Below, piece by piece: positions 1 to 64,000 of a DNA stretch of 64,000 bases. A program made the translations under genes and the position numbers. The notes below the pieces were generated by a model. That model searched no databases and was not told the origin of the DNA. It saw only the letters and a list, made by a program, of their open reading frames with translations. Source of the DNA: Microbacterium sp. 1.5R (lineage in GTDB: Bacteria; Actinomycetota; Actinomycetes; Actinomycetales; Microbacteriaceae); the NCBI RefSeq assembly GCF_001889265.1, contig NZ_CP018151.1, forward strand, positions 682,001-746,000, given 5' to 3'. Every line of letters starts with the position of its first letter. Position 1 is the stretch's first letter.

Positions 1-468
1 GTCGCGCAGCTCGCGGACCTCCGAGAGCAGGCCGATCAGCAGGTCGGTCTCGAGTGCGCGCTCGTGCACCTCATCGAGGATGACGGCATCCACACCGTCG
101 AGGCCGGGGTCGTCGATCATGCGACGCAGCAGCACTCCGGCGGTGACGAACTCGATGCGGGTCGCCGCACCTGCCGACCGCTCGCCGCGCACGGTGAAGC
201 CCACGCGGGTGCCGAGCGCCGAGCCGTCGAGATGAGCGAGGCGGCGGGCTGCGGCGCGAGCCGCGACGCGGCGAGGCTGGGTGACGATCACGCGCCCGGA
301 CGACCGTGACGCCAGCAGCGGCGGCACGAGAGTGGTCTTGCCCGTGCCGGGTGGGGCGCTCACGACCACTGATCCGCTCCCGTCGAGCGCGGCCCCGAGT
401 TCGTCCAGCGCGGCCGCGAACGAGAGCCCGGCGCCGATGGCGGCGAGGTCGAAGGCGGCGGCGGTCAT
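1..468 (-). CDS. hrpB: ATP-dependent helicase HrpB, N-terminal part
   Basis: Partial: the gene runs off the left edge, and only about 156 N-terminal residues are visible, starting at an ATG complementary to 466-468. The translation carries a Walker A motif APPGTGKTT near residue 38, a QPRR motif typical of DEAH helicases (motif Ia), and the box DEVH followed by ERALETD near residue 133. This order and spacing fit the HrpB branch of DEAH-box RNA helicases, whose cellular role is poorly defined. The next gene, a flotillin-like protein, is on the same strand about 100 bp upstream. HrpA-type helicases are the alternative, but the very short N-terminus before Walker A favours HrpB. Confidence 0.85.
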   Translation of the reverse strand, partial: MTAAAFDLAAIGAGLSFAAALDELGAALDGSGSVVVSAPPGTGKTTLVPPLLASRSSGRVIVTQPRRVAARAAARRLAHLDGSALGTRVGFTVRGERSAGAATRIEFVTAGVLLRRMIDDPGLDGVDAVILDEVHERALETDLLIGLLSEVRELRD

Positions 469-571
469 TCCCTCAGTCTGCCTGGTCTCCGGAGTCATCG
501 AGCACGGGTGGCGGAGACGACGGATGCCGCGACCGAATCGGCCGCGGCATCCGCTGTGCGCTGTGTGCTGA

Positions 572-2173
572 CTACTCCGCTGCGGGAGCCGGAGGTGCCG
601 GCGGCGGCGGGGTGGTCGGCGCAGACTGGCGGGTCGGCGTCGACGGTGCGGATGCCGCAGCCACGCCTTCGCCGATCCCGCGACCCACGGCCTGGCCCTG
701 GATGATCGACGCGAGGTCGAGGCCGGTCGCCGCGCTGACGCTGTCGAACACCGACTTGAGTGCCTTCGCGCTGTCGGCGCCGACGACGCTCGACGCGCCG
801 TCCTCGCCGGAGCCGCCGATGATCGAGACGCTGCCGATCGCGGCGTAGCCCTTCGAGAACTCGGCCATGATCGACGGCAGGGTGTCGAGCACCCGCTGCG
901 ACAGGAACGCGTCCTGGTTCGAGGCGATGGCCTTCGCCTCTGCCTCGACGGCGGCGGCTCGCGCCTCACCCTCGGCGCGGATGGCGTCTGCTTCGGCGTT
1001 CGCACGCAGTCGGCGGGCCTCGGACTCGGCCTCGGCCTGCGCGCGCAGTGCGTCGGCCTCACCGGTGGCTCGAGCGATCGCGGCTGCGGCCTCACCGTCG
1101 GCCTTGGCCTTGTCGGCCTGCGCCTGCTGCTCGGCGATGCGGGTGCGGGCCTCGGCCTGCTTCACCTGCTCGATCGCGCCCGCCTCCGCCGCACGCTCAC
1201 GCGTGTAGAGCTCGGCCTGTGCCCGGGTCTCTGCCTCATAGCGCTGTGCGTCGGCGACGCGCTTGACGTCGGCGTCGAGCTGGGCCTGGCGGTTCTCCGC
1301 CTGCTGCTGCAGCACGGCCTGCTGAGCCTGCTCGCGGGCGAGGTTCTCGGCCTGCTCGGCCTCGGCGCGAGCCCGACCGATGCCGGCGTTGGCGTTGGCG
1401 GTGTTCGTGTCGAGAGCCGTCTGCTCGACCAGGTTGGCTTCCTGGTTGGCGATGTTCTTCTGGTTGATCGCGCGGTCGGCGTTGGTCTGCGAGATCTCGG
1501 CAGACTGACGCTTCGCCTGGATCTCGGGAGCACCGAGCGACTGGATGTAGCCGACCTTGTCGGTGATGCCCTTGATCTGGAACGAGTCGAGGATCAGACC
1601 CTGCTCGGCGAGCTCCTGCGAGACGTCGGCGGCGATCTGGTCGGAGAACTTCTTGCGCTCGCGCATGAGCTCGACGACAGACAGCGTCGCGACGATTCCA
1701 CGGAGCGCACCTTCGAGCTGCTCAGTGGTGAACTGCTCGATCGCCTTGTCCTGCGAGGCGAAACGCTCGGCGGCGCGGCGCACGAGGATGGGGTCGGAGC
1801 CGATCTTCACGATGGCGACGCCGTCGACGTTGAGGGTGACGCTGTCGAGCGACTGGGCCTCGGCGTTGAGCGACACCTGACGCGAGCGCAGCGAGATGAT
1901 CTCGTGGCGCTGGGTGATCGGGTTGACGAGGGACTTGCCGTTCACGATGACCGTGACGGGCGACTCCGACATCTCGTCTCTGGTCGTGCCGTCGGCCGAG
2001 ATGACGGCCCGCTGCACCTTCTGCTTGCGCCCCGAGATGACGAGCGCCTCATCGGCGCGAGCCACCTTGATCCAGCTGCGTGCGAACAGCAGCAGGATGA
2101 GCAGGACGACGATAGCGATGGCTATGCCGATCCCGACGATGATCAGGATGCCGACGATTCCGGCGATCTCCAT
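572..2173 (-). CDS. SPFH/flotillin-family membrane-associated protein
   Basis: 533 aa. An N-terminal membrane segment (about residues 4-30) is followed by an SPFH/PHB domain (about 50-220). A long Ala/Glu/Gln-rich coiled coil (about 220-410) comes next, with repeats of the A-E-A-E type, then a Pro/Thr-rich C-terminus ending in a PPPPAPPAPAAE run. That is the architecture of flotillin/FloT scaffold proteins, which organise membrane microdomains and affect fluidity and protein oligomerisation. The start ATG has a good ribosome-binding site (GGGAGG, 6 nt away). No NfeD partner is visible next to it, so function beyond the family is inference. Confidence 0.88.
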   Translation of the reverse strand: MEIAGIVGILIIVGIGIAIAIVVLLILLLFARSWIKVARADEALVISGRKQKVQRAVISADGTTRDEMSESPVTVIVNGKSLVNPITQRHEIISLRSRQVSLNAEAQSLDSVTLNVDGVAIVKIGSDPILVRRAAERFASQDKAIEQFTTEQLEGALRGIVATLSVVELMRERKKFSDQIAADVSQELAEQGLILDSFQIKGITDKVGYIQSLGAPEIQAKRQSAEISQTNADRAINQKNIANQEANLVEQTALDTNTANANAGIGRARAEAEQAENLAREQAQQAVLQQQAENRQAQLDADVKRVADAQRYEAETRAQAELYTRERAAEAGAIEQVKQAEARTRIAEQQAQADKAKADGEAAAAIARATGEADALRAQAEAESEARRLRANAEADAIRAEGEARAAAVEAEAKAIASNQDAFLSQRVLDTLPSIMAEFSKGYAAIGSVSIIGGSGEDGASSVVGADSAKALKSVFDSVSAATGLDLASIIQGQAVGRGIGEGVAAASAPSTPTRQSAPTTPPPPAPPAPAAE

Positions 2174-2290
2174 GGATGACCTCCCTGGTTCCCCCCGAGG
2201 GGGCGGTCGTGGATGCCGGCGCGGCCGCGCGGGCGTTCACGCTCCACCCTGCCAGAAAAGAGGGGAGGGTGTCGGGGCGGGATGCCGCCG

Positions 2291-2373
2291 GATCTCGGCG
2301 ATGCGGAGGAGATCTGCGATACGGAGGAGGCTCAGCGCCGCGACATCCTCCGTACGGCGGAAACCCTCCGTAT
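2291..2373. repeat. Cluster of GGAGGA repeats, direct and inverted
   Basis: Between the SPFH and MarR genes the sequence GATCT(CG)GCGAT(G/A)CGGAGGAG occurs twice in tandem (2291-2311 and 2311-2330). ATACGGAGGA at 2319-2328 is then mirrored by TCCTCCGTAC at 2346-2355 and CCTCCGTAT at 2365-2373. The inverted copies could form a terminator-like hairpin after the marR gene or be protein-binding sites upstream of the SPFH gene. No T-tract was seen. Confidence 0.5.
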
Positions 2374-2423
2374 GCGCCGAGCTCGTTCGGTCAGCGACCG
2401 CGGATTGCGAGCGTGCGTCGGGG

Positions 2424-2852
2424 TCAGCGACCGCGTAGCTTCTCCGCCAGATCGCGGAGCGTCTTCAGCTCGGCGTCGTCGAGGCGCGACATCCGCTCGG
2501 CGATCGACCGGCCATGCACCGTGGCGACGCTGCGGAACTGGCGCACACCCGCGTCGGTGGCCCTGATCAGCGCACCGCGCCCGTCGTCGGGGTCGGGGCA
2601 CTTCGAGACGAGTCCGCGGGCGACCATGCGGTCGACGAGGCGCGAGACGCTCGGCTGGCTGATCAGCATGTTCGCCGTGACGTCGCGCAGGCGGGCCGAC
2701 ATGCCGGGGGAGCGGGTCACCGTGAGCAGCACGTCATACTCCGCCTGCCCGAGATCGGTGTCATCGAAGTCGGTGTTCATCTCCGTGAACAGCTCGTGCT
2801 GTGCACGGAACAGGCTCTCCCAGGCCTCGAGGGCGAGCTTGCGATCGGTCAT
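2424..2852 (-). CDS. MarR-family transcriptional regulator
   Basis: 142 aa from the ATG at 2850-2852 (MTDRKLALEAWES). An in-frame extension to 2978 exists but would translate a hairpin and an operator-like palindrome, so I reject it. The central winged helix reads MSARLRDVTANMLISQPSVSRLVDRM, followed by a wing with DPDDGRGALI, matching MarR proteins. Such dimeric repressors usually respond to phenolic or antibiotic-like ligands. The palindrome TACTGGCAACAGTA 12 bp upstream of the start is a good candidate for an autoregulatory operator. No divergent target gene is adjacent. Confidence 0.85.
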   Translation of the reverse strand: MTDRKLALEAWESLFRAQHELFTEMNTDFDDTDLGQAEYDVLLTVTRSPGMSARLRDVTANMLISQPSVSRLVDRMVARGLVSKCPDPDDGRGALIRATDAGVRQFRSVATVHGRSIAERMSRLDDAELKTLRDLAEKLRGR

Positions 2853-2863
2853 GGAGAACAGCG

Positions 2864-2877
2864 TACTGGCAACAGTA
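2864..2877. promoter_or_regulatory. Candidate MarR operator (palindrome)
   Basis: TACTG-GCAA-CAGTA is a perfect 5+4+5 inverted repeat just upstream of the marR start at 2852. Its position suggests autorepression. This is inference from position and symmetry only. Confidence 0.45.
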
Positions 2878-2911
2878 AAGGGCCGGTCGGAGAGGCTCCC
2901 GACCGGCCCTT
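2878..2911. terminator. Strong stem-loop, probable intrinsic terminator
   Basis: A 13-bp perfect GC-rich stem (AAGGGCCGGTCGG with CCGACCGGCCCTT) encloses the 8-nt loop AGAGGCTC. Reading leftward it is followed by TACTG rather than a long T-run. It lies directly upstream of the marR regulatory region and may insulate that gene from leftward transcription coming out of the gene-poor stretch to its right. Confidence 0.6.
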
Positions 2912-3795
2912 GTCCCTTGCACCAAGAGTGTCCTGCAATCACATGCGGTGTATGCCACAGCAAACATTCACCGTGCAATCACTCTATAACGGCGAGGTAA
3001 CGAATGCAACGGTTTGGTCACGGAAATCTCGACGGGCCTGCGCAGCGATCTTGTCCCTTCTCATCGCGGTTGGCACAGTCTCGCCCGGTTGGTACAGAAT
3101 CTCGCGGACGCAGCACAGGCTCACTGGCTTGGCACTGTTGGGGCGTGTCGCAGCGCGAGAACCCTGTCGAGCCGTAGGTTTCTCGCGGGTGGACTCATTT
3201 AATCTCTTACCTCGCCGCCAGGGGCGGCAGGGGCGGGTTCCATCTGACTCGTCTTACGCCGCCGGACGAACACTCCTTGTTGTTCGTCGATTGGTTGCGT
3301 CATGCTGCTTTCCCTTTCCTGGCCACTCTCAGAAACTCACACCGCGCGTCTGCGCCAGCGAGTCGGGTGATGGAGGGGCGTCCTCAGGGGGTGCGTCACC
3401 TCGTTGCTCCGTCGTATGGATCGAAGATCCCTCGCTATGGGCGGTGGAATGAGATCGACGGATACGCAGCCTCTCTTAGGCCGCGGATATCGCGCTTGAT
3501 CCCGCTTCTCATGAGACATGTCGACAGTAGAACCCCATCGGCTGAGCGACTGCGGCTCCTCAACGTCACAACGTTCAGCTCACATACGCGACCTTCGCAG
3601 GCGTTGGTGGAGACACAAAGAGTGCACGCCTAACCACTCGCGCTGATCGCCCCTATTGGATGCGACGCCAGCCGCGTCAGTTCTTCACGGACTAGCCCCG
3701 GAGGGACTCTCCGTCTGAGCTACCGCGGAGCGTCGAGTCGTCGTTAGCTCGTTTCAGGAGGGCCGGTGATCGAGGTCTTCGAGCCGAGAGGGCGT
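2912..3795. other. Gene-poor 0.88 kb stretch
   Basis: No convincing gene. Several 60-118 codon open frames exist on both strands (for example 3014-3202, 3277-3633 and 3337-3519), but none has a recognisable motif or a ribosome-binding site. Base composition is lower in GC than the flanks and stretches of A/T occur (CATTTAATCTCTT near 3194). The block marks the left side of the acquired-looking segment up to about 9.2 kb and may be the scar of a decayed mobile element. Confidence 0.5.
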
Positions 3796-4350
3796 TCAGG
3801 GCGTCGCGTTCAGTGCCCTGACAGAGTTCGAAAGATGCTGCGCCAGGGCTTCGCGCAGTGCAGTGGGCATAGGGTCCGCGCCCGTCGAGGCATGAAGCCA
3901 GAGCCCGTCGGCGGCAAGAAGCATGGCCATCTTTTCTAGAGCTGCCGGGTCATTCGGGTTGATGCTGCGCGGGTCCGGCGTCCAGCGACGGACGACGTCC
4001 TGCCACGGCCGGTTGAGAGCCTCGTCGTTGGAGGCCTCGAGCATAAGGAGAAGCTCGGGTCCTGATATGCCTGCCGCGCTGACACGAGCGTATGCGGCAA
4101 GACGCTCGTCCTCAGTGGCTTCCTCTGGCTGACGGCCGAGCGCCTCTATGAGCTGCGCCTCCCAGAGCTTCGCCTGGTGCTCATGAAGCGCAAGGACCAT
4201 CGCGTCTTTGGACGCGAAGTGGTAGAGGAGTCCACCCTTGGTGAGGCCGGACGCCGCCGCTACGGACTCGAAGGTGACAGCGGTGACGCCGTGGGCCCCG
4301 ACGACACCCAGCGCGGCATCAAGAATCATCTCGCGTTTGCTTGTACGCAT
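3796..4350 (-). CDS. TetR/AcrR-family repressor
   Basis: 184 aa. The N-terminal TetR helix-turn-helix is clear: KREMILDAALGVVGAHG, then TFESVAAASGLTKGGLLYHFASKD. The ligand-binding half is helical and not assignable. The start ATG is preceded by GGAGAAG. The gene sits 14 bp downstream of the MFS exporter on the same strand, so the two probably share a transcript. The likely target is the palindrome at 5889-5912 in front of the exporter. A second TetR at 6956 has the same GGLLYHF/GGMMYHF recognition-helix style, suggesting related modules. Confidence 0.9.
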   Translation of the reverse strand: MRTSKREMILDAALGVVGAHGVTAVTFESVAAASGLTKGGLLYHFASKDAMVLALHEHQAKLWEAQLIEALGRQPEEATEDERLAAYARVSAAGISGPELLLMLEASNDEALNRPWQDVVRRWTPDPRSINPNDPAALEKMAMLLAADGLWLHASTGADPMPTALREALAQHLSNSVRALNATP

Positions 4351-4364
4351 GATCTTCTCCGTGG

Positions 4365-5861
4365 TCAGTGTTCAGAGTGCATCTGCGATCGAGTCCCGGG
4401 TCGGTACGTCCGTAGAAGCACACCGCTCAGAGCTGTTGCGACCGCGAGGGCGACGGCGACGATAACCATAACAACCAGATAGGCGGAGTCAAACGCACTC
4501 GAGGCAGCGGTGATGATCGAGGTGTCGCCCTCGGCCAGACGAAGAGCCTCGGTGATGCCCTCGCGGGCACCGGCAGGCGCCCCAGGTGGCAGCCTCACTG
4601 TCGAGCTGAATACAACGCTCAGCGTGCTTCCGAGGAGGGCAACGGCAGTGAGGCTGCCGAACTCATACGAGACTTCTTCGACGGCTGCCGCCATGCCGGC
4701 CCTCTGAACGGGAACATTGCCGATGATTGCCGACGAGGCGACCGACATCGCGGCTCCCATTCCCGCTCCCGTGATCACCAGCCCGACGACCAGAAGCCCG
4801 AATGAAGTCGGAAACCCAAGAATGGTCACGATGGCGCCGATGGTGGCGAACCCGAGACCTCCCGTGATGAGTGCGAGCAGTCCAGTCCGGTGGAGGAATG
4901 CCCCGCCGAGAATTGCAGTGGGCAACGAGCCGATCGCGACGGCGGAGACAAGGATCCCCGCCTCAAGAGGGCTGAATCCAGCGACGAGTTGGAAGCGCTG
5001 CGTTGTCGCCAGTTGGATGCCCGCGACCGCGAACGTCGCGAACGCAGCGGCGAGGACTCCGGATGAGAACGCCCCATTCCGGAAGATCGAGAACTCTAGG
5101 AGGGGCTGAGCCAGGCGGCGCTGCCGGCGAACGAAGACGGTGAACGCGACGATGGCAATCACCACGGCGCCTATCAAGACAGGGATAGAGGGCGGGTTGT
5201 GGCCGACTTCCTTGATCGCGAACACGGTACCCACGAGGCCGACCATCACCTGGAGGGAGGAGATTGCATCCCATCTCTTGGAGCGGTCTGTGTCGTTGGC
5301 AGGACGCAACATCACCACTGCAATGAGAGCCGCGACAACGACGGGGACGTTGAGGAGGAAGACGGAACCCCACCAGAAGAACTCCAACAGCGCGCCTCCA
5401 AGGATCGGGCCGAGCGCTCCTCCGACGAGGGAGGCGCTACCCCAGATAGCGATGGCGATGTTGCGTTCGCGCTCGATGGTGAAGTTGGTGCGGATCAGTG
5501 CAAGTGTGGCCGGCATCATGGACGCAGCGCCCACGGCGAGGATGGCCCGGGCAGCGATCAGGATCTCCGCCGTGGGAGAAAACGCAGCCAAGAGCGAGGC
5601 CGCACCGAAGATGACGAGACCGATGATGAACATGCGAGTGTGGCCAATACGGTCACCCAGCGTGCCGCTGCCGAGTAGCAGCCCCGCCATCACCAAGGGA
5701 TACGCGTTGATGATCCACAACCCCTGCGTGCTCGTTGCCCCCAGTTCACGCGTCAAAGTGGGTAGCGCTGTGTACAGGATCGAGTTGTCCAACGTGATCA
5801 GCAGCAGACCTGCCGTCACCGTCGCCAACAACAGCCAGCGCTGCTGCTTCGTCAAAATCAC
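4365..5861 (-). CDS. MFS multidrug exporter, EmrB/QacA (DHA2) type
   Basis: About 498 aa, with predicted 14 membrane segments. After TM1 (LLLATVTAGLLLITLDNSIL, with the D-x-S motif of DHA2 exporters) comes the loop GDRIGHTRMF (motif A) and later GGALGPILGGALLEF (motif C of antiporters). It should be a proton-driven drug or metabolite exporter in the cytoplasmic membrane. Start choice: the frame stays open to an ATG at 5933, but that start would place the operator and promoter inside the gene. GTG at 5859-5861 or TTG at 5853-5855 (after GGAG) fits better, giving MTKQQRW. Its TetR follows 14 bp downstream. Confidence 0.88.
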   Translation of the reverse strand: MILTKQQRWLLLATVTAGLLLITLDNSILYTALPTLTRELGATSTQGLWIINAYPLVMAGLLLGSGTLGDRIGHTRMFIIGLVIFGAASLLAAFSPTAEILIAARAILAVGAASMMPATLALIRTNFTIERERNIAIAIWGSASLVGGALGPILGGALLEFFWWGSVFLLNVPVVVAALIAVVMLRPANDTDRSKRWDAISSLQVMVGLVGTVFAIKEVGHNPPSIPVLIGAVVIAIVAFTVFVRRQRRLAQPLLEFSIFRNGAFSSGVLAAAFATFAVAGIQLATTQRFQLVAGFSPLEAGILVSAVAIGSLPTAILGGAFLHRTGLLALITGGLGFATIGAIVTILGFPTSFGLLVVGLVITGAGMGAAMSVASSAIIGNVPVQRAGMAAAVEEVSYEFGSLTAVALLGSTLSVVFSSTVRLPPGAPAGAREGITEALRLAEGDTSIITAASSAFDSAYLVVMVIVAVALAVATALSGVLLRTYRPGTRSQMHSEH

Positions 5862-5888
5862 TCCGCACACTCCATCTTCCGAATCATA

Positions 5889-5912
5889 AGTATACCGGAT
5901 GAAAGGTATAGT
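5889..5912. promoter_or_regulatory. Candidate TetR operator upstream of MFS exporter
   Basis: AGTATACC-N8-GGTATAGT is a near-perfect inverted repeat (7 of 8 pairs) about 30 bp upstream of the exporter start. The minus strand reads TATACTTATGATTC here, so the site probably overlaps the -10 box. The gene for the likely binder is the TetR at 3796-4350. Confidence 0.6.
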
Positions 5913-6279
5913 TATGAAGGCCGATCGCAGCAACTTCCGACCGCATTTGCATCCTGGGGTTGATAAGTCGTTCGTGGCGAGGGTCGCGCGTACCCGACGT
6001 TCTCCGCATCGCCAGCGGTGTCGTCATGGCCGCCCCTGGACCCGGCTAGACGCGAATTTACTTGCCAGTAACGAGCGCGAGACGTGCCCGTATCGTGAGT
6101 TCGATTGTCTTGAGTCGTCCTCGGCGAGGGCGCCCGCCGACTCAGCTACGGGTTCGGCGGGGAGGCACTCTCGATCGAAAGCATCGATTCGAGGGTCTGA
6201 GGCGCCGCGGCGTAGGCCACCCATGGCCGCGCGGCCATGCAATCGGTGACCGCCTCATCTCTGCCTCGCAAGGAGACTC
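5913..6279. other. Intergenic region between divergent efflux and hydrolase genes
   Basis: About 370 bp with no supported gene. Open frames at 6024-6242 (minus) and 6062-6373 (plus) lack ribosome-binding sites and known motifs. The latter also overlaps the hydrolase start. The promoter of the hydrolase must lie here, but no clear -35/-10 pair was recognised. Confidence 0.4.
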
Positions 6280-6882
6280 ATGTCCAGCGCACTACTCGTC
6301 ATCGATATGCAGAACGGCTTCGTTCACCCCGAGGGCTCTTTGCCGAGCCTCGGAATGGGAATGCCCGACATAGACCGGGTGATCGCCGAGAATGCCGCGG
6401 TCATCGCGGCGGCTCGCGCGGTGCGTATGCCAGTCATCTACACGCGGAGTGTCTTCCGTCCCGGCATGGTTGACCTCCCCATGCGAATGGAAGGCTTGCT
6501 CCCGCCTCACTTCGAGTTGCTTGAGCGCGGCAGCTGGGACGCGGACATCCACGCAGCCCTAACGCCCGAGGTGGGCGAAGCGGTGATCGACAAGAACCGC
6601 TATGACGCCTTCTTGAACACTCCGCTCGAACAGGTTCTGCGAACGCTCGGTGTCTCGAGTGTGCTGGTCACCGGGACCGTGACGTCTATCTGCGTCGAGT
6701 CGACCGTGCGCTCTGGATATATGCGCGACTTCGACATGCACGTCGCCTCCGACTGTGTCGCGGGCGCGCTAGGGCAGCATGAAGCCTCGCTGAGCATCAT
6801 GGGTGCGGCCTTCGCGAATGTGTTGCCGTGGCGCGAAGCGATGGCCGCACTGACAGCCTCAACCGAAACCATAAGCGCCTGA
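6280..6882 (+). CDS. Isochorismatase-like cysteine hydrolase
   Basis: 200 aa, a typical length for the family. The catalytic triad is visible: Asp in ALLVIDMQNGF (D9), Lys in VIDKNRYDAF (about K107) and Cys in VTGTVTSICVEST (about C138). The cis-peptide motif VTG-T sits before the cysteine as expected. Members hydrolyse isochorismate, nicotinamide, biuret, N-carbamoyl compounds and similar substrates; the substrate cannot be told from the sequence. The start is well supported by AAGGAG 7 nt upstream of the ATG. Convergent with the TetR gene at 6956-7498 and flanked by two efflux modules, it may detoxify a compound that the exporters also handle (inference). Confidence 0.88.
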   Translation: MSSALLVIDMQNGFVHPEGSLPSLGMGMPDIDRVIAENAAVIAAARAVRMPVIYTRSVFRPGMVDLPMRMEGLLPPHFELLERGSWDADIHAALTPEVGEAVIDKNRYDAFLNTPLEQVLRTLGVSSVLVTGTVTSICVESTVRSGYMRDFDMHVASDCVAGALGQHEASLSIMGAAFANVLPWREAMAALTASTETISA

Positions 6883-6955
6883 CCGGCCGTCCTCGAGGTT
6901 CTGCGATGCCCACGTCAGTGGACTGCGTCCGTAGCGCTCTCGGGCTGTGTGCGAT

Positions 6956-7498
6956 CTAGAGATCGGTGCTGAGAGCGATGATCTCCTGAGTGATTCCTAC
7001 CCTCGCATCCTGCGGGATTTCATCGCCTCCGAGGGAGTGGTGGGACCAAAGTCCGTCCGCCGCCAGGCAGGCGATGAACTGCCGCAGAATGGTTCGATCT
7101 TCCGCCGCCTCCTGGCTCGAAGGCGTCCATCGTCGACGGACGCTCGCTATGGGTTCCCGACCCTGAGGATCGTTGCCAGCCGCCTGGAGCAGCCCAATCT
7201 GCATGCTCGTCGATGGCGTCACAGCGACGGAGATGTACGCGTTCACCCTCTCTGGCAGTGAGGCTTCGTCCGCAGTTTTCCCCGCAGCTTCGATGAGTTG
7301 GGCTTCCCAACTCATCGCCACGTGTTCTTGCATCGCATGGGCGAGGGCCGCTCGGTCTTTGAAGTGGTACATCATTCCGCCGCGCGTGAGGCCAGCTTCT
7401 TCGGCGGTGGCCTCGAGCGTGACTCGGCCGGCACCCTCGCGCCCGGCGACACGCACTGCAGCATCGAGAATCCGAGTTCGACTGTTAGGTCTAGTCAT
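6956..7498 (-). CDS. TetR/AcrR-family repressor of the adjacent MFS gene
   Basis: 180 aa from the ATG at 7496-7498 (MTRPNSRTRILDAAVRVAG). The HTH reads VTLEATAEEAGLTRGGMMYHFKD. An in-frame upstream ATG (7570) would lie inside the 32-bp palindrome, so the shorter protein is chosen. It is divergent from the exporter at 7692, and the palindrome at 7544-7575 between them is the obvious operator for both promoters. The ligand-binding region is unassigned. Related in the recognition region to the TetR at 3796, but not a close copy. Confidence 0.9.
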   Translation of the reverse strand: MTRPNSRTRILDAAVRVAGREGAGRVTLEATAEEAGLTRGGMMYHFKDRAALAHAMQEHVAMSWEAQLIEAAGKTADEASLPERVNAYISVAVTPSTSMQIGLLQAAGNDPQGREPIASVRRRWTPSSQEAAEDRTILRQFIACLAADGLWSHHSLGGDEIPQDARVGITQEIIALSTDL

Positions 7499-7543
7499 CC
7501 TGTGCCCTTCGTGGAGAGCCGAAGAAGACTCTTCGCTCGCCCT

Positions 7544-7575
7544 CATAAGTGTACATTCATGAATGTACACTTATG
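7544..7575. promoter_or_regulatory. Perfect 32-bp palindrome, probable TetR operator
   Basis: The two halves CATAAGTGTACATTCA and TGAATGTACACTTATG are exact reverse complements with no spacer. The site lies between divergent tetR and MFS genes. It covers a candidate rightward promoter (-35 TGTACA at 7550-7555, 16-bp spacer, -10 TATGGT at 7572-7577), so a bound repressor would block RNA polymerase. Confidence 0.8.
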
Positions 7576-7582
7576 GTACTGT

Positions 7583-7691
7583 GGTGCCCTGCCCAGCTCC
7601 GGTGCTGCGGGTGGTCGCGCGGAATTCCTGCGCGGATCCGAGGCTGAAAACCTCCAGCGACTTCATCTCATAGAAGCCTGGAGGTTTCTTC
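7583..7691 (+). ncRNA. Structured 5' leader of MFS gene, riboswitch/attenuator-like (copy A)
   Basis: From the inferred start near 7583 the leader can fold as follows. P1 pairs CCCAGC 7592-7597 with GCTGcGG 7604-7610, loop TCCGGT. P2 pairs GCGCGG 7617-7622 with CTGCGC 7628-7633. P3 pairs GAGG 7640-7643 with CCTC 7651-7654. P4 pairs AAACCTCCAG 7648-7657 with CTGGAGGTTT 7678-7687. P3 and P4 share CCTC and cannot coexist, and P4 buries the Shine-Dalgarno GGAGG 7 nt before the ATG. A second copy with compensating changes precedes the MFS gene at 57250. The sensed signal is unknown. Confidence 0.65.
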
Positions 7692-9146
7692 ATGTCCAAA
7701 ATCTTGGACAAGCCCAGCACTCGCTGGTGGGCACTCGCCGTTCTTGCGATGACTCAGCTCGTCGTCGTGCTCGACACGATGATCGTCACCATCGCGCTGC
7801 CCCAAGCGCAAGCTGACCTGGGCATGACGGATACGCAGCGTCAGTGGGTCGTCACCGCCTACGCCCTGGCTTTCGGTGCCCTGCTGCTCCTCGGCGGTCG
7901 GATCGCCGACTACTGGGGGCGGAAGCGCACCTTCATGGTGGGTATGTTCGGCTTCGGAGCAGCCTCACTATGGGCCGGACTCTCGCAGAGTGGCATGGAA
8001 CTGATCATCGCCCGAGGCGTTCAAGGCGCGTTCGCGGCGTTGCTGGCCCCGGCCGCACTCGCCATGCTCACCGTGACATTCCCTCACGGCAAAGAGCGCA
8101 ACACCGCGTTCGCCATCTTCGGCACAGTCGCGGGATCAGGAGCCGCGATCGGCTTGATTCTGGGCGGCGTGCTCACGGAGTTCACAGACTGGCGTTGGTG
8201 CCTTCTCGTCAACATCTTCTTCGTGATCATCGGCCTCGTCGGCGGCGCACTGGTGCTGCGTGAGAGCAAGGCAGAAGGTGGCAACCGCTACGACATCTGG
8301 GGAACGATCACCGTGACCCTCGGCTTGGGCTCGCTCGTCTACGGATTTACGCTCGCTGAGCACGGCTGGGGCTCCATTGACACTGTCGGTTTCCTCGTGC
8401 TGGGCGTGGGTCTGCTCGTGGCCTTCGTGCTCATCGAACTCAAGGTCGCTCAGCCACTGCTGCCCTTGCGCGTCATCCTGCACCGAGTCCGAGGGGGAGC
8501 GATCCTGATCCAGGCAGCGAACGGGGCCGTGATGATCGGTGCCATCCTCTACCTCGCGTTCTACTTCCAGATCGTTCTCGGCATGGGGCCGCTCATGGCT
8601 GGACTTGCGAACCTCGCCATGACGATCGCGATCATGGCGTTCTCGCCCGTCACCACGAAGATCCTCAACAGGTTCGGACCGCGTCCGTTGATGATCGTTG
8701 GCCCGCTCGTCTCGGCGGCCGCACTCTTCATGCTCCTCGGCATCACTCCGGACGGGAACTACTTCATCCAGGTGCTCCCTGCGCTGATTGTCCTCGGCGT
8801 CGGTCTCTCGATGCTCTTCGTCCCGGTTCAGAACCTTGCTCTGCTCAACGTGGAGAACCACGATGCAGGCGTGGCCTCCGCGGTTGTGAACTCCGTGTTC
8901 CATATCGGCGGATCGATCGGGCTTGCGGTGTTTACGGTGTTCTACTCGAGCACGTTCGCTGGAGCGATCGCCACGGGTACGCCGGAGCTGACGGCGTTCA
9001 CCGACGGGTACAAAGCAGTGTTCCTCGCCGCAGCAATCACCATGGTCGCCGCTTCGGTGATCGGGTTCTCTTTCATCCGCGGAAAGAAGGAAGAGCTCAA
9101 CCCCGCCTGGGATGAGGCAGAGCCTGAGGCCGCGATCTTGCACTGA
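7692..9146 (+). CDS. MFS multidrug exporter, EmrB/QacA (DHA2) type
   Basis: 484 aa, 14 predicted membrane segments. Motifs seen: VVVLDTMIVTIALPQAQ in TM1, GGRIADYWGRKRTF (motif A), and GTVAGSGAAIGLILGGVLTEF (motif C, antiporter signature). It is strongly similar along its whole length to the product of 57250-58695 in this window, so the two are paralogues or duplicate acquisitions. Expression appears doubly controlled, by the divergent TetR with its palindrome and by the structured leader whose P4 hairpin includes the ribosome-binding site. The stem-loop at 9158-9202 ends the transcript. Substrate unknown. Confidence 0.92.
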   Translation: MSKILDKPSTRWWALAVLAMTQLVVVLDTMIVTIALPQAQADLGMTDTQRQWVVTAYALAFGALLLLGGRIADYWGRKRTFMVGMFGFGAASLWAGLSQSGMELIIARGVQGAFAALLAPAALAMLTVTFPHGKERNTAFAIFGTVAGSGAAIGLILGGVLTEFTDWRWCLLVNIFFVIIGLVGGALVLRESKAEGGNRYDIWGTITVTLGLGSLVYGFTLAEHGWGSIDTVGFLVLGVGLLVAFVLIELKVAQPLLPLRVILHRVRGGAILIQAANGAVMIGAILYLAFYFQIVLGMGPLMAGLANLAMTIAIMAFSPVTTKILNRFGPRPLMIVGPLVSAAALFMLLGITPDGNYFIQVLPALIVLGVGLSMLFVPVQNLALLNVENHDAGVASAVVNSVFHIGGSIGLAVFTVFYSSTFAGAIATGTPELTAFTDGYKAVFLAAAITMVAASVIGFSFIRGKKEELNPAWDEAEPEAAILH

Positions 9147-9157
9147 GGCGAACAACG

Positions 9158-9202
9158 GTTGGGTCGAGCCAGAAGGTCTCTTGCGGACAGGCTCGACCCA
9201 AC
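9158..9202. terminator. Bidirectional terminator-like stem-loop
   Basis: A 13-bp perfect stem (GTTGGGTCGAGCC 9158-9170 with GGCTCGACCCAAC 9190-9202) and a 19-nt loop lie between the convergent MFS and lacI-type genes. No long T-tract on either side, as is common in high-GC actinobacteria. Confidence 0.65.
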
Positions 9203-9290
9203 ACCCACCGCAATCGGGGCTTGCTCGCACGATCGACTGATGATCGAGAGGGTGACTACGGATCGTCGATGCGTGGCCGGTCCGCCGTAG

Positions 9291-10331
9291 CTACGCGATG
9301 TCGTGCGCGGTGGAGGCTCGCACGACGAGCTGCGTCGGGAACTCATGTCGCTCGATCACTGGACGGTCTCCGGAGAGCGACCGCAGAAGAAGCTCTGTTG
9401 CAGTGCGACCCATATCTTCATAGGGCTGTCGCGCAGTGGTCAGCTGCGGTGTCACAAGGATGGCCGTTCGTTCGTCGTCGAAGCCGGCGACAGCGACGTC
9501 ATCGGGGACGCGCAGTCCGCGGGTGGCGAGTTCGCGCAGCGCAGTCGGAGCAAGCTGGTCGAACGCGCAAAACACCGCATCGATCTCGCCGCCGTTCTCC
9601 ACGAGTTCGCCGAGCTCCCGGCATCCGGATCCAGCTTCGTCCAGGGCGGTGTCGATGATGAGCCTCTCATCGATCGGGATCCCGGCGGCGGCAAGCGAGT
9701 CCCGGTACGCTCGCTCGCGCTCCTGCAAGTAGAACGTCTCGCCCCAGACGGGTGCTCCGCCGCTGAGGCGCGGTCGAATGAACGCGATGCGTGATCGGCC
9801 ACCGGCTATGAGATGCTCGACCACTTGGCGGGCGCCTTCGTAGTTCTTGGCTGAGATCGAGGGGAAGTGGATGTCGACGCTGGTGTCGTCGATCGCCACC
9901 CCTGGGATGCCGATGCGGTCGCAAGCTTCGCGCACCGCCTTCTGATCGGGAACACTGATGACGATCACGCCCTCGGTGGGGACATCTGAGAGTCCGGCGA
10001 TGACGTCAGCCAGAGATGCTGGCCCACCGCTGACAGGATGTACGAGCACCTGATACCCGGCCGCGCCGGCGGTCTCGACACAGGCGTGCGCCAAGGGCTC
10101 CCACCACCCCCACTGCGTATCGGGGACTATCACGCTGATGGCGTGGAACCCGCCTCGTCGCAGAGCGCGCGCTGCGACCGAGGGGCGGTAGCCGAGGTCG
10201 AGGGCGATCTTGCGAATCCGGTCACGGGTCGAGGCGCTCACATCCGGGTGGTCGCCCATGGCGCGGGAGACCGTCGCGATGCCGACACCCGCTGCTTTCG
10301 ATACGTCTGTGAGGGTTACTCGCTGCGCCAT
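9291..10331 (-). CDS. LacI-family sugar-responsive repressor
   Basis: 346 aa from the ATG at 10329-10331 (MAQRVTLTDVSKAAG). The N-terminal HTH continues GIATVSRAMGDHPDVSASTRDRI with the hinge LGYRPSVAARALRRG, then a periplasmic-binding-protein-like ligand domain (about 60-346). It is divergent from the MFS permease and GH3 glycosidase genes, and two overlapping CGTTNCCGGAAACG operators lie in the shared promoter region. It probably represses the sugar operon and itself until the imported sugar or a hydrolysis product binds. Ligand not predictable. Confidence 0.93.
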   Translation of the reverse strand: MAQRVTLTDVSKAAGVGIATVSRAMGDHPDVSASTRDRIRKIALDLGYRPSVAARALRRGGFHAISVIVPDTQWGWWEPLAHACVETAGAAGYQVLVHPVSGGPASLADVIAGLSDVPTEGVIVISVPDQKAVREACDRIGIPGVAIDDTSVDIHFPSISAKNYEGARQVVEHLIAGGRSRIAFIRPRLSGGAPVWGETFYLQERERAYRDSLAAAGIPIDERLIIDTALDEAGSGCRELGELVENGGEIDAVFCAFDQLAPTALRELATRGLRVPDDVAVAGFDDERTAILVTPQLTTARQPYEDMGRTATELLLRSLSGDRPVIERHEFPTQLVVRASTAHDIA

Positions 10332-10391
10332 ACGGCACCTCCCGATGCTCCACATTGACCATGAAGGGTCTGTTGTGTATCTTATCGGTAG

Positions 10392-10417
10392 CGTTTCCGG
10401 AAACGTTACCGGAAACG
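10392..10417. promoter_or_regulatory. Two overlapping LacI-type operators
   Basis: CGTTTCCGGAAACG (10392-10405) is a perfect 14-bp palindrome with the central CpG typical of LacI sites. CGTTACCGGAAACG (10404-10417) is a second copy with one mismatch, sharing 2 bp. They lie about 60 bp upstream of the regulator start and 46 bp upstream of the permease start. Confidence 0.75.
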
Positions 10418-10462
10418 ATGATCAGTCTTTCTCACCTATTAGACTCAACGACGAGGAACCCG

Positions 10463-11728
10463 ATGTCCACGACAACGCCGGCCACTGTTGGCCGCACCAC
10501 CCTCACGCCGGTCAGCGGCGGCTTCATCGCTGTCTACGCCCTCGCCATGTTCGGCATCTGGATGGCGATCAACCTCCCTGCCTCTGTCACTCTGGCGCTC
10601 CGGATCGCAGAGATCGACCCCGACGGGAAGACCACCAGCTATTCCATCGCCGCCGGCGTGGGGACGCTGACGGCCGTTCTTGCCAACCCGTTCTTCGGAC
10701 GGCTGTCGGACCGCACCCGGAGCCGCTTCGGTCGTCGGCGCCCGTGGATAGCGATCGGCCTGGTGGGCACCACCATCGGCGCCGCCGTCATCGGCCTCTC
10801 GGACACGTTCCCGATGCTCCTGCTCGGATGGGTCCTGATGCAGGCATTCGTCAACGCCGCCATCGCCGCCACCCTCGCGATCGTCGCCGATCGCATTCCC
10901 GAGTCGCAGCAGGGGTTCGTCGGCTCACTGTCCGGTGCAGCCTCCGCCGCATCACTCGTCGTCGGCATCTTCTTCATCCAGGCGTTCCCCGAGAGCATCC
11001 TCGCCCAGATTGGCCTGCCGGTCGCTGTGGCGCTGGTCGTAGGAACGGCGCTGATCGCGGTCTTCAAAGACGACACTCCTGCGGCCGAGCCGCTGCCGGC
11101 GTTCGGCGTCAAGGAGTTCTTCGGCTCGTTCTTCATCAACCCCCGCCGTGAGCCCGAGTTCACTTGGCTGCTGCTCGCACTGTTCCTGATGTTCGCCTCG
11201 TGGGGAGTCGTCTCGACCTACACGGTGTACCTGCTCCAGGACATGGTGGCCGCGTCCGAGGACGAGATCAATGGTGCGATCACGCTCTCTTACGTCATCC
11301 CCGGGATCGTCGCCTTCGTCCTCGGGCCTCTCGGCGGGTGGGTGGGAGATCGGCTGGGGCGTCGCAAGCCCGTGTTGATCTTCGCCGCACTCGTCGGCGC
11401 GGCCGGCATGATCACGATTGCCACGGCATCCTCGGTCGTGCAGTTCCTCGTCGGTGTGACACTCGTCTCCGGTGTCGCCGCGGGCGTCATGATGGGAACC
11501 TACGTCGCGTTTGGCATCGCGGTGATGCGCGAGAAGTCGGCTGCGGCGAGAAACCTCGGTGTGATCAACATCGCGATCACGCTGCCGTTCTCGATCATCC
11601 CCTTTATCGCCCCCGTGCTGCTCGGCATCGGAGGAGGCACGGAGAACTACGTCGCCCTCGTCCTCTTCGGTGGGGCGGCCACGCTCCTGGGTATCTTCCC
11701 ACTCCTCGGCATTCGCACTGCCCGCTGA
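10463..11728 (+). CDS. MFS sugar permease, 12 TM
   Basis: 421 aa from the ATG at 10463 (MSTTTPATVGRTTLTPVSGG), preceded by AGGA. An open extension to 10355 would include the operators and is rejected. About 12 membrane segments. Two symmetrical MFS signature loops are present, GRLSDRTRSRFGRRRPW (between TM2 and TM3) and GWVGDRLGRRKP (the half-repeat counterpart). The first resembles glycoside/sugar-cation symporters. Located between the LacI operators and the GH3 gene, it most likely imports the glycoside or oligosaccharide that the GH3 enzyme cleaves. Confidence 0.87.
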   Translation: MSTTTPATVGRTTLTPVSGGFIAVYALAMFGIWMAINLPASVTLALRIAEIDPDGKTTSYSIAAGVGTLTAVLANPFFGRLSDRTRSRFGRRRPWIAIGLVGTTIGAAVIGLSDTFPMLLLGWVLMQAFVNAAIAATLAIVADRIPESQQGFVGSLSGAASAASLVVGIFFIQAFPESILAQIGLPVAVALVVGTALIAVFKDDTPAAEPLPAFGVKEFFGSFFINPRREPEFTWLLLALFLMFASWGVVSTYTVYLLQDMVAASEDEINGAITLSYVIPGIVAFVLGPLGGWVGDRLGRRKPVLIFAALVGAAGMITIATASSVVQFLVGVTLVSGVAAGVMMGTYVAFGIAVMREKSAAARNLGVINIAITLPFSIIPFIAPVLLGIGGGTENYVALVLFGGAATLLGIFPLLGIRTAR

Positions 11729-11786
11729 CTCTCGCTCCAATCCGATCGCGCGAGCTTCGCTGCGCGCTTCCCGAAGGGAACCATTC

Positions 11787-13544
11787 ATGAACGACTACCT
11801 GGACCCCACCCGGCCCATCGAGCGCCGCGTCGAAGATCTTCTCGCTCGCATGACGGTCGCCGAGAAGGCCGGACTCATGTTCCACCCCACCACCGAACCC
11901 GGCGGCGAATCTCACACCGATGCTGAGGCGCTGCGCGACGCGGAGCTCAACGTGGTCACACGCGGAATCAGCCACTTCAACATCCTCGGCGGTGGCGACA
12001 GCGTCGGTGTAGCCCGATGGCACAACACCATTCAGGACCTCGCAGCCAGCACCCGCCTGGGTATCCCGATCACGCTCTCCTCAGACCCGCGCCATGGGTT
12101 CCGCAGCAACCCGTTCACCGGGCAGTCGCTGGAGAGCATCTCTCGGTGGCCGGAGACCACCGGTATCGCGGCCATCGCCGGCACGGAGGCCGCACGGGAC
12201 TATGCAGACACCATCCGTCGCGAGTTCCTGGCTTTGGGCATCCGCGTCTACCTCGGCCCGATGGCTGACATCTTCTCCGAGCCCCGTTGGTCACGCGGCT
12301 TCGGGACGTTCGGCGAGGACCCCGAGCGCGTCGCCGAACTCACCGTCGCCTTCGTCGAGGGACTTCGTGGCGGACCGGCGCTCGGCCCCGAATCCGTGGC
12401 CGCCGTCGTCAAGCACTTCCCCGGAGGAGGTCCGCAGCTGCGCGGCGACGACGCACACGACTCGAGATACCCCGAGCAGGTCTATCCCGGCGGCATGCAG
12501 GAGCTGCACATCAAGCCCTTCGAGAAAGCCTTCGCCGCGGGCACGACGCAGGTCATGACCTACTACGGCAAGCCGGTCGGCACCGAATGGGACGAAGTCG
12601 GCTTCGCCTTCAATGCACCCGTCGTGCGCGACATCCTGCGTCGACGCCTCGGCTTCGACGGGATCGTCGTCACCGACTGGAACCTCCTCGAAAGCGAGCA
12701 GATGGGCGACCTCACCTTCGGACCGAACGGATGGGGACTCGAGCACCTCACGCCACTCGAGCGGGCGCAGATCGCCATCGAGGTCGGCGTCGACCAGTTC
12801 GGCGGCGACCGCAACCCCACCCTCGTCGAGGAGCTCGTCGACAGCGGAAAGGTGACCGAGGATCGCATCGACCAGTCCGCACGGCGACTGCTGCGCGAGA
12901 AGTTCCAGCTCGGAATCTTCGAGGCACGCCACGTCGACATCGACAATGCACGGGCGACCGGCGGCGCGCCCGTGTTCTTCGAGAAGGGCGCCGCAGCACA
13001 GAGCAAGTCTCTTGTTCTGCTCGCCGACGACGCGGGCGTGCTCCCCATGCACTCGAAGGTCTATGTCGAGGGCGTGAGCGATACCTCGGTCCTTGAGCAG
13101 ACCTCGAACCTCGACGAGGCAGAGGCGATTCTCGTCCGCCTCGAGGCGCCCTTCGAAGCGGGACACGGATCGGTCGTCGCCGAGTACTTCCATGGCGGCA
13201 CACTCGAGTTCTCTCAAGGCACGTTGGATCGACTGCGTGACTACGCCAGCAAGGCTCCGCTCTACGTGACGGTGTTCCTCGAGCGACCCGCGATCCTCGG
13301 ACCGCTCCTCGAGCTCGGTGCGACCGTCATCGGTGAGTTCGGCGCCAGCGACCGAGTCATCGTCGATGCGCTCACCGGCCGCACTCCGATCACCGGCATC
13401 CTGCCCTTCGACATCCCCTCGTCGATGACGGCGGTGGAGAACTCCCGCGAGGATGTTCCCTTCGACACCGAGGCTCCCCAGTTCCGCGCCGGATACGGCA
13501 TCGCTCGCGGAGCTGTTGAACAACGGGAGAAGACTCCGGCATAG
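11787..13544 (+). CDS. Glycoside hydrolase family 3 (beta-glucosidase/xylosidase-like)
   Basis: 585 aa. The catalytic (alpha/beta)8 domain spans about 1-370 and contains KHFPGGGPQ (substrate-binding KH) and the nucleophile region GIVVTDWN with D297. A GH3 C-terminal alpha/beta sandwich follows (about 400-560), and the fibronectin-like third domain of larger members is absent. No signal peptide, so it is cytoplasmic and acts on imported sugars. The ATG at 11787 has GAAGGGAA upstream; the frame stays open to 11670 inside the permease gene. Co-transcribed with the permease 58 bp upstream and followed by a terminator at 13575. The sugar specificity is not readable from sequence alone. Confidence 0.9.
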   Translation: MNDYLDPTRPIERRVEDLLARMTVAEKAGLMFHPTTEPGGESHTDAEALRDAELNVVTRGISHFNILGGGDSVGVARWHNTIQDLAASTRLGIPITLSSDPRHGFRSNPFTGQSLESISRWPETTGIAAIAGTEAARDYADTIRREFLALGIRVYLGPMADIFSEPRWSRGFGTFGEDPERVAELTVAFVEGLRGGPALGPESVAAVVKHFPGGGPQLRGDDAHDSRYPEQVYPGGMQELHIKPFEKAFAAGTTQVMTYYGKPVGTEWDEVGFAFNAPVVRDILRRRLGFDGIVVTDWNLLESEQMGDLTFGPNGWGLEHLTPLERAQIAIEVGVDQFGGDRNPTLVEELVDSGKVTEDRIDQSARRLLREKFQLGIFEARHVDIDNARATGGAPVFFEKGAAAQSKSLVLLADDAGVLPMHSKVYVEGVSDTSVLEQTSNLDEAEAILVRLEAPFEAGHGSVVAEYFHGGTLEFSQGTLDRLRDYASKAPLYVTVFLERPAILGPLLELGATVIGEFGASDRVIVDALTGRTPITGILPFDIPSSMTAVENSREDVPFDTEAPQFRAGYGIARGAVEQREKTPA

Positions 13545-13574
13545 TCCCGAGGACCCGCCATCAGCGCTCTTCTC

Positions 13575-13606
13575 GCAGCCCCACTTCAAGACTGAAGCGG
13601 GGCTGC
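13575..13606 (+). terminator. Intrinsic-type terminator of the sugar operon
   Basis: GCAGCCCC-a-CTTCA pairs with TGAAG-c-GGGGCTGC around the 4-nt loop AGAC, 30 bp after the GH3 stop codon. The stem is 13 bp with one internal a/c mismatch. Confidence 0.75.
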
Positions 13607-14024
13607 TCGAAGATCGCAAGTGCACCGGACGTTGAATCGCGAGGGAGCATCGAAGAGCCCTCGGGACACGCGCTCTTCTGGCGAACCGGAGCACGACGGT
13701 GAGACCACCAGGGAACAGTCGGCCGCTCAGATTGGTTCACCCGGCTGCTCGCAGTGGACGCACGAGATCCACGAGATTCCTGCGCCGGAGCGTTGCTTTG
13801 TCCAGGCGGCCGCGGTCACTTCGCAGTCGCCACCGATCGGATAATCCGGAAAACTTGTTCTTATCGTGCCCATGTGCCAGACGTTGAAGTGAGATTACGC
13901 TGCCGCGGTCGACGGCTTTGCTACGAAGAGACCTGCCACACGCAGTAGCCAGTGAGTGAGTGAAGCCAACTGCTGAGCGGCGTACGATCGCAGTATCGGC
14001 TCGCGTCTGAGACAGGAGGACCGA
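13607..14024. other. Intergenic region at the left edge of the defence island
   Basis: About 420 bp with no supported gene; small open frames here overlap one another and lack ribosome-binding sites. The AGGAGG at 14014-14019 serves the antitoxin-like gene at 14025. An A/T-rich run near 13848-13868 (GGAAAACTTGTTCTTATCG) departs from the local composition. Confidence 0.4.
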
Positions 14025-14660
14025 ATGTCGGACCTGGTGCGACCTCTGACTCTGGACGCTGCTGTCGATGAGCTACTCGAATCGATCGACGTGAGCGACT
14101 GCGACCTCGACATCGTGGAGGCGCTTCGGCGAGAGGCTGTCCAGCTTTCCAGACCGTTGCGTCCCTCGAACTCGTGCCTGTCACCGGCGCAGCGAGTCTT
14201 ACTTCTCAAGTCCGGCGCTTTCACCCCTGAGCAGTTCGCGCAGACCGAACAACGGGTCGCTCGCGGTGAGTTGCGCGAGGACGAGAACCGCACTCGGCTC
14301 GGAACGATCGCGCGCTCGTACGGTGAGCACGCGGTTGCAGCACGACTGGATGTGGAGCTCGACGAGGTCCGAGAGCGCCGGCGGGCGGGCGCACTGTATG
14401 CGTTCGACGCATCCGGTGTCACCGTTCACCCGAAATGGCAGTTCACAGACCAGACAGACGACGGGCTCTTGCCGCACCTTGCGCGTGTCGTGAGGTTGCT
14501 CATCGAGGACTGACACCCTGCGAGCGTCGAAGGGTTCATGACCGTCCCGAAGGACAGCTTGATTTATCGCGGTGAGTGGCAGACGCCCATTCAATGGCTG
14601 CTCCGGGGCGCCAGCCCTCGTCGCATCGAGATGATCCTCGAGGGTGAGCGGTGGCGCTGA
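14025..14660 (+). pseudogene. Xre/MbcA/ParS-like antitoxin gene interrupted by in-frame TGA
   Basis: The intact N-terminal part (162 aa, 14025-14513) is helical and contains a putative HTH (HAVAARLDVELDEVRERRRAGALYAF) followed by KWQFTDQ. That pattern is seen in actinobacterial antitoxins of the Xre/RES type. The TGA at 14511-14513 stops it. Directly behind, in the same frame and with no ribosome-binding site, 48 more codons (14514-14657) read HPASVEGFMTVPKDSL and TPIQWLLRGASPRRI. This matches the usual C-terminal toxin-binding end (F-M-x-x-P ... T-P-x-x-W-L-x-x-G). The gene is therefore probably a nonsense-mutated antitoxin, or less likely a readthrough product. No toxin gene follows. Confidence 0.6.
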
Positions 14661-15199
14661 CTGAGCGGTCTGAGGCTGTGAGTAGCGTTGTCGTCACGCT
14701 TCGCCTCCCGCCCACGTGCGAGCCGGTCCCCGGCCGGTGCAGGGATTAGGGGAGCTCACCTCGGAATCAGGATGCATCGTCGGGCTCGGCCGGTGAGCGC
14801 TCGGCAGGCTCATGATTGTCGGCCGTTTGCGCATCGTTCATGTGATTCCAGAACGCAACGAACACGAGTCTCAGCACGAATCACCAGCAGCACAGTGCCT
14901 CGGCCGAGCCGACTGCTGAATCATTGCTGACACCGGGAGCACACGGATTGCGCAGGTTCGGCCCTATCGGGCCGCAAAGAGCGCGCGAACTTCATAGGCA
15001 AGGCTCGAGTTGAAGATCTCGCTTGCGGAGTCACGCGTCATGAGCGCCGTCAGGCCGATCTCGTTCTCGATCCCGCGACATGAACGCCCTGTCGGTTCCC
15101 CATCACAGTTTCGAGGCAGGAAGCGAGTACGTCGGGGGCCTCCGATAGAGTCGAGCACGCCAGACAACGCGGTCTGGCCTGTTGCGAGGGGGCGACTCG
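14661..15199. other. Intergenic region, possible gene remnants
   Basis: About 540 bp without a supported gene. A toxin gene would be expected after the antitoxin-like pseudogene, but no RES, HipA or Fic motif was found in any frame. A 67-codon minus-strand frame (14964-15167) ending ...SSLAYEVRALFAAR looks protein-like at its end but has no start signal, so it may be a decayed C-terminus. GAGGGGG at 15187-15193 is the ribosome-binding site of the next gene. Confidence 0.4.
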
Positions 15200-17581
15200 A
15201 TGCGGGTCAAGACTCTGTACGTGCGGTTTTATCGATCGTTCAACTACGACTACCTGCGCAAGAGTGATCCGGGCGCAGCTCCCGACTCATGGGACACGAT
15301 CGGCCCGGACCAGCTGTTTTATCCCTTTGTTCGGATTCCCTTGGAGAAGGGGATCACTACCGTCGTGGGGGCCAACGAGGCAGGTAAGACCCAGTTGCTG
15401 GGAGCGATCAAGCGCCTCCTGACTGGGGAGGACATCGTGCCCAAAGACTTCTGCCGATACTCCGACTTTTTCGCCGTTGACAAGAAAATGGCGTTGCCAG
15501 AGTTTGGTGGAGAGCTCGACACCTTAGATGCCTCGGATGTTGCACTTGTGCGGAAGACCCTTGGCCTCGACGGCGAAACTGCTGTCAGTTCCTTCTGGCT
15601 GTTCCGCATGGACGGGCGGGTAATGGTCTACGCGCGACGTCCTGACGGCTCCATGGCAGAGAAGAGCATCACGAGGAGCCAGCTCGAGAAGTTTCAGATC
15701 CCGACCTTCTTTGAGATCGACGCGCACGTTCCACTCCCCGATTCCGTGCCAATCGACTTCCTTGCGGACGGCAAAGTCCCCGGACTGGCGCCGCGAATCA
15801 AACTCCTTCAATGGGCAGAAGGCATGATTCACGGCTCATCACTATTCAAGAAGGGACAAGAGCCGCTGACCGACCAGGCCCGAGCGCTTCTTGAACAGCA
15901 CCCTCACCTGCAGCGGCTCCCTGAGGCAGATGCCAGGCTGATTCGTGAGCAGTATGCGCTTGCGGAGAAGCTCCTTATAGACGTGGGCGGCATCGATCGA
16001 TCCGCGTTCAAGTCGTTGCGGGAGGCCATCCACGACTCCGAGGGCTATGCGAACGCGATCATGGACAAGTTGAATGCCAAGCTGGATGCCGCGCTCAACT
16101 TTCCCAGATGGTGGTCGCAGGACCGCGATTTCAAGCTCGCTCTGACGCGAGGGGATCGCGACATCCTGTTCACGATCCGAGATCGGACAGGAAGCGACTA
16201 CGCCTTCAGCGAGCGAAGCGGCGGCATGAGCTACTTCCTCTCGTACTTCGTGCAGTACATGTCTCACCGGGCGGCGTCAGACTCCGAGGTCCTCTTGATG
16301 GACGAGCCCGACGCGTACCTTTCCATGCTCGGTCAGCAGGATCTCCTGAAGATTTTCGATGACTTCGCAGACCCTCAGGATCCGGAGCGAGCACCAGTCC
16401 AGGTGGTGTTCGTCACCCACTCCCCGTTCTTGATCGACAAAAATCATGGTGAGCGCATCAGAGTGCTCGAGAAGGGCGACGGTGATGAAGGAACAAGGGT
16501 CGTCAGCAATGCTGCTCGCAATCACTACGAGCCACTTCGGTCATCTCTCGGAGCATTCGTCGCCGAAACCACGTTCATTGGAAACTGCAACTTGATGGTT
16601 GAGGGCCAGGGCGATCAGGTTCTATTGGCTGGACTGAGCTCGCTCAGCAGGCGTCTTGGCCGACAGCAGATAGGCCTCAACCTGAACACCCTCAGCTTGG
16701 TGCCATGCGGTGGAGCGCCACATGTTCCTTACCTCGTCTACCTCGCGCGGGGAAGGGACGTCGACGTCCCCGCGGTTGTCGTGCTGCTAGACAATGATGA
16801 GGAAGGAAGGAAGGCAGCGGGCCAACTCCGAGATGGATTCGGCGGCCGCCAGCTGGTTGATCCTCGGTTCGTGCTGCTCTTGGGCGAGCTCGACGCGGCC
16901 AGGCTGGACGTGGATGTCACACAAGTGGCCGAGATCGAAGATCTGATCCCAAGTCGCGTTGCTCTTCGCGCTGCCCGGCATTTTGCAGGCGAAGTACTTA
17001 CCGGTGAAGAGGCCGTTGCGTTTGGAGCGAAGATCGCTGAGTTTGCGCCGACAGCGGGACAGAAGCTGTTCAAAGCGGCGGATGCAGCTTCTATCGCAGC
17101 TAGTCCGAACCCTGACCGGCCTCTTGAACTAAACAAGGTTGGGTTTGCGCGGGGTGTGCTCTGGGCGCTGGAGAACGCGGAATCCGACGTTGAGGTCGCA
17201 GATCGTGACCGCACGCTCGCAAATTTCGACGTGCTGTTCTCCCGCGTTGATCAGCTACAGCGCGATGCGGTTCGGCAGAACGATCGCGACCGTCTGAGCA
17301 AAGTGATTAATCGTCTTCGGCGCAACTTCCTTCGCGATCATCCCCATGGTGCGACCGGGCGAGACGTTCTCGATCTCTTTGAAACCATTGAGTATGAGTT
17401 GCCGGCGGCCGCCCCCGAAGCCCAAGATCTGCGTGATTCGCTGAAGCGACTTGCCGTCGAGTATTCCATCGGCGCCGAACCGATGTCTGAAGTCCGAGAT
17501 TACGATCGGCTCAAACGAGAGATTGAAGGGGTGGCTTACCAGGCGTTGCGCGAAGTTCAGGAGCCGGCGGTTGCGATCTAG
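15200..17581 (+). CDS. OLD-family ATP-dependent endonuclease (ABC ATPase + TOPRIM)
   Basis: 793 aa from the ATG at 15200, with GAGGGGG upstream; an alternative TTG lies at 15182. The N-terminal ABC-type ATPase has Walker A GANEAGKT (residues 57-64) and Walker B LLMDEPDAYLS with D368/E369. The C-terminal TOPRIM nuclease domain starts at LMVEGQGDQ (E468) and has the acidic pair in VVLLDNDEEG (D531/D533), then EIEDLIP. OLD nucleases protect against phage (P2 Old, Gabija GajA). There is no neighbouring UvrD/GajB helicase, so this is a stand-alone class. Codon use is less GC-biased than in the flanks, suggesting transfer. The about 170-residue C-terminal extension is unassigned. Confidence 0.85.
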   Translation: MRVKTLYVRFYRSFNYDYLRKSDPGAAPDSWDTIGPDQLFYPFVRIPLEKGITTVVGANEAGKTQLLGAIKRLLTGEDIVPKDFCRYSDFFAVDKKMALPEFGGELDTLDASDVALVRKTLGLDGETAVSSFWLFRMDGRVMVYARRPDGSMAEKSITRSQLEKFQIPTFFEIDAHVPLPDSVPIDFLADGKVPGLAPRIKLLQWAEGMIHGSSLFKKGQEPLTDQARALLEQHPHLQRLPEADARLIREQYALAEKLLIDVGGIDRSAFKSLREAIHDSEGYANAIMDKLNAKLDAALNFPRWWSQDRDFKLALTRGDRDILFTIRDRTGSDYAFSERSGGMSYFLSYFVQYMSHRAASDSEVLLMDEPDAYLSMLGQQDLLKIFDDFADPQDPERAPVQVVFVTHSPFLIDKNHGERIRVLEKGDGDEGTRVVSNAARNHYEPLRSSLGAFVAETTFIGNCNLMVEGQGDQVLLAGLSSLSRRLGRQQIGLNLNTLSLVPCGGAPHVPYLVYLARGRDVDVPAVVVLLDNDEEGRKAAGQLRDGFGGRQLVDPRFVLLLGELDAARLDVDVTQVAEIEDLIPSRVALRAARHFAGEVLTGEEAVAFGAKIAEFAPTAGQKLFKAADAASIAASPNPDRPLELNKVGFARGVLWALENAESDVEVADRDRTLANFDVLFSRVDQLQRDAVRQNDRDRLSKVINRLRRNFLRDHPHGATGRDVLDLFETIEYELPAAAPEAQDLRDSLKRLAVEYSIGAEPMSEVRDYDRLKREIEGVAYQALREVQEPAVAI

Positions 17582-17667
17582 ACAGAGTCTCGCTTCTTGC
17601 TACCGAACACCAGCTCGCGTCGACCCCGCAGTCGTTCGCGCTGACTCTTCCCTCTGATGGGGGCCTT

Positions 17668-19629
17668 CTATCTGGTCGGGGGAACCAGGACTCGAACGGC
17701 GCGGCTCGTCGGCATCTGCGGTCTCTTACTGTTCTGGGCAATTTCGGCGAGCCGGGTCGTCAACCCGGGCGGGGTGGGGCGGCGAAGGGTGGCGATTATC
17801 TGGTCAGCGAGAGCCGCGTCCTCTGCCCACTTGCGCTCGAGAGCCCACGTCTTGAGGCGCCGCAGGTGCACGATGGCGTGCGCGTCGCCACCGAGGAGCG
17901 CGATGCCGAGGACGGACAGCATGAACTGCACGTCGGAGTGACTCAACAGGCTGTGGCCCTCGCGTTCGGCACTGGCTTTGAACCCGAGGAAGTTCATCTG
18001 CAAGTTGTAGCCGTCGGTGTTCCGCCATGCCCAGGAGTCCGCCAAGCTCACGGTGAGGAGAGGGTCTCCGGCGGGGCCGAGAAGTTGAATCTCGGGGACG
18101 TGTCCGACGGCGTTCTCGGCGGCGACCAGCGCGGGGGTAAGCAGGTCTACGTCACCGTCGACGTAGAACGTCCACCCGCCGTCCACTTCTTGGTAGTCGC
18201 GGACAGTCAAATCGGCGGTGACGGGCAGGGCGATCGCGGTCAACACGAGTGGCGTGAACCCCATGTAGAGGGCGTCACTGTCGCTGAGGGTGACATCGAT
18301 GCCGGCGACATCGATCGCGTTTGACAGCGCCCAGGTGCTCGCGAACACCGTTTCCAGGAACGCGTATACGCGGTCGATGAACACGTCTCGGAGAACGGTT
18401 TCGGAGTGGGATTTGAGGTTGATCACGAACGCGCCCGCGTTGGGCTCGTAGTCGAGCGCCCGCCCGTGTACGGGGGCGTGCCGAAGATAGCGGGCTGCAT
18501 CATCGAACACTGGGGCTAGGGCGCCCTTCTGGAGGTCCGCGGCGAGCTTCGTGGCATCTTCGGCGGAGACCTTCGTGAATGCATCCGCGCCGGCTCGGTC
18601 GGTGGTCATCAGCCGGTACCAAGCGAGGACAGCGGTGGAGGCCTCGTAGATCTCACTGGCAAGCTTCCCGAACCTGCGAGCGACGGCCCGTTCGTCGCTC
18701 TCGACGGCGAGGATCGCGGTGAACGCGATCACCGCTTCAACCATCAGCCGGTGAGTGTCCGCCAACGCCTGTACTGCGCCGTCCATTAGGGCGACCTCGC
18801 GGAGACGGGTGGCGTTTGTGAGGCCGCTGGATGCCTGCAGAATCTTTGACCGGAAGACGTCGGGATTCAGCATTGTGTGAGCGATCGGCTGCAGCAGGAG
18901 ATAGGACATGCCTGAGTTTGTGCCGATGCTGATGGCGAGGTCTCGACCGGTCATGGCGACGCCATGGGAGGGGAGCTCGGAGATCGTCACGTTTGGGAAA
19001 CGTGTTCTGAGGGAGGCGAACATTCGTTCCGGGATGGGGCGGGATTCGTCCCCGAGGATCGCCGCGAAGTTCTCCCACTCGTCAATCTGTTGTAGTGGTG
19101 TCCGCACAGTGTCCAGGCCGTCCTGGGCGTCTTTGCCAGACTTCTGCGCGTCGAGAACGGTGTCTGCGGTCAGGACGTCGCGGTAGAGGTCCCAAACCCT
19201 CTCGATCCGGTCGATCGATTCCCCGACGGCCGTCCAGGTTCCCGTTGTCGGCCGCAGCCGTGCCGCGACGAGTGCGTCTTGGCGGGCGGTCCGCAGCTTC
19301 GTGACAGCTCGCGCCAGAGCGTCTACCGTGTGCTCAGACGTGGGGGCCGCGGAGAAATCAGCGATCGCCGCTAGCAGTGTTTCAAGCAGCTCGTTGACGA
19401 TACGAGCCGCTGGTGGCGCGGCGAGCTGTGGACTTTCGTGAGGGTTCGTTTCGGTGGGGTTGGTGTCTGGGCCGAGGAGTGCAAGGACGCGGGCGAGACC
19501 TGATCGCCGATGGACGACGTACCGGTTGACCTCCCCAGAGAGTGGTTTCCTACCGCATTCCGGGCACGACGACCCGAGAATCCGGGATCCGCCGCATGGG
19601 CACGGAAGAGTCTGAAAGTTCAGCAGCAT
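17668..19629 (-). CDS. Unrecognised 653-aa protein with N-terminal zinc ribbon
   Basis: 653 aa, convergent with the OLD nuclease gene 86 bp away. Residues 10-25 form a C-x-C-x9-C-x2-C zinc ribbon (CPCGG ... CPECG). The rest is soluble and mostly helical, with an Ala/Leu-rich middle. Its end at about residue 545 onward (LLGPAGDPLLTVSLADSWAW and EGHSLLSHSDVQFMLSVLG) shows no motif I know. The start ATG at 19629 has GGAG 11 nt upstream. The last ten codons coincide with a tRNA-3'-end-like sequence (17673-17697). Neighbours on both sides are defence-type genes, so a role in phage defence is plausible, but no function is assigned. Confidence 0.75.
   Translation of the reverse strand: MLLNFQTLPCPCGGSRILGSSCPECGRKPLSGEVNRYVVHRRSGLARVLALLGPDTNPTETNPHESPQLAAPPAARIVNELLETLLAAIADFSAAPTSEHTVDALARAVTKLRTARQDALVAARLRPTTGTWTAVGESIDRIERVWDLYRDVLTADTVLDAQKSGKDAQDGLDTVRTPLQQIDEWENFAAILGDESRPIPERMFASLRTRFPNVTISELPSHGVAMTGRDLAISIGTNSGMSYLLLQPIAHTMLNPDVFRSKILQASSGLTNATRLREVALMDGAVQALADTHRLMVEAVIAFTAILAVESDERAVARRFGKLASEIYEASTAVLAWYRLMTTDRAGADAFTKVSAEDATKLAADLQKGALAPVFDDAARYLRHAPVHGRALDYEPNAGAFVINLKSHSETVLRDVFIDRVYAFLETVFASTWALSNAIDVAGIDVTLSDSDALYMGFTPLVLTAIALPVTADLTVRDYQEVDGGWTFYVDGDVDLLTPALVAAENAVGHVPEIQLLGPAGDPLLTVSLADSWAWRNTDGYNLQMNFLGFKASAEREGHSLLSHSDVQFMLSVLGIALLGGDAHAIVHLRRLKTWALERKWAEDAALADQIIATLRRPTPPGLTTRLAEIAQNSKRPQMPTSRAVRVLVPPTR
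17673..17697 (-). other. tRNA 3'-end-like sequence, possible attachment site
   Basis: Read on the minus strand, 25 bases give the T-loop GTTCGAGTCC, then a TTCCCCC acceptor-like run and GACCA, as at the 3' end of a tRNA gene. The sequence 5' of it does not pair to form a T-stem, so this is not a tRNA gene. Duplicated tRNA 3' ends are typical attL/attR cores left by integrases. No integrase and no second copy were found in the window. Confidence 0.4.
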
Positions 19630-19964
19630 CTCGATGGAAACTCCTATCGGCCTCGAAGAGCAACATCGGCATCGTATGCGGCACCCCGGACATGGTTTCC
19701 ACTCGTCGCAGCAGGGATGAAAGCAGTTGGGGCGTCCTGTTCCGCGATCGCCGTATCAAAGGCTTGGGGATGTTGAACGTTTTCGGCTCTCAGTCGCGCG
19801 ACGCTTCTTGGCGACCGCTCTCGGATCACTGTCACCCGGCAGCGATCGGCCCTTTCGGAAGCCGCAGGGCGCTACGTCCTGGTGAGCGGGCGCAGATCGA
19901 TTCAACACGTTGGATACTCTCGTGCGGATCGACAGACGGCAACTCGGACGCGTGGATGTACTGG
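19630..19964. other. Intergenic region within the island
   Basis: 335 bp between the zinc-ribbon protein start and the end of the Abi gene, both on the minus strand. No supported gene; the overlapping short frames have no motif. The promoter of the 653-aa gene should be here, but I could not define it. Confidence 0.35.
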
Positions 19965-20957
19965 CTATGACATGTGGCGCGCCCAGAAGGCGTCCTGGGA
20001 CCAGTCCTGTGGGATACCCATGCCGGCGAGATTCATCGGCGGACGAGTGCTGATCAGCTGATGCAGTCGCCGCGCCCAAGTGCTTCGGGGTGATACGACG
20101 TCGAGCACGGACTGCAGCGACACGAGCACGGGGTAGAGACGCTTCTGTGAGGGCGAAGGGAGTGCCGTGTCGCCCTCCAGCCAGGCGATCGCAGGGGAGG
20201 CTGGAATCGCTGGGTAAACACCTATGCCCACGTTCCAGAGTCGACCGTGGTGGGCGCAGATGTTCCGAACCCGCACGTAGGTGCGAAGCCATGACATGAG
20301 CACCGGCTCACTCAGGCCGAGACGTCTCGCAATAGTTGTCCGGTCAGCGCGCAGGGCGAGGTTGTTGATCACGTTGTTCAGCTGGCCGAGCGTGAGCGTC
20401 TCCACCATCAGCCACGAGGGTGGCAGCTCGGGTTCACCGTAGGTGAGCAGATAGTGCTCGAGTGCTGAGCGGTAGACAACGTTGGAGGGCTGGCTCGCTG
20501 GCTCCGGGGCGCCGGCGAGACGAGCTTCGGAGGTGTCGCGAATGAGCTTTAGAAGGTGTGTGTGCTTTCCGCGGTCCTGAAAATGAGCGGGGGCGACGTA
20601 CCAGTGTGGGTCCTCGTACACAGTCGACATATGATCCGTCAGCGCCGCGCGCACAGCGACTTCGACCCGCTCCAGCGCATCCATTACCAGCAGTCTGAGC
20701 GCCCGATCGAAGACGTAGATGTCCAGCACATCATCGAACGCGGCACCAGTGCGGAACGTGTGGTCGGGCTGGCCCTGTTGGAAGGGGATCGTGTACGGCG
20801 ACAGTCGGAAATAGCCGATGTGCCGCAGGTACCGTGCAGCCCGTTCGCGATCCGGGACGTCGAGCCCTCGTTCGACCAGCCGACTGACGAGGTCGTCCAG
20901 GCTCAAGGCCGGCTTGTCGTAGGTGAGAGTGCCGCGAGGCCGGGGTGGTCGGGGCAT
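19965..20957 (-). CDS. Abi_2 (AbiD/AbiF-like) HEPN abortive-infection protein
   Basis: 330 aa from the ATG at 20955-20957, with GAGGAG 5 nt upstream; an in-frame start at 20993 would sit inside a terminator hairpin. Family hallmarks: an early YLRHIGYFRLSPYTIPF segment (canonical Y-Y-R-L-S-G-Y), FDRALRLLVMDALERVEVAVR in the middle, and the HEPN RNase motif R-x4-H in RNICAHHGRLWN (R231, H236). Abi_2 proteins are RNA-cleaving toxins that cause abortive infection or dormancy, and AbiF members have been linked to an upstream structured RNA acting as antitoxin. Such an RNA with a terminator is present at 20977-21026, which strengthens the call. Confidence 0.88.
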   Translation of the reverse strand: MPRPPRPRGTLTYDKPALSLDDLVSRLVERGLDVPDRERAARYLRHIGYFRLSPYTIPFQQGQPDHTFRTGAAFDDVLDIYVFDRALRLLVMDALERVEVAVRAALTDHMSTVYEDPHWYVAPAHFQDRGKHTHLLKLIRDTSEARLAGAPEPASQPSNVVYRSALEHYLLTYGEPELPPSWLMVETLTLGQLNNVINNLALRADRTTIARRLGLSEPVLMSWLRTYVRVRNICAHHGRLWNVGIGVYPAIPASPAIAWLEGDTALPSPSQKRLYPVLVSLQSVLDVVSPRSTWARRLHQLISTRPPMNLAGMGIPQDWSQDAFWARHMS

Positions 20958-20976
20958 CGATGCTCCTCTGGCCGGG

Positions 20977-21026
20977 AAAGAAAAACCTCCCAAGTGCGCA
21001 TCCAGGAGAGGCGTGGGAGGTGTAGT
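20977..21026 (-). ncRNA. Short hairpin RNA with terminator upstream of Abi_2 gene (abiF-RNA-like)
   Basis: On the minus strand a promoter-like pair (TTGCTC 21060-21055, 16-bp spacer, TACATT 21038-21033) should start a transcript near 21026. About 50 nt later it ends in a hairpin, ACCTCCCA 21021-21014 with TGGGAGGT 20992-20985, followed by TTTTCTTT. Most transcripts would end there and make a small RNA; readthrough would express the Abi gene 20 bp downstream. The layout matches the abiF RNA motif described upstream of abiF genes, though I cannot confirm the family match. Confidence 0.6.
20985..21021 (-). terminator. Intrinsic terminator between small RNA and Abi gene
   Basis: An 8-bp perfect stem (ACCTCCCA/TGGGAGGT) encloses a 21-nt loop, with TTTTCTTT on the minus-strand 3' side. 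This is one of the few true T-tract terminators in the window. The loop contains the 12-mer CTCCTGGATGCG, repeated upstream at 21089-21100. Confidence 0.7.
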
Positions 21027-21291
21027 GATACGAATGTAGCACGGAGCTGGGACAGAGCAATGGGTTGTCCCCAGAATCGATCGACGCTCGCATCCAGGAG
21101 CTGATTCCGAGGAAGCCCCCTATGCGGGTCCCAACGCCACACAAGTCGAGTTCAATCCGGAAGGGACCGCACGCGACTCGTCGAGAAGCCTAGTGTGGCC
21201 GGTCGCTCCGGGCAGCACCCGCGAGACGCGGCGACGCCCCACTCTGGTTGGCTAGATTGGCTGTTCGGCGAGCTATGTAGGAAAGGGCATC

Positions 21292-21777
21292 ATGACGATG
21301 TGGCGCGGAGGGGCGCCCGGTCGGAAAGTTGGCGACGGTCTACTTCCTCCAAGCGAAACGAAGTTTTGGCCGACGAACGCACACCTCACGGGTAAACCGA
21401 AGAAGGGAAAGGTTCGTTCATACAAGTCGACCAAGGTGTACGCGACCATCGATAGGGAGTTCGCTGAGGTTTGGGCCATTATGTACACACAGGACACTGC
21501 GCGGCCAGGCGACGGATTGGTCTACGAGGTGGAGCTGGATTCGCCAGCAATCGATCCCGACTTCGCGACAGCCGGAGTGTGCTTCGAGGCTCCCAGGGGC
21601 AAGATCGTGGGCGCAGGGGCGCCCGTCACATCCTCTGAGGAGAGGTTGGCCGCTGTCCTCGAGAAGTATCGAAGCGAGGGGGCAAGTGCGAACGCCGCTC
21701 GTGTTGAACGCACCCGTCGTCGCTCGCAGCGCACGAATCAAAAGACTGCGCGAAGACAGAACCGATCCAAGAAGTGA
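21292..21777 (+). CDS. ADP-ribosyltransferase-like (Arr-type fold) small protein
   Basis: 161 aa with GGAAAGGG before the ATG. The first about 115 residues follow the pattern of rifampin ADP-ribosyltransferases and related ARTs. An N-terminal MWRGG...VGDGLLPP (where Arr has H-G-T...GD) is followed by KVYATIDREFAEVWA (Arr V-Y-x-T-x-x-x-x-A-x-x-x-A), GLVYEVELDSPAIDPDF and a final KIVGAGAPV. The C-terminal 45 residues are very basic (RRRSQRTNQKTARRQNRSKK), suggesting nucleic-acid binding. The NAD-binding residues cannot be verified by eye. It could be an antibiotic-modifying enzyme, a toxin or a phage-type ART. The gene for a helical protein follows 63 bp downstream. Confidence 0.55.
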   Translation: MTMWRGGAPGRKVGDGLLPPSETKFWPTNAHLTGKPKKGKVRSYKSTKVYATIDREFAEVWAIMYTQDTARPGDGLVYEVELDSPAIDPDFATAGVCFEAPRGKIVGAGAPVTSSEERLAAVLEKYRSEGASANAARVERTRRRSQRTNQKTARRQNRSKK

Positions 21778-21840
21778 AGGCGCGGCGGATCGGTCTCCAC
21801 GGTGATATTTGCCGCGCAGTCCCTACCGAAGAGGAACTAT

Positions 21841-22581
21841 ATGTCGACGACATCGGACGAGATCTCCCTTGAGCCCGCCTCTCCCGAGTACATCGCCGCT
21901 GTCGCTCGTGCTGTGCTCGCTGTCGACTACGCCGACATCCGCACGACCGCCGTCGGGCGAACCGTCATCGGGTGGATCCGCGCTTCCCATGACCAGATCC
22001 TGGCCGTCGCAGAACTCGTGCTCAACGGTCGTACCGGCGCGACCGGCCCGAACGTCCGCACCATCATGGACGTTGTCCTCCGACTCATCTGGCTCAACAC
22101 GCTCGATGACCGTAGCGCAGCCCTCCGTGGACAGTTTCAGGGCGAACAAAGACAGAGCGATCTCCACCAGGCGAATCTCAAGAAGCTGCGCCTCCCGATC
22201 GGACTCGTCGAGACCCCTCCCGAGATCGATCTTGACCTGTTCGGACCGCTCGACTCGCAACTCCAAGGCCTCGCTACACGCGTCCTCGACATCTCGCTCG
22301 ACGCAGCAAAGCGCAACGAGAATCTGACGGGTATCGCCGGCTTCTATGACCAATGGCAAGCCACCTCCCAACTCACGCATGCCACCCACGCACTCGCCGA
22401 GAAATATGCACCACAGACCGCCCTCGCAAACTCCTTCGTTCCCTCCGAGGCCCTGGACAGATCGCTCTATCTCAACGGAGTCTCTGTCGTCATCTGCGCG
22501 ATCGCCACATCGATCCTGATGGACGAGGGCCTGCCCAACGAGCTAGCGCGCGCGTTTCTCGACGCCTCTCTCACTGCCTGA
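21841..22581 (+). CDS. Helical hypothetical protein, possibly DUF5677-like
   Basis: 246 aa from the ATG at 21841 (AGAGGA upstream). All-helical, Leu/Ala-rich, no signal peptide. A conserved-looking stretch GRTVIGWIRASHDQILAVAELVLNGRTGATGPNVRTIMD followed by IWLNTL resembles the first helices of DUF5677-type proteins found in defence neighbourhoods. I am not certain of that match. It lies 63 bp after the ART-like gene on the same strand, so the two may form an operon; a toxin-partner relationship is only a guess. Confidence 0.5.
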   Translation: MSTTSDEISLEPASPEYIAAVARAVLAVDYADIRTTAVGRTVIGWIRASHDQILAVAELVLNGRTGATGPNVRTIMDVVLRLIWLNTLDDRSAALRGQFQGEQRQSDLHQANLKKLRLPIGLVETPPEIDLDLFGPLDSQLQGLATRVLDISLDAAKRNENLTGIAGFYDQWQATSQLTHATHALAEKYAPQTALANSFVPSEALDRSLYLNGVSVVICAIATSILMDEGLPNELARAFLDASLTA

Positions 22582-23035
22582 CCCTGCATCGAGCGAACAT
22601 TCCCGGCGGACTTTCATCGATGCGTGCTCACCCTGCCCAAACTGAGCCAGCGAGTGAAACCAGTTCTCACGAAGGCGGCGGACGAAGTTCATTAACGCGA
22701 GAAGCCGCGCGAGGCTTCGCGGACGGAATCCCGCCGTCGCTTCGAAGAGCTCACGAGTGAGTCGAAGTTCGCGACGTCGTTGAAGGACTCTCGGGACTGC
22801 TGACCAATCACTGACAACTTTTGTGAGACAACGGCCTTGCCACAAGCCTGCTGACTTGGCCGGAATCGCGCGGTCTCCGTGTCTCATCCACTGGCAGGTT
22901 TCATGAGATCGGACAGCAGCGATCCGGCTGAGGGCAGGCGAAGATGGTGATGTCTCCTGAACAGGGGACGACGCGCTCGCCGCCGACAGCCTTCCCATTC
23001 GCGCTCATCGCGCACCCCCACACCGGAGACACACG
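22582..23035. other. Intergenic region at the right edge of the island
   Basis: 454 bp without a supported gene. A minus-strand frame (22543-22998) overlaps the end of the preceding gene in antisense and has no ribosome-binding site. Composition turns from mixed to high-GC near 22900, where ordinary chromosomal genes resume, so the island junction probably lies here. GGAG just before the ATG at 23036 belongs to the permease gene. Confidence 0.4.
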
Positions 23036-24619
23036 ATGAACCCCGAGATCATCACCTTCCTCATACTCGGTGCGGCCGTGATCGCGTTCGTGTCGAACCG
23101 CATCCCGATGGTCATCGTCGCGATGGCGGTGCCCATCGCTCTGTGGGCGACGGGAGTGCTCTCGCTCGGCGACGCCTTCGCCGGTTTCGGCGATCCCATC
23201 GTCCTGTTCATCGTCGCTCTGTTCATCGTCAGTGAGGCGCTGGATGCCACGGGCGTCACGTCGTGGGTGGGACGGCAGCTCATGCGCCGCGCCGGCAAGA
23301 GCCGTTCGCGCCTGCTGCTCATCGTGTGTCTGCTGGCCGCCGTGCTGTCGGCGGTGATCAGCATCAACGGTGCCGTGGCTGCCCTCCTTCCGATCGTGGT
23401 GCTCGTCGCGGTACGGGCAGGCGTCGCGCCGTCGCGCATGCTCCTCCCGCTCGCATTCGCCGCCGGAGCGGGGTCGCTCCTCACGCTCACCGGAACGCCG
23501 GTCAACATCCTCGTGTCCGAGGCGGCTGCGGAGGCCGGTGGGCGTGCGTTCGGGTATTTCGAGTTCGCGATCGTCGGCATCCCGATGGTCGTCCTGACGG
23601 TCGTGCTCGTGCTCGCGCTCGGAGACAGGCTCCTGCCCGAGCGCGTTCCGGACCGTCTCGAGGAGCCCGCCGACCCGAGTCACGATGCACGCGCCTGGCG
23701 CGAGACGTATGACGTCGCGCTCGATACGGGCAGCCTCTTCACGGTCGGCGAGGGCGTCGCGGAGGTGCTCATCGGGCCGAGGTCGAGCCTGATCGGCCGG
23801 GTCGTCTCGCCCGGGATGACGACGCGACAGGAGGACCTGGTGATCCTCGCGCTCCGGCACGGCAGCCGTCCGGGCGATGTGGGCGGAAGGGCGACCGGCG
23901 CGGTCACGCTGCAGGCGGGTGACTCCGTGCTCGTCCAGGGGCCGTGGGAGGCACTGCACCGCTATACGAGCTCACCCGATGTGATTCCGGTCCGCTCGCC
24001 CCAGCAGATGCAGCGGACAGTGCCGCTCGGCCGGGGTGCGCGGCGCGCGCTGGTGATCCTCGGAGCGATGGTCGTGCTCCTCGCCACGGGTGTCGTCCCG
24101 CCCGTCATCGCTGGCCTTCTCGCGGCCGGTGCCCTCATCGTCACGCGGGTGCTCACCGTGACGCAGACGTTCTCGGCGATCTCGTGGCCCACTGTCACGC
24201 TCATCGCCGGGATGATCCCGCTGTCATCGGCGTTCGTCTCCACCGGCGCCGCCGATCTCGTCGGCGACGCGGTTCTCCAGCTGGTCGGCAACACCTCGCC
24301 CCATCTCGCTCTGCTCACCATCTGCGTCGCGTCGGTGATCCTCGGGCAGTTCATCTCGAACGTGGCGACCGTGCTCGTCATCGCGCCGATCGCGGTGTCG
24401 GTCGCATCGAGCATGGGCGTCAGCGTGCAGCCGTTCATGATGGCGCTCACGGTCGTCGGAGCGGCTGCGTTCCTGACGCCGATCGCGACACCCGTGAACC
24501 TCATGGTCATGCAGCCCGCCGGCTACCGATTCGGTGACTACTGGCGTCTCGGTCTCCCACTCGTCGCGATCTACGTCGCCGTCGCGGTGCTCTACGTCCC
24601 GCTCATCTGGCCGTTCTGA
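23036..24619 (+). CDS. SLC13/CitM-type permease with RCK_C (TrkA-C) insert
   Basis: 527 aa. About 11-12 membrane segments in two halves. The first half (1-200) carries GDPIVLFIVALFIVSEALD and SINGAVAALLPIV, and the second (about 345-527) SNVATVLVIAPIAVSVAS and FLTPIATPVNLMVM, the paired signature loops of ion-transporter-superfamily permeases. Between them lies a soluble region (about 235-310) with LIGRVVSPGMTTRQEDLVILALRHG and GDSVLVQGPWEAL, an RCK_C ligand-binding domain. It probably moves dicarboxylates, sulfate or other anions with sodium or protons; the substrate is unknown. Confidence 0.85.
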   Translation: MNPEIITFLILGAAVIAFVSNRIPMVIVAMAVPIALWATGVLSLGDAFAGFGDPIVLFIVALFIVSEALDATGVTSWVGRQLMRRAGKSRSRLLLIVCLLAAVLSAVISINGAVAALLPIVVLVAVRAGVAPSRMLLPLAFAAGAGSLLTLTGTPVNILVSEAAAEAGGRAFGYFEFAIVGIPMVVLTVVLVLALGDRLLPERVPDRLEEPADPSHDARAWRETYDVALDTGSLFTVGEGVAEVLIGPRSSLIGRVVSPGMTTRQEDLVILALRHGSRPGDVGGRATGAVTLQAGDSVLVQGPWEALHRYTSSPDVIPVRSPQQMQRTVPLGRGARRALVILGAMVVLLATGVVPPVIAGLLAAGALIVTRVLTVTQTFSAISWPTVTLIAGMIPLSSAFVSTGAADLVGDAVLQLVGNTSPHLALLTICVASVILGQFISNVATVLVIAPIAVSVASSMGVSVQPFMMALTVVGAAAFLTPIATPVNLMVMQPAGYRFGDYWRLGLPLVAIYVAVAVLYVPLIWPF

Positions 24620-24636
24620 CTCCCGATCACGCGGCA

Positions 24637-25539
24637 TCACCGCACGAGGTGCGCGAGTTCCGGCCGACCGCCCAGCCGTGCCACGGTCGACGCGGCAGCC
24701 CGTGCAGCGAGATCCGCGACGCGATCCATCGACCACCCGTTCGCGATACCCCGCACGAGTCCCACGAAGAATGCGTCGCCGCCTCCCGTGCGGTCCACCA
24801 CGGTCTCGTCGTCGTCATGTGCGCGGTAGGCGCTGCCGTCCTCCCAGACGACGAGGTCGCCTTCGCCTGCCACCTCCACGGCCGCTATGCGGGGTCCGCG
24901 AGCGAGCAGCCACCGGCACGCCTCGTGAGCCGAGTCCAGGTTCGACACGGCGATCCCCGTCAGTCCTTCGGCTTCCGTGGCGTCGGCACGCACGACGTCC
25001 GCTCCGGCGAGCAGTTCGTCGCGAACCTCCGGCTCGGGCGCTCCGTCGAGCGCCACCGTCGCGTCCGCTCGTCGCGCGATCATCAGAGCGGCCGACAGTG
25101 CATCGCCCGGTTGCTGAGCCTGCAGACAGATCGTGCCTGCACGGCTGACCGCGCTCGCCGATGCCTCGACATCCGCGACGGTCAACAGCGACGTCGGCGG
25201 GACGTGCTCGAGCAGCATGCGCCGCGATGCCGGATCGACGACGTCCACCAGCACGGCCGAGCCCCCGCGCCGCACCACCCCGCAGACATCGATCGCGTCG
25301 TGCAGCAGGGCGGTGACGAGCCGTTCTCCGATGTCGTCCTCTCCGACCACGCCGACGATCGCGACCGAACCCCCGAGCTGACGAAGGCCTACGGCCTGGT
25401 TCGCGCCTTTGCCGCCGAGGAGCCGTCGCAGTTCCGATACGCTGACGGAGTCATCCGGCTCGGGGAGCGCATCTCCCCTGAGGACCAGATCCTGGGCGAT
25501 CTGGCCGAACACCGCGAAGCGGTCTCTTCTCTCCGACAT
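24637..25539 (-). CDS. PfkB-family carbohydrate kinase (ribokinase-like)
   Basis: 300 aa from the ATG at 25537-25539 (MSERRDRFAVFGQIAQDLVL). The substrate-side signature is GGKGANQAVGLRQLGG (about residues 43-58), and the C-terminal ATP/anion-hole motif DRTGGGDAFFVG contains the catalytic Asp of the G-x-G-D box. It transfers phosphate from ATP to a sugar or nucleoside in the cytoplasm. The GGKGANQA form is closest to ribokinase. It stands alone, convergent with the SLC13 permease gene and 124 bp from the oxidoreductase gene, so the substrate cannot be deduced from context. Confidence 0.88.
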   Translation of the reverse strand: MSERRDRFAVFGQIAQDLVLRGDALPEPDDSVSVSELRRLLGGKGANQAVGLRQLGGSVAIVGVVGEDDIGERLVTALLHDAIDVCGVVRRGGSAVLVDVVDPASRRMLLEHVPPTSLLTVADVEASASAVSRAGTICLQAQQPGDALSAALMIARRADATVALDGAPEPEVRDELLAGADVVRADATEAEGLTGIAVSNLDSAHEACRWLLARGPRIAAVEVAGEGDLVVWEDGSAYRAHDDDETVVDRTGGGDAFFVGLVRGIANGWSMDRVADLAARAAASTVARLGGRPELAHLVR

Positions 25540-25663
25540 GCGTGCGCCGCCCTTCGACCGTCGTGACAGCACGAGGCTAAGCGTCGACGACGCCGACCGA
25601 GAGGGCATTGCGCGAGCGGGGCGCCGCTGTTAGCCGCGATGTCGAGCGAGATGCTGCCGGTCA

Positions 25664-26680
25664 TCACCCATGCGCGTGGTTCGCTCCGGGCTGGGGGATG
25701 CGCAGCACCACGTTCCCCCGCTTGCGGCCGGTGTCGACGTGGCGGTGCGCCTCGACGATGTCGGCCAGATCGAACGTCCTGTCGATGACGGCCCGGAAGC
25801 GACCGGAATCCGCGAGGCGCACGAGGTGGGCGAGGTCCTCCGCGCCCGGCGTACCGACATTCCAGATGACGAGCTTTCCCGACCGGCGAGTGTGCCCGCG
25901 GCTCGTCAGCATCGACCGCAGATCGCTGATGACGAGCAGCAGCGCACCGCCGGGGTTGATGCGTGTCTCCACCCGGCTGAAAGGGGCATTGCCGACGCAG
26001 TCGACGATCACGTCGTACGTGTCGCCCCCCGCCGTGAAGTCCTCTCGGGTGTAGTCGGTGACCCGATCGGCGCCGAGGGACGCGACCAGTGGGACGTTGC
26101 CGCCGCTCGTGACGGCGGTGACGTCTGCTCCGAGCTGCTTCGCGAGTTGTATCGCGGCAGTGCCGACCGCGCCGGATGCTCCGTTGACGAGCACGGAGGT
26201 GCCGGGGCCGATGGCGACCTGGGCGAAGAAGCACTGCGCGGTGATGCCGCCGAACACCAGCGTCACCGCCTCTTCGAAGCTCATGGTGTCGGGAGCTCGG
26301 GTGATCGGGCCGTCGGCAGACAGGCGCACGTACTCGGCATGACCGCCGAACGCTCCGCCGGTCGAGGCGATCACCCTGTCGCCGGGTGCGAAGGCGGTGA
26401 CGCCCGAGCCGACAGCCGCGACGACGCCCGCGGCATCCATGCCCAGGATCGGCCGACTGGGACGGAACACGCCGAGTCCGAGGGCGGCGAGCACCCCGAG
26501 GCCGGCCGGGATGTCCCGAGCGCGGGCGCGATGATCGCCGACGCTCACGGTGCTCGCGTGCACGCGGATGAGCACATCGCCGGGCCGGGGCGTGGGGACC
26601 GCCCGCTGTTCGAGGCGGACCTCCTCAGGGGCGCCGAAGCGGTGGTAGACGGCCGCGGTCATGGTCGTGTCAGTGGTCAT
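25664..26680 (-). CDS. Zinc-free medium-chain dehydrogenase, NADPH:quinone-reductase type
   Basis: 338 aa. The N-terminal GroES-like domain (about 1-130: VLIRVHASTVSVGDHRARARD) lacks the Cys/His zinc ligands of alcohol dehydrogenases. The Rossmann domain has SVLVNGASGAVGTAAIQLAKQLGADVTAV. This is the quinone oxidoreductase/enoyl-reductase branch, which uses NADPH to reduce quinones or unsaturated carbonyls. The C-terminus ends HVDTGRKRGNVVLRI as usual. It is divergent from the DUF2306 gene at 26812, and the two start regions form mirror-image repeats (26678-26691 and 26801-26814). Confidence 0.9.
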   Translation of the reverse strand: MTTDTTMTAAVYHRFGAPEEVRLEQRAVPTPRPGDVLIRVHASTVSVGDHRARARDIPAGLGVLAALGLGVFRPSRPILGMDAAGVVAAVGSGVTAFAPGDRVIASTGGAFGGHAEYVRLSADGPITRAPDTMSFEEAVTLVFGGITAQCFFAQVAIGPGTSVLVNGASGAVGTAAIQLAKQLGADVTAVTSGGNVPLVASLGADRVTDYTREDFTAGGDTYDVIVDCVGNAPFSRVETRINPGGALLLVISDLRSMLTSRGHTRRSGKLVIWNVGTPGAEDLAHLVRLADSGRFRAVIDRTFDLADIVEAHRHVDTGRKRGNVVLRIPQPGANHAHG

Positions 26681-26814
26681 GTCTCGATGCTGGTCGTCCG
26701 GGGGATGCTCGTCATCGGCCAGGAAGCCCGGATCCGCTCGGCCGAAAGTACTGTTCCGAGTCCGTGCTGACGGCCGATGCCCCGGACTGTCGATGAGACG
26801 AGCATCGAGACATG
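26678..26814. repeat. Nested inverted repeats spanning a divergent promoter
   Basis: CATGTCTCGATGCT (26678-26691) and AGCATCGAGACATG (26801-26814) are exact 14-bp inverted copies, and each contains the ATG of one of the divergent genes. A second pair, GATGCTCGTC (26704-26713) and GACGAGCATC (26797-26806), is nested inside. The symmetry suggests binding sites for one regulator at both starts, or a looped structure. Confidence 0.6.
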
Positions 26815-27510
26815 TCGCAGCAGATGAAGGCCGCCCGATCGACTCCCGAGCAGAAGGAGCGGCGTCGGCGATCGAAGAGCGGGTGGCCGGCGATCACCGG
26901 CCTTCTGCTGCTCAGCGTGCTTCCCGTGATCGGTGGAGTGCTTCGTCTGCAGGAGGTGAGCGGGGAACCCGTGAGGACTCTCCTCCTGGCGTCGACGGTC
27001 GCGATCGTCGCGCACATCGTGGCGATGACCGTCTACTGCGTTCTCGGGGCGTTCCAGTTCTCACCCGCGCTGCGAACGCGGCATGCCTGGCACCGCGTGG
27101 CCGGCCGCGTTCTGATTCCCGCGGGATTCGTCGCGGCCCTCTCAGCCGCCTGGCTCGCGGTCTTCTTCGGTGGTCCACCGGAAGAACTCGCGCTCGCGAT
27201 GGTTCGTCTCGTCTTCGCCGTGGCGATGACCCTGTTCCTCGTGCGGGGCGTGCTCGCGATCACACGACCAGACTTCGTGGCGCACGGAGCCTGGATGACC
27301 CGCGCCTACGCCACCGCCGTGTCGGGCGGAACCCAGGCGCTCGTCTTCGCGCTGTGGACGATCCCCCTCGGTGAGGTCGACGCCTTCGGTGAGGCATGGC
27401 TCGTCGCCGCCGCGTTCATGATCAACAGTGCCGTGGCGGAGCTGCTCATCCGGCGCCGCTCTCGCCGGCGGACGCGCGGGGTGTCGCGCCGTGGTGCGCT
27501 TGTATCATGA
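26812..27510 (+). CDS. DUF2306-type integral membrane protein
   Basis: 232 aa with six to seven predicted membrane segments after a basic N-terminus (EQKERRRRSKSGW). Features of the DUF2306/cytochrome-b561-like group: FQFSPALRTRHAWHRVAGRVL in the second loop (conserved H-x-x-x-G) and HGAWMTRAYA later. Conserved histidines in these loops suggest possible haem or metal contact, but that is inference. The stop codon is 4 bp before the GTG of a histidine kinase gene, so it may belong to the same transcript as the two-component system. Confidence 0.7.
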   Translation: MSQQMKAARSTPEQKERRRRSKSGWPAITGLLLLSVLPVIGGVLRLQEVSGEPVRTLLLASTVAIVAHIVAMTVYCVLGAFQFSPALRTRHAWHRVAGRVLIPAGFVAALSAAWLAVFFGGPPEELALAMVRLVFAVAMTLFLVRGVLAITRPDFVAHGAWMTRAYATAVSGGTQALVFALWTIPLGEVDAFGEAWLVAAAFMINSAVAELLIRRRSRRRTRGVSRRGALVS

Positions 27511-27514
27511 CAGC

Positions 27515-28630
27515 GTGACCGGGCTCGTGCGTTCCGTGTGGAGTGCGCCGAGCGCTGTGCCCCCTCCGCCGTCCCGAGTCTGGAAGGATTGGGTGCTCCT
27601 GGCCCTCGTCGCCGTCCTGGCCGTGGTCGAGGGCATCGTCCGCACCGACCTGACGCAGCCGCTGTTCGCGGTGATCGCCCTCCTCGTCGTGCTGCCGACC
27701 GTGCTGTGGCGCCGCACGAAGCCGCTTCTCATGCTCATCATCGTGATGGTGCCGGTCGATCTGCTCCTGCCCGACTCGGCGCTGTACTCGAGTCTCTTCG
27801 TGATGGTGAACGTGTACGCCGTGTACCGGTGGGGGGCAGGTCGCGACCTCGTGATCGGGTCGGCCATCCTCCTGGCGAGCCTCGCGCTGACATTCGTCCG
27901 CGGGGAAGGCTTCGATGAACTCGTCGGGGGGTTCGCGCTGCTGCTGACGGTCGCCCTGTTCGGCATCGCCTTTCGCTACCGGGCGGGATCGAGACGACGA
28001 AGCCTCGACCGGATCCGGATGCTGGAGCGCGAGCACCTGGCTCGCGACCTGCACGACACGGTCGCCCACCATGTCTCGGCGATCGCGATCCGCGCCCAGG
28101 CGGGCATCGCGGTGGCCGGGCGGGACTCGCGCGCAGCGCAGGATGCGCTCGGCGTGATCGAGGCGGAGGCGGCCAGGACGCTGAGCGAGCTGAGGTCGAT
28201 GGTGCGAGTCCTGCGGCAGGGCGAGACGGCCGAGCTCGCGCCGAGCGCGCAGCTGGACGACATCGCGCAGCTCGCCGGAACGCGGCCGGGCGGAACGGTC
28301 GTCGTCGTCGAGGTCGCGCGCAACGACGACAGCATCCCGCCACCCGTGGCTGCCGCCGTCTTCCGTCTCGCGCAGGAATCGGTGACCAACGCCCTCCGTC
28401 ACGCGCGACAGGTCACCCGCGTCGACGTCCGCGTGGAGGCAGACGCGGGTGGTGTGCGCCTGAGAGTGACGAACGACGGAGACGTGGCCGCGTCGCCGAC
28501 TCCCGGCTTCGGCATCATCGGCATGAGGGAGCGTGCTGCCCTCCTCGGCGGTGCCTGCGAGGCGGGTCCGGCGTCAGGCGGCGGATGGATCGTCAACGCG
28601 GTGCTGCCCCGCGCCGGGTGGGCGCCATGA
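27515..28630 (+). CDS. Sensor histidine kinase (NarL-class partner, HisKA_3)
   Basis: 371 aa from the GTG at 27515, chosen because it follows the previous stop by 4 bp; an open extension to 27428 would overlap the DUF2306 gene. Four to five membrane segments (about residues 20-145) with almost no extracellular loop indicate an intramembrane-sensing kinase. The dimerisation helix has the phosphoacceptor H180 in LARDLHDTVAHHVSAIA. The HATPase domain shows AQESVTNALRHA (N box) and GFGIIGMRERAALLGG (G box). It overlaps the next gene by an ATGA and pairs with that response regulator. Signal unknown. Confidence 0.92.
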   Translation: MTGLVRSVWSAPSAVPPPPSRVWKDWVLLALVAVLAVVEGIVRTDLTQPLFAVIALLVVLPTVLWRRTKPLLMLIIVMVPVDLLLPDSALYSSLFVMVNVYAVYRWGAGRDLVIGSAILLASLALTFVRGEGFDELVGGFALLLTVALFGIAFRYRAGSRRRSLDRIRMLEREHLARDLHDTVAHHVSAIAIRAQAGIAVAGRDSRAAQDALGVIEAEAARTLSELRSMVRVLRQGETAELAPSAQLDDIAQLAGTRPGGTVVVVEVARNDDSIPPPVAAAVFRLAQESVTNALRHARQVTRVDVRVEADAGGVRLRVTNDGDVAASPTPGFGIIGMRERAALLGGACEAGPASGGGWIVNAVLPRAGWAP

Positions 28631-29313
28631 TGATCCGAGTGCTCGTCGCCGACGATCAGGAACTCGTGCGCACCGGACTGAGCATGATCCTCGGCGCCCA
28701 AACCGACATCGAAGTCGTCGGTCAGGCGGCCGACGGCACCGAAGCGGTCGCCCTCGCCCGCAGTCTGCGACCGGACGTGTGCCTGTTCGACATCCGGATG
28801 CCCGGCCTCGATGGCATCGAGGCGACCCGGATGCTCGCCGGCCCAGGGGTGCCCGATCCCATGGCCGTCGTCCTCATCACGACCTTCGACCTCGACGAGT
28901 ACGTCTTCGCGGGATTGCGGGCCGGCGCCAGAGGGTTCCTGCTCAAGGACGCCGGGTCGGAGCTGCTCGCCCAGGCGATCCGCGCCGCAGCGAGCGGTGA
29001 TGCCCTGATCGCCCCCAACGTGACGGTGCGCCTGCTCGAGGCCTTCGCCGGATCGGCCGCCCACGCACCATCGCCACCGCCGGTCGAGTCGCTGACCGAG
29101 CGCGAGGAGCAGGTGCTCGCGAAGGTGTCTGCGGGTCTGAGCAACGGCGAGATCGCGCGCGAGCTGTTCATCACCCTCAGCACGGTGAAGACGCACGTGG
29201 CGAGCCTCATGACCAAGCTCGGGGTCCGCAATCGCGTCGAGATCGCCATCTGGGCCCATCAGACGGGGCGCATGAGCCCGCGAGCCACGGGCGGGGAAAA
29301 CCGGAATCGATGA
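28627..29313 (+). CDS. LuxR/NarL-family response regulator
   Basis: 228 aa. The receiver domain (1-125) has the acidic pocket ADDQE, the phosphorylated D55 in VCLFDIRMPGLDG, and K107-type KDAGS near its end. A LuxR HTH (about 160-225) reads LTEREEQVLAKVSAGLSNGEIARELFITLSTVKTHVASLMTKLG. Translationally coupled to the kinase by ATGA. The inverted repeat CCGGTATA-N9-TATACCGG at 29366-29390, just downstream, is a plausible target in front of the surface-protein gene. Confidence 0.94.
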   Translation: MMIRVLVADDQELVRTGLSMILGAQTDIEVVGQAADGTEAVALARSLRPDVCLFDIRMPGLDGIEATRMLAGPGVPDPMAVVLITTFDLDEYVFAGLRAGARGFLLKDAGSELLAQAIRAAASGDALIAPNVTVRLLEAFAGSAAHAPSPPPVESLTEREEQVLAKVSAGLSNGEIARELFITLSTVKTHVASLMTKLGVRNRVEIAIWAHQTGRMSPRATGGENRNR

Positions 29314-29365
29314 CGGCCGGGACGCGTCGAGACAGTCCGCGGTACGCGGCAGCCAACACCGCATC

Positions 29366-29390
29366 CCGGTATATCGGAGTTGTATACCGG
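29366..29390. promoter_or_regulatory. Inverted repeat, candidate operator upstream of surface protein gene
   Basis: CCGGTATA-TCGGAGTTG-TATACCGG, perfect 8-bp arms with a 9-nt spacer, about 80 bp before the ATG at 29471. Its place between the response regulator gene and the surface-protein gene suggests regulation by that response regulator (inference). Confidence 0.5.
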
Positions 29391-29470
29391 TTGCCGCGTA
29401 ATCCCCCCGCTTTTTCCTGATCTCTTAGATGTGTCGCATTGGGAGCGACGCGAATCGGATGGGGAGAACG

Positions 29471-31108
29471 ATGACTGGGGAGCGTGGTGTCGTGCGTGCA
29501 CGGACGAAGAGGATGAATGAGGCCAGGAGAGCCGGGGGAGCGAGGCCGCGACAGCGCGGCATCGTGGCGATCATCGTGGGGATGGTCTTGGCGATCGCGG
29601 GGCTGCTCGGCTCCACCGCGCCCGCGATGGCGGCTCCGTCCGTGACCTATCCGGGGGCGATCGGCAGCGTCTCGCTCGAGAACGAGAACGGCGGTGGCCC
29701 GCTGGTGCAATGGCAGACCGTGCGGATCACGGGCGAGTGGGCCGTCCCGACCGGGGCGCAGGCAGGGGAGACCTTCGGGATGACCTTGCCCGCGGAGTTC
29801 AGCCGTCAGTCGGCCGGTGAGTTCACGATCACAGACCCCGTGACGGGTCTGGTCATGGCGAACTGCGTCGTCGCTGCCGGCCAGGGGCCGGACATGGTGT
29901 GCACTCTGACCGCAGCGGTCGACGGCCTCGAGGAGGTCGGCGGCTCGTTCTGGATGGAGGCGCGGGCTTCGCAGTCGACGACCAGCGAGACCGTCGAGTT
30001 CGACCTGGGCGACACGATCGAGATCGTCGACCTGCCCGGTGACGGTGGAGTCGTACCGGGAGATTCGGCGGAAGAGGACGAGCCCTACAAGTTCGGCGGC
30101 GCGACCGCGACCGACGGGCTCCTGAGATGGGTCATCGGGATTCCGAGCGGCTATGTCGACGATGGCGCCTTCACGATCACCGACACCCTCGATGCCGGAC
30201 TGACCGAGCACCGCTACACCGGGGAGTTCCATCTGGCGCGACGCGCTGTCGAGAACGGTGCAGTGGTCGGCGACTGGAGCGCGGTCGATTCGTCGGCCTA
30301 CGTGATCGATCTCGCCGACGACGGGCGCTCATTCGAGTTCGCCGTCACCGATCTGCCGACCGGCGGATTCGCTTACGAGCTCGTGTACTTCACGCAGGCG
30401 GATGCGCCGGTGTCCGAGGGAGATGTCTTCGGCAACCACGCGATCGTCAACACGTTCGCGACCTCGGCGACCCACACGGTCGTCGAAACGGGTGGTGGCG
30501 ACGGCAGTGGTGTCTCGTACACGACGTTCGGCATCACGAAGGAGCTCACCGGCGCGCAGGCGGATGCCGCTCGGGATGCGACCTACACCGTGCGCTATTC
30601 GGTCGAGGGTTCGGATGCGGCAGCCACAACGATGACGGTTCCGGTGGGGGAGTCGGTGCTCAGCGGACGTGCTCCGCTCGGTTCGACCTTCGTGATCGAG
30701 GAGATCGATCTGCCTGAGATCCAGGGTGTGACCTGGGGTGAGTGGACGATCACCGGCGACGGCGTCGTCGACGTCGGAGACGGCACCTTCGAGGTCACGC
30801 CGGAAACCACGGCCGGTATCGAGCTCACCCTCACCAACATCGCCAACCCGGTGCCCGTCGTGACGCCGACGCCGACTCCGACGCCGACCCCGGCCACGCC
30901 GGTTCCGACCCCGACCCCGACGCCGGTCGCAACTCCGGCACCGACTCCGGCGCCGACGCAGACCCCGGTCGCGGCTCCCGGCGAGCTCGCTCTGACGGGA
31001 GGCGAATCGGGCGCGGCATTCCTGTCGTTGGCGGTCGCACTGATCGTCGGTGGCGGACTGGCCACCGGAATCGCCGCCAGGCGCCGTTCGAGCGCCGGAC
31101 GTCGCTGA
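29471..31108 (+). CDS. Secreted surface protein with LAxTG-type sorting signal
   Basis: 545 aa from the ATG at 29471 (GGGGAGA upstream). A long n-region (RARTKRMNEARRAGG...) precedes a hydrophobic core (GIVAIIVGMVLAIAGLLG) and a signal-peptidase site after APAMA. The ectodomain is rich in Thr/Val/Glu beta-strand repeats; about residues 350-450 (ITKELTGAQADAARDATYTVRY ... TFVIEEIDLP) look like a DUF5979 domain. A Pro-Thr repeat stalk (about 460-510) leads to LALTG, a hydrophobic span and RRRSSAGRR, a sortase (class E-like, LAxTG) cell-wall anchor. Role likely adhesion or surface coating. Confidence 0.85.
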   Translation: MTGERGVVRARTKRMNEARRAGGARPRQRGIVAIIVGMVLAIAGLLGSTAPAMAAPSVTYPGAIGSVSLENENGGGPLVQWQTVRITGEWAVPTGAQAGETFGMTLPAEFSRQSAGEFTITDPVTGLVMANCVVAAGQGPDMVCTLTAAVDGLEEVGGSFWMEARASQSTTSETVEFDLGDTIEIVDLPGDGGVVPGDSAEEDEPYKFGGATATDGLLRWVIGIPSGYVDDGAFTITDTLDAGLTEHRYTGEFHLARRAVENGAVVGDWSAVDSSAYVIDLADDGRSFEFAVTDLPTGGFAYELVYFTQADAPVSEGDVFGNHAIVNTFATSATHTVVETGGGDGSGVSYTTFGITKELTGAQADAARDATYTVRYSVEGSDAAATTMTVPVGESVLSGRAPLGSTFVIEEIDLPEIQGVTWGEWTITGDGVVDVGDGTFEVTPETTAGIELTLTNIANPVPVVTPTPTPTPTPATPVPTPTPTPVATPAPTPAPTQTPVAAPGELALTGGESGAAFLSLAVALIVGGGLATGIAARRRSSAGRR

Positions 31109-31116
31109 CCCCGACA

Positions 31117-31159
31117 CGCACGGAAGCCCACTCGCGTTCGGCGAGTGGGCTTCCGTGCG
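31117..31159. terminator. 18-bp perfect stem-loop, bidirectional terminator
   Basis: CGCACGGAAGCCCACTCG pairs exactly with CGAGTGGGCTTCCGTGCG around the loop CGTTCGG, between the convergent surface-protein and small-multidrug-export genes. It serves both. Confidence 0.85.
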
Positions 31160-31174
31160 TTCGACGTCGTTGTC

Positions 31175-31717
31175 TCAGCGGATCGCGTAGACGGCGCTGC
31201 CGACGATCACCGCGACGATCGTCGTCCAGCCGATGATCGCGACAGCCTGCCAGATGAGGATGCGGACCTTGCCGACACCCGCCGCGGCGAGCATCGTCGC
31301 GGTGAACTGCGTCGGCAGCAGCAGCGGACCGAGCAGGCTGACCCCCGGCACGCCGTAGCGCTCGAACGCCCGCTGGAACTTCTCGCGGCGGGCGCCACCG
31401 CGGTCGGAGTCGATCGTGTCTGCGGGTGCCGCCTCGACGGCTCCGCCACCGGCCGCAACGGCCTGCCGGCTGCGGGACCGGTTCACGATCGCGGTGCGTG
31501 CACCGGAGCTCGCGATGACGAGCACGGCCACGCAGAGGAAGTTGCCGACGATCGCCGCGACGGCCGCGATCACCGGATTGATGCCGCCGATGATGCCGAT
31601 CGACACGGCTCCCTCGCCCTCGATGAAGGGGATGGCGCCCGCGAGGGCGACGATGAGCGGCTGAATGAGTTCAGGCACCTGGGCGACGAAGCCCTGGAAG
31701 GTCTCGATGAGATTCAT
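31175..31717 (-). CDS. Small multidrug export protein family (Sm_multidrug_ex)
   Basis: 180 aa from the ATG at 31715-31717 (MNLIETFQGFVAQ, GGAG upstream); the frame stays open to 32098 but that part lacks a start signal and is not protein-like. Membrane segments at about 15-40 (ALAGAIPFIEGEGAVSIGIIGGINP) and 45-70, a basic cytoplasmic loop with a Ala/Gly linker (about 75-115), then FERYGVPGVSLLGPLLLPTQFTATMLAAAGV. The last two blocks are the family signature, related to the DedA fold. Transport function is inferred from the family name only. Confidence 0.8.
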   Translation of the reverse strand: MNLIETFQGFVAQVPELIQPLIVALAGAIPFIEGEGAVSIGIIGGINPVIAAVAAIVGNFLCVAVLVIASSGARTAIVNRSRSRQAVAAGGGAVEAAPADTIDSDRGGARREKFQRAFERYGVPGVSLLGPLLLPTQFTATMLAAAGVGKVRILIWQAVAIIGWTTIVAVIVGSAVYAIR

Positions 31718-31841
31718 GGGTGGCTCCTGCCGGTCTGAGCGACGGTGTCTCCGTCGCGATGCATCCAGTCCACCGTCTGGCGTCGTGCTGCGGCAGTGCC
31801 GAACCGTCACTGCTTTCCGGGTGGTTCGCCCGCGGCCTCCA

Positions 31842-31853
31842 TGACATGTGTCA
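31842..31853. promoter_or_regulatory. Small palindrome upstream of kinase gene
   Basis: TGACA-TG-TGTCA lies 18 bp before the ATG at 31872. TATCGT (31860-31865), 6 nt before that ATG, could be a -10 box producing a leaderless mRNA. Confidence 0.35.
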
Positions 31854-31871
31854 CGCCCGTATCGTGGGGGC

Positions 31872-33092
31872 ATGCGCAGCACTTCTCCGGTCGTCGATCC
31901 TGCCGACGACCCACCCCCGGGAGCCCGCCAGCTCGCCCGAGGCATCACCGCGACCTGGTGGTACACGGTGTCGGCCGTGGCCTTCCTCGAGCTCTTCCTG
32001 GTGCTGGTCTGGACGCTGCAGGCGCTCGCCGTGCCCGGCGATGCGACGGCGGCGTTCGTCGTCGGCGTGGGTGGCCTGATCTGGTGGGGCTCCACCATCG
32101 TGCTGCTCGCGGACTATCGCCACCGGCTGGATGCCGAGCCGGGCATCGCGTGGACGCGCATCGCCCTTCCGCTGCTCATCGCGGTCGGCTACGGGATCGC
32201 GGGCGGCCTCGTGCTCGACAGCTGGCTGCTCGCGCTCATGCCCATCGCTCAGTCGGTGCTGCTGCTCAACTGGCCCAAGGGGGTGCGCCTGCGGATGGTC
32301 GTCCTGACCACCGTGGTGCTCGTGCTCGTCGCCGTCGCCGACGCCGCTCGGGGCGCGACCGAGATCGCGCTCCCCGGCTGGATCCCTGCGCTGTACGCGA
32401 TCCTCATCCCGGCGATGTCGGTGAGCTCGCTGTGGTGGTGGGATGTGCTGGTCACCGTCGATCGTGCGAGGGCGTCGGAGGCCCGCCTCGCCGCGACGCA
32501 GGAGCGTCTGCGCGTGGCGACCGACGTGCACGACCTCCAGGGGCACCACCTGCAGGTGATCGCGTTGCAGCTCGAACTGGCCGAGCGCCTGATGAGGATC
32601 GATCCCGACGCCGCTCTCGAGCAGCTCCGGGCCGCGAGGGTCAGCGTCGACGAAGCCAGGCAGGGGACCCGAGATCTGGCGACGCGCTTCCGCTCGGTGC
32701 CGCTGGGTGACGAGGTGGCGAATGCCCGAGACCTTCTCGCCGCGGCCGGACTCTCCGTCGAGGCCGACATCGCACCCGACGCCGATGAGGCGCCGTCATC
32801 GGCTCTCGGTCCCGTCATCAGGGAGACGACCACGAACGTCCTGAGGCACGGGGCCGGGCGACGGGCTCGGCTCGACCTTCGCAGGGTCGACGACGGGTGG
32901 CGCTACGAGGTCGCGAACGATGTGGTGACCGGCGTGGCGACACACCCCGTCGGGTCGGGCCTCGACGGAGTGCGGCGCCGGATCTCGGAGGCGGGAGGAA
33001 CCCTGGAGATCCGGGAGGATGCCGACGAGTTCATCGTCTCGGTGACGGTTCCGCGATCCGATGTGTCGACCGCAGATGGGCAGAGCCGATGA
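31872..33092 (+). CDS. Sensor histidine kinase (DesK-like, HisKA_3)
   Basis: 406 aa from the ATG at 31872; no ribosome-binding site, and a -10-like TATCGT ends 6 nt upstream, suggesting leaderless translation. Four to six membrane segments (about 30-190) precede a coiled linker. The phosphoacceptor H220 sits in TDVHDLQGHHLQVIALQLELAERL, the DesK-type motif. The ATPase domain has IRETTTNVLRHG and GSGLDGVRRRISEAGG. Overlaps its response regulator gene by ATGA. DesK-type kinases often sense membrane state, and the neighbouring small multidrug export gene is divergent, so an envelope-stress role is possible. Confidence 0.92.
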   Translation: MRSTSPVVDPADDPPPGARQLARGITATWWYTVSAVAFLELFLVLVWTLQALAVPGDATAAFVVGVGGLIWWGSTIVLLADYRHRLDAEPGIAWTRIALPLLIAVGYGIAGGLVLDSWLLALMPIAQSVLLLNWPKGVRLRMVVLTTVVLVLVAVADAARGATEIALPGWIPALYAILIPAMSVSSLWWWDVLVTVDRARASEARLAATQERLRVATDVHDLQGHHLQVIALQLELAERLMRIDPDAALEQLRAARVSVDEARQGTRDLATRFRSVPLGDEVANARDLLAAAGLSVEADIAPDADEAPSSALGPVIRETTTNVLRHGAGRRARLDLRRVDDGWRYEVANDVVTGVATHPVGSGLDGVRRRISEAGGTLEIREDADEFIVSVTVPRSDVSTADGQSR

Positions 33093-33691
33093 TCCGTGTG
33101 CTCCTCGCTGACGACGAGGGGATGATCCGTTCGGCGCTCGCCGCCCTGTTGCGTCTGGAAGGAGACATCGAGGTGGTCGCCGAGTGCGCCGACGGTGAGC
33201 AGGCGCTCGCTGCTGCGCTCGCTCTGACGCCCGACGTGTGCCTGCTCGATCTCGAGATGCCCGGTCTCGACGGTGTGGAGGTCGCGGAGCGATTGAACCG
33301 AGCCATCGTCACGCGCTGCCTGGTGGTCACCCGTCACGCGCGTCCCGGGGTGCTTCGGCGGGCTCTCGCATCGGGTGTCGCGGGCTTCCTGCCGAAGTCA
33401 CGAGGAGCGGATCAGGTCGCCGATGTCATCCGCAGGGTCGCCGCGGGTGCCCGCTACGTCGACCCTGAGATCGCGGCCGACGCGCTGAGCGACGAACGGT
33501 CGCCCCTCACGGATCGGGAGCTGGACGTGCTCCGCGCCGGGCGCCGCGGTGAGACGACGACCCAGATCGCCAGGACCCTCTCGCTCGCGCCCGGCACGGT
33601 GCGCAACCACATCTCGGCGGTGCTCGCGAAGCTGTCGGTTGGCACCCGCCAGCAGGCGGTGCTGATGGCCGAGGAGCGCGGCTGGATCTGA
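33089..33691 (+). CDS. LuxR/NarL-family response regulator (DesR-like)
   Basis: 200 aa from the ATG at 33089, overlapping the kinase stop. The receiver has ADDEG, phospho-acceptor D54 in VCLLDLEMPGLDG, and the switch Lys in GFLPKSRGADQ. The short C-terminal HTH (LTDRELDVLRAGRRGETTTQIARTLSLAPGTVRNHISAVLAKL) is standard. Size and kinase partner match the DesKR type. Followed by a strong terminator at 33726. Confidence 0.94.
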   Translation: MIRVLLADDEGMIRSALAALLRLEGDIEVVAECADGEQALAAALALTPDVCLLDLEMPGLDGVEVAERLNRAIVTRCLVVTRHARPGVLRRALASGVAGFLPKSRGADQVADVIRRVAAGARYVDPEIAADALSDERSPLTDRELDVLRAGRRGETTTQIARTLSLAPGTVRNHISAVLAKLSVGTRQQAVLMAEERGWI

Positions 33692-33725
33692 CTGCGCGGA
33701 CGCCTGACCCGTGAAGCCCGGAAGG

Positions 33726-33757
33726 GCGGGTGGGGCCGTGGGAGTTGCCCCACCCGC
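33726..33757. terminator. Stem-loop terminator after response regulator gene
   Basis: GCGGGTGGGGC pairs perfectly with GCCCCACCCGC around CGTGGGAGTT, 35 bp after the stop and ahead of the convergent CDF gene. Confidence 0.75.
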
Positions 33758-33897
33758 GAGCCGCTCAAAGGGGAGAGTGCGGCTCAGACCCGAACCCGGC
33801 TCGTATCCCCCCAGGCCGACTTCAGGTCTCGTATGCAAGACCCCGAACTCGACGGAAAGTGACGCGGGCGGGAATTCTTTCTGGAACTCCGTGTTCG

Positions 33898-34620
33898 TCA
33901 GTGCATGTGACGCGCGTCGTCGTGACGGTGGTCGTCGTGCACGTGCTCGTGGTCGTGGTCGTGGTCGTGGTGCTCGTGCTCGTCCTCGAGGATCATGCCG
34001 ATCGAAGTGGCACAGGCGTCGCCCTTCCAGGCTTCGAGACCCTCGCGTACCGCGAAGACCGCGATGACGAGGCCGGCGACGGCATCCGCCCACCACCACC
34101 CGAACAGGCTGTTGACGCCGAGTCCGATGAGCACGGCGGCCGAGAGGTAGCTGCAGATCAGCGTCTGCTTCGAGTCGGCGACGGCCGTGGTCGACCCGAC
34201 CTCGAGGCCGGCGCGTCGCTCGGCGAACGACACGAGCGGCATCACGATCACACTGACCGCGGTCAGCACGAGACCGACCGTGCTGTGCTCCGGCCGATCA
34301 CCGCCGAGCAGCGACAGCACCGACGACGTGACGACATAGGCCGCGAGAGCGAAGAACGCGACGGCGATGACACGGAGGGTGGGCGTCTCCCAGCGCTCGG
34401 GGTCGCGTCGCGTGAACTGCCAGGCCACGGCCGCTGCCGAGAGCACCTCGATGCTCGAGTCGAGCCCGAACCCGATCAGCGCGGCCGACGATGCGACTGA
34501 CCCTGCGGCGATCGCGACGGCCGCCTCGATCACGTTGTAGACGATCGTGAACGCCACGATGAGGCGGATGCGGCGGTGCAGAGTCGCGCGTCGTTCGGCG
34601 GTGAGAGTGCTCGTCGACAT
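33898..34620 (-). CDS. Cation diffusion facilitator (CDF-superfamily) transporter with His-rich tail
   Basis: 240 aa from the ATG at 34618-34620. Five to six membrane segments; FGLDSSIEVLSAAAVAWQF carries the D/E metal-site residues of TM2, and ADSKQTLICSYLSAAVLIGLGVN with WADAVAGL gives the TM5 site. The tail after residue 210 is a run of alternating His/Asp/Glu (about 13 histidines), a cytoplasmic metal buffer. It probably exports Zn, Co or another divalent cation. The start codon overlaps the stop of the ArsR gene (TGATG), so expression is metal-responsive and coupled. Confidence 0.88.
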   Translation of the reverse strand: MSTSTLTAERRATLHRRIRLIVAFTIVYNVIEAAVAIAAGSVASSAALIGFGLDSSIEVLSAAAVAWQFTRRDPERWETPTLRVIAVAFFALAAYVVTSSVLSLLGGDRPEHSTVGLVLTAVSVIVMPLVSFAERRAGLEVGSTTAVADSKQTLICSYLSAAVLIGLGVNSLFGWWWADAVAGLVIAVFAVREGLEAWKGDACATSIGMILEDEHEHHDHDHDHEHVHDDHRHDDARHMH

Positions 34621-34952
34621 CAGCAGCTGCATCCTTCGCCGTCGCAGCAGTCCGGTTCGACGATCAGCGTGATGCGCATGAGCTCGTCGAGCGCGGTCGC
34701 GAGATGCGGGTCGGCGAGCGCGTAGCGGCTGCGGCGTCCGTCCTGGACGCTTTCGACGAGCCCGCATCCTCGAAGGCACGCGAGATGGTTCGACAGGAGC
34801 TGTCGGCTGACCCCGAGCTCGTCCGCGATGTCGGACGGGTACGCCGGCGCCGCTCGAAGCGCCAGCAGAATGGCTGCGCGCGTCGAGTCCGACAGGGCAT
34901 GACCCAGGCGGGCGACGGCGGCGGTATGGGTGGGCGAGGCGGCGAGGGTCAT
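34620..34952 (-). CDS. ArsR/SmtB-family metal-sensing repressor
   Basis: 110 aa from the ATG at 34950-34952 (MTLAASPTHTAAVARLGHAL). The winged helix is SDSTRAAILLALRAAPAYPSDIADELGVSRQLLSNHLACLRGCGLVES, with GRRSRYALADP as the wing. Cys residues in the recognition region (ACLRGC) and in the C-terminal EPDCCDGEGCSC are likely metal ligands, as in CmtR/NmtR-type actinobacterial sensors. It should repress itself and the CDF exporter until Cd, Pb, Ni or Co binds. Coupled to the exporter by a TGATG overlap. Confidence 0.92.
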   Translation of the reverse strand: MTLAASPTHTAAVARLGHALSDSTRAAILLALRAAPAYPSDIADELGVSRQLLSNHLACLRGCGLVESVQDGRRSRYALADPHLATALDELMRITLIVEPDCCDGEGCSC

Positions 34953-35076
34953 GATGCAACTGTACAGAAAAGCGTGAATTAAGAGAATCGTGAATCTATG
35001 GTGACGCGCGGCAACATCCCCGACATCTTCGCTCGGTACCGTGAATCGGGCGGCGACATCGGATCGAGAGGGCGAC

Positions 35077-35547
35077 ATGGGAGTGACGGTCGAGCGGGTG
35101 ACATGGTCGCATCCGGATGCGGAGCGGCTCAGGGCCGCGCAGCGCAGCGAACTCGATGCGCGGTACGGCAGCGACGACCATGAGCCGGGCGTCATCCCCT
35201 CGGCGGACGACGTGCCCGTCTTCCTCATCGCACGAGAGGAGAGCGGGCTCGCCATCGTATGCGGCGGTCTCCGACCCCTCGATCCGGCCGTGCTCGGAAC
35301 CGACATCGCAGAGATCAAGCGGATGTACGCGGCTCCCTCCGCGCGCGGGACGGGCGCAGCCGTGGCGCTGCTGCGCGCACTCGAGGGAGAAGCGCGCCTG
35401 CTCGGCATCCGGTCCCTCGTGCTCGAGACGGGCACCGCTCAGCCGGATGCCGTGCGCTTCTACGAACGCGAGGGCTACGGACCGATCCCGCTGTTCGGCC
35501 ACTACATCGGCAGCGGTCTGTCCCTGTGCTTCGCCAAGTCTCTCTGA
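35077..35547 (+). CDS. GNAT-family N-acetyltransferase
   Basis: 156 aa from the ATG at 35077 (GAGAGG 5 nt upstream). The core acetyl-CoA motif is MYAAPSARGTGAAVALLRALEGEA (R/Q-x-x-G-x-G/A), with LVLETGTAQPDAVRFYEREGYGPIP as the fourth strand and helix. Substrate unknown. Divergent from the arsR gene and convergent with the tre operon 16 bp away. Confidence 0.9.
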   Translation: MGVTVERVTWSHPDAERLRAAQRSELDARYGSDDHEPGVIPSADDVPVFLIAREESGLAIVCGGLRPLDPAVLGTDIAEIKRMYAAPSARGTGAAVALLRALEGEARLLGIRSLVLETGTAQPDAVRFYEREGYGPIPLFGHYIGSGLSLCFAKSL

Positions 35548-35563
35548 CCTGGCCGAAAGGCGA

Positions 35564-37321
35564 TCAGCGCGCAGGTGCGACGATCGCCGCGGACTCGGGT
35601 GCGAGCACGATGGTCCGCGCGATCGTCCGCACGGGCGCCGTCTCCAGCAGTATCCGCGAGTCGGGGGCGAGATCGAACTCCACCTCCTGCTCGGCGAGAT
35701 TCACGAGCACCGACACCTCGCCTCGTTCGATCCGGTAGGCCCGGTTCTCCGGTGCGCCCTCCGTCTTCGACACGATGACGTGGTTGTGCGACATCTCGGG
35801 ATCGGTCAACTCGGGCACCTCGCGCCGCAGGGCGATCAGGCGTCGATACAGATCGAAGATGCGGGCGTGCGATGCCGATGCGAGCTCGCTCCAGTCCAGC
35901 CGCGATCGCTCGAACGTAGCCGGGTCCTGTGGGTCGGGCACGGCGGCCGGGTCCCACCCCATGCGCGCGAACTCCGCGATCCGCCCCTCCGCGGTGGCTT
36001 TCGCGAGCTCCGGTTCTTTGTGCGAGGTGAAGAACTGCCACGGGGTGGACGCAGCCCACTCCTCACCCATGAACAGCATGGGGGTGCCCGGTGCGGTCAG
36101 AGTGAGAACCGCGGCGACGGCGAGTCGATCGGAGGAGAGCGAAGCGGTCAGCCGATCTCCCGCTGCACGGTTGCCGATCTGGTCGTGGTCCTGCGCGAAT
36201 GTGACCAGTCGCCAGGCAGGGACGCTCGGCGGCAGCGGCGCGCCGTGCGTGCGCCCGCGGAACGACGAGTACGTCCCGTCGTGGAAGAACCCGGTCTGAG
36301 TGACCTTCGCCAGCGCGTCCGGCGCGGCGAAGTCGGCGTAGTACCCGTCGGTCTCGCCGGTGAGCGCGACGTGCACCGCGTGATGCCAGTCGTCTGACCA
36401 CTGCGCGGTGAGGCCGTTCCCTCCCTCCTCGTGGGAGAGGACCATGACCGGGTCGTTCAGATCCGACTCGGCGATCAGGCTCAGCGGGCGATCGACCTCG
36501 CGTTCGAGCGCATCTACGCGCTCGGACAGCTCGTGCAGGAGGTGCGGGGTGCTCTCGTCGTGCAGTGCGTGCACGGCGTCGAGCCGCAGCCCGTCGACGT
36601 GGAAGTCACGGAGCCACATCAGCGCGTTCTCGATGATGTACTCGCGCACGGCCGGCTCGTCGAGGTTCACCGAGTCGCCCCACGCCGTGTGCCGGCCCTC
36701 GCGCAGATACGGACCGAACTCGGGCAGGTAGTTGCCGCTGGGTCCGAGGTGGTTGTAGACGACGTCCTGGATCACCGCGATGCCGCGTGAGTGGGCGGCG
36801 TCGACGAACCGCTGGTATGCGGCGGGTCCGCCGTACCCCTCATGCACGGCGTACCAGAGCACGCCGTCGTAACCCCAGTTCCAGTCGCCGCTGAACGCGT
36901 TGACCGGGAGCAGCTCGACATGCGTGATGCCGAGTTCGACGAGGTGATCGAGATGCCCGATGAGCGCGTCGAGCGTGCCGTCCGGTGTGAATGTCCCGAC
37001 GTGCAGCTCGTAGATCACGCCACCGTCGAGCGGCGCACCGCGCCAGTCCCCGTCGGTCCACTCGAAGCGGGCCGGATCGAAGAGAGCCGAGGGCCCGTGC
37101 ACGCCCCGCGGCTGCCGCAGCGACCGCGGATCAGGGCGCAGGTCGGTGCTGTCGCCGAGGAGGAAGCCATAGCGCTCGCCCTCGGACATCGCCACATCGG
37201 TGCTCCACCATCCCGAACCGTCGTCAGCCGACGTGAGGTCGTGCTCCGAGATCGTGGTGCACGCGGGTGTCAGACGACGCAGCCGCACGCTGTCGGCGCG
37301 GGGAGCCCAGACCGAGATCAT
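35564..37321 (-). CDS. treZ: Malto-oligosyltrehalose trehalohydrolase
   Basis: 585 aa from the ATG at 37319-37321 (MISVWAPRADSVRL), overlapping the treY stop by ATGA; the longer frame to 37456 lies inside treY. An N-terminal CBM48-like domain is followed by the GH13 barrel: DVVYNHLGPSGNYLPEFGPY, nucleophile Asp in VDGLRLDAVHAL, acid/base Glu in LIAESDLND and the third Asp in TFAQDHDQIGNRA. It releases trehalose from maltooligosyl trehalose in the cytoplasm. Last gene of the treX-treY-treZ operon. Confidence 0.96.
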   Translation of the reverse strand: MISVWAPRADSVRLRRLTPACTTISEHDLTSADDGSGWWSTDVAMSEGERYGFLLGDSTDLRPDPRSLRQPRGVHGPSALFDPARFEWTDGDWRGAPLDGGVIYELHVGTFTPDGTLDALIGHLDHLVELGITHVELLPVNAFSGDWNWGYDGVLWYAVHEGYGGPAAYQRFVDAAHSRGIAVIQDVVYNHLGPSGNYLPEFGPYLREGRHTAWGDSVNLDEPAVREYIIENALMWLRDFHVDGLRLDAVHALHDESTPHLLHELSERVDALEREVDRPLSLIAESDLNDPVMVLSHEEGGNGLTAQWSDDWHHAVHVALTGETDGYYADFAAPDALAKVTQTGFFHDGTYSSFRGRTHGAPLPPSVPAWRLVTFAQDHDQIGNRAAGDRLTASLSSDRLAVAAVLTLTAPGTPMLFMGEEWAASTPWQFFTSHKEPELAKATAEGRIAEFARMGWDPAAVPDPQDPATFERSRLDWSELASASHARIFDLYRRLIALRREVPELTDPEMSHNHVIVSKTEGAPENRAYRIERGEVSVLVNLAEQEVEFDLAPDSRILLETAPVRTIARTIVLAPESAAIVAPAR

Positions 37322-39662
37322 GGCTCGTCCACCAGCAGCGCGACCGGATACGTGTCGAGCAGGTCGGCCAGCCGGATCGGACCGCGGCCGAAGCGGCGAC
37401 CGGTGATCGCGTCCGTCGCCGGCAGTTCGCGGCGCAGCAGCACGGTGTCGCCCCATCCGCCGCGGCGCTCGAGTCCGACGGGCAGACGCGACGCCACCGC
37501 CAGCACACCGCCCCGGTCCATCGCGACCACATGATCCGACGCCTCACCGGCGACACCGCCCGGGCGATACCGGTAGAAGAGCTCGGGGTTGTCCCGGCGC
37601 AGACGCAACGTGCGCGACGTGACGAGCATCTTCGCGAGGCCCGAGTCGTCGATGGGAGGAAGGATGCCGCGAGAGACGTCGGCATCGAGTCGACCCAGCA
37701 TCGCCGAACGCGCTGCGAAATCGACCGGCCGCCGGTTGTCGGGGTCGACGAGCGAGTGGTCCCACAGCTCGGTGCCCTGGTAGACGTCGGGCACACCGGG
37801 AGCTGCGAGCTGCAGGAGCTTCGCGGACAGCGAGTTGACTCGACCGGGGTCGACGATCTCGCCGACGAATCCCTCGAGGATCGGTCGAGCCCGCCCGTTC
37901 GCCGCCTCGGCGATCGCTTCGACGCCCTTCTCGAACTCGAGGTCCGGATGCTGCCATCCGGTCGACTCCGCAGCCTCGCGCGCGGCCTTCAGCCCGTAGG
38001 CGAGCAGGCGCTCCGACGAGATCGGCCATGCTCCGACCGCGGCCTGCCAGAGAAGGGAATCGAGTGGCCCGTGTCCTGTCGAGGCGACGGCACGGAGCTC
38101 GGCCAGCACCTGCGCCCAGCGGTCCGGAATCTCGGAGAGCACCGACAGACGCGCACGGACGTCCTCGGATCGCTTGGTGTCATGGGTCGACAGAGCGGTG
38201 AGCGAGTGCGGCCACGACGCGAGCCGCGCCTGCTGGGCGTCATGGAACTCGTCGACCGAGACGGAGGCGATCGAGGGATCGCCGCCGACCTCGGTGAGGG
38301 TGCCGAGGCGGGTGTGGCGGTAGAACGCGGTGTCCTCCACGCCCTTGGCCATCACCGCTCCCGTCACCTGCGGAAAGCGCTGCGAGACCTCGAGCGAGGT
38401 GTCGAGCAGCAGGGGCGTCAGCTCGGCGATCGATCCCGCGAGGTCGGGGCGGCGCCGTGCGGCGTCGTCGATCGCGTGCTGCAGATGCTCGCGTCCCGCC
38501 GGGAGGTAGGACCGGTAGACCGGGAAGCTCGCCACGATCTCGGCGAGCGCGTCCTCGGCGCCGACCACGCCGAACGGCAGAGCCCTGACGAGGCGTCGCA
38601 CCTCGGACTGCAGGAGGTCGTCGGCGATCATCCGCTTCGTGGAGTGGATCAGGTCGGCCCAGGACTTCGCGGCCGGCAGACCGGTCTCGTCCCGCAGCCG
38701 CGAGTCGAGGAGGTCGAGGGCTGCGACTCCGTCGCCGTCGATCAGCACGCGGTCGATCTCGCCCATCGCGTCGTAGCCGGTCGTGCCGTCGGTGCGCCAC
38801 CAGGACGGCAGCTGCTCACCCGGTTCGAGGATCTTCTCGACGACCGTGTACGCGCCGCCGGTGATGTCGGCGAGTCGCTCGAGGTACTCGCCGGGATCCG
38901 TCAGCCCGTCGGGATGGTCGACGCGGAGTCCGTCGGCCAGACCGTCGGTGATCCACCGGGCGATCTCGCGGTGCGACTCCTCGAAGACATCCGGGATCTC
39001 GACGCGGATGCCGGCGAGCTCGGACACGGCGAAGAACCGACGGTAGTCGAGGTCGGTGTTCTGGTCCTCCCAGAACCGCAGCTCGTAGTGCTGGGCGTCG
39101 AGGAGGGCAGGCAGATCGTCTGCGAGCTCTCCCGATCCCGGTGCCAGGGGAAGCACGTGGTCGAAGTACGACAGCGTTCCGTCGGGGGCATCGTCGGCCG
39201 GGGTCGTGTCGACGACGATCTCATCGGCTGACAGCACCTCCGCGAGCGACGACCCGAGGATCGGCAGTCGCACCCGTCCGTCGGACAGTCGCGGGTCGAC
39301 GTCGAATGCCAGCGCATGGCGCGATGAGCGCCCGAGTCGCAGCAGATCCCACCACCAGAGGTTCGCGCGCGGGACGGCCACGCCGACGTGGTTCGGGACG
39401 ATGTCGACGAGGACCCCGAGCCCCGCTGAGCGGGCCGCGGCGGAGAAGCGCTCGAGCCCCTCGGGGCCACCGCGGGCATCGTCGACCCGGGAATGATCGA
39501 CGACGTCGTAGCCGTGGTCCGACCCCGGCACGGCCGCGAGCAGCGGTGAGAGGTACGCCCACGAGGCACCCAGCTCGGTGAGGTACTCCGTGATCGATGC
39601 CGCGTCGTCGAGCGTGAAACCCGCTCGGATCTGCAGACGATAGGTCGAGAGCGGGCGGTGGG

Positions 39663-39666
<4 letters not shown>
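37318..39666 (-). CDS. treY: Malto-oligosyltrehalose synthase
   Basis: 782 aa from the ATG at 39664-39666 (MTHRPLSTYRLQIRAGFTLDDA), the standard TreY opening. GH13_26 barrel motifs: LVDIVPNHVGV, GLRVDHPDGLTDPGEYL with the nucleophile, and VVEKILEPGEQLP with the acid/base Glu; FYRHTRLGTLTEVGGDP and LSTHDTKRSEDVRARL follow. It isomerises the reducing-end glucose of maltodextrins to a trehalose unit. The upstream frame to 40230 is antisense noise of treX. Start and stop overlap treX and treZ by ATGA. Confidence 0.96.
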
Positions 39667-41869
<2,203 letters not shown>

Positions 41870-41873
<4 letters not shown>

Positions 41874-42154
41874 TGAGCGCGCCGCTTCGAGACGGCGCGG
41901 TGCAGGACAGTCCTCACCGCGTCGTGGAAGTCATGCACCTGAGCGATCTCGTCGGCGTGCGGGTAAGGGTGGCCGACGTAGCAGACGAAGACAGGATGCA
42001 CGTGCTCGACGTATCCGACGGGGCCGTCGTGCAGCACGACGTAGCGATCGAGGTCGACACGCTCGTAGAGGGGTTCGGCCGGCGTCGAGGCTGTCGTGGG
42101 AGCCTGGCCGTCCGCGGGCTTGTGGTCATGCGCGGTATGGGTCTTCGCAGTCAT
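41870..42154 (-). CDS. Small hypothetical protein heading the tre operon
   Basis: 94 aa from the ATG at 42152-42154 (MTAKTHTAHDHKPADGQ). A polar, His-containing N-terminus is followed by YVVLHDGPVGYVEHVHPVFVCYVGHPYPHADEIAQVHDFHDAVRTVL, unusually rich in His, Tyr and Val, and a basic end SKRRAQ. No family recognised. The stop overlaps the GTG of treX, so it is translationally coupled to the trehalose genes and may be a small regulatory or accessory protein of the pathway. The repeated His residues could bind metal (inference). Confidence 0.65.
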
Positions 42155-42332
42155 GAGGGCTCCTGTTCTGTTGATGGGGTCCACGCTAAGAGATACGAGT
42201 TCACAGCGGAACACCATTGCCTCCGCGCGATGAACGCGCTATGTCGTGAGACGCGCATCCTGATCGTGAAATCACCCCGCGCCCACCTGCGACAATGGAA
42301 GCCCCGTGCCGATCCCGAACCGAGGAGCTCCC

Positions 42333-43736
42333 GTGCAGTACATCTCCACCCGAGGCGGCATGCAGCCGCTGCCGTACTGCGAGACCCTGCTCGAGGGGCT
42401 CGCGCCCGACGGAGGACTGGCCGTCCCCGAGACGATGCCCACGGTCGACGGAGAGACGCTCGAGCGCTGGCGTGCCCTGACGTATCCGCAGCTCGCCACC
42501 GAGGTGCTCGGTCTCTTCGCCACGGACATCCCGCGGGCCGATCTCGCCCGCATGACGGAGGCCGCCTACGAGCCGTTCCCTGAAGAGGTCGTGCCCCTGC
42601 GGTCGATCGGCGACGATCTCACCCTGGTGGGTCTCTCCGAGGGGCCGACCCTCGCTTTCAAGGACATGGCCATGCAGTTCCTCGGGCAGGTCGTCGAGTA
42701 CGCGCTCGAGCGCAAGGGCTCTGTCCTCAACATCCTCGGCGCGACCTCGGGAGACACCGGCTCGGCTGCCGAGCACGCTCTTCGCGGCAAGGACCGCATC
42801 TCGGTGTTCATGCTGTCCCCGAAGGGGCGCATGAGTGCGTTCCAGCGCGCGCAGATGTTCTCGCTCGACGATGACAACATCCACAACATCGTCGTCGACG
42901 GCGTGTTCGACGATTGCCAGAACCTCGTCAAGTCCCTCGCCGGCGACCTCGACTTCAAGCGCGCTCAGCACCTCGGTGCGGTCAACTCGATCAACCTCGC
43001 CCGCATCACCGCCCAGGTCGTCTACTACTTCTGGGCGTGGCTGCGTGCGACGGACGCCGGGGGATGGACCGAGGTGTCGTTCACGGTGCCGTCCGGAAAC
43101 TTCGGCAACATCCTCTCGGGGTTCTTCGCGAAGGAGATGGGGCTGCCCATCCGTCGCCTCGTGCTCGCCGCCAACGAGAACAACGTCCTCGACGAGTTCT
43201 TCCGCACCGGCGTCTACCGGCCGCGGAGTGCGGCGCAGACGCTCGCCACCTCGAGCCCGTCGATGGACATCTCTAAGGCGTCGAACCTCGAGCGCTTCAT
43301 CTTCGAACTCGTGGGTCGTGACGCGAGCCGCGTCGTGAAGGCCTGGCAGGAGCTCGACACCCAGGGTTTCTTCGATTTCACCTCCGATCTGGCGCGTTTC
43401 GTCGAGGAGTTCGGCATCGTCAGCGGCACCTCGACGCACGACGACAGGCTCGCGACGATCAGGTCCGTCTACGAGGCGACGGGAGACATCATCGACCCGC
43501 ACACCGCCGACGGTGTCAAGGTCGCTCGCGAGAACGTTGAGCCCGGCGTGCCCATGCTGGTGCTCGAGACGGCGAAGCCGCAGAAGTTCGCCGAGACGAT
43601 CCGCGAGGCGATCGGCGTCGAGCTCGAGTACTCCTCAGAGCTGCGCGCGATGCTCGACGCTCCGCAGCGCAGGACCGAGATGGCCGACGACGAGCACGAG
43701 CTCCGAGCGTTCATCGAGGCCGAAGCCCTGCGCTGA
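42333..43736 (+). CDS. thrC: Threonine synthase
   Basis: 467 aa from the GTG at 42333 (GAGGAG 5 nt upstream; MQYISTRGGMQPLPYCETLLEGLAPDGGLAVPE is the canonical N-terminus). The PLP lysine is K110 in PTLAFKDMAMQ, and NILGATSGDTGSAAEHAL binds the phosphate, with TVPSGNFGNILSGFFAKEMG later. It converts O-phosphohomoserine to threonine. The length and N-terminal domain match the class II (long, E. coli/yeast-like) form. It is monocistronic here, without hom or thrB beside it. Confidence 0.96.
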   Translation: MQYISTRGGMQPLPYCETLLEGLAPDGGLAVPETMPTVDGETLERWRALTYPQLATEVLGLFATDIPRADLARMTEAAYEPFPEEVVPLRSIGDDLTLVGLSEGPTLAFKDMAMQFLGQVVEYALERKGSVLNILGATSGDTGSAAEHALRGKDRISVFMLSPKGRMSAFQRAQMFSLDDDNIHNIVVDGVFDDCQNLVKSLAGDLDFKRAQHLGAVNSINLARITAQVVYYFWAWLRATDAGGWTEVSFTVPSGNFGNILSGFFAKEMGLPIRRLVLAANENNVLDEFFRTGVYRPRSAAQTLATSSPSMDISKASNLERFIFELVGRDASRVVKAWQELDTQGFFDFTSDLARFVEEFGIVSGTSTHDDRLATIRSVYEATGDIIDPHTADGVKVARENVEPGVPMLVLETAKPQKFAETIREAIGVELEYSSELRAMLDAPQRRTEMADDEHELRAFIEAEALR

Positions 43737-43741
43737 GCGAC

Positions 43742-44152
43742 TCACTCGGGGTCGCCGTGCAGCATCCAGGGGACTCCGAAACGATCGACGAGCATTCCGA
43801 ACGTGCCGCCCCACGGCGGGGTGTCGAGCGGCATGGTGATCGCCGCACCGTCGGACAGGGCGTCCCAGACCTGTTGCGTCTTCTCCTGCGAGTTGCCGCT
43901 GAGTGAGACCGAGAATCCCTGGGGCGGCTCGAACGGGATGCCGTCGGGGGTGTCTGAGGCCATGAGCACCAGGCCGTCCGGCGTCGTGAGCTGCGCATGC
44001 ATCACGAGATCGTGCTGATCCGGGTTCTGGACCATGTCGGGGAACTCGCCGAACACGTTGATCTCGAGATCACCGCCGAGCACGCCCTGATAGAACTCCA
44101 TCGCCTGTCGCGCCTCGGTGCGGAACGAGAGATAGGGATTGAGATTGGCCAT
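43742..44152 (-). CDS. VOC-family protein, PhnB-like
   Basis: 136 aa, starting MANLNPYLSFRTEARQAMEFYQGVLGGDLEI. It has the two beta-alpha-beta-beta-beta halves of vicinal-oxygen-chelate proteins, with the PhnB/glyoxalase-like features PPQGFSVSLSG, PLDTPPWGGTFGMLVDRFGVPWML. Metal ligands are not obvious; many PhnB-like proteins have unknown function. Convergent with thrC, 5 bp between stops. Confidence 0.87.
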   Translation of the reverse strand: MANLNPYLSFRTEARQAMEFYQGVLGGDLEINVFGEFPDMVQNPDQHDLVMHAQLTTPDGLVLMASDTPDGIPFEPPQGFSVSLSGNSQEKTQQVWDALSDGAAITMPLDTPPWGGTFGMLVDRFGVPWMLHGDPE

Positions 44153-44246
44153 GACTGCCCCCAGCCTTGTCAGGCGGGGCCGCCGTCGGTCCCGCTGCGG
44201 CTCATTCTGCGCCGGGGGTCGGACATCCGCAAGAGCGACGTCGCGC

Positions 44247-44513
44247 TCAGGCGGGGAGGGCCTTCACCGCCGCCGTGAGCACCTGAGGCACCGTCGGCAC
44301 ACCTTCGGCGCGGAACACTTCTGCGCCCGAATCATCGCGGATGATGACGGTCGGGGTGAAGCGGATGTCGAGCGCCTCCGCGGCATCCGGTTCTCTCGCG
44401 ACGTCGATCTCGGTGACGGTCGCGTCGGGAAGGTAGCGCACGGCGTCCTCCACGACCGAGCGGGTGCGCGAGCACGCTCCGCAGAACGCGGAGGTCACGA
44501 GCGTCAGTTCCAT
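44247..44513 (-). CDS. Small thioredoxin-like protein (CGAC)
   Basis: 88 aa from the ATG at 44511-44513. MELTLVTSAFCGACSRT has the CxxC redox pair (C11, C14) at the end of the first strand; FTPTVIIRDDSGAEVFRAEG supplies the cis-Pro and following strands. About 20 residues shorter than classical thioredoxin, like small actinobacterial members. Probably a cytoplasmic thiol reductant; partner unknown. Confidence 0.85.
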   Translation of the reverse strand: MELTLVTSAFCGACSRTRSVVEDAVRYLPDATVTEIDVAREPDAAEALDIRFTPTVIIRDDSGAEVFRAEGVPTVPQVLTAAVKALPA

Positions 44514-44575
44514 GGCTCTCCTCTCGGCTCTCGAGGTGCAACCGCGCACCGTCTCGCGGTGTTCCCGAGCCGCGA

Positions 44576-44974
44576 TCAGAACGAGGTGCGCTTGACGAGG
44601 CCCCGGTTCGTGTGGATGTGCTCGTAGTCCCATTGCACGACCCGCGACTCCGACAGCCAGACGGCGAGCCGGTCGGTGTCGATCTCCGAGGCGGAGGTGA
44701 ATCTCTTCTCGGCGGCCTCGAAGGATCCTGAGGCGACGAGTCCGGGCTCTGCGAACGACTGGCCGCTCCAGAACATCAGTCGGACGGCATCCTTCAAGCG
44801 GTCGTATCCGACGATCGGATTGCCGTCGAGGAACCAGACCGGGTGCGCGTGCCAGACCTTGGCGGCGGCGTCGGGGAGTGCTCGGTCGATCTCGTCCGCG
44901 AGGAGGTCGCAGATCAGCCGATCCTCCGAGCTGAGCCTGCGGTGGTAGTCGGCGATCTCAGGCGCACGGGTCAT
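44576..44974 (-). CDS. DUF1801 (YdhG/Fra-like) domain protein
   Basis: 132 aa from the ATG at 44972-44974 (MTRAPEIADYHRRLSSEDRLICDLLADEIDRALPDAAAKVWHAHPVWFLDGNPIVGYDRLKDAVRLMFW). The alternation of a helical start, W-H-A-H-P-V-W-F and the VGYDRLKDAVRLMFWSG strand-helix matches DUF1801/YdhG-like domains. Some homologues are reported as iron chaperones or DNA-mimic-like proteins. Function not assigned. Confidence 0.8.
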   Translation of the reverse strand: MTRAPEIADYHRRLSSEDRLICDLLADEIDRALPDAAAKVWHAHPVWFLDGNPIVGYDRLKDAVRLMFWSGQSFAEPGLVASGSFEAAEKRFTSASEIDTDRLAVWLSESRVVQWDYEHIHTNRGLVKRTSF

Positions 44975-45014
44975 GCTGCGAGTATGGCGCGTGCGACGGC
45001 AGACGTCGAGAGAG

Positions 45015-46025
45015 TCACACGGAAGACGTGGTCGCGCGCGGATGCAGCAAGCCGGAGATCGCACCCAGAGCAGCTCCGACGAGGGTGTCGACGATCCTCT
45101 CCCCGGCGACGTCCATCGAACCGATCTCGCCCGTCGCTGCGCCCGTCAGCAGAAGCACCAGAGGGGTGATGAAGACGAGCGCGAGAGCGTAGTGCCTGAC
45201 GACGACGAGCTCGATCGTGAACTGCAGCGCGCCCAGCAGCAGAGCGAGCCACAGCCCCGACGGATGCAGCAGCGCGAGCAGCGCGTACACGCCGGCCCCG
45301 ACCACGGTTCCGAGCATGCGATGGAGTCCGCGCTGGACGGCGGCGCGACGGGCGGCGGCCACGCCGATCACCGCCACCGCCGACCCCACGATCCAGTATG
45401 TCCGGGTGGGGTCGATCACCAGTCCCAGCAGAACGCCGATGACGGCGACGATCGCGACCCGGATCACGAGCATGCGCGAATCGGGGGTGAATGCGGGGCC
45501 CGGGAGCAGCTCGCTCAGCGGCCGAGCGGAGATCGAGCGCGCTCGAGGACGCAGAAGCGGCGCCATCGCGACCAGATAGGAGAACACGCAGCCGGCCGCG
45601 AGTGCCCCGAGATAGGCCAGCGGTGCCAGGGGCGAGCTCGCCACGACGTGCGCCGACAGGCCGAACACCAGCACGAAGAAGAGCGGTCCGGGCGGGCCGA
45701 GCCGGAACCCGAACGCCAGGGCAGCGCTGACGACCGCGACCACCACGACGCCGATGCTCACGAGCCAGGCGTTGGCGGAGACAGCCACTCCGAGAGCGGC
45801 GCTGACGATGAGGCCCGCGGCGACGAACGGCAGGATCCTCGCCCGATCGATCACCGGTGCCGTCCCGGCGAAGAGGACCGTGAATGCGCCCGAGGCCGCG
45901 ACGTAGCCGAGCGACGGCTCGCCGAGCACGGTCATGACCGCTATCGGCACCGCGATGCCCAGCGCCGCTTGGGTGGCGAGATGCCAGCGCGGACCGCGCT
46001 TGGGTGCCAGGGCGAACAGGCTCAT
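45015..46025 (-). CDS. FUSC-family inner-membrane protein
   Basis: 336 aa from the ATG at 46023-46025 (MSLFALAPKRGPRWHLATQAALG); the open frame to 47429 is antisense to the peptidase gene and rejected. Ten to twelve membrane segments in two repeats, with a loop PRARSISARPLSELLPGPAFTPDSRM in the middle. The second half has FTIELVVVRHYALALVFITPLVLLL and GERIVDTLVGAALGAISG, the FUSC_2 signature (aromatic-acid efflux AaeB-like). Divergent from the M20 peptidase gene. Confidence 0.85.
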   Translation of the reverse strand: MSLFALAPKRGPRWHLATQAALGIAVPIAVMTVLGEPSLGYVAASGAFTVLFAGTAPVIDRARILPFVAAGLIVSAALGVAVSANAWLVSIGVVVVAVVSAALAFGFRLGPPGPLFFVLVFGLSAHVVASSPLAPLAYLGALAAGCVFSYLVAMAPLLRPRARSISARPLSELLPGPAFTPDSRMLVIRVAIVAVIGVLLGLVIDPTRTYWIVGSAVAVIGVAAARRAAVQRGLHRMLGTVVGAGVYALLALLHPSGLWLALLLGALQFTIELVVVRHYALALVFITPLVLLLTGAATGEIGSMDVAGERIVDTLVGAALGAISGLLHPRATTSSV

Positions 46026-46112
46026 CCCTCCATTGTCTCGCGGCGCCGGCGCCGAGCAGGACGGACGTCGACCGGAGTGCGGCGAGCCGGCGGGAATCGC
46101 CCCGGCGATACG

Positions 46113-47456
46113 ATGGCCGACGTGACGGAACCTCGACCGGGAATCGCCGAACGGCTTTCGCAGATGATCCAGCTGCCGACCGTGTCGGCCGAGGTCGAGG
46201 AGCGCGGAACCGAGCCGTTCGAGTCGTTCGTCGCCCTGATCGCGCAGCTCTACCCGCTCGTCCACGAGCATCTCGCACTCGAACGGCACACCGATTTCGG
46301 GCTGCTCTTCCACTGGACGGGCAGGGACGCCGGCGCTGCGGGGCCGGTCGTGCTGATGGCGCATTATGACGTCGTCCCCGTCGACGAGAGCGACGCATGG
46401 ACGCATCCCCCGTTCGAGGGCGTCATCGCCGACGGAGTCGTCTACGGTCGTGGTGCTCTCGATGACAAGGGTCCGCTGATCGTCGTGCTCGAGGCGGTCG
46501 AGAACCTGCTCGCCGACGGGTTCACCCCCGCACGGGACGTCTACCTGTCGTTCGGGGGCAATGAGGAGACCTTCGGTCGAGCAGCCGAGGAGATCGCCCG
46601 CGTCCTGCGCGATCGCGGCATCATCCCGTGGCTCGTGGTGGACGAGGGCGGCGCCGTCGTGGATGCGCCGCTGCCCTTCGTTCCGGGACGGGCGGCGATG
46701 ATCGGCGTGGGGGAGAAGGGCGTCATGACGCTCACGCTCTCGGCGCGTGGTGAGGGTGGTCACGCCTCGGCACCGCCCGCTCTCACAGCGGTCCGGCGCG
46801 TGGCGAGGGCCGTCGATCGGCTCGGCCCCCGCACGTTCCGACCGCGTCCGTCGAAAGCGATCGGACGGATGCTGTCGCAGCTCGGAGCTCAGACTCCCGG
46901 TCCGGCAGGGCATCTGCTCAGGCTGCTCGGCTCCGCCCCGCTGGTCACCGGTCGGCTGTTCGCCGCGCTCGGCGGCGAGCCTGCAGCACTCGTGCGCACA
47001 ACGGTGGCTCCGACCATGCAGTCGGGCGGCACTGCCGCGAACGTCCTGCCGTCGCAGGCCTCGGCGACGGTCAACCTGCGCATCGCGCTGGGTGAGACGA
47101 CGCAGCAGACGGTGCTGCGGGTGCGCCGGCGCATCCGGGATCCGCTCATCACCGTATCCGTCGAGGAGGCGAGCGAGCCGTCGCCCGAGTCCGCGACCGA
47201 CAACGCCCAGTTCACGCTGCTCGCCGACGCTCTCGCCGTCTCTCACCCGGGAGTCCCCGCGGTCCCGTACGTGATGATGGCGGCGACGGACTCCCGCCAC
47301 TTCCACCGTTTCGCCCCCGCCGTCTACCGCTTCGCGCCGCTCGAGATGTCGAACGCACAGCGGGCGTCGATCCACGGCGTCGATGAGAACGTCGAGATCG
47401 TCGCGCTCGAGCGGGGGGAGCGGTTCCATCGGGCGCTCCTCGAGCGGCTAGGGTGA
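46113..47456 (+). CDS. M20-family zinc dipeptidase/deacylase
   Basis: 447 aa from the ATG at 46113 (MADVTEPRPGIAERLSQMIQLPTVSAE). Metal-site motifs in order: MAHYDVVPVDE (His, Asp), GRGALDDKGPLIV (bridging Asp), GGNEETFG (general base Glu and ligand Glu), DEGGAV, and the C-terminal His in RASIHGVDENVEI. The lid/dimerisation domain lies at about 195-330 (VGEKGVMTLTLSARGEGGHAS). M20 CPS1-like carboxypeptidase or dipeptidase; the substrate is unknown. It is cytoplasmic as no signal peptide is present. Confidence 0.92.
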   Translation: MADVTEPRPGIAERLSQMIQLPTVSAEVEERGTEPFESFVALIAQLYPLVHEHLALERHTDFGLLFHWTGRDAGAAGPVVLMAHYDVVPVDESDAWTHPPFEGVIADGVVYGRGALDDKGPLIVVLEAVENLLADGFTPARDVYLSFGGNEETFGRAAEEIARVLRDRGIIPWLVVDEGGAVVDAPLPFVPGRAAMIGVGEKGVMTLTLSARGEGGHASAPPALTAVRRVARAVDRLGPRTFRPRPSKAIGRMLSQLGAQTPGPAGHLLRLLGSAPLVTGRLFAALGGEPAALVRTTVAPTMQSGGTAANVLPSQASATVNLRIALGETTQQTVLRVRRRIRDPLITVSVEEASEPSPESATDNAQFTLLADALAVSHPGVPAVPYVMMAATDSRHFHRFAPAVYRFAPLEMSNAQRASIHGVDENVEIVALERGERFHRALLERLG

Positions 47457-47514
47457 TCTCACCCCTCCGCGGGCGCTTCGGTGCCCGATCCAGTCCTTTC
47501 ACCGAGGAGCCGCG

Positions 47515-48969
47515 ATGACGCGCACCCGAACTCTGGGAACCCTCGCCACCGTCGTCGGCTTCCTCGCCTTCGTCGAGTTCACCAGCGGCGTGCTGCAGGG
47601 CTACTACACGCCCATGCTCACGGACATCGCGCGGCACCTCGGCATCCACGACGCCGATGTCAATTGGCTCGAGGGCACGCAGCTCATGCTGTCGGCTCTG
47701 GTGGTGCCCGCTTTCGCGAAGCTCGGCGACATGGTCGGCCACAAGCGGATGCTGCTCATCTCGACGGCGCTCACCGCCGCGGCGGCGCTCGTCCTGCCCT
47801 TCACCGATTCGTTCCCCGTGTTCCTGGTCGGCTGGACGCTGATGGGGTTCTACGTCGTCTGGCTGCCGCTCGAGATCGCGCTCATCTGGTCGCGCTCCCG
47901 TCGCATGGAGGGGCGTTCGTCGATCACGGCGAAGGCCGCGGGACTCCTCGTCGCGGCGCTCGAAGGCGGCGCGATCATCGGTGCGCTCGTGGGCGGAGCC
48001 CTGATCGATGTCCTGCCCCTGACGGTGGTGCTGCTCATCCCCGCCGTGCTCATCGTCGTGTGCTTCTTCGTGATCCTGTTCGGGGTGAAGGAGTCTCCTG
48101 ATCCGACCGGCGGTGTCTTCGACACTGTCGGCGTCGTGCTGATCTCGCTCGCCCTGATCTGCTTCACCGGGGGTCTCAGCCTGCTCCGTCTCGAGGGCGG
48201 ACTCGTCAACCCCTGGTCCTGGGCCGTCGTCGTCCTCGGCCTTCTGCTCGTCATCCCGTTCGTGCTCTGGGAACTGCGCTGCGACGACCCGCTCATCGAC
48301 GTGCGCATGTTCCGCTCGCCGGCACTCGGCCCGGTCTTCCTCACCGCCGGCCTGTTCGGGGTGAGCGTGCTGGGTGCACAGGCGCCGCTGTCGACGTTCG
48401 CCCGCACCGACCCCGGTGTCTACGGCTACGGGCTCGGAACCACGGGTTTCGCGACGTCCCTGATCATCGGGCTCTACCTGATCGCGATGATCGCGGGAGC
48501 CCTGCTGTTCCCGCTCATCGCTCGTCTGCTGACTCCGCGGATCACCCTGATGGGCGCATCCCTGCTCGTGGGCATCGGCTTCCTGCTGTTCCTCCCGTTC
48601 CACGATTCGTACGTGCAGGTGGTGACCAACATGGTCATCGTCGGCCTCGGCTCGGGTGCTCTCGTGGCCGCCCTTCCCGCGGCTGCGGCATCGGCGGCTC
48701 CGGCGACCCAGACGGGCGTCGCGACAGGCCTCACGAACTCGGTCAAGACCGTGGGCGGAGCGATCGCCTCGTGCATCTTCGGGATCGCGCTCCTCAACGG
48801 CGTGAGCGGGGCGGTCGAAGGCACTGCGGGATCATTCGCCGGGTACATCACCGTGTGGGTGGTCTGCGGTGTGACCGCGCTGATCGCCGCCGCGATCCTC
48901 GTCTTCGTTCCGAAAGAGGCCTTCACCGACCGCACGGATGCCGAGGCCGTCGCCGCACCCGTGGTCTGA
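47515..48969 (+). CDS. MFS transporter, DHA2-like 14 TM
   Basis: 484 aa with GAGGAG 5 nt before the ATG. Fourteen predicted segments. Motif A is GDMVGHKRMLL; motif C-like residues are in EGGAIIGALVGGALIDV. TM1 (LATVVGFLAFVEFTSGVLQGYYTPML) differs from the EmrB-type proteins elsewhere in the window and lacks their L-D-x-x-I-V motif, so this is a separate branch. Likely exports a drug or metabolite. No local regulator gene. Confidence 0.88.
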   Translation: MTRTRTLGTLATVVGFLAFVEFTSGVLQGYYTPMLTDIARHLGIHDADVNWLEGTQLMLSALVVPAFAKLGDMVGHKRMLLISTALTAAAALVLPFTDSFPVFLVGWTLMGFYVVWLPLEIALIWSRSRRMEGRSSITAKAAGLLVAALEGGAIIGALVGGALIDVLPLTVVLLIPAVLIVVCFFVILFGVKESPDPTGGVFDTVGVVLISLALICFTGGLSLLRLEGGLVNPWSWAVVVLGLLLVIPFVLWELRCDDPLIDVRMFRSPALGPVFLTAGLFGVSVLGAQAPLSTFARTDPGVYGYGLGTTGFATSLIIGLYLIAMIAGALLFPLIARLLTPRITLMGASLLVGIGFLLFLPFHDSYVQVVTNMVIVGLGSGALVAALPAAAASAAPATQTGVATGLTNSVKTVGGAIASCIFGIALLNGVSGAVEGTAGSFAGYITVWVVCGVTALIAAAILVFVPKEAFTDRTDAEAVAAPVV

Positions 48970-49000
48970 GCTGCGGGCGGCCGGCTGCCGGTGTCAGTCG

Positions 49001-49267
49001 TCAGTCGCGGTCGAGGCCGAATGAGCGCTTGACGACGGCCTGCATGTCGCGGTCGAGTCCGTCTATCCGCGTGTTCACGGCATCGAAGCGGGCGTTCATC
49101 TCGCCCCGGAGTCCGCCGATCTGTGCGTTCATCTCCCCGCGCAGCCCGCCGATCTCGGTGCGCACCACGCGGATGAACAACGTCGAGACGACCGTGAGCA
49201 TGCCGAACATGAGCGCGGTGAAGCACCCGATCATGGTCCAGATCTGAGCGTCGTTCATGAGGTGCAC
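49001..49267 (-). CDS. Small membrane protein with coiled-coil tail
   Basis: 88 aa if started at the GTG 49267 (GAGG 8 nt upstream) or 85 aa from the ATG at 49258. One membrane segment (IGCFTALMFGMLTVVSTLFI) is followed by a charged heptad-type coiled coil with an internal duplication EIGGLRGEMNA-QIGGLRGEMNA, then DAVNTRIDGLDRDMQ. Similar small proteins occur widely in actinobacteria as hypothetical; some resemble holin-like or DUF1640-type coiled coils. Function unknown. Confidence 0.7.
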   Translation of the reverse strand: MHLMNDAQIWTMIGCFTALMFGMLTVVSTLFIRVVRTEIGGLRGEMNAQIGGLRGEMNARFDAVNTRIDGLDRDMQAVVKRSFGLDRD

Positions 49268-49405
49268 CGTGTCATCCTCGCATCGTTCCAGACGAGGAAT
49301 CGGAACAGGCGTCGCTGTATACCGCCATCCCGAACAGTGGGAGGAACTCGTGTTCCGGCCTCGGTGTGCAGGAGGGCCGGGCTCACCCGGCGCAGAGCGC
49401 GCGCG

Positions 49406-49810
49406 TCACTGGGACTCGCGCGGCGGGTTGTGCATGAACTCGATCCGGATGCCGTCGGCATCCTCCACGAACGATGCGTAGTAGCGCTCCGTGTATCGCG
49501 GATATTCCTTGGGCTCGCGCACGGCCGACCATCCCGCATCGCGCGCGACGGCGTGAAGGCGGTCGACCTCGTCTCGCGTCGACACCGAGAAAGCGATGTG
49601 CTGCCATCCCACGCGGCCGTGACGATGGGGCCCGGATTCCTCATCCCAGGCGTACAGGATGATCTCGGTCTCGTCGCCGTTGTGCCACGAGATCGAGTGG
49701 TCGTCCTCGCCGCCGCTCTGATAGCCGAGGGCCGTCAGCACGGGATGGAACTGCGCGCGACCGCGCTCCAGCTCGTTGACGGTGATGCCCAGGTGATCCA
49801 GAAGAGCCAT
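49406..49810 (-). CDS. VOC/glyoxalase-family protein
   Basis: 134 aa, MALLDHLGITVNELERGRAQFHPVLTALGY. Metal ligands of glyoxalase-I-like proteins are in place: His in LDHLGITV, His in WQHIAFSV and Glu in GIRIEFMHNP. The middle strand FVEDADGIRIEF is typical. Probably a small lyase or bleomycin-resistance-like binding protein; substrate unknown. Confidence 0.88.
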   Translation of the reverse strand: MALLDHLGITVNELERGRAQFHPVLTALGYQSGGEDDHSISWHNGDETEIILYAWDEESGPHRHGRVGWQHIAFSVSTRDEVDRLHAVARDAGWSAVREPKEYPRYTERYYASFVEDADGIRIEFMHNPPRESQ

Positions 49811-49843
49811 GCGTCCAGTCTTCCAGTCGGCGCCCGGATCGCA

Positions 49844-50611
49844 CTAGTGCGGAGCGTGGTACTCGGCTTCGCCCCGCTTCCAATAGCCCTTGACCACCGC
49901 GTTCGCGGAGTCGACGCCCCACCGGCTGAGCAGCGCGCGCCCGGGCTTCACGACCGACTGCTCGGCGGCGATGAACACGAACGGGTCGTCGCCGACCGAA
50001 TCGTCGGCGGTCAGGCGGTTGAGGAATGCGATGAGGGCGGAGCCTTCGGCGGCGTCGCCACGGTGCAGCCATTCCACGTCGACCGGGGTGTCGATCTCGA
50101 TCTCCCGGCCGACGGAGGCCGTCTCGATCACGATGCGGGCGGGCACCCCGGCGGGTATCGACGAGGCGAAGCGTCGGATCGCCGGGATGGCGGTCTCGTC
50201 TCCGACGAGAAGCCAGGATCCGGGGCTGCCGCTGAGCACGGCCGAACCGCGGGGGCCACCGACTCCGATCGATGCACCCAGCGGAGCGGTCGCGGCCCAC
50301 GGGGCGCCGACCCCTGCGTCGCCGTGCACCGCGAACTCGACGTCGAGCCAGTCGTCGCCCCAGGCGAGAGGTGTGTACTCGCGACTCGGCGCCTCCCGCA
50401 TCTGCTCGAGGGACTCCACGGGACCGGACGGGAAGAAGAGGCGCATGTGGTCGTCGGAGCCGGGAGAGTCGAAGCCCTCGAGGTCACTGCCACTGAGCCG
50501 GACACGCACGTAGCCAGGGGCCAGCCATTCCCGGGCGGTCAGCGTGACGGTGCGGAAGCGCAGATCGAGGCCGCGGCGCTCGATGGAGAAGCGGGATTTC
50601 GTATCGCTCAT
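49844..50611 (-). CDS. Siderophore-interacting protein (FAD-dependent ferric reductase)
   Basis: 255 aa. The FAD-binding beta-barrel (1-130) contains RVRLSGSDLEGF, REYTPLAWG (the R-x-Y-T/S FAD motif) and HGDAGVGAPWA. The NAD(P)H-like domain has SWLLVGDETAIPAIRRFASSIP and ends ANAVVKGYWKRGEAEYH, the SIP C-terminal signature. It reduces Fe(III)-siderophore in the cytoplasm to release iron. Divergent from the iron ABC importer, with an iron box between the two starts. Confidence 0.93.
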   Translation of the reverse strand: MSDTKSRFSIERRGLDLRFRTVTLTAREWLAPGYVRVRLSGSDLEGFDSPGSDDHMRLFFPSGPVESLEQMREAPSREYTPLAWGDDWLDVEFAVHGDAGVGAPWAATAPLGASIGVGGPRGSAVLSGSPGSWLLVGDETAIPAIRRFASSIPAGVPARIVIETASVGREIEIDTPVDVEWLHRGDAAEGSALIAFLNRLTADDSVGDDPFVFIAAEQSVVKPGRALLSRWGVDSANAVVKGYWKRGEAEYHAPH

Positions 50612-50629
50612 AAAGTAAGGCTAACCTAT
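50611..50629. promoter_or_regulatory. DtxR/IdeR-type iron box
   Basis: The 19-mer ATAGGTTAGCCTTACTTTA (minus strand) matches 15 of 19 positions of the consensus TTAGGTTAGCCTAACCTAA. It lies between the divergent siderophore-reductase and iron-ABC genes and overlaps the reductase start. A second TTAGG-gcat-CCTAA element is at 50643-50656. Confidence 0.8.
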
Positions 50630-50642
50630 CTTGGAGGTGGAG

Positions 50643-50656
50643 TTAGGGCATCCTAA
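50643..50656. promoter_or_regulatory. Second TTAGG/CCTAA inverted repeat, possible iron box
   Basis: TTAGGGCATCCTAA, half-sites as in DtxR boxes but with 4-bp spacing, 57 bp upstream of the substrate-binding-protein ATG. It may extend iron control to the ABC operon. Confidence 0.4.
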
Positions 50657-50713
50657 GTCCGCCGTTCCCGCGCCGTTTCCGCGCACTCATCACCGCAGAA
50701 CAGGAGTCTCTCC

Positions 50714-51706
50714 ATGTCCATGCCCAGAATCCTCACCGCTACGAGCGTCGGTCTCGTCGGCCTCCTCACCCTCGCCGGCTGCGCCTCCGGCTCCGACGCC
50801 GAGCCGGAGGGGACCGCAGCCGCAGCGGACTCGGTCACCGTCGAGGACAACAGCGGATCGCACGAGATCGCCACGCCCCCTGCATCCGTCGTCGCACTGG
50901 ACAACCGCACGTTCCAGACCCTCTCCGACTGGGGAGTCGAGCTCTCGGCCGGCGCTGTCGCGCTCATGCCGGACACCGTGTCGTACCTCGACGACGAGTC
51001 GATCGTCGACATCGGCCTGCACAGCGAGCCCGACCTCGAGGCGATCGTCGCCGTCGAACCCGACCTCATCATCAGCGGCCAGCGATTCACCCAGCACAAC
51101 GAGGCGATCGCGGAGCTCGTGCCGGACGCCACGATCATCGACCTCGAGCCGCGCGAGGGCGAGCCCTTCGACGAGGAGCTCAAGCGTCAGACCACCGTCC
51201 TCGGCGAGATCTTCGGCAAGCAGGACGAGGCGCAGGCGCTCGTCGACGATTTCGACGCGGCCGTCGAGCGGGCCAAGGCCGCATACGACGACGCCGACAC
51301 CGTCATGGCGGTGAACACCTCCGGCGGCGAGATCGGGTACCTCGCGCCGACCGTCGGGCGCTCGCTCGGACCGATCTACGACATCCTCGGTCTGATGCCG
51401 GCGCTCGAGGTCGATGACGCCTCCGACGACCACCAGGGCGACGACATCTCCGTCGAGGCGATCGCCTCCTCCAACCCCGACTGGCTTCTCGTGCTCGACC
51501 GCGATGCGGTCTTCGCCGCCGAGACCCCCGACTACGTGCAGGCGTCCGAGATCCTCGAGAGCTCGGAGGCGCTCGCCGGCGTCACTGCCGTCGCTGACGA
51601 GCAGATCGTCTACATGCCCACGGACACCTACCTGAACGAGGGCATCCAGACGTACACCACGTTCCTCGAGGACCTCGCCGACGCGCTCGAGGCCGCGCAG
51701 AAGTAG
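50714..51706 (+). CDS. Iron-siderophore ABC transporter, substrate-binding lipoprotein
   Basis: 330 aa. A lipoprotein signal ends in the lipobox LAGC (about residues 20-23). A class-III periplasmic-binding fold of the FecB/FepB type follows, with VVALDNRTFQTLSDWGVE, EAIVAVEPDLIISGQRF, GRSLGPIYDILGL and NPDWLLVLDRDAVF. It captures ferric siderophore outside the membrane and delivers it to the two permeases encoded next. First gene of a four-gene operon under the iron box. Confidence 0.94.
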   Translation: MSMPRILTATSVGLVGLLTLAGCASGSDAEPEGTAAAADSVTVEDNSGSHEIATPPASVVALDNRTFQTLSDWGVELSAGAVALMPDTVSYLDDESIVDIGLHSEPDLEAIVAVEPDLIISGQRFTQHNEAIAELVPDATIIDLEPREGEPFDEELKRQTTVLGEIFGKQDEAQALVDDFDAAVERAKAAYDDADTVMAVNTSGGEIGYLAPTVGRSLGPIYDILGLMPALEVDDASDDHQGDDISVEAIASSNPDWLLVLDRDAVFAAETPDYVQASEILESSEALAGVTAVADEQIVYMPTDTYLNEGIQTYTTFLEDLADALEAAQK

Positions 51707-51755
51707 GGCCGACCGGCGGCATCCGCTCCGCGCGGATGCCGCCGTCCGGCGTCGC

Positions 51756-52757
51756 ATGATGACCCGCACCCACACCCGCACCGCATCCATCGAGTCGCCC
51801 CGTTCCGTCGGGCGGCTCTTCGACGTGAAGCTGCTCGTCGGCATCCTCGTCGTCGTCGCACTCCTCGTCGTGTCGCTCTTCACGGGCGTATACGACATCG
51901 CGGGGGCCGCGGACGGCGCGGAGATGTTCCAGATCACCCGCGTGCCGCGCACGATCGCTCTCGTCCTCGCGGGAGCCGCCATGGCGATGGCCGGGCTCGT
52001 GATGCAGCTCCTCACCCAGAACCGCTTCGTCGAACCCACGACCACCGGCACGACCGAGTGGGCAGGGCTCGGTCTGCTGACCGTCATGGTGCTGGTGCCG
52101 AACCCGTCGATCCCGTTGAGGATGACGGGCGCCATCATCGCCGCCTTCATCGGCACGATGGTCTTCTTCGCATTCCTGCGCCGCGTCTCTCTCCGGTCGT
52201 CGCTCATCGTCCCGATCGTCGGGATCATGCTCGGCGCCGTCGTCGGATCGGTGTCGACGTACTTCGCGCTCGTCACCGACTCGCTCCAGGCGATCGGCGT
52301 CTGGTTCGCCGGCAGCTTCACCTCGGTGCTCCGCGGGCAGTACGAGATGCTCTGGATCGTGGCGGTCGTCGGGGTCGTCGTCTTCATCGTGGCGGACCGC
52401 CTCACGATCGCCGGACTGGGGGAGGAGATCGCCACCAACGTCGGCGTGGACTACAACCGCGTGATCCTGCTCGGGACCGTGCTGATCGCCGTCATCACCG
52501 GAGTCGTCACGGTCGTCGTCGGCAACCTCCCGTTCCTCGGACTGATCGTGCCCAACATCGTCTCGATGGTCCGAGGAGACGACCTGCGCAGCAACCTGCC
52601 GTGGGTGTGTCTGCTGGGCATCGCGATCGTCACGGTCTGCGACATCATCGGCCGCACGATCATCATGCCGTTCGAGGTCCCGGTCTCGCTGATCCTCGGG
52701 ATCGTCGGCGCGATCGTCTTCATCATCCTCCTGCTGAGGCAGCGTCGTCGTGGCTAG
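51756..52757 (+). CDS. Iron-siderophore ABC permease (FecCD), first subunit
   Basis: 333 aa, about nine to ten membrane segments. FecCD features: RVPRTIALVLAGAAMAMAGLVMQLLTQN near the N-terminus (R-x-P-R...G), LGLLTVMVL, and the coupling region EEIATNVGVDYNRVILLGTVLIAV with GNLPFLGLIVPNIVSM. The start ATG-ATG at 51756 has no strong ribosome-binding site. It overlaps the second permease by 8 bp, indicating coupled translation of a heterodimer. Confidence 0.93.
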   Translation: MMTRTHTRTASIESPRSVGRLFDVKLLVGILVVVALLVVSLFTGVYDIAGAADGAEMFQITRVPRTIALVLAGAAMAMAGLVMQLLTQNRFVEPTTTGTTEWAGLGLLTVMVLVPNPSIPLRMTGAIIAAFIGTMVFFAFLRRVSLRSSLIVPIVGIMLGAVVGSVSTYFALVTDSLQAIGVWFAGSFTSVLRGQYEMLWIVAVVGVVVFIVADRLTIAGLGEEIATNVGVDYNRVILLGTVLIAVITGVVTVVVGNLPFLGLIVPNIVSMVRGDDLRSNLPWVCLLGIAIVTVCDIIGRTIIMPFEVPVSLILGIVGAIVFIILLLRQRRRG

Positions 52758-53775
52758 CGCACTCGCGGTCGATGCCCGCACCTCCGGATCCTTCACGTCC
52801 GCGCATGCGCGCCGTCGCTACGCCCTGGTGCTGGGCGTCCTCGTCGTCCTCTCCGCGGCCTTCGCCTTCGCCCTGCTCGCCTGGGACAACCCCATGCCGA
52901 TCGGATCGCCTGGGTTCTGGCGCATCGCGAAGCTCCGCGTGACGAATGTGACCGTGATGGCAGTGGTCGCGGTGGCGCAGGCGATCGCGACCGTGAGCTT
53001 TCAGACGGTCACGAACAACCGCATCATCACGCCGTCGATCATGGGGTTCGAATCGCTCTATCGGGTGGTGCAGACGACTACGGTCTACCTGTTCGGCGTC
53101 GCGGGGCTCGTCGCGATCCAGGGTGTCTGGCAGTTCGGCCTGCAGGTCGTCATCATGGTGGGGCTCGCGATGGCGCTCTACGGATGGCTGCTGTCGGGGC
53201 GCTACGGAAACCTCCAGATCATGCTCCTGATCGGGATCATCATCGGCGGCGGACTCGGGGCGATATCGACCTTCATGCAGCGGCTGCTCACACCGAGCGA
53301 GTTCGACGTGCTGGCGGCTCGCCTCTTCGGCAACGTCTCCAACGCGGACGCGTCCTACCTGCCGCTCGCGATCCCGCTGTGCATCGCCGCGTCCGCGCTG
53401 CTGTGGCTGCGGGCGCGGCGGCTGAATCTCCTCGCGCTCGGACCCGACGTGTCGCGCTCGCTCGGACTCGACCACAAGCGCGAGCTCTACGCCGTGCTCT
53501 TCCTCGTCGCCGTGCTGATGGCGACCTCCACCGCGCTGGTGGGCCCGATGACGTTCCTCGGCTTCCTCGTCGCGACCCTCGCGTACCAGTTCGCCGATAC
53601 ATACGACCACCGGCTCATCTTCCCGGTGGCGGTGCTCACCGCCTTCACGATCCTCGCCGGGGCGTACTTCGTCATGAAGAACGTCTTCTACGCGCAGGGC
53701 ATGGTGTCGATCCTCATCGAACTCGTCGGAGGAACCGTGTTCCTCGTCGTCATCCTCAGAAAGGGCAGGCTGTGA
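52750..53775 (+). CDS. Iron-siderophore ABC permease (FecCD), second subunit
   Basis: 341 aa, starting with GTG. About nine membrane segments; FWRIAKLRVTNVTVMAVVAVAQAIATVSFQTVTNNRIITPSIMG is the FecCD N-terminal block, and DVSRSLGLDHKRELYAVLFLVAVLM with GPMTFLGFLVATLAYQF is the ATPase-coupling region. Forms the channel with the preceding subunit. The end overlaps the GTG of the ATPase gene by 4 bp. Confidence 0.93.
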   Translation: MASALAVDARTSGSFTSAHARRRYALVLGVLVVLSAAFAFALLAWDNPMPIGSPGFWRIAKLRVTNVTVMAVVAVAQAIATVSFQTVTNNRIITPSIMGFESLYRVVQTTTVYLFGVAGLVAIQGVWQFGLQVVIMVGLAMALYGWLLSGRYGNLQIMLLIGIIIGGGLGAISTFMQRLLTPSEFDVLAARLFGNVSNADASYLPLAIPLCIAASALLWLRARRLNLLALGPDVSRSLGLDHKRELYAVLFLVAVLMATSTALVGPMTFLGFLVATLAYQFADTYDHRLIFPVAVLTAFTILAGAYFVMKNVFYAQGMVSILIELVGGTVFLVVILRKGRL

Positions 53776-54527
53776 TCACACTCGACGGCGTCCGCCGCGA
53801 CTACAGCGACCAGGTCGCGATCGGCCCTGTGGACCTCCGGATCCCCTCCGGCGGCATCACGGCACTGATCGGTCCGAACGGCGCGGGAAAGTCGACTCTG
53901 CTGACGATGATCGGCCGGCTCGGCGGCATGGACGCCGGAGCGATCGAGATCGCCGGATACGACGTGGCGACCACGAAGTCGAAGGATCTCGCCAAGATCG
54001 TCTCGGTGCTGCGGCAGGAGAACCACTTCGTCACCCGTCTCACCGTGCGCCAGCTAGTGGGCTTCGGGCGCTTCCCGCATTCGAAGGGCCGGCCGACGCG
54101 CGCCGACGAGGAGCTCATCAGCAGAGCGATCGACTTCCTCGATCTCGGGGACCTCGAAGGTCGATACCTGGACGAGCTCTCCGGCGGCCAGCGACAGCGA
54201 GCCTACGTCGCCATGGTCCTGGCGCAGGACACCGAGTTCGTTCTGCTCGACGAGCCACTCAACAACCTCGACATGAAGCACGCCGTGCAGATGATGAAGC
54301 ACCTGCGCCGGGCGTCGGAGGAGCTGGGGCGCACGATCGTCATCGTGCTGCATGACATCAACTTCGCGGGGCACTACGCCGACCACATCTGCGCCATGAA
54401 GGACGGAGCCGTCATCGAGTTCGGGTCGCCCGCCGAGATCATGACCGGCGACGTGCTCACCCGGGTGTTCGATACGCCCGTGCGGGTGGTCGAGGGGCCG
54501 TCCGGTCCGTTGGCGGTCTACTACTGA
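53772..54527 (+). CDS. Iron-siderophore ABC transporter ATP-binding protein
   Basis: 251 aa from the GTG at 53772 (overlap GTGA). Walker A is GPNGAGKSTLL (about residues 36-46), the signature LSGGQRQRAYVAM, Walker B EFVLLDEPLNNLD and the switch His in VIVLHDINFAGHYADH. The FecE/FepC class powers siderophore import. The open frame extending upstream to 53184 is in another frame of the permease gene and is not real. Confidence 0.96.
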   Translation: MITLDGVRRDYSDQVAIGPVDLRIPSGGITALIGPNGAGKSTLLTMIGRLGGMDAGAIEIAGYDVATTKSKDLAKIVSVLRQENHFVTRLTVRQLVGFGRFPHSKGRPTRADEELISRAIDFLDLGDLEGRYLDELSGGQRQRAYVAMVLAQDTEFVLLDEPLNNLDMKHAVQMMKHLRRASEELGRTIVIVLHDINFAGHYADHICAMKDGAVIEFGSPAEIMTGDVLTRVFDTPVRVVEGPSGPLAVYY

Positions 54528-54530
54528 CGC

Positions 54531-54728
54531 TCAGAGCTCGACGCCGTGGTCCTCGTCGTTGACGCCGGTGTTGTGGCCGCGCCGGGACTCGTAGCCGATG
54601 AACCAGCCGAGCCAGACGATCGCGGCGAGCAGGATGCCGAGCCAGACGTTCTGGAAGATCAGGCCGATCACGACACCGACGATGAGCAGCCCTGCCGTGA
54701 CGGAGAAGCGGAGTGCGTTGCGGGACAT
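54531..54728 (-). CDS. Small two-TM membrane protein
   Basis: 65 aa. Two hydrophobic spans (VTAGLLIVGVVIGLIFQNVWLG and ILLAAIVWLGWFIGY) are followed by a polar tail (ESRRGHNTGVNDEDHGVEL). Hypothetical; similar short proteins are frequent in actinobacteria. Convergent with the ABC operon, 3 bp between stop codons. Confidence 0.65.
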   Translation of the reverse strand: MSRNALRFSVTAGLLIVGVVIGLIFQNVWLGILLAAIVWLGWFIGYESRRGHNTGVNDEDHGVEL

Positions 54729-54766
54729 GGCCTCAGCCTAGGGGCGATCCGCGCCGTGCGGCAGGG

Positions 54767-55726
54767 TCAGCGACTCCGATGATCCTCGGGGGAGAGCCGC
54801 GGCCCACGACGGGGTTCGCTCACCCTGCTCGCGAAGATGAGGCGGATCACTCGCTGCCGGTGGCCGGCCCACGGGGCGAGCAGCTCGAGCATCCCGTCGT
54901 CATCCGTGCGGTGGCCCGTGAGGGCATAGCCGACCTGATGAGCCAGGTGGTAGTCCCCGACGCTCACGGCGTCAGGATCGCCGAGGGCTCTGATGCGCGT
55001 CTCGGCCGAGGTCCAGATGCCGATGCCCGGCAAGCTCGTCAGCACGCGATCGCGCTCCTCGCCGGTGGGGGCGGCCAGAAGTGCGCGCGAGACGCTCTCA
55101 GCGCGCTCGGCGGCTCGCACGACGGTCTTCGACTGCGGCGGCTGCACCGCGACCCGGTGCCAGTCCCACGACGGGATGCGGCGCCACTGCGCGGCGGTGG
55201 GGGCGGTGTACATCGGCCTCGGGGTGGGACCGGGTGCGCGCTCGCCGAACTTCGTGACGAGCTGTCTCCATGCGCGGAACGCCTCGAGGCCGGTCACCTT
55301 CTGCTCGATGATCGCGCACGCGAGAGCGTCGAACACGACGCCCGTGCGAGCCAGGCGGATGCCGACCGACCGGCGTGCGACGTCGGCGATCAGCGGATGA
55401 TGGGAGGGATCGAAGCCGGTGGGGTCGTCGTTCGCGCCGCACAGCTCCGGGACGCTGTCGAGCGCGTGCTCCGCTCCGTCGCCCCACGCCGTGGCGATGA
55501 TCTCGGCGCCGCGGGCGCGCAGCGCGAGTGCGGCAGGACCGAGCGGCGTTCGCAGCGTGCGCCAGATCACCGGGCCGTCGAACACCATGGTCGGGTCGCC
55601 GGGCCCCCGTCGCAGCATGCCCACCGTCGCGCGAAGATCGACGGGTGCGGCCGGCCGATACACGGTCTCGCGCGGCGTGCCGCGGGAGGCCGCATCGGCG
55701 GCTCCGGCATCCGCGGTCAGGGTCAT
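54767..55726 (-). CDS. DNA-3-methyladenine glycosylase II-like (HhH-GPD) protein
   Basis: 319 aa from the ATG at 55724-55726 (MTLTADAGAADAASRGTPRETVY); the frame stays open to 55993 over the next gene. The N-terminal half (30-110) resembles the AlkA/OGG N-domain. The helix-hairpin-helix is LTSLPGIGIWTSAETRIRALGDPDAVSVGDYHLA, with the catalytic Asp in the G-D pair of the GPD loop. IEQKVTGLEAFRAWRQLVTKFG is the preceding conserved helix. Removes alkylated bases in base excision repair, by family. Confidence 0.87.
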   Translation of the reverse strand: MTLTADAGAADAASRGTPRETVYRPAAPVDLRATVGMLRRGPGDPTMVFDGPVIWRTLRTPLGPAALALRARGAEIIATAWGDGAEHALDSVPELCGANDDPTGFDPSHHPLIADVARRSVGIRLARTGVVFDALACAIIEQKVTGLEAFRAWRQLVTKFGERAPGPTPRPMYTAPTAAQWRRIPSWDWHRVAVQPPQSKTVVRAAERAESVSRALLAAPTGEERDRVLTSLPGIGIWTSAETRIRALGDPDAVSVGDYHLAHQVGYALTGHRTDDDGMLELLAPWAGHRQRVIRLIFASRVSEPRRGPRLSPEDHRSR

Positions 55727-55760
55727 GCGCCCACCATACGTGGCGGGGCTGACACTCGGA

Positions 55761-56459
55761 TCAGAAGCGGTCGGGCGAGGGCGTTCCGTGGCCGTAGCGG
55801 ATGACGACGTCGGCGTGCCGGTCGAAGCGGTAGCCGATGCCGCGCACGGTGCGGACGATGTCCTCGTAGCGGCCGAGCTTCGCGCGCAGACGCCGCACGT
55901 GCACGTCGATCGTGCGCTCGCCGGGAGTCTCGTCGTCCTGCGCCTGCCAGAGCGCGGAGACCAGCTCGCTGCGCTCGATCGTCCGTCCTTCACGGAGCAC
56001 GAGGTACTGCAGCAGCTCGAACTCCTTGTAGGTGAACGCCGCGGACTCGCCGTCGATCAGCACGCGCTTGCGCGAGATGTCGACCACGACGCCGCCTTCT
56101 TCGTCGGTCGCCTCCTCTTCGGCAGCGGCCTTGGTGCGTGCGATCGCACCCGGCTCGTGCAGTGCGAGACGGACGACGTCGAGGTCGCGGCCGCCGGAGC
56201 CGTGCGGGGCCAGGGCGACGGTGGCGTGCGTCTCGGCACCCGGTGCGAGCTCGGCGAGGGTGCGGCGCAGGGCGTCGACCAGGAGCGGGAGGCTGACGCC
56301 GGCTTCGGCCGCCTTGATCTCGTCGAGACCGACGTAGAGGGCGAATCCTCGCGGCGAGCGGACGGCGGGAAGATCTGCATCGAGCGGTGCGGCGGGCTCC
56401 GACGACACGGCGCGGACGGCGGTGGCGGCGGGACGCTCGAGAAGTGCGATGTTCGACAT
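55761..56459 (-). CDS. Winged-helix transcriptional regulator without receiver domain
   Basis: 232 aa. The C-terminal 100 residues form an OmpR/PhoB-type winged helix: RVLIDGESAAFTYKEFELLQYLVLREGRTIERSELVSALW and RTIDVHVRRLRAKLGRYEDIVRTVRGIGYRFD. The first 120 residues are not a receiver; instead an alpha/beta domain (ALYVGLDEIKAAEAGVSLPLLVDALRRTLAEL ... ATVALAP) and an acidic linker EEEATDEEGG. It therefore cannot be phosphorylated like a response regulator and may use the N-domain as a sensor. No kinase gene beside it. Confidence 0.85.
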   Translation of the reverse strand: MSNIALLERPAATAVRAVSSEPAAPLDADLPAVRSPRGFALYVGLDEIKAAEAGVSLPLLVDALRRTLAELAPGAETHATVALAPHGSGGRDLDVVRLALHEPGAIARTKAAAEEEATDEEGGVVVDISRKRVLIDGESAAFTYKEFELLQYLVLREGRTIERSELVSALWQAQDDETPGERTIDVHVRRLRAKLGRYEDIVRTVRGIGYRFDRHADVVIRYGHGTPSPDRF

Positions 56460-56778
56460 GATGATGTAGTCCTCAGGACGTGAGCCGGAAGAAGGCTCTG
56501 ATGCGTTGCATGAATGACCGGGCGAGCCGGGAAGCGAGCACGGGGTGGGTGCTCGGAGACCAGTCCTCGCAGATCGCGAGAAGTCAGGTCAGACGGAGTG
56601 GCTGTTCGTTCAGCGACACATTCGGCAACACATGCCAACGCGACCGGGCATCATCATCCCGGCAGTCCTGTTCGCCTCCTGGGCGGACAAAGGGCTTGCG
56701 TTGGTAGTCATGGGGGGATTATGTCGGAAGAAGTCCGCGCGTGTCAAAACGGCCGCCGGCCGGGGAGCGAGGCGTAAC
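56460..56778. other. Divergent intergenic region
   Basis: About 320 bp between the winged-helix regulator (minus) and a GNAT gene (plus). Open frames that extend the GNAT upstream to 56545 are not supported by any start signal. No clear operator or RNA element was recognised; GGAG at 56764-56767 is the likely ribosome-binding site of the GNAT gene. Confidence 0.4.
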
Positions 56779-57096
56779 GTGGAGAAGGTGACCACTTCGA
56801 CCCTCGCTGCCGGCTTCATCCTCACTGATGAGAAGGACGCCTCGCGGTACACGCTGACGCGCGACGGGCAGCTCGTCAGCGTGCTCGACTATCGCGACGA
56901 CGGGAACACGATCGCCCTGACGCGAGCCTTCACCATCCCGACTTTCCGCGGCCACGGCTACGCGGGCGTCGTCGTGGAGGGAGCGGTCGCCGAGATCGAG
57001 GAGCGCGGAGATCGCAAGGTCGACGCCGTGTGCTGGTATGTCGCCGACTGGTTCCAGGCGCATCCCGAGCACGCGTCTCTGCTGCGCTCGCGCTGA
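56779..57096 (+). CDS. Small GNAT (YjdJ-type) N-acetyltransferase
   Basis: 105 aa from the GTG at 56779 (MEKVTTSTLAAGFILTDEKDASRYTLTRDGQLVSVLDYRDDG). The short GNAT-like domain has ALTRAFTIPTFRGHGYAGVVVEGAVAEIEERGDRKVDAVCWYVADWFQAHPEHASLL, i.e. the R-G-x-G-Y/L-A acetyl-CoA loop and the C-x-Y/F...H-P-E ending of the YjdJ/NATD1 family. Substrate unknown. The region upstream in the same frame lacks coding character. Confidence 0.85.
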   Translation: MEKVTTSTLAAGFILTDEKDASRYTLTRDGQLVSVLDYRDDGNTIALTRAFTIPTFRGHGYAGVVVEGAVAEIEERGDRKVDAVCWYVADWFQAHPEHASLLRSR

Positions 57097-57140
57097 CGCA
57101 TCGACGTGTGACGCTGTGTTACGCGGCGTCATTCCTCCGG

Positions 57141-57146
57141 TAATAT
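57141..57146 (+). promoter_or_regulatory. Candidate -10 box of the second structured leader
   Basis: TAATAT sits 6-7 bp before the inferred transcript start at about 57153. An acceptable -35 (GTTACG at 57118-57123, 17-bp spacing) precedes it. Unlike copy A at 7544-7575, no palindrome overlaps this promoter. Confidence 0.5.
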
Positions 57147-57152
57147 GGATGC

Positions 57153-57249
57153 TCTGCTCAGCCCCGTCGGCTGAGGTGGTCAGGCGCTGACGCGCGCTGG
57201 TCCGAGGCTCGAAACCTCCGGCATCGTCCCCGACACCGGAGGTTCTTCC
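57153..57249 (+). ncRNA. Structured 5' leader of MFS gene, riboswitch/attenuator-like (copy B)
   Basis: Same layout as copy A. P1 is CTCAGCC 57157-57163 with GGCTGAG 57169-57175; P2 is GGCGC 57183-57187 with GCGCT 57194-57198. The conserved linker GGTGGTC lies between them. P3 is GAGG 57204-57207 with CCTC 57215-57218. The competing P4 is AACCTCCGG 57213-57221 with CCGGAGGTT 57236-57244, which contains the Shine-Dalgarno 7 nt before the ATG. Differences from copy A in P1 and P4 preserve pairing (CCAG:CTGG in A becomes CCGG:CCGG in B). Confidence 0.65.
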
Positions 57250-58695
57250 ATGTCATCGTCCCTGCGCGCCCGCCCCCAGACACGGTGGTGGGCGCTCGTC
57301 GTCATCTCCCTCACGCAGCTGATCGTCGTCCTCGACGGCACCATCGTCAGCATCGCCCTGCCGCAGGCGCAGGCATCGCTCGGTCTGAGCGACGGCCAGC
57401 GTCAGTGGGTGGTCACGGCCTACGCCCTCGCCTTCGGCGCGCTGCTTCTGCTCGGAGGACGCATCGCCGACTACCTCGGTCGCAAGCGCACCTTCATGAT
57501 CGGGATGGTGGGCTTCGGCGCGGCGTCCCTGTTCGGCGGCCTCGCGCAGTCCGGCTGGGAGCTGATCCTCGCGCGCGGCCTCCAGGGGGTCTTCGCCGCG
57601 CTCCTCGCTCCCGCCGCCCTCGCTCTCCTCACCGTGACCTTCCCCTCCGGGAAGGAGCGCAACACGGCGTTCGCCGTCTTCGGGACGGTCGCAGGAACAG
57701 GAGCGGCCGTCGGTCTGCTCCTGGGCGGATTCCTCACGGAGTTCACCGATTGGCGCTGGTGCCTGCTCGTCAACCTGTTCTTCGTCGCGATCGGACTGAT
57801 CGGCGGAGCGCTCTTCCTGACGGAGAGCAAGGCGGACGGCGACAACCGCTACGACGTCTGGGGCGCGATCACCGTGACCCTCGGTCTCGGCTCCCTCGTC
57901 TACGGGTTCAGCCTCGCCGAGAACGGCTGGGGCGACCCGCTGACCATCACCTTCCTCGTGCTCGGAGTCGTGCTGCTCGCCGCGTTCGTCTGGGTCGAGA
58001 GCCGCGTGGCCCAGCCGCTCCTTCCGCTGCGGGTCGTCGCGGACCGGGTCAGGGGTGGTGCGTTCCTGATCCAGGGCGTGGCCGGAGCGATCATGATCGG
58101 CGCGACGCTCTACCTGACCTTCCACCTGCAGTTCGTGCTCGGGATGGGCGCGCTTCAGGCGGGCGCGGCGACCCTGCCGCTGCCGATCGCCACGATGATC
58201 ATCGCCCCGATCGCGACCAAGCTGCTCGGAGTGATCGGACCGCGGCCGATGATGATCGTCGGACCACTCATCGCCGCGGCGGGTCTGTTCCTGTTGTCGG
58301 GCATCACCCCGGACGGCGCCTACCTGGTGCAGATCGCCCCGGCGCTCGTGCTGCTCGGCGTCGGCATGGGCTTCGTCTTCATCCCGCTGCAGAACCTCGC
58401 TCTCACCGGAGTGGCTCCGCACGACGCGGGCATCGCGTCGGCAGTCGCCAACTCGGCCATGCAGATCGGCGGATCGATCGGCCTGTCGGTGTTCACAGCC
58501 GTGTACGCCGCGTCGGTCGGAGGGCACGCCCAGGCGGATCTCGACCCCGGGCAGCTGACCGACGCTTACGGCTGGGTCTTCATCGTCGCGTCGATCCTCA
58601 TGCTCGTCGCCGCGGTGATCGCCGCGGTGATGGTGCGGGGCACGAAGGACGAGCTGATGCCGGCGCAGCCGGGACTGGCCGTCGCTGCGCACTGA
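57250..58695 (+). CDS. MFS multidrug exporter, EmrB/QacA (DHA2) type
   Basis: 481 aa, 14 predicted segments. TM1 carries IVVLDGTIVSIALPQAQ, motif A is GGRIADYLGRKRTF, and motif C is GTVAGTGAAVGLLLGGFLTEF. Nearly every signature segment matches the product of 7692-9146 (SDGQRQWVVTAYALAFGALLLLGGRIADY and similar), so the two are paralogues. This copy has high GC like its neighbours and no adjacent TetR, and is probably the native one. It shares the structured leader, so both genes should answer to the same RNA-level signal. Confidence 0.93.
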   Translation: MSSSLRARPQTRWWALVVISLTQLIVVLDGTIVSIALPQAQASLGLSDGQRQWVVTAYALAFGALLLLGGRIADYLGRKRTFMIGMVGFGAASLFGGLAQSGWELILARGLQGVFAALLAPAALALLTVTFPSGKERNTAFAVFGTVAGTGAAVGLLLGGFLTEFTDWRWCLLVNLFFVAIGLIGGALFLTESKADGDNRYDVWGAITVTLGLGSLVYGFSLAENGWGDPLTITFLVLGVVLLAAFVWVESRVAQPLLPLRVVADRVRGGAFLIQGVAGAIMIGATLYLTFHLQFVLGMGALQAGAATLPLPIATMIIAPIATKLLGVIGPRPMMIVGPLIAAAGLFLLSGITPDGAYLVQIAPALVLLGVGMGFVFIPLQNLALTGVAPHDAGIASAVANSAMQIGGSIGLSVFTAVYAASVGGHAQADLDPGQLTDAYGWVFIVASILMLVAAVIAAVMVRGTKDELMPAQPGLAVAAH

Positions 58696-58804
58696 CGTCG
58701 TCGTGGCGTCCTCTCTCGGCCGGATCGCGGAGATCTCGATGCGGGGAACGGGCGCCACGGCACGCCTCGGACCGAATGTCGGTGGGGGTTCGTAGCGTGT
58801 GAGT

Positions 58805-59959
58805 ATGCGAATCCTGCACACCTCCGACTGGCACATCGGCCGCACCTTCCATGGCAACTCGACCATGGACGCGCTGGCCGAGGTGCTCGGGGCGCTCACG
58901 GCGCAGGTTCGCGACCACGCGGTCGACGTCGTCATCGTCGCCGGCGACGTGTTCGACTCGGCGACCCCCGCCGGCCCCGCGTACACGCTTCTCGGTGACG
59001 CTCTCGTGGCGCTGCACGAGACGGGGGCCCGTGTGATCGTCACGAGCGGCAACCACGACTCCGCCGCGCGGCTGGGGTTCCAGGCGCGACTGCTGCGTGA
59101 CGGCATCCATGTGCTGACCGACCCCCTCGCGATCGGCACTCCGGTGACACTGACAGACGCCGACGGCCCCGTGCACTTCTTCGGCATCCCCTACCTCGAG
59201 CCCGCCATCGTCCGACAGCACTGGAACGGGGCCGAACTGCGCACGCAGGCGCAGACGCTGGCGCACGCCATGGACCTCGTACGGGTCGGTATGAATGAAC
59301 ACCCCGGCCGGTCCGTCGCGATCGCCCACTGCTTCTCCGCCGGGGTCGACGCCACGGTGGGCCTCGAGCGCGAGGTCCGGCAGGGCGGTCTCGACGTCGT
59401 GCCGCTGACCGTGTTCGACGGTCCCGACTACGTCGCCCTCGGTCACATCCACGGGCGCCAGCAGATCAGCGAGCGCGTGCGCTACTCGGGCGCCCCCCTG
59501 CATTACAGCTTCGGCGAGCAGAACAAGCCGCGCGGGTCCTGGCTGGTCGAGCTCGACGCGACCGGACTGGCATCGGTCGAGTGGCTCGAGCTCCCCGTGC
59601 CTCGCCGTCTCGTCACGCTCACGGGCACCCTCGAGGAGATCCTGTCGACCGAGAACGTCGCCGCTCACGCGGAGGACTGGGTCTGCGCGGTCTACACCGA
59701 CGCGCTCGCCCAGACAGAGCCGATGCGCCGACTCCGTGAGCGGTATCCGCACTGCGCGATGGTGCAGCATCAGCCGTCCCAGACCTCGGAGACGATCGAG
59801 CGGTCGTACGTCGAGAGATTGCAGGGTGCCGTGACCGATCCTGAACGGATCGAGGCCTTCCTCGAGCACGTCCGCTCAGGGCACGGGGCGACCGAGCGCG
59901 AGGCCGAGCTGATCCGCGAGGTGCTCGATGACCGCGTTCGTGCAGAAGCCCTCGTCTAG
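58805..59959 (+). CDS. sbcD: Exonuclease subunit SbcD
   Basis: 384 aa from the ATG at 58805 (MRILHTSDWHIGRTFHGN); a GTG 6 nt upstream is possible. Calcineurin-like phosphoesterase motifs: SDWHIGR (D, H), VAGDVFDS, TSGNHDS, AHCFSAG and ALGHIHGRQ, all metal ligands of the Mre11-type nuclease. The C-terminal cap follows. With SbcC it forms the ATP-dependent complex that cleaves hairpins and blocked DNA ends. The sbcC gene follows 51 bp later. Confidence 0.95.
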   Translation: MRILHTSDWHIGRTFHGNSTMDALAEVLGALTAQVRDHAVDVVIVAGDVFDSATPAGPAYTLLGDALVALHETGARVIVTSGNHDSAARLGFQARLLRDGIHVLTDPLAIGTPVTLTDADGPVHFFGIPYLEPAIVRQHWNGAELRTQAQTLAHAMDLVRVGMNEHPGRSVAIAHCFSAGVDATVGLEREVRQGGLDVVPLTVFDGPDYVALGHIHGRQQISERVRYSGAPLHYSFGEQNKPRGSWLVELDATGLASVEWLELPVPRRLVTLTGTLEEILSTENVAAHAEDWVCAVYTDALAQTEPMRRLRERYPHCAMVQHQPSQTSETIERSYVERLQGAVTDPERIEAFLEHVRSGHGATEREAELIREVLDDRVRAEALV

Positions 59960-60010
59960 TCCGGTGGCCGCTCGACGCGAAGACTCTCCGACAGCGAAGG
60001 AGGCGCTCTG

Positions 60011-63007
60011 ATGCAGCTGCACCTCCTCGAGGTCGAGGGCTTCGGGCCGTTCCGCGATCGTCAGGTCGTCGACTTCGACGCCTTCGCAGACGACGGCATC
60101 TTCCTGATCGCCGGTCGCACGGGAGCAGGCAAATCCAGCATCCTCGATGCGGTCTGCTTCGCTCTCTACGGTGGGGTGCCACGGTACGAGGGCGGCGAGA
60201 AGCGACTGCGCAGCGACCACTGCGAGCCCGACGACGTCACCGAGGTCGTCGTCGAGTTCAGCACTCCGGCCGGCCGATACCGGGTCACACGTTCGCCCGA
60301 GTACGAGCGGCCCAAGAAGCGTGGCGGCGGGATGACGGTGCAGTCGGCAGCCGTGCAGCTCGACACGCTGGTCGGCGGCGAGTGGATCGGACTCGCTGCG
60401 AAGGAGCGCGAGGCCGCCTACGAACTCGACGAGATCCTGCAGCTCAGCCGTGAGCAGTTCCTGCAGGTGATCCTGCTCGCGCAGAACCGCTTCTCGGAGT
60501 TCCTGCTCGCCGGCAGCCGTGAGCGGCAGGCACTGCTGCGGCGGCTGTTCGGCACCGAGCGGTTCGAGGACGTGCAGACACGTTTCGACGAGCGACGCAA
60601 GGCGGCGGAGCGGTCGCTCGGAGCCCGTCTCGCCACCGTGTCAGCCCGCCTCGACGAAGGCGAGCGACTGGTCGACAACGCCGACCTCGGGCATGACAGC
60701 GACGCGCAGGGAGGCGACACCGCTTCGAGTGAGGCGGAGTCCCTCGTGATGACGACGGACGAGCGTCTCGACCGTCTGCGTCGCGCTCAGGCTCGAGCGG
60801 ACTACCGCGCCGAGCGTCGCGCGGCGGAGCGTGTCGACGCCGAGAAGGAGTCGGATGCCGCGGATGCGGCGCTCGCGACGCTGCGAGACGAGCAGAGGGC
60901 GCAGATCGAGCGCGATCGTGCCAGGGCAGCGCTCGATCGTCTCGAGGCCGAGGAGCCTCGGATCGCGGACGCGCGGACGGAACTGCACGAGGCTCGGACT
61001 GCGGAGCTTCTTCGGGGCCCGATCACGGCCGCGGCGACGGCGTCTTCTGCGCTCGATGCTTCGGTCGAAGCCGAGAAGCGCGCACGCGCCGTGTGGGCGG
61101 CTCACGACATCGTCACGGACGATCTCGCGGAATGGGCGGCTGAACGCACCAGGCAGACGGGCACGTGGCAGCGGGCGGCGGAACTGGAGGGTTCCGCGTC
61201 CGCTCTCGACGCCGAACTCACCGCAGCCGCGGATGCCGTGGCGGCGGCGACCGCGCGCATCGAGGCGGCGGAGGCCGATCGCGTCGCTCTTCCGGGACAG
61301 CTCGAACAGCTCACTCTCGACCGTGACGCGGCGAGGCAGCGTGCCGATCGCGTCGCGGATCTGGCTGCAGCGCGAGATGCTGCCGCCGTGCGGCATGCCG
61401 CCGCGCTCGAGGCGGAACGCCTCCGTGTCGCGCACGCCGGAGCGGAGCGCGAGCTCGCTGAGGCCAGCGTCGCGCTCGCCGCGGCCCAGACGGCGCTGGC
61501 TCAGCTCAGACAGCGCCGCCTCGACGGCATCGCGGGAGAGCTGGCGGCTTCCCTGCAGGACGACGACGCATGTCCGGTGTGCGGATCCCCCGAGCATCCC
61601 GCTCCCGCCGTGCACACGGATCCGGTGTCCGCCGACGACGTCGACGAAGCCGAGACCGAGCGCGACATCATCGCCCGGCGTGAGCGGGACGCCGCCGAGC
61701 ACGTGTCCTCGCTGCGTGCGGATCTCGCCGCCGCAGTCACCCGGGCCGGCGGCCGAGCAGTCGATGAGGCGGCCACAGAGTTGCACGACGCGACCGCCGC
61801 ACACGCGGAGAGCGTCGAGGCCTCGCACGAGCGGACGAGGCTCGAACAGCGGCGCGACGCCCTGATCGAACGCATCCGGCGGCTCGAGATCGATCGCGAA
61901 CGTGACACCGCCGCGCTGGCCGCAGCCCGCGAGGAGCACTCGCTCGTGGCTCAGCGCATGGCCGAGGCGCGTCAGGCGATCGCCGACGCGAAAGGACCGT
62001 TCGACTCCGTGGCAGCGCGGCTCGCTGCGACGCTCGATGAAGTTCAGGCTGCTCTCGCGCTGGTCGAGGCGTCGGCCGAACGTGAGCGCAGAGCAGAGGC
62101 GGCGACCGCGGCGATGCTCGAGCGGGACGCCGCACTCGCCGCGTCCGAGTTTCCCGACGTGGCCGCTGTCGAGCGGGCGCTGCGCTCCGCCGCTTCCCAG
62201 GCGGCGCTCGAGAGCCGGATCACGCAGCATGCCGTGCTCAGAGAGAAGGAGCGCGCGATCCTCCTCGACCTCGAACTGCGCACGCTGCCCGAGGAGCCGA
62301 TCGATCTCGATCCCGCCGAGCTGAGGTCCCTCGCCGCTCGGCAGCGCTGGTCGGCAGCGGTCGACGAAGCCGGGCGAGCTGCCGCCGTGGCGGAGCAGCT
62401 CGCGGCACTCATCGAGGCCGCCGCCGCCGAGCACGCGCGCACCGCGGAGGACGCCGCCGAGTACGAAGTCCTGCAGAACCTGGCCGACACCATCGCCGGG
62501 CGCGGCGCGAACACGCGCAAGATGACCCTCGAGACGTTCGTGCTGGCCGCAGAGCTCGAGGAGATCGTCGAGGCGGCCAATCGACGCCTCGGTGACATGT
62601 CGACCGGGCGCTACCAACTGCGTCACTCCGACGCGCTCGCCGCGCGCGGCGCGGCATCCGGGCTCGGGATCGTCGTGTTCGACGCATTCACCGGCCAGAC
62701 GAGGCCAGCGCAGTCCCTGTCAGGCGGCGAGACGTTCCTGAGTTCGCTCGCCCTCGCTCTCGGACTCGCCGAGGTGGTCACGGCGCGAGCCGGCGGCATC
62801 CGTCTCGACACCCTCTTCATCGACGAGGGGTTCGGATCCCTCGACGGCGACACGCTCGACGTCGCTATGCGCACCCTCGACGAGCTCCGACAGGGCGGTC
62901 GCACCGTCGGGGTGATCAGCCACGTCGAAGCGATGCAGGAGCAGATCCCCGCGCAGCTCTCCGTACGCGCGACGCCGAACGGGCCGAGCGTCATCGAGAC
63001 GCGCTGA
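60011..63007 (+). CDS. sbcC: Exonuclease subunit SbcC (Rad50-like ATPase)
   Basis: 998 aa. N-terminal ATPase half with Walker A GRTGAGKSSIL (about residues 36-46). Long coiled coils rich in Ala/Arg/Glu surround a central zinc hook, ACPVCGSPEHP (C521, C524), which dimerises SbcC. The C-terminal half has the ABC signature SLSGGETFLSSLALALGLAE and Walker B DTLFIDEGFGSLD. Partner of SbcD for DNA end repair. The ATG at 60011 follows AAGGAGG. Confidence 0.96.
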   Translation: MQLHLLEVEGFGPFRDRQVVDFDAFADDGIFLIAGRTGAGKSSILDAVCFALYGGVPRYEGGEKRLRSDHCEPDDVTEVVVEFSTPAGRYRVTRSPEYERPKKRGGGMTVQSAAVQLDTLVGGEWIGLAAKEREAAYELDEILQLSREQFLQVILLAQNRFSEFLLAGSRERQALLRRLFGTERFEDVQTRFDERRKAAERSLGARLATVSARLDEGERLVDNADLGHDSDAQGGDTASSEAESLVMTTDERLDRLRRAQARADYRAERRAAERVDAEKESDAADAALATLRDEQRAQIERDRARAALDRLEAEEPRIADARTELHEARTAELLRGPITAAATASSALDASVEAEKRARAVWAAHDIVTDDLAEWAAERTRQTGTWQRAAELEGSASALDAELTAAADAVAAATARIEAAEADRVALPGQLEQLTLDRDAARQRADRVADLAAARDAAAVRHAAALEAERLRVAHAGAERELAEASVALAAAQTALAQLRQRRLDGIAGELAASLQDDDACPVCGSPEHPAPAVHTDPVSADDVDEAETERDIIARRERDAAEHVSSLRADLAAAVTRAGGRAVDEAATELHDATAAHAESVEASHERTRLEQRRDALIERIRRLEIDRERDTAALAAAREEHSLVAQRMAEARQAIADAKGPFDSVAARLAATLDEVQAALALVEASAERERRAEAATAAMLERDAALAASEFPDVAAVERALRSAASQAALESRITQHAVLREKERAILLDLELRTLPEEPIDLDPAELRSLAARQRWSAAVDEAGRAAAVAEQLAALIEAAAAEHARTAEDAAEYEVLQNLADTIAGRGANTRKMTLETFVLAAELEEIVEAANRRLGDMSTGRYQLRHSDALAARGAASGLGIVVFDAFTGQTRPAQSLSGGETFLSSLALALGLAEVVTARAGGIRLDTLFIDEGFGSLDGDTLDVAMRTLDELRQGGRTVGVISHVEAMQEQIPAQLSVRATPNGPSVIETR

Positions 63008-63033
63008 GACCCCGCACCGACGCGGTGCCCGTC

Positions 63034-63591
63034 TCAGACGCCGTACTCCCGACGGATCACCTCGCGCAGCTGCACGCTGCAGCGGGCGATCGCCTCGCGG
63101 AAGTCGACGAGCGCACCGTCCTCGGCTCGATCGGAGATCGCACGGAAAGCACGGATCGGCACCCCGAACTTCCCGGCGACCCAGATGTACGCATAGGTCT
63201 CCATGTCGACCAGTCCCGCACCGGACGGCCGGATGACGGCCGTGATCCCCGCATCGCCGACGAAGCTGTCTCCGGTCGCGATCAGCACACCCTCGCGGCC
63301 CGTCGACACGCGCGCCGGCAGAGACACGTGCTGCCCTGCGACACCGTCGAGGTCGAACACGTCATGCTGCAGCGCGCTGCCGATCTCGTGGACCGTCGCC
63401 TCGAGTTCAGGGTCGATCCCACCGGCGGTGCCGACGACCACGACCTCGGAGTACTCCTTGGCGTCGAGCGCACGGGTCAGGGCGTAGACGGCCTGCATCT
63501 TGCCCTCGCCGGTCACGAGCTGGTCGAATCCCTCGAGCTCCTCCGGGAACGCTGCGAGTTCGGAGGCCATGGCTGCGACGAGAAGTTTCAC
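63034..63591 (-). CDS. MTA/SAH nucleosidase-like phosphorylase-superfamily protein
   Basis: 185 aa, shorter than E. coli Pfs (232 aa). VVVVGTAGGIDPELE is the phosphate/ribose-binding strand, and the core VDMETYAYIWVAGKFGVPIRAFRAISDRAED contains the M-E base/ribose-binding pair and the catalytic Asp (ISDRAD-type). It probably cleaves 5'-methylthioadenosine or S-adenosylhomocysteine, or is a related nucleosidase. Divergent from nadE. Confidence 0.85.
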   Translation of the reverse strand: MKLLVAAMASELAAFPEELEGFDQLVTGEGKMQAVYALTRALDAKEYSEVVVVGTAGGIDPELEATVHEIGSALQHDVFDLDGVAGQHVSLPARVSTGREGVLIATGDSFVGDAGITAVIRPSGAGLVDMETYAYIWVAGKFGVPIRAFRAISDRAEDGALVDFREAIARCSVQLREVIRREYGV

Positions 63592-63703
63592 TCCGCCATC
63601 CTCTCAGGTGCATCGGCCGCCGCGGAGTCACGCGCGTGCGATCCACGTCATCTCGATGTAACACTGGAGGAGGATACTGACGTCGGGTAGACCGGAGGAA
63701 CAC

Positions 63704-64000
63704 ATGACCCTGCAGCAGCAGATCTCTGAAGCGCTCGGCGTGAGGGCCGAGATCGACCCCGAGATCGAGGTGGAGCGCCGCGTGCAGTTCCTCGTCGACT
63801 ACCTGCGCACCACCGGCGCGAAAGGTTTCGTGCTCGGCATCTCGGGCGGTCAGGACTCGACACTCGCCGGTCGTCTGGCGCAGCTCGCCGTCGAGCGGGT
63901 GCGAGCAGAGGGCGGGGAGGCGAAGTTCCTCGCCGTCCGGCTGCCGTACCGCATCCAGAAGGACGCGGCGGATGCCCAGGCAGCACTCGAGTTCATCGAG
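63704..64000 (+). CDS. nadE: NAD+ synthetase, N-terminal part
   Basis: Partial: 99 codons before the right edge. Starts at the ATG 63704 with GGAGGA 5 nt upstream ([38 protein letters not shown]). The PP-loop [21 protein letters not shown] (SGGxDS) binds ATP, and [16 protein letters not shown] follows as in bacterial ammonia-dependent NadE. No glutaminase domain precedes it, so it is the short NH3-dependent type. Confidence 0.95.

Follow-up and report, generated by a model that had tools for sequence, protein, structure and literature searches.

The window analysed here, a stretch of 64,000 nucleotides from Microbacterium sp. 1.5R (contig NZ_CP018151.1, positions 682,001 to 746,000), carries two genes for DHA2/EmrB-like MFS exporters, each of which is preceded by a copy of the same structured leader (Table 1). 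The nearest solved relative of the second exporter is EfpA (E = 8e-61). In both copies a conserved CTG is followed by three hairpins, P1 to P3, and by a fourth, longer pairing, P4. The initial annotation had described P3 and P4 of copy 1, with the CCTC strand common to both and P4 covering the Shine-Dalgarno sequence, and we find them where it placed them; the buried Shine-Dalgarno is GGAGG at 7680-7684. The second copy that it announced is also borne out (57154-57252, upstream of the second exporter gene). Its starting point for the RNA of copy 1, position 7583, has to be moved, as this position falls between the -10-like box and the inferred start, the probable beginning of the RNA being the CTG at 7589-7591 or a site close to it. 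P1 of copy 1 is imperfect, with a 2-nt bulge, compared to a near 7-bp stem in copy 2 and most relatives. The segment 7575-7700 folds with -53 kcal/mol, against -41.8 ± 3.55 kcal/mol in 200 shuffles (z = -3.15). Within its own genome (3.62 Mb, single contig) the leader occurs in these two copies only, both by exact pattern and by our final covariance model, R3, at E = 0.001. Another pair of genes near the leader (3796-5933, minus strand), regulator-like and exporter-like as judged by eye from the translations, has no leader of this type according to R3.

Table 1. Features of the two leaders and their adjoining genes (positions in the window).
Feature	Position	Strand	Basis
TetR-family regulator gene, divergent from exporter	6956..7570	-	Pfam TetR_N and TetR_C_28; longest open frame
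32-bp perfect palindrome over copy 1 promoter	7544..7575	.	16-nt arms, 100% complementary; repeat search
-10-like box TACTGT, copy 1	7577..7582	+	Sequence; 6 nt upstream of first conserved base
Core RNA, copy 1 (CTG-P1-linker-P2-P3)	7589..7657	+	R3 match, 50.7 bits; fold
Copy 1: P1 (with bulge); GGTC; P2 as far as GATCC	7592-7611; 7613-7616; 7635-7639	+	Sequence
Copy 1 P3: GAGG / loop CTGAAAA / CCTC	7640-7643 / 7644-7650 / 7651-7654	+	Sequence
Copy 1 P4: AAACCTCCAG with CTGGAGGTTT	7648-7657 with 7678-7687	+	Sequence, fold; P4 covariation in relatives
DHA2/EmrB-like MFS exporter gene 1	7692..9146	+	Pfam MFS_1; best NCBIfam TIGR00711, 223.2 bits, just below cut-off 230.2
-10-like box TAATAT, copy 2	57141..57146	+	Sequence; 7 nt upstream of first conserved base
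Core RNA, copy 2	57154..57221	+	R3 match, 72.6 bits; pre-Shine-Dalgarno transcript folds into P1-P2-P3
Copy 2: P1; GGTC	57157-57163 with 57169-57175; 57178-57181	+	
Copy 2: P2 as far as GGTCC (bulged T 57201)	57199-57203	+	
Copy 2 P3: GAGG / loop CTCGAAA / CCTC	57204-57207 / 57208-57214 / 57215-57218	+	
Copy 2 P4: AACCTCCGG with CCGGAGGTT, Shine-Dalgarno GGAGG buried	57213-57221 with 57236-57244	+	Sequence, fold
DHA2/EmrB-like MFS exporter gene 2	57250..58695	+	NCBIfam TIGR00711, 243 bits, above cut-off 230.2

Further homologues, on which the initial annotation had staked its reading, proved to be numerous and to lie upstream of the same kind of exporter gene. When 150 genomes of the same family were searched for the motif with at most one mismatch, 24 places in 23 genomes matched, compared with 5 for the pattern read backwards; 17 of the 24, both window copies included, are clear leaders by eye, and seven were dropped (L014, L020, L027, L028, L030, L032, L036). 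Covariance model R2 gave matches in 16 of 396 genomes of the order. Six of its places were judged false by eye (L043, L047, L049, L050, L052, L053), and L058, L061 and L063 (the last two being one place) were likewise dropped before counting; among those kept is a shorter variant, type B, which occurs in other families as well. A pattern covering types A and B then returned 102 loci from 84,980 species genomes; in 82 of these, a gene related to the window exporters begins no more than 160 nt downstream. The other 20 consist of 15 chance matches dropped by eye, mostly from non-actinobacterial records (L079, L115 and L136 come from actinobacterial ones, L145 and L150 from records listed without a title, and L066 and L087 have too little downstream DNA for the next-gene test), two leaders cut off by the limits of the record piece and three leaders before another gene. 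This left 87 loci, namely the 82 with the exporter together with L070, L077, L080, L121 and L135. Fifty of the 87 are non-redundant (<86% identity), and in 12 leaders of that set the first base was placed by hand, the automatic choice of P1 being poor.

Among the matches listed (80 records of the pattern scan), leaders are found in at least 22 named genera, including Microbacterium, Leifsonia, Herbiconiux, Subtercola, Agromyces, Labedella, Pseudoclavibacter, Oerskovia, Cellulomonas, Cellulosimicrobium, Serinibacter, Nakamurella, Aeromicrobium, Umezawaea, Prescottella and Streptomyces. R3 matched 47 of 299 family genomes and 11 of 394 class genomes, seven of the latter outside the family and order. 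In a phylum sample it matched 3 of 316 genomes and none outside the class. All three scans used stricter filters, with which weak matches are lost. That the leader is a real, conserved, cis-acting actinobacterial RNA is as good as certain.

The leader forms a conserved, structured 5′ UTR domain with compensatory changes, which the initial annotation had also looked to for support; these are strong in P1 and P2 and present at one pair each in P3 and P4. RNAalifold, applied to 52 leaders, found P1 and P2 without help, the latter lengthened by a pairing of GGUC with GRUCC whose U is bulged, and did not return P3. In A4, a MAFFT alignment of the 52 leaders made blind to structure, two-sided changes occur in 12 of 19 pairs, and the 132 two-sided cells compare with 48.0 ± 6.9 in shuffles, none of the 500 shuffles reaching 132, and with at most 37 in a control with slid structures. 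An alignment of 78 model-aligned leaders, 77 of them distinct (A5), leans to the model and has two-sided changes in 13 of 18 pairs (218 cells; 63.0 ± 9.0 shuffled; at most 53 slid). Outside P1, two individual pairs are the mainstay of the evidence. For the 77 distinct rows, P2 pair 33-122 is U-A in 33, U-G in 32, C-G in 10, C-A in none and otherwise in 2, one of them U-U, so that C always stands opposite G (10 of 10; p = 0.0019, a value inflated by relatedness). P3 pair 127-139 is A-U in 56, G-U in 6, G-C in 4 and a deletion opposite C in 11, and never A-C (p = 1.5e-11 when G is lumped with the deletion, again inflated by relatedness); two of the four P3 pairs are invariant in A5. The 539 cells of P1 comprise 447 Watson-Crick pairs, 50 G-U pairs and 42 unpaired positions, and the G-U pairs favour an RNA over a DNA operator.

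All 78 rows of A5 share the bulged U of P2, the G at column 3, C124, G126, GG 128-129, CU 130-131, A134, A136 and CC 137-138, and 77 share A135; part of this invariance is due to selection, since the pattern scan demanded the core motif. The P3 loop, CUNRAAA, is near-invariant. This 7-nt loop (7644-7650 and 57208-57214) resembles a tRNA anticodon loop, with which it has the features U33, A37 and A38 in common, and the likeness may be a coincidence.

How the core would act on translation is clearest in type A, which comprises 41 of the 50 non-redundant leaders. Here a strand of P3 can pair with the Shine-Dalgarno as P4, the two hairpins would compete, and the on/off switch by exclusive hairpins proposed in the initial annotation is the probable mechanism; the same design is not seen in a P4-less sub-group. 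The P4 pair adjoining the Shine-Dalgarno is G-C in 22, A-U in 12 and a mismatch in 4 of 38 type-A leaders, the three others having no recognised Shine-Dalgarno. We folded 47 of the 50 leaders (40 type A, 7 type B). Free folding buries the Shine-Dalgarno in 34 of 40 type-A leaders; with P3 imposed as a constraint, it is buried in 11 of 40. In transcripts ending before the Shine-Dalgarno, P3 is part of the minimum-energy fold in 18 of 40; copy 2 of the window folds as P1-P2-P3, and P3 is absent from the fold of copy 1. The P4 state is more stable than the P3 state by 12.7 kcal/mol in copy 1 and 8.9 kcal/mol in copy 2. With this margin, OFF should be the default, and a ligand would have to act during transcription, holding P3, or bind very tightly. 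In type B (9 of 50), P3 is reduced to GGG/CCC, P4 is not evident, and burial of the Shine-Dalgarno is predicted in none of the seven leaders folded. The core is nevertheless kept (GATCCGGGCTGGAAACCCC; for example L083, L096, L099, L100 and L123). In a third group, L212-L218, P3 is a complete GGGG/CCCC pairing and P4, by eye, is not evident. A core that is conserved where the platform is not is what would be expected of an aptamer.

We consider it likely that the leader is a ligand-operated translational ON switch and represents an orphan riboswitch class absent from Rfam. The transcript would start at or near the conserved CUG, as promoter spacing suggests, and fold as three hairpins in a row: P1, P2 with its bulged U, and P3 (GRGG, CUNRAAA, CCYC). 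Without ligand, the CCUC strand of P3 is predicted to join the Shine-Dalgarno in a P4 of 9-10 bp, leaving the exporter untranslated, and covariation at the edge of P4 is in line with this. The exporter substrate or a related toxic small molecule may bind the P1-P2-P3 core; the bound core would hold P3 and block P4, and with the Shine-Dalgarno free the exporter would be made. That the signal is a small molecule we infer, and such a ligand would probably be the substrate of the exporter.

The genes behind the leader fit this reading, the leader being consistently linked to one group of exporters. Where the downstream gene of an R3 scan locus was checked, it is the exporter in 53 of 56 cases, window copies included. 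In a comparison across 120 family genomes, covering 30 of 36 exporter matches, R3 finds the leader upstream of 18 of the 20 exporter loci that are at least 66% identical to exporter 2 (30.5 to 72.6 bits, window copy included). The core motif is gone from the remaining two (19.2 and 26.6 bits), and among exporter loci below 66% identity the leader is present in 1 of 10. No plasmid-borne copy of exporter 2 was found at E = 1e-100 in the plasmid collection.

A few leaders stand before other genes. In Glaciihabitans (L077, the same place as L017 and L170), an intact leader precedes a pentapeptide-repeat gene (Pfam PF13599) in place of the exporter. The likeness of its product to Qnr/MfpA and to anti-phage HalA is weak, with NCBIfam scores far below the cut-offs (HalA, the best, 39.8 of 250 bits; QnrA 37.1 of 450), and this case might be taken as a thin hint of a gyrase-directed compound. 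In L033/L192 and L220 (two genomes), the leader is followed by a protein of 254-256 amino acids and no exporter; the protein of L033 has no Pfam or NCBIfam match. The Clavibacter leader L070 precedes a stretch resembling an exporter remnant and then a protein that by eye resembles the 254-256-residue one. L080 lacks the exporter as well, and its next protein we take, by eye, to resemble RuvA.

The same compact array of hairpins with invariant bases would suit a protein as binding site, and an RNA-binding protein on the core, in place of a small molecule, could then decide between P3 and P4. The lack of a known ligand and the unexplained output step of type B would also suit a protein. However, no candidate gene accompanies the leader: over some 2.5 kb in each direction, clusters of neighbouring frames contain at most 13 loci and form local groups, and distant actinobacteria would presumably all need the same binding protein. 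We regard protein control as unlikely. The same survey was searched for an operon partner that would name the ligand, and this idea was rejected, the neighbours forming only those local groups.

A lower probability still attaches to a passive switch, that is, an RNA thermometer or a fixed translational brake with no specific ligand. P4 by itself would silence translation, and the lack of a known ligand suits this explanation too, but a brake needs P4 only, and the bulged U, the CUNRAAA loop, the covarying P1 and P2 and the P4-less type B would all be left unexplained.

Ribosome-mediated attenuation, the alternative offered in the initial annotation, works on a principle common among drug-resistance genes: a ribosome stalled by the drug within a leader peptide in P1/P2 would free the Shine-Dalgarno. 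Short frames do exist, of 30 codons from a GTG in copy 1 (7581-7673; two further GTGs of this frame, at 7602 and 7611, fall within the inferred RNA) and of 13 codons from an ATG in copy 2, and some ATG, GTG or TTG lies upstream of the core in 46 of the 50 non-redundant leaders. Yet both window frames open with a start codon that precedes the inferred 5′ end. A -10 box of the form TAnnnT ends 5-7 nt upstream of the first conserved base in 45 of the 50 leaders, where 1.7 would be expected from shuffling; from this spacing in the DNA the RNA probably begins at P1, too near the promoter for a leader peptide to fit in between. Nor do the 50 leaders share a start codon (an ATG before the core in 14, a GTG in the linker in 24) or a conserved reading frame, the distances from start to core being spread over the three frames (18, 17 and 15), and P1 and P2 evolve through base-pair exchange. 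A leader peptide as control element was thus rejected, and attenuation appears very improbable. Least credible of all are chance hairpins or DNA operators taken for RNA. GC-rich DNA does fold readily and a true DNA palindrome adjoins copy 1, but the folding z-score of -3.15, covariation that includes G-U pairs and the presence of leaders in 22 named genera, which makes a chance origin untenable, leave such accounts next to no room.

The proposed switch of copy 1 may not act alone. The palindrome over its promoter is likely the operator of the divergent TetR-type regulator, the true start of whose gene is probably further in than that of the longest open frame. Copy 1 would thus probably be under double control, a repressor on the palindrome adding a second layer to the RNA. 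A similar palindrome precedes the leader L071 of Prescottella, as seen by eye. Some leaderless relatives of the exporter carry CCAACCAACTAGT-like palindromes, again by eye, which would seem to resemble TetR operators. At two loci, L240 and L243, remnants of the leader are found about 100 nt upstream of the exporter start; the core is lost and an operator-like CCAACCAACCAGTTGG palindrome occupies the place of P1, possibly a swap from RNA to protein control. Leaderless relatives, some with an operator-like palindrome, provide a natural setting in which to compare how one pump is controlled by RNA and how by protein.

More tentatively, the leader might stand for a class of natural riboswitches to which toxic natural products or drugs, the substrates of the exporter, are the direct signal in actinobacteria of more than one order, a possibility to which we give some weight while leaning against it. 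If true, a multidrug-type efflux pump would have a direct RNA drug sensor, and the RNA would take the place of the TetR-type control apparently found in more distant relatives of the pump. The leader is an orphan candidate with a nearly strict link to one gene, combining a core of about 70 nt, one exporter subfamily and culturable soil hosts, and through it natural drug-sensing riboswitches become directly testable. Once identified, the ligand would also tell what this uncharacterised efflux pump of actinobacteria transports.

The initial annotation recognised no known class in the leader, and the Rfam searches agree with it. No Rfam 15 family reached its gathering cut-off on a leader in the whole window or in 27 loci (window copy 2 again among these), and the T-box model matched none of the leaders searched. 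Outside the leaders, the same searches returned abiF and a tRNA; the abiF RNA (20985-21020, minus strand; 37.2 bits against a cut-off of 37) lies at the 5′ end of a 342-residue frame (19965-20993, minus strand), which may be the Abi partner gene. A permissive search with three leaders gave sub-threshold matches in two and nothing in the third; htlv_FSE (E = 0.52, the best) and Scr5676 (E = 0.87) were taken as chance and rejected as known families for the leader. The families of a 2017 catalogue of 224 candidate RNAs should reportedly be in Rfam 15. In the literature searched, including those parts of PMC8632094, PMC6429828 and PMC8040213 in which the terms were looked up, the element is not described.

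Several known systems come close to the leader in one respect or another. The erm, cml and cat translation attenuators also place exclusive hairpins over the Shine-Dalgarno upstream of a resistance gene; in contrast, the leader has no conserved leader peptide, and P1 is probably where its RNA starts. Competition of a small aptamer with the Shine-Dalgarno is familiar from preQ1, SAM-II and similar translational riboswitches, which are usually OFF with ligand, whereas the natural reading of the leader is ON with ligand, and Rfam returned no match to them. Guanidine riboswitches differ from the leader in host range and in exporter family. Like it they stand before exporter genes, which they are reported to switch on, Guanidine-IV (mepA) included (PMC7736828, PMC9788692), and the guanidine families stay below the gathering score on the leaders searched. 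The RNA of the yjdF riboswitch is described as binding diverse azaaromatic compounds (PMC4793209). No Rfam match connects it with the leader, and the gene behind the leader is an exporter and not yjdF. Set beside these systems, the leader is an addition to the riboswitch candidates and not a new kind of system.
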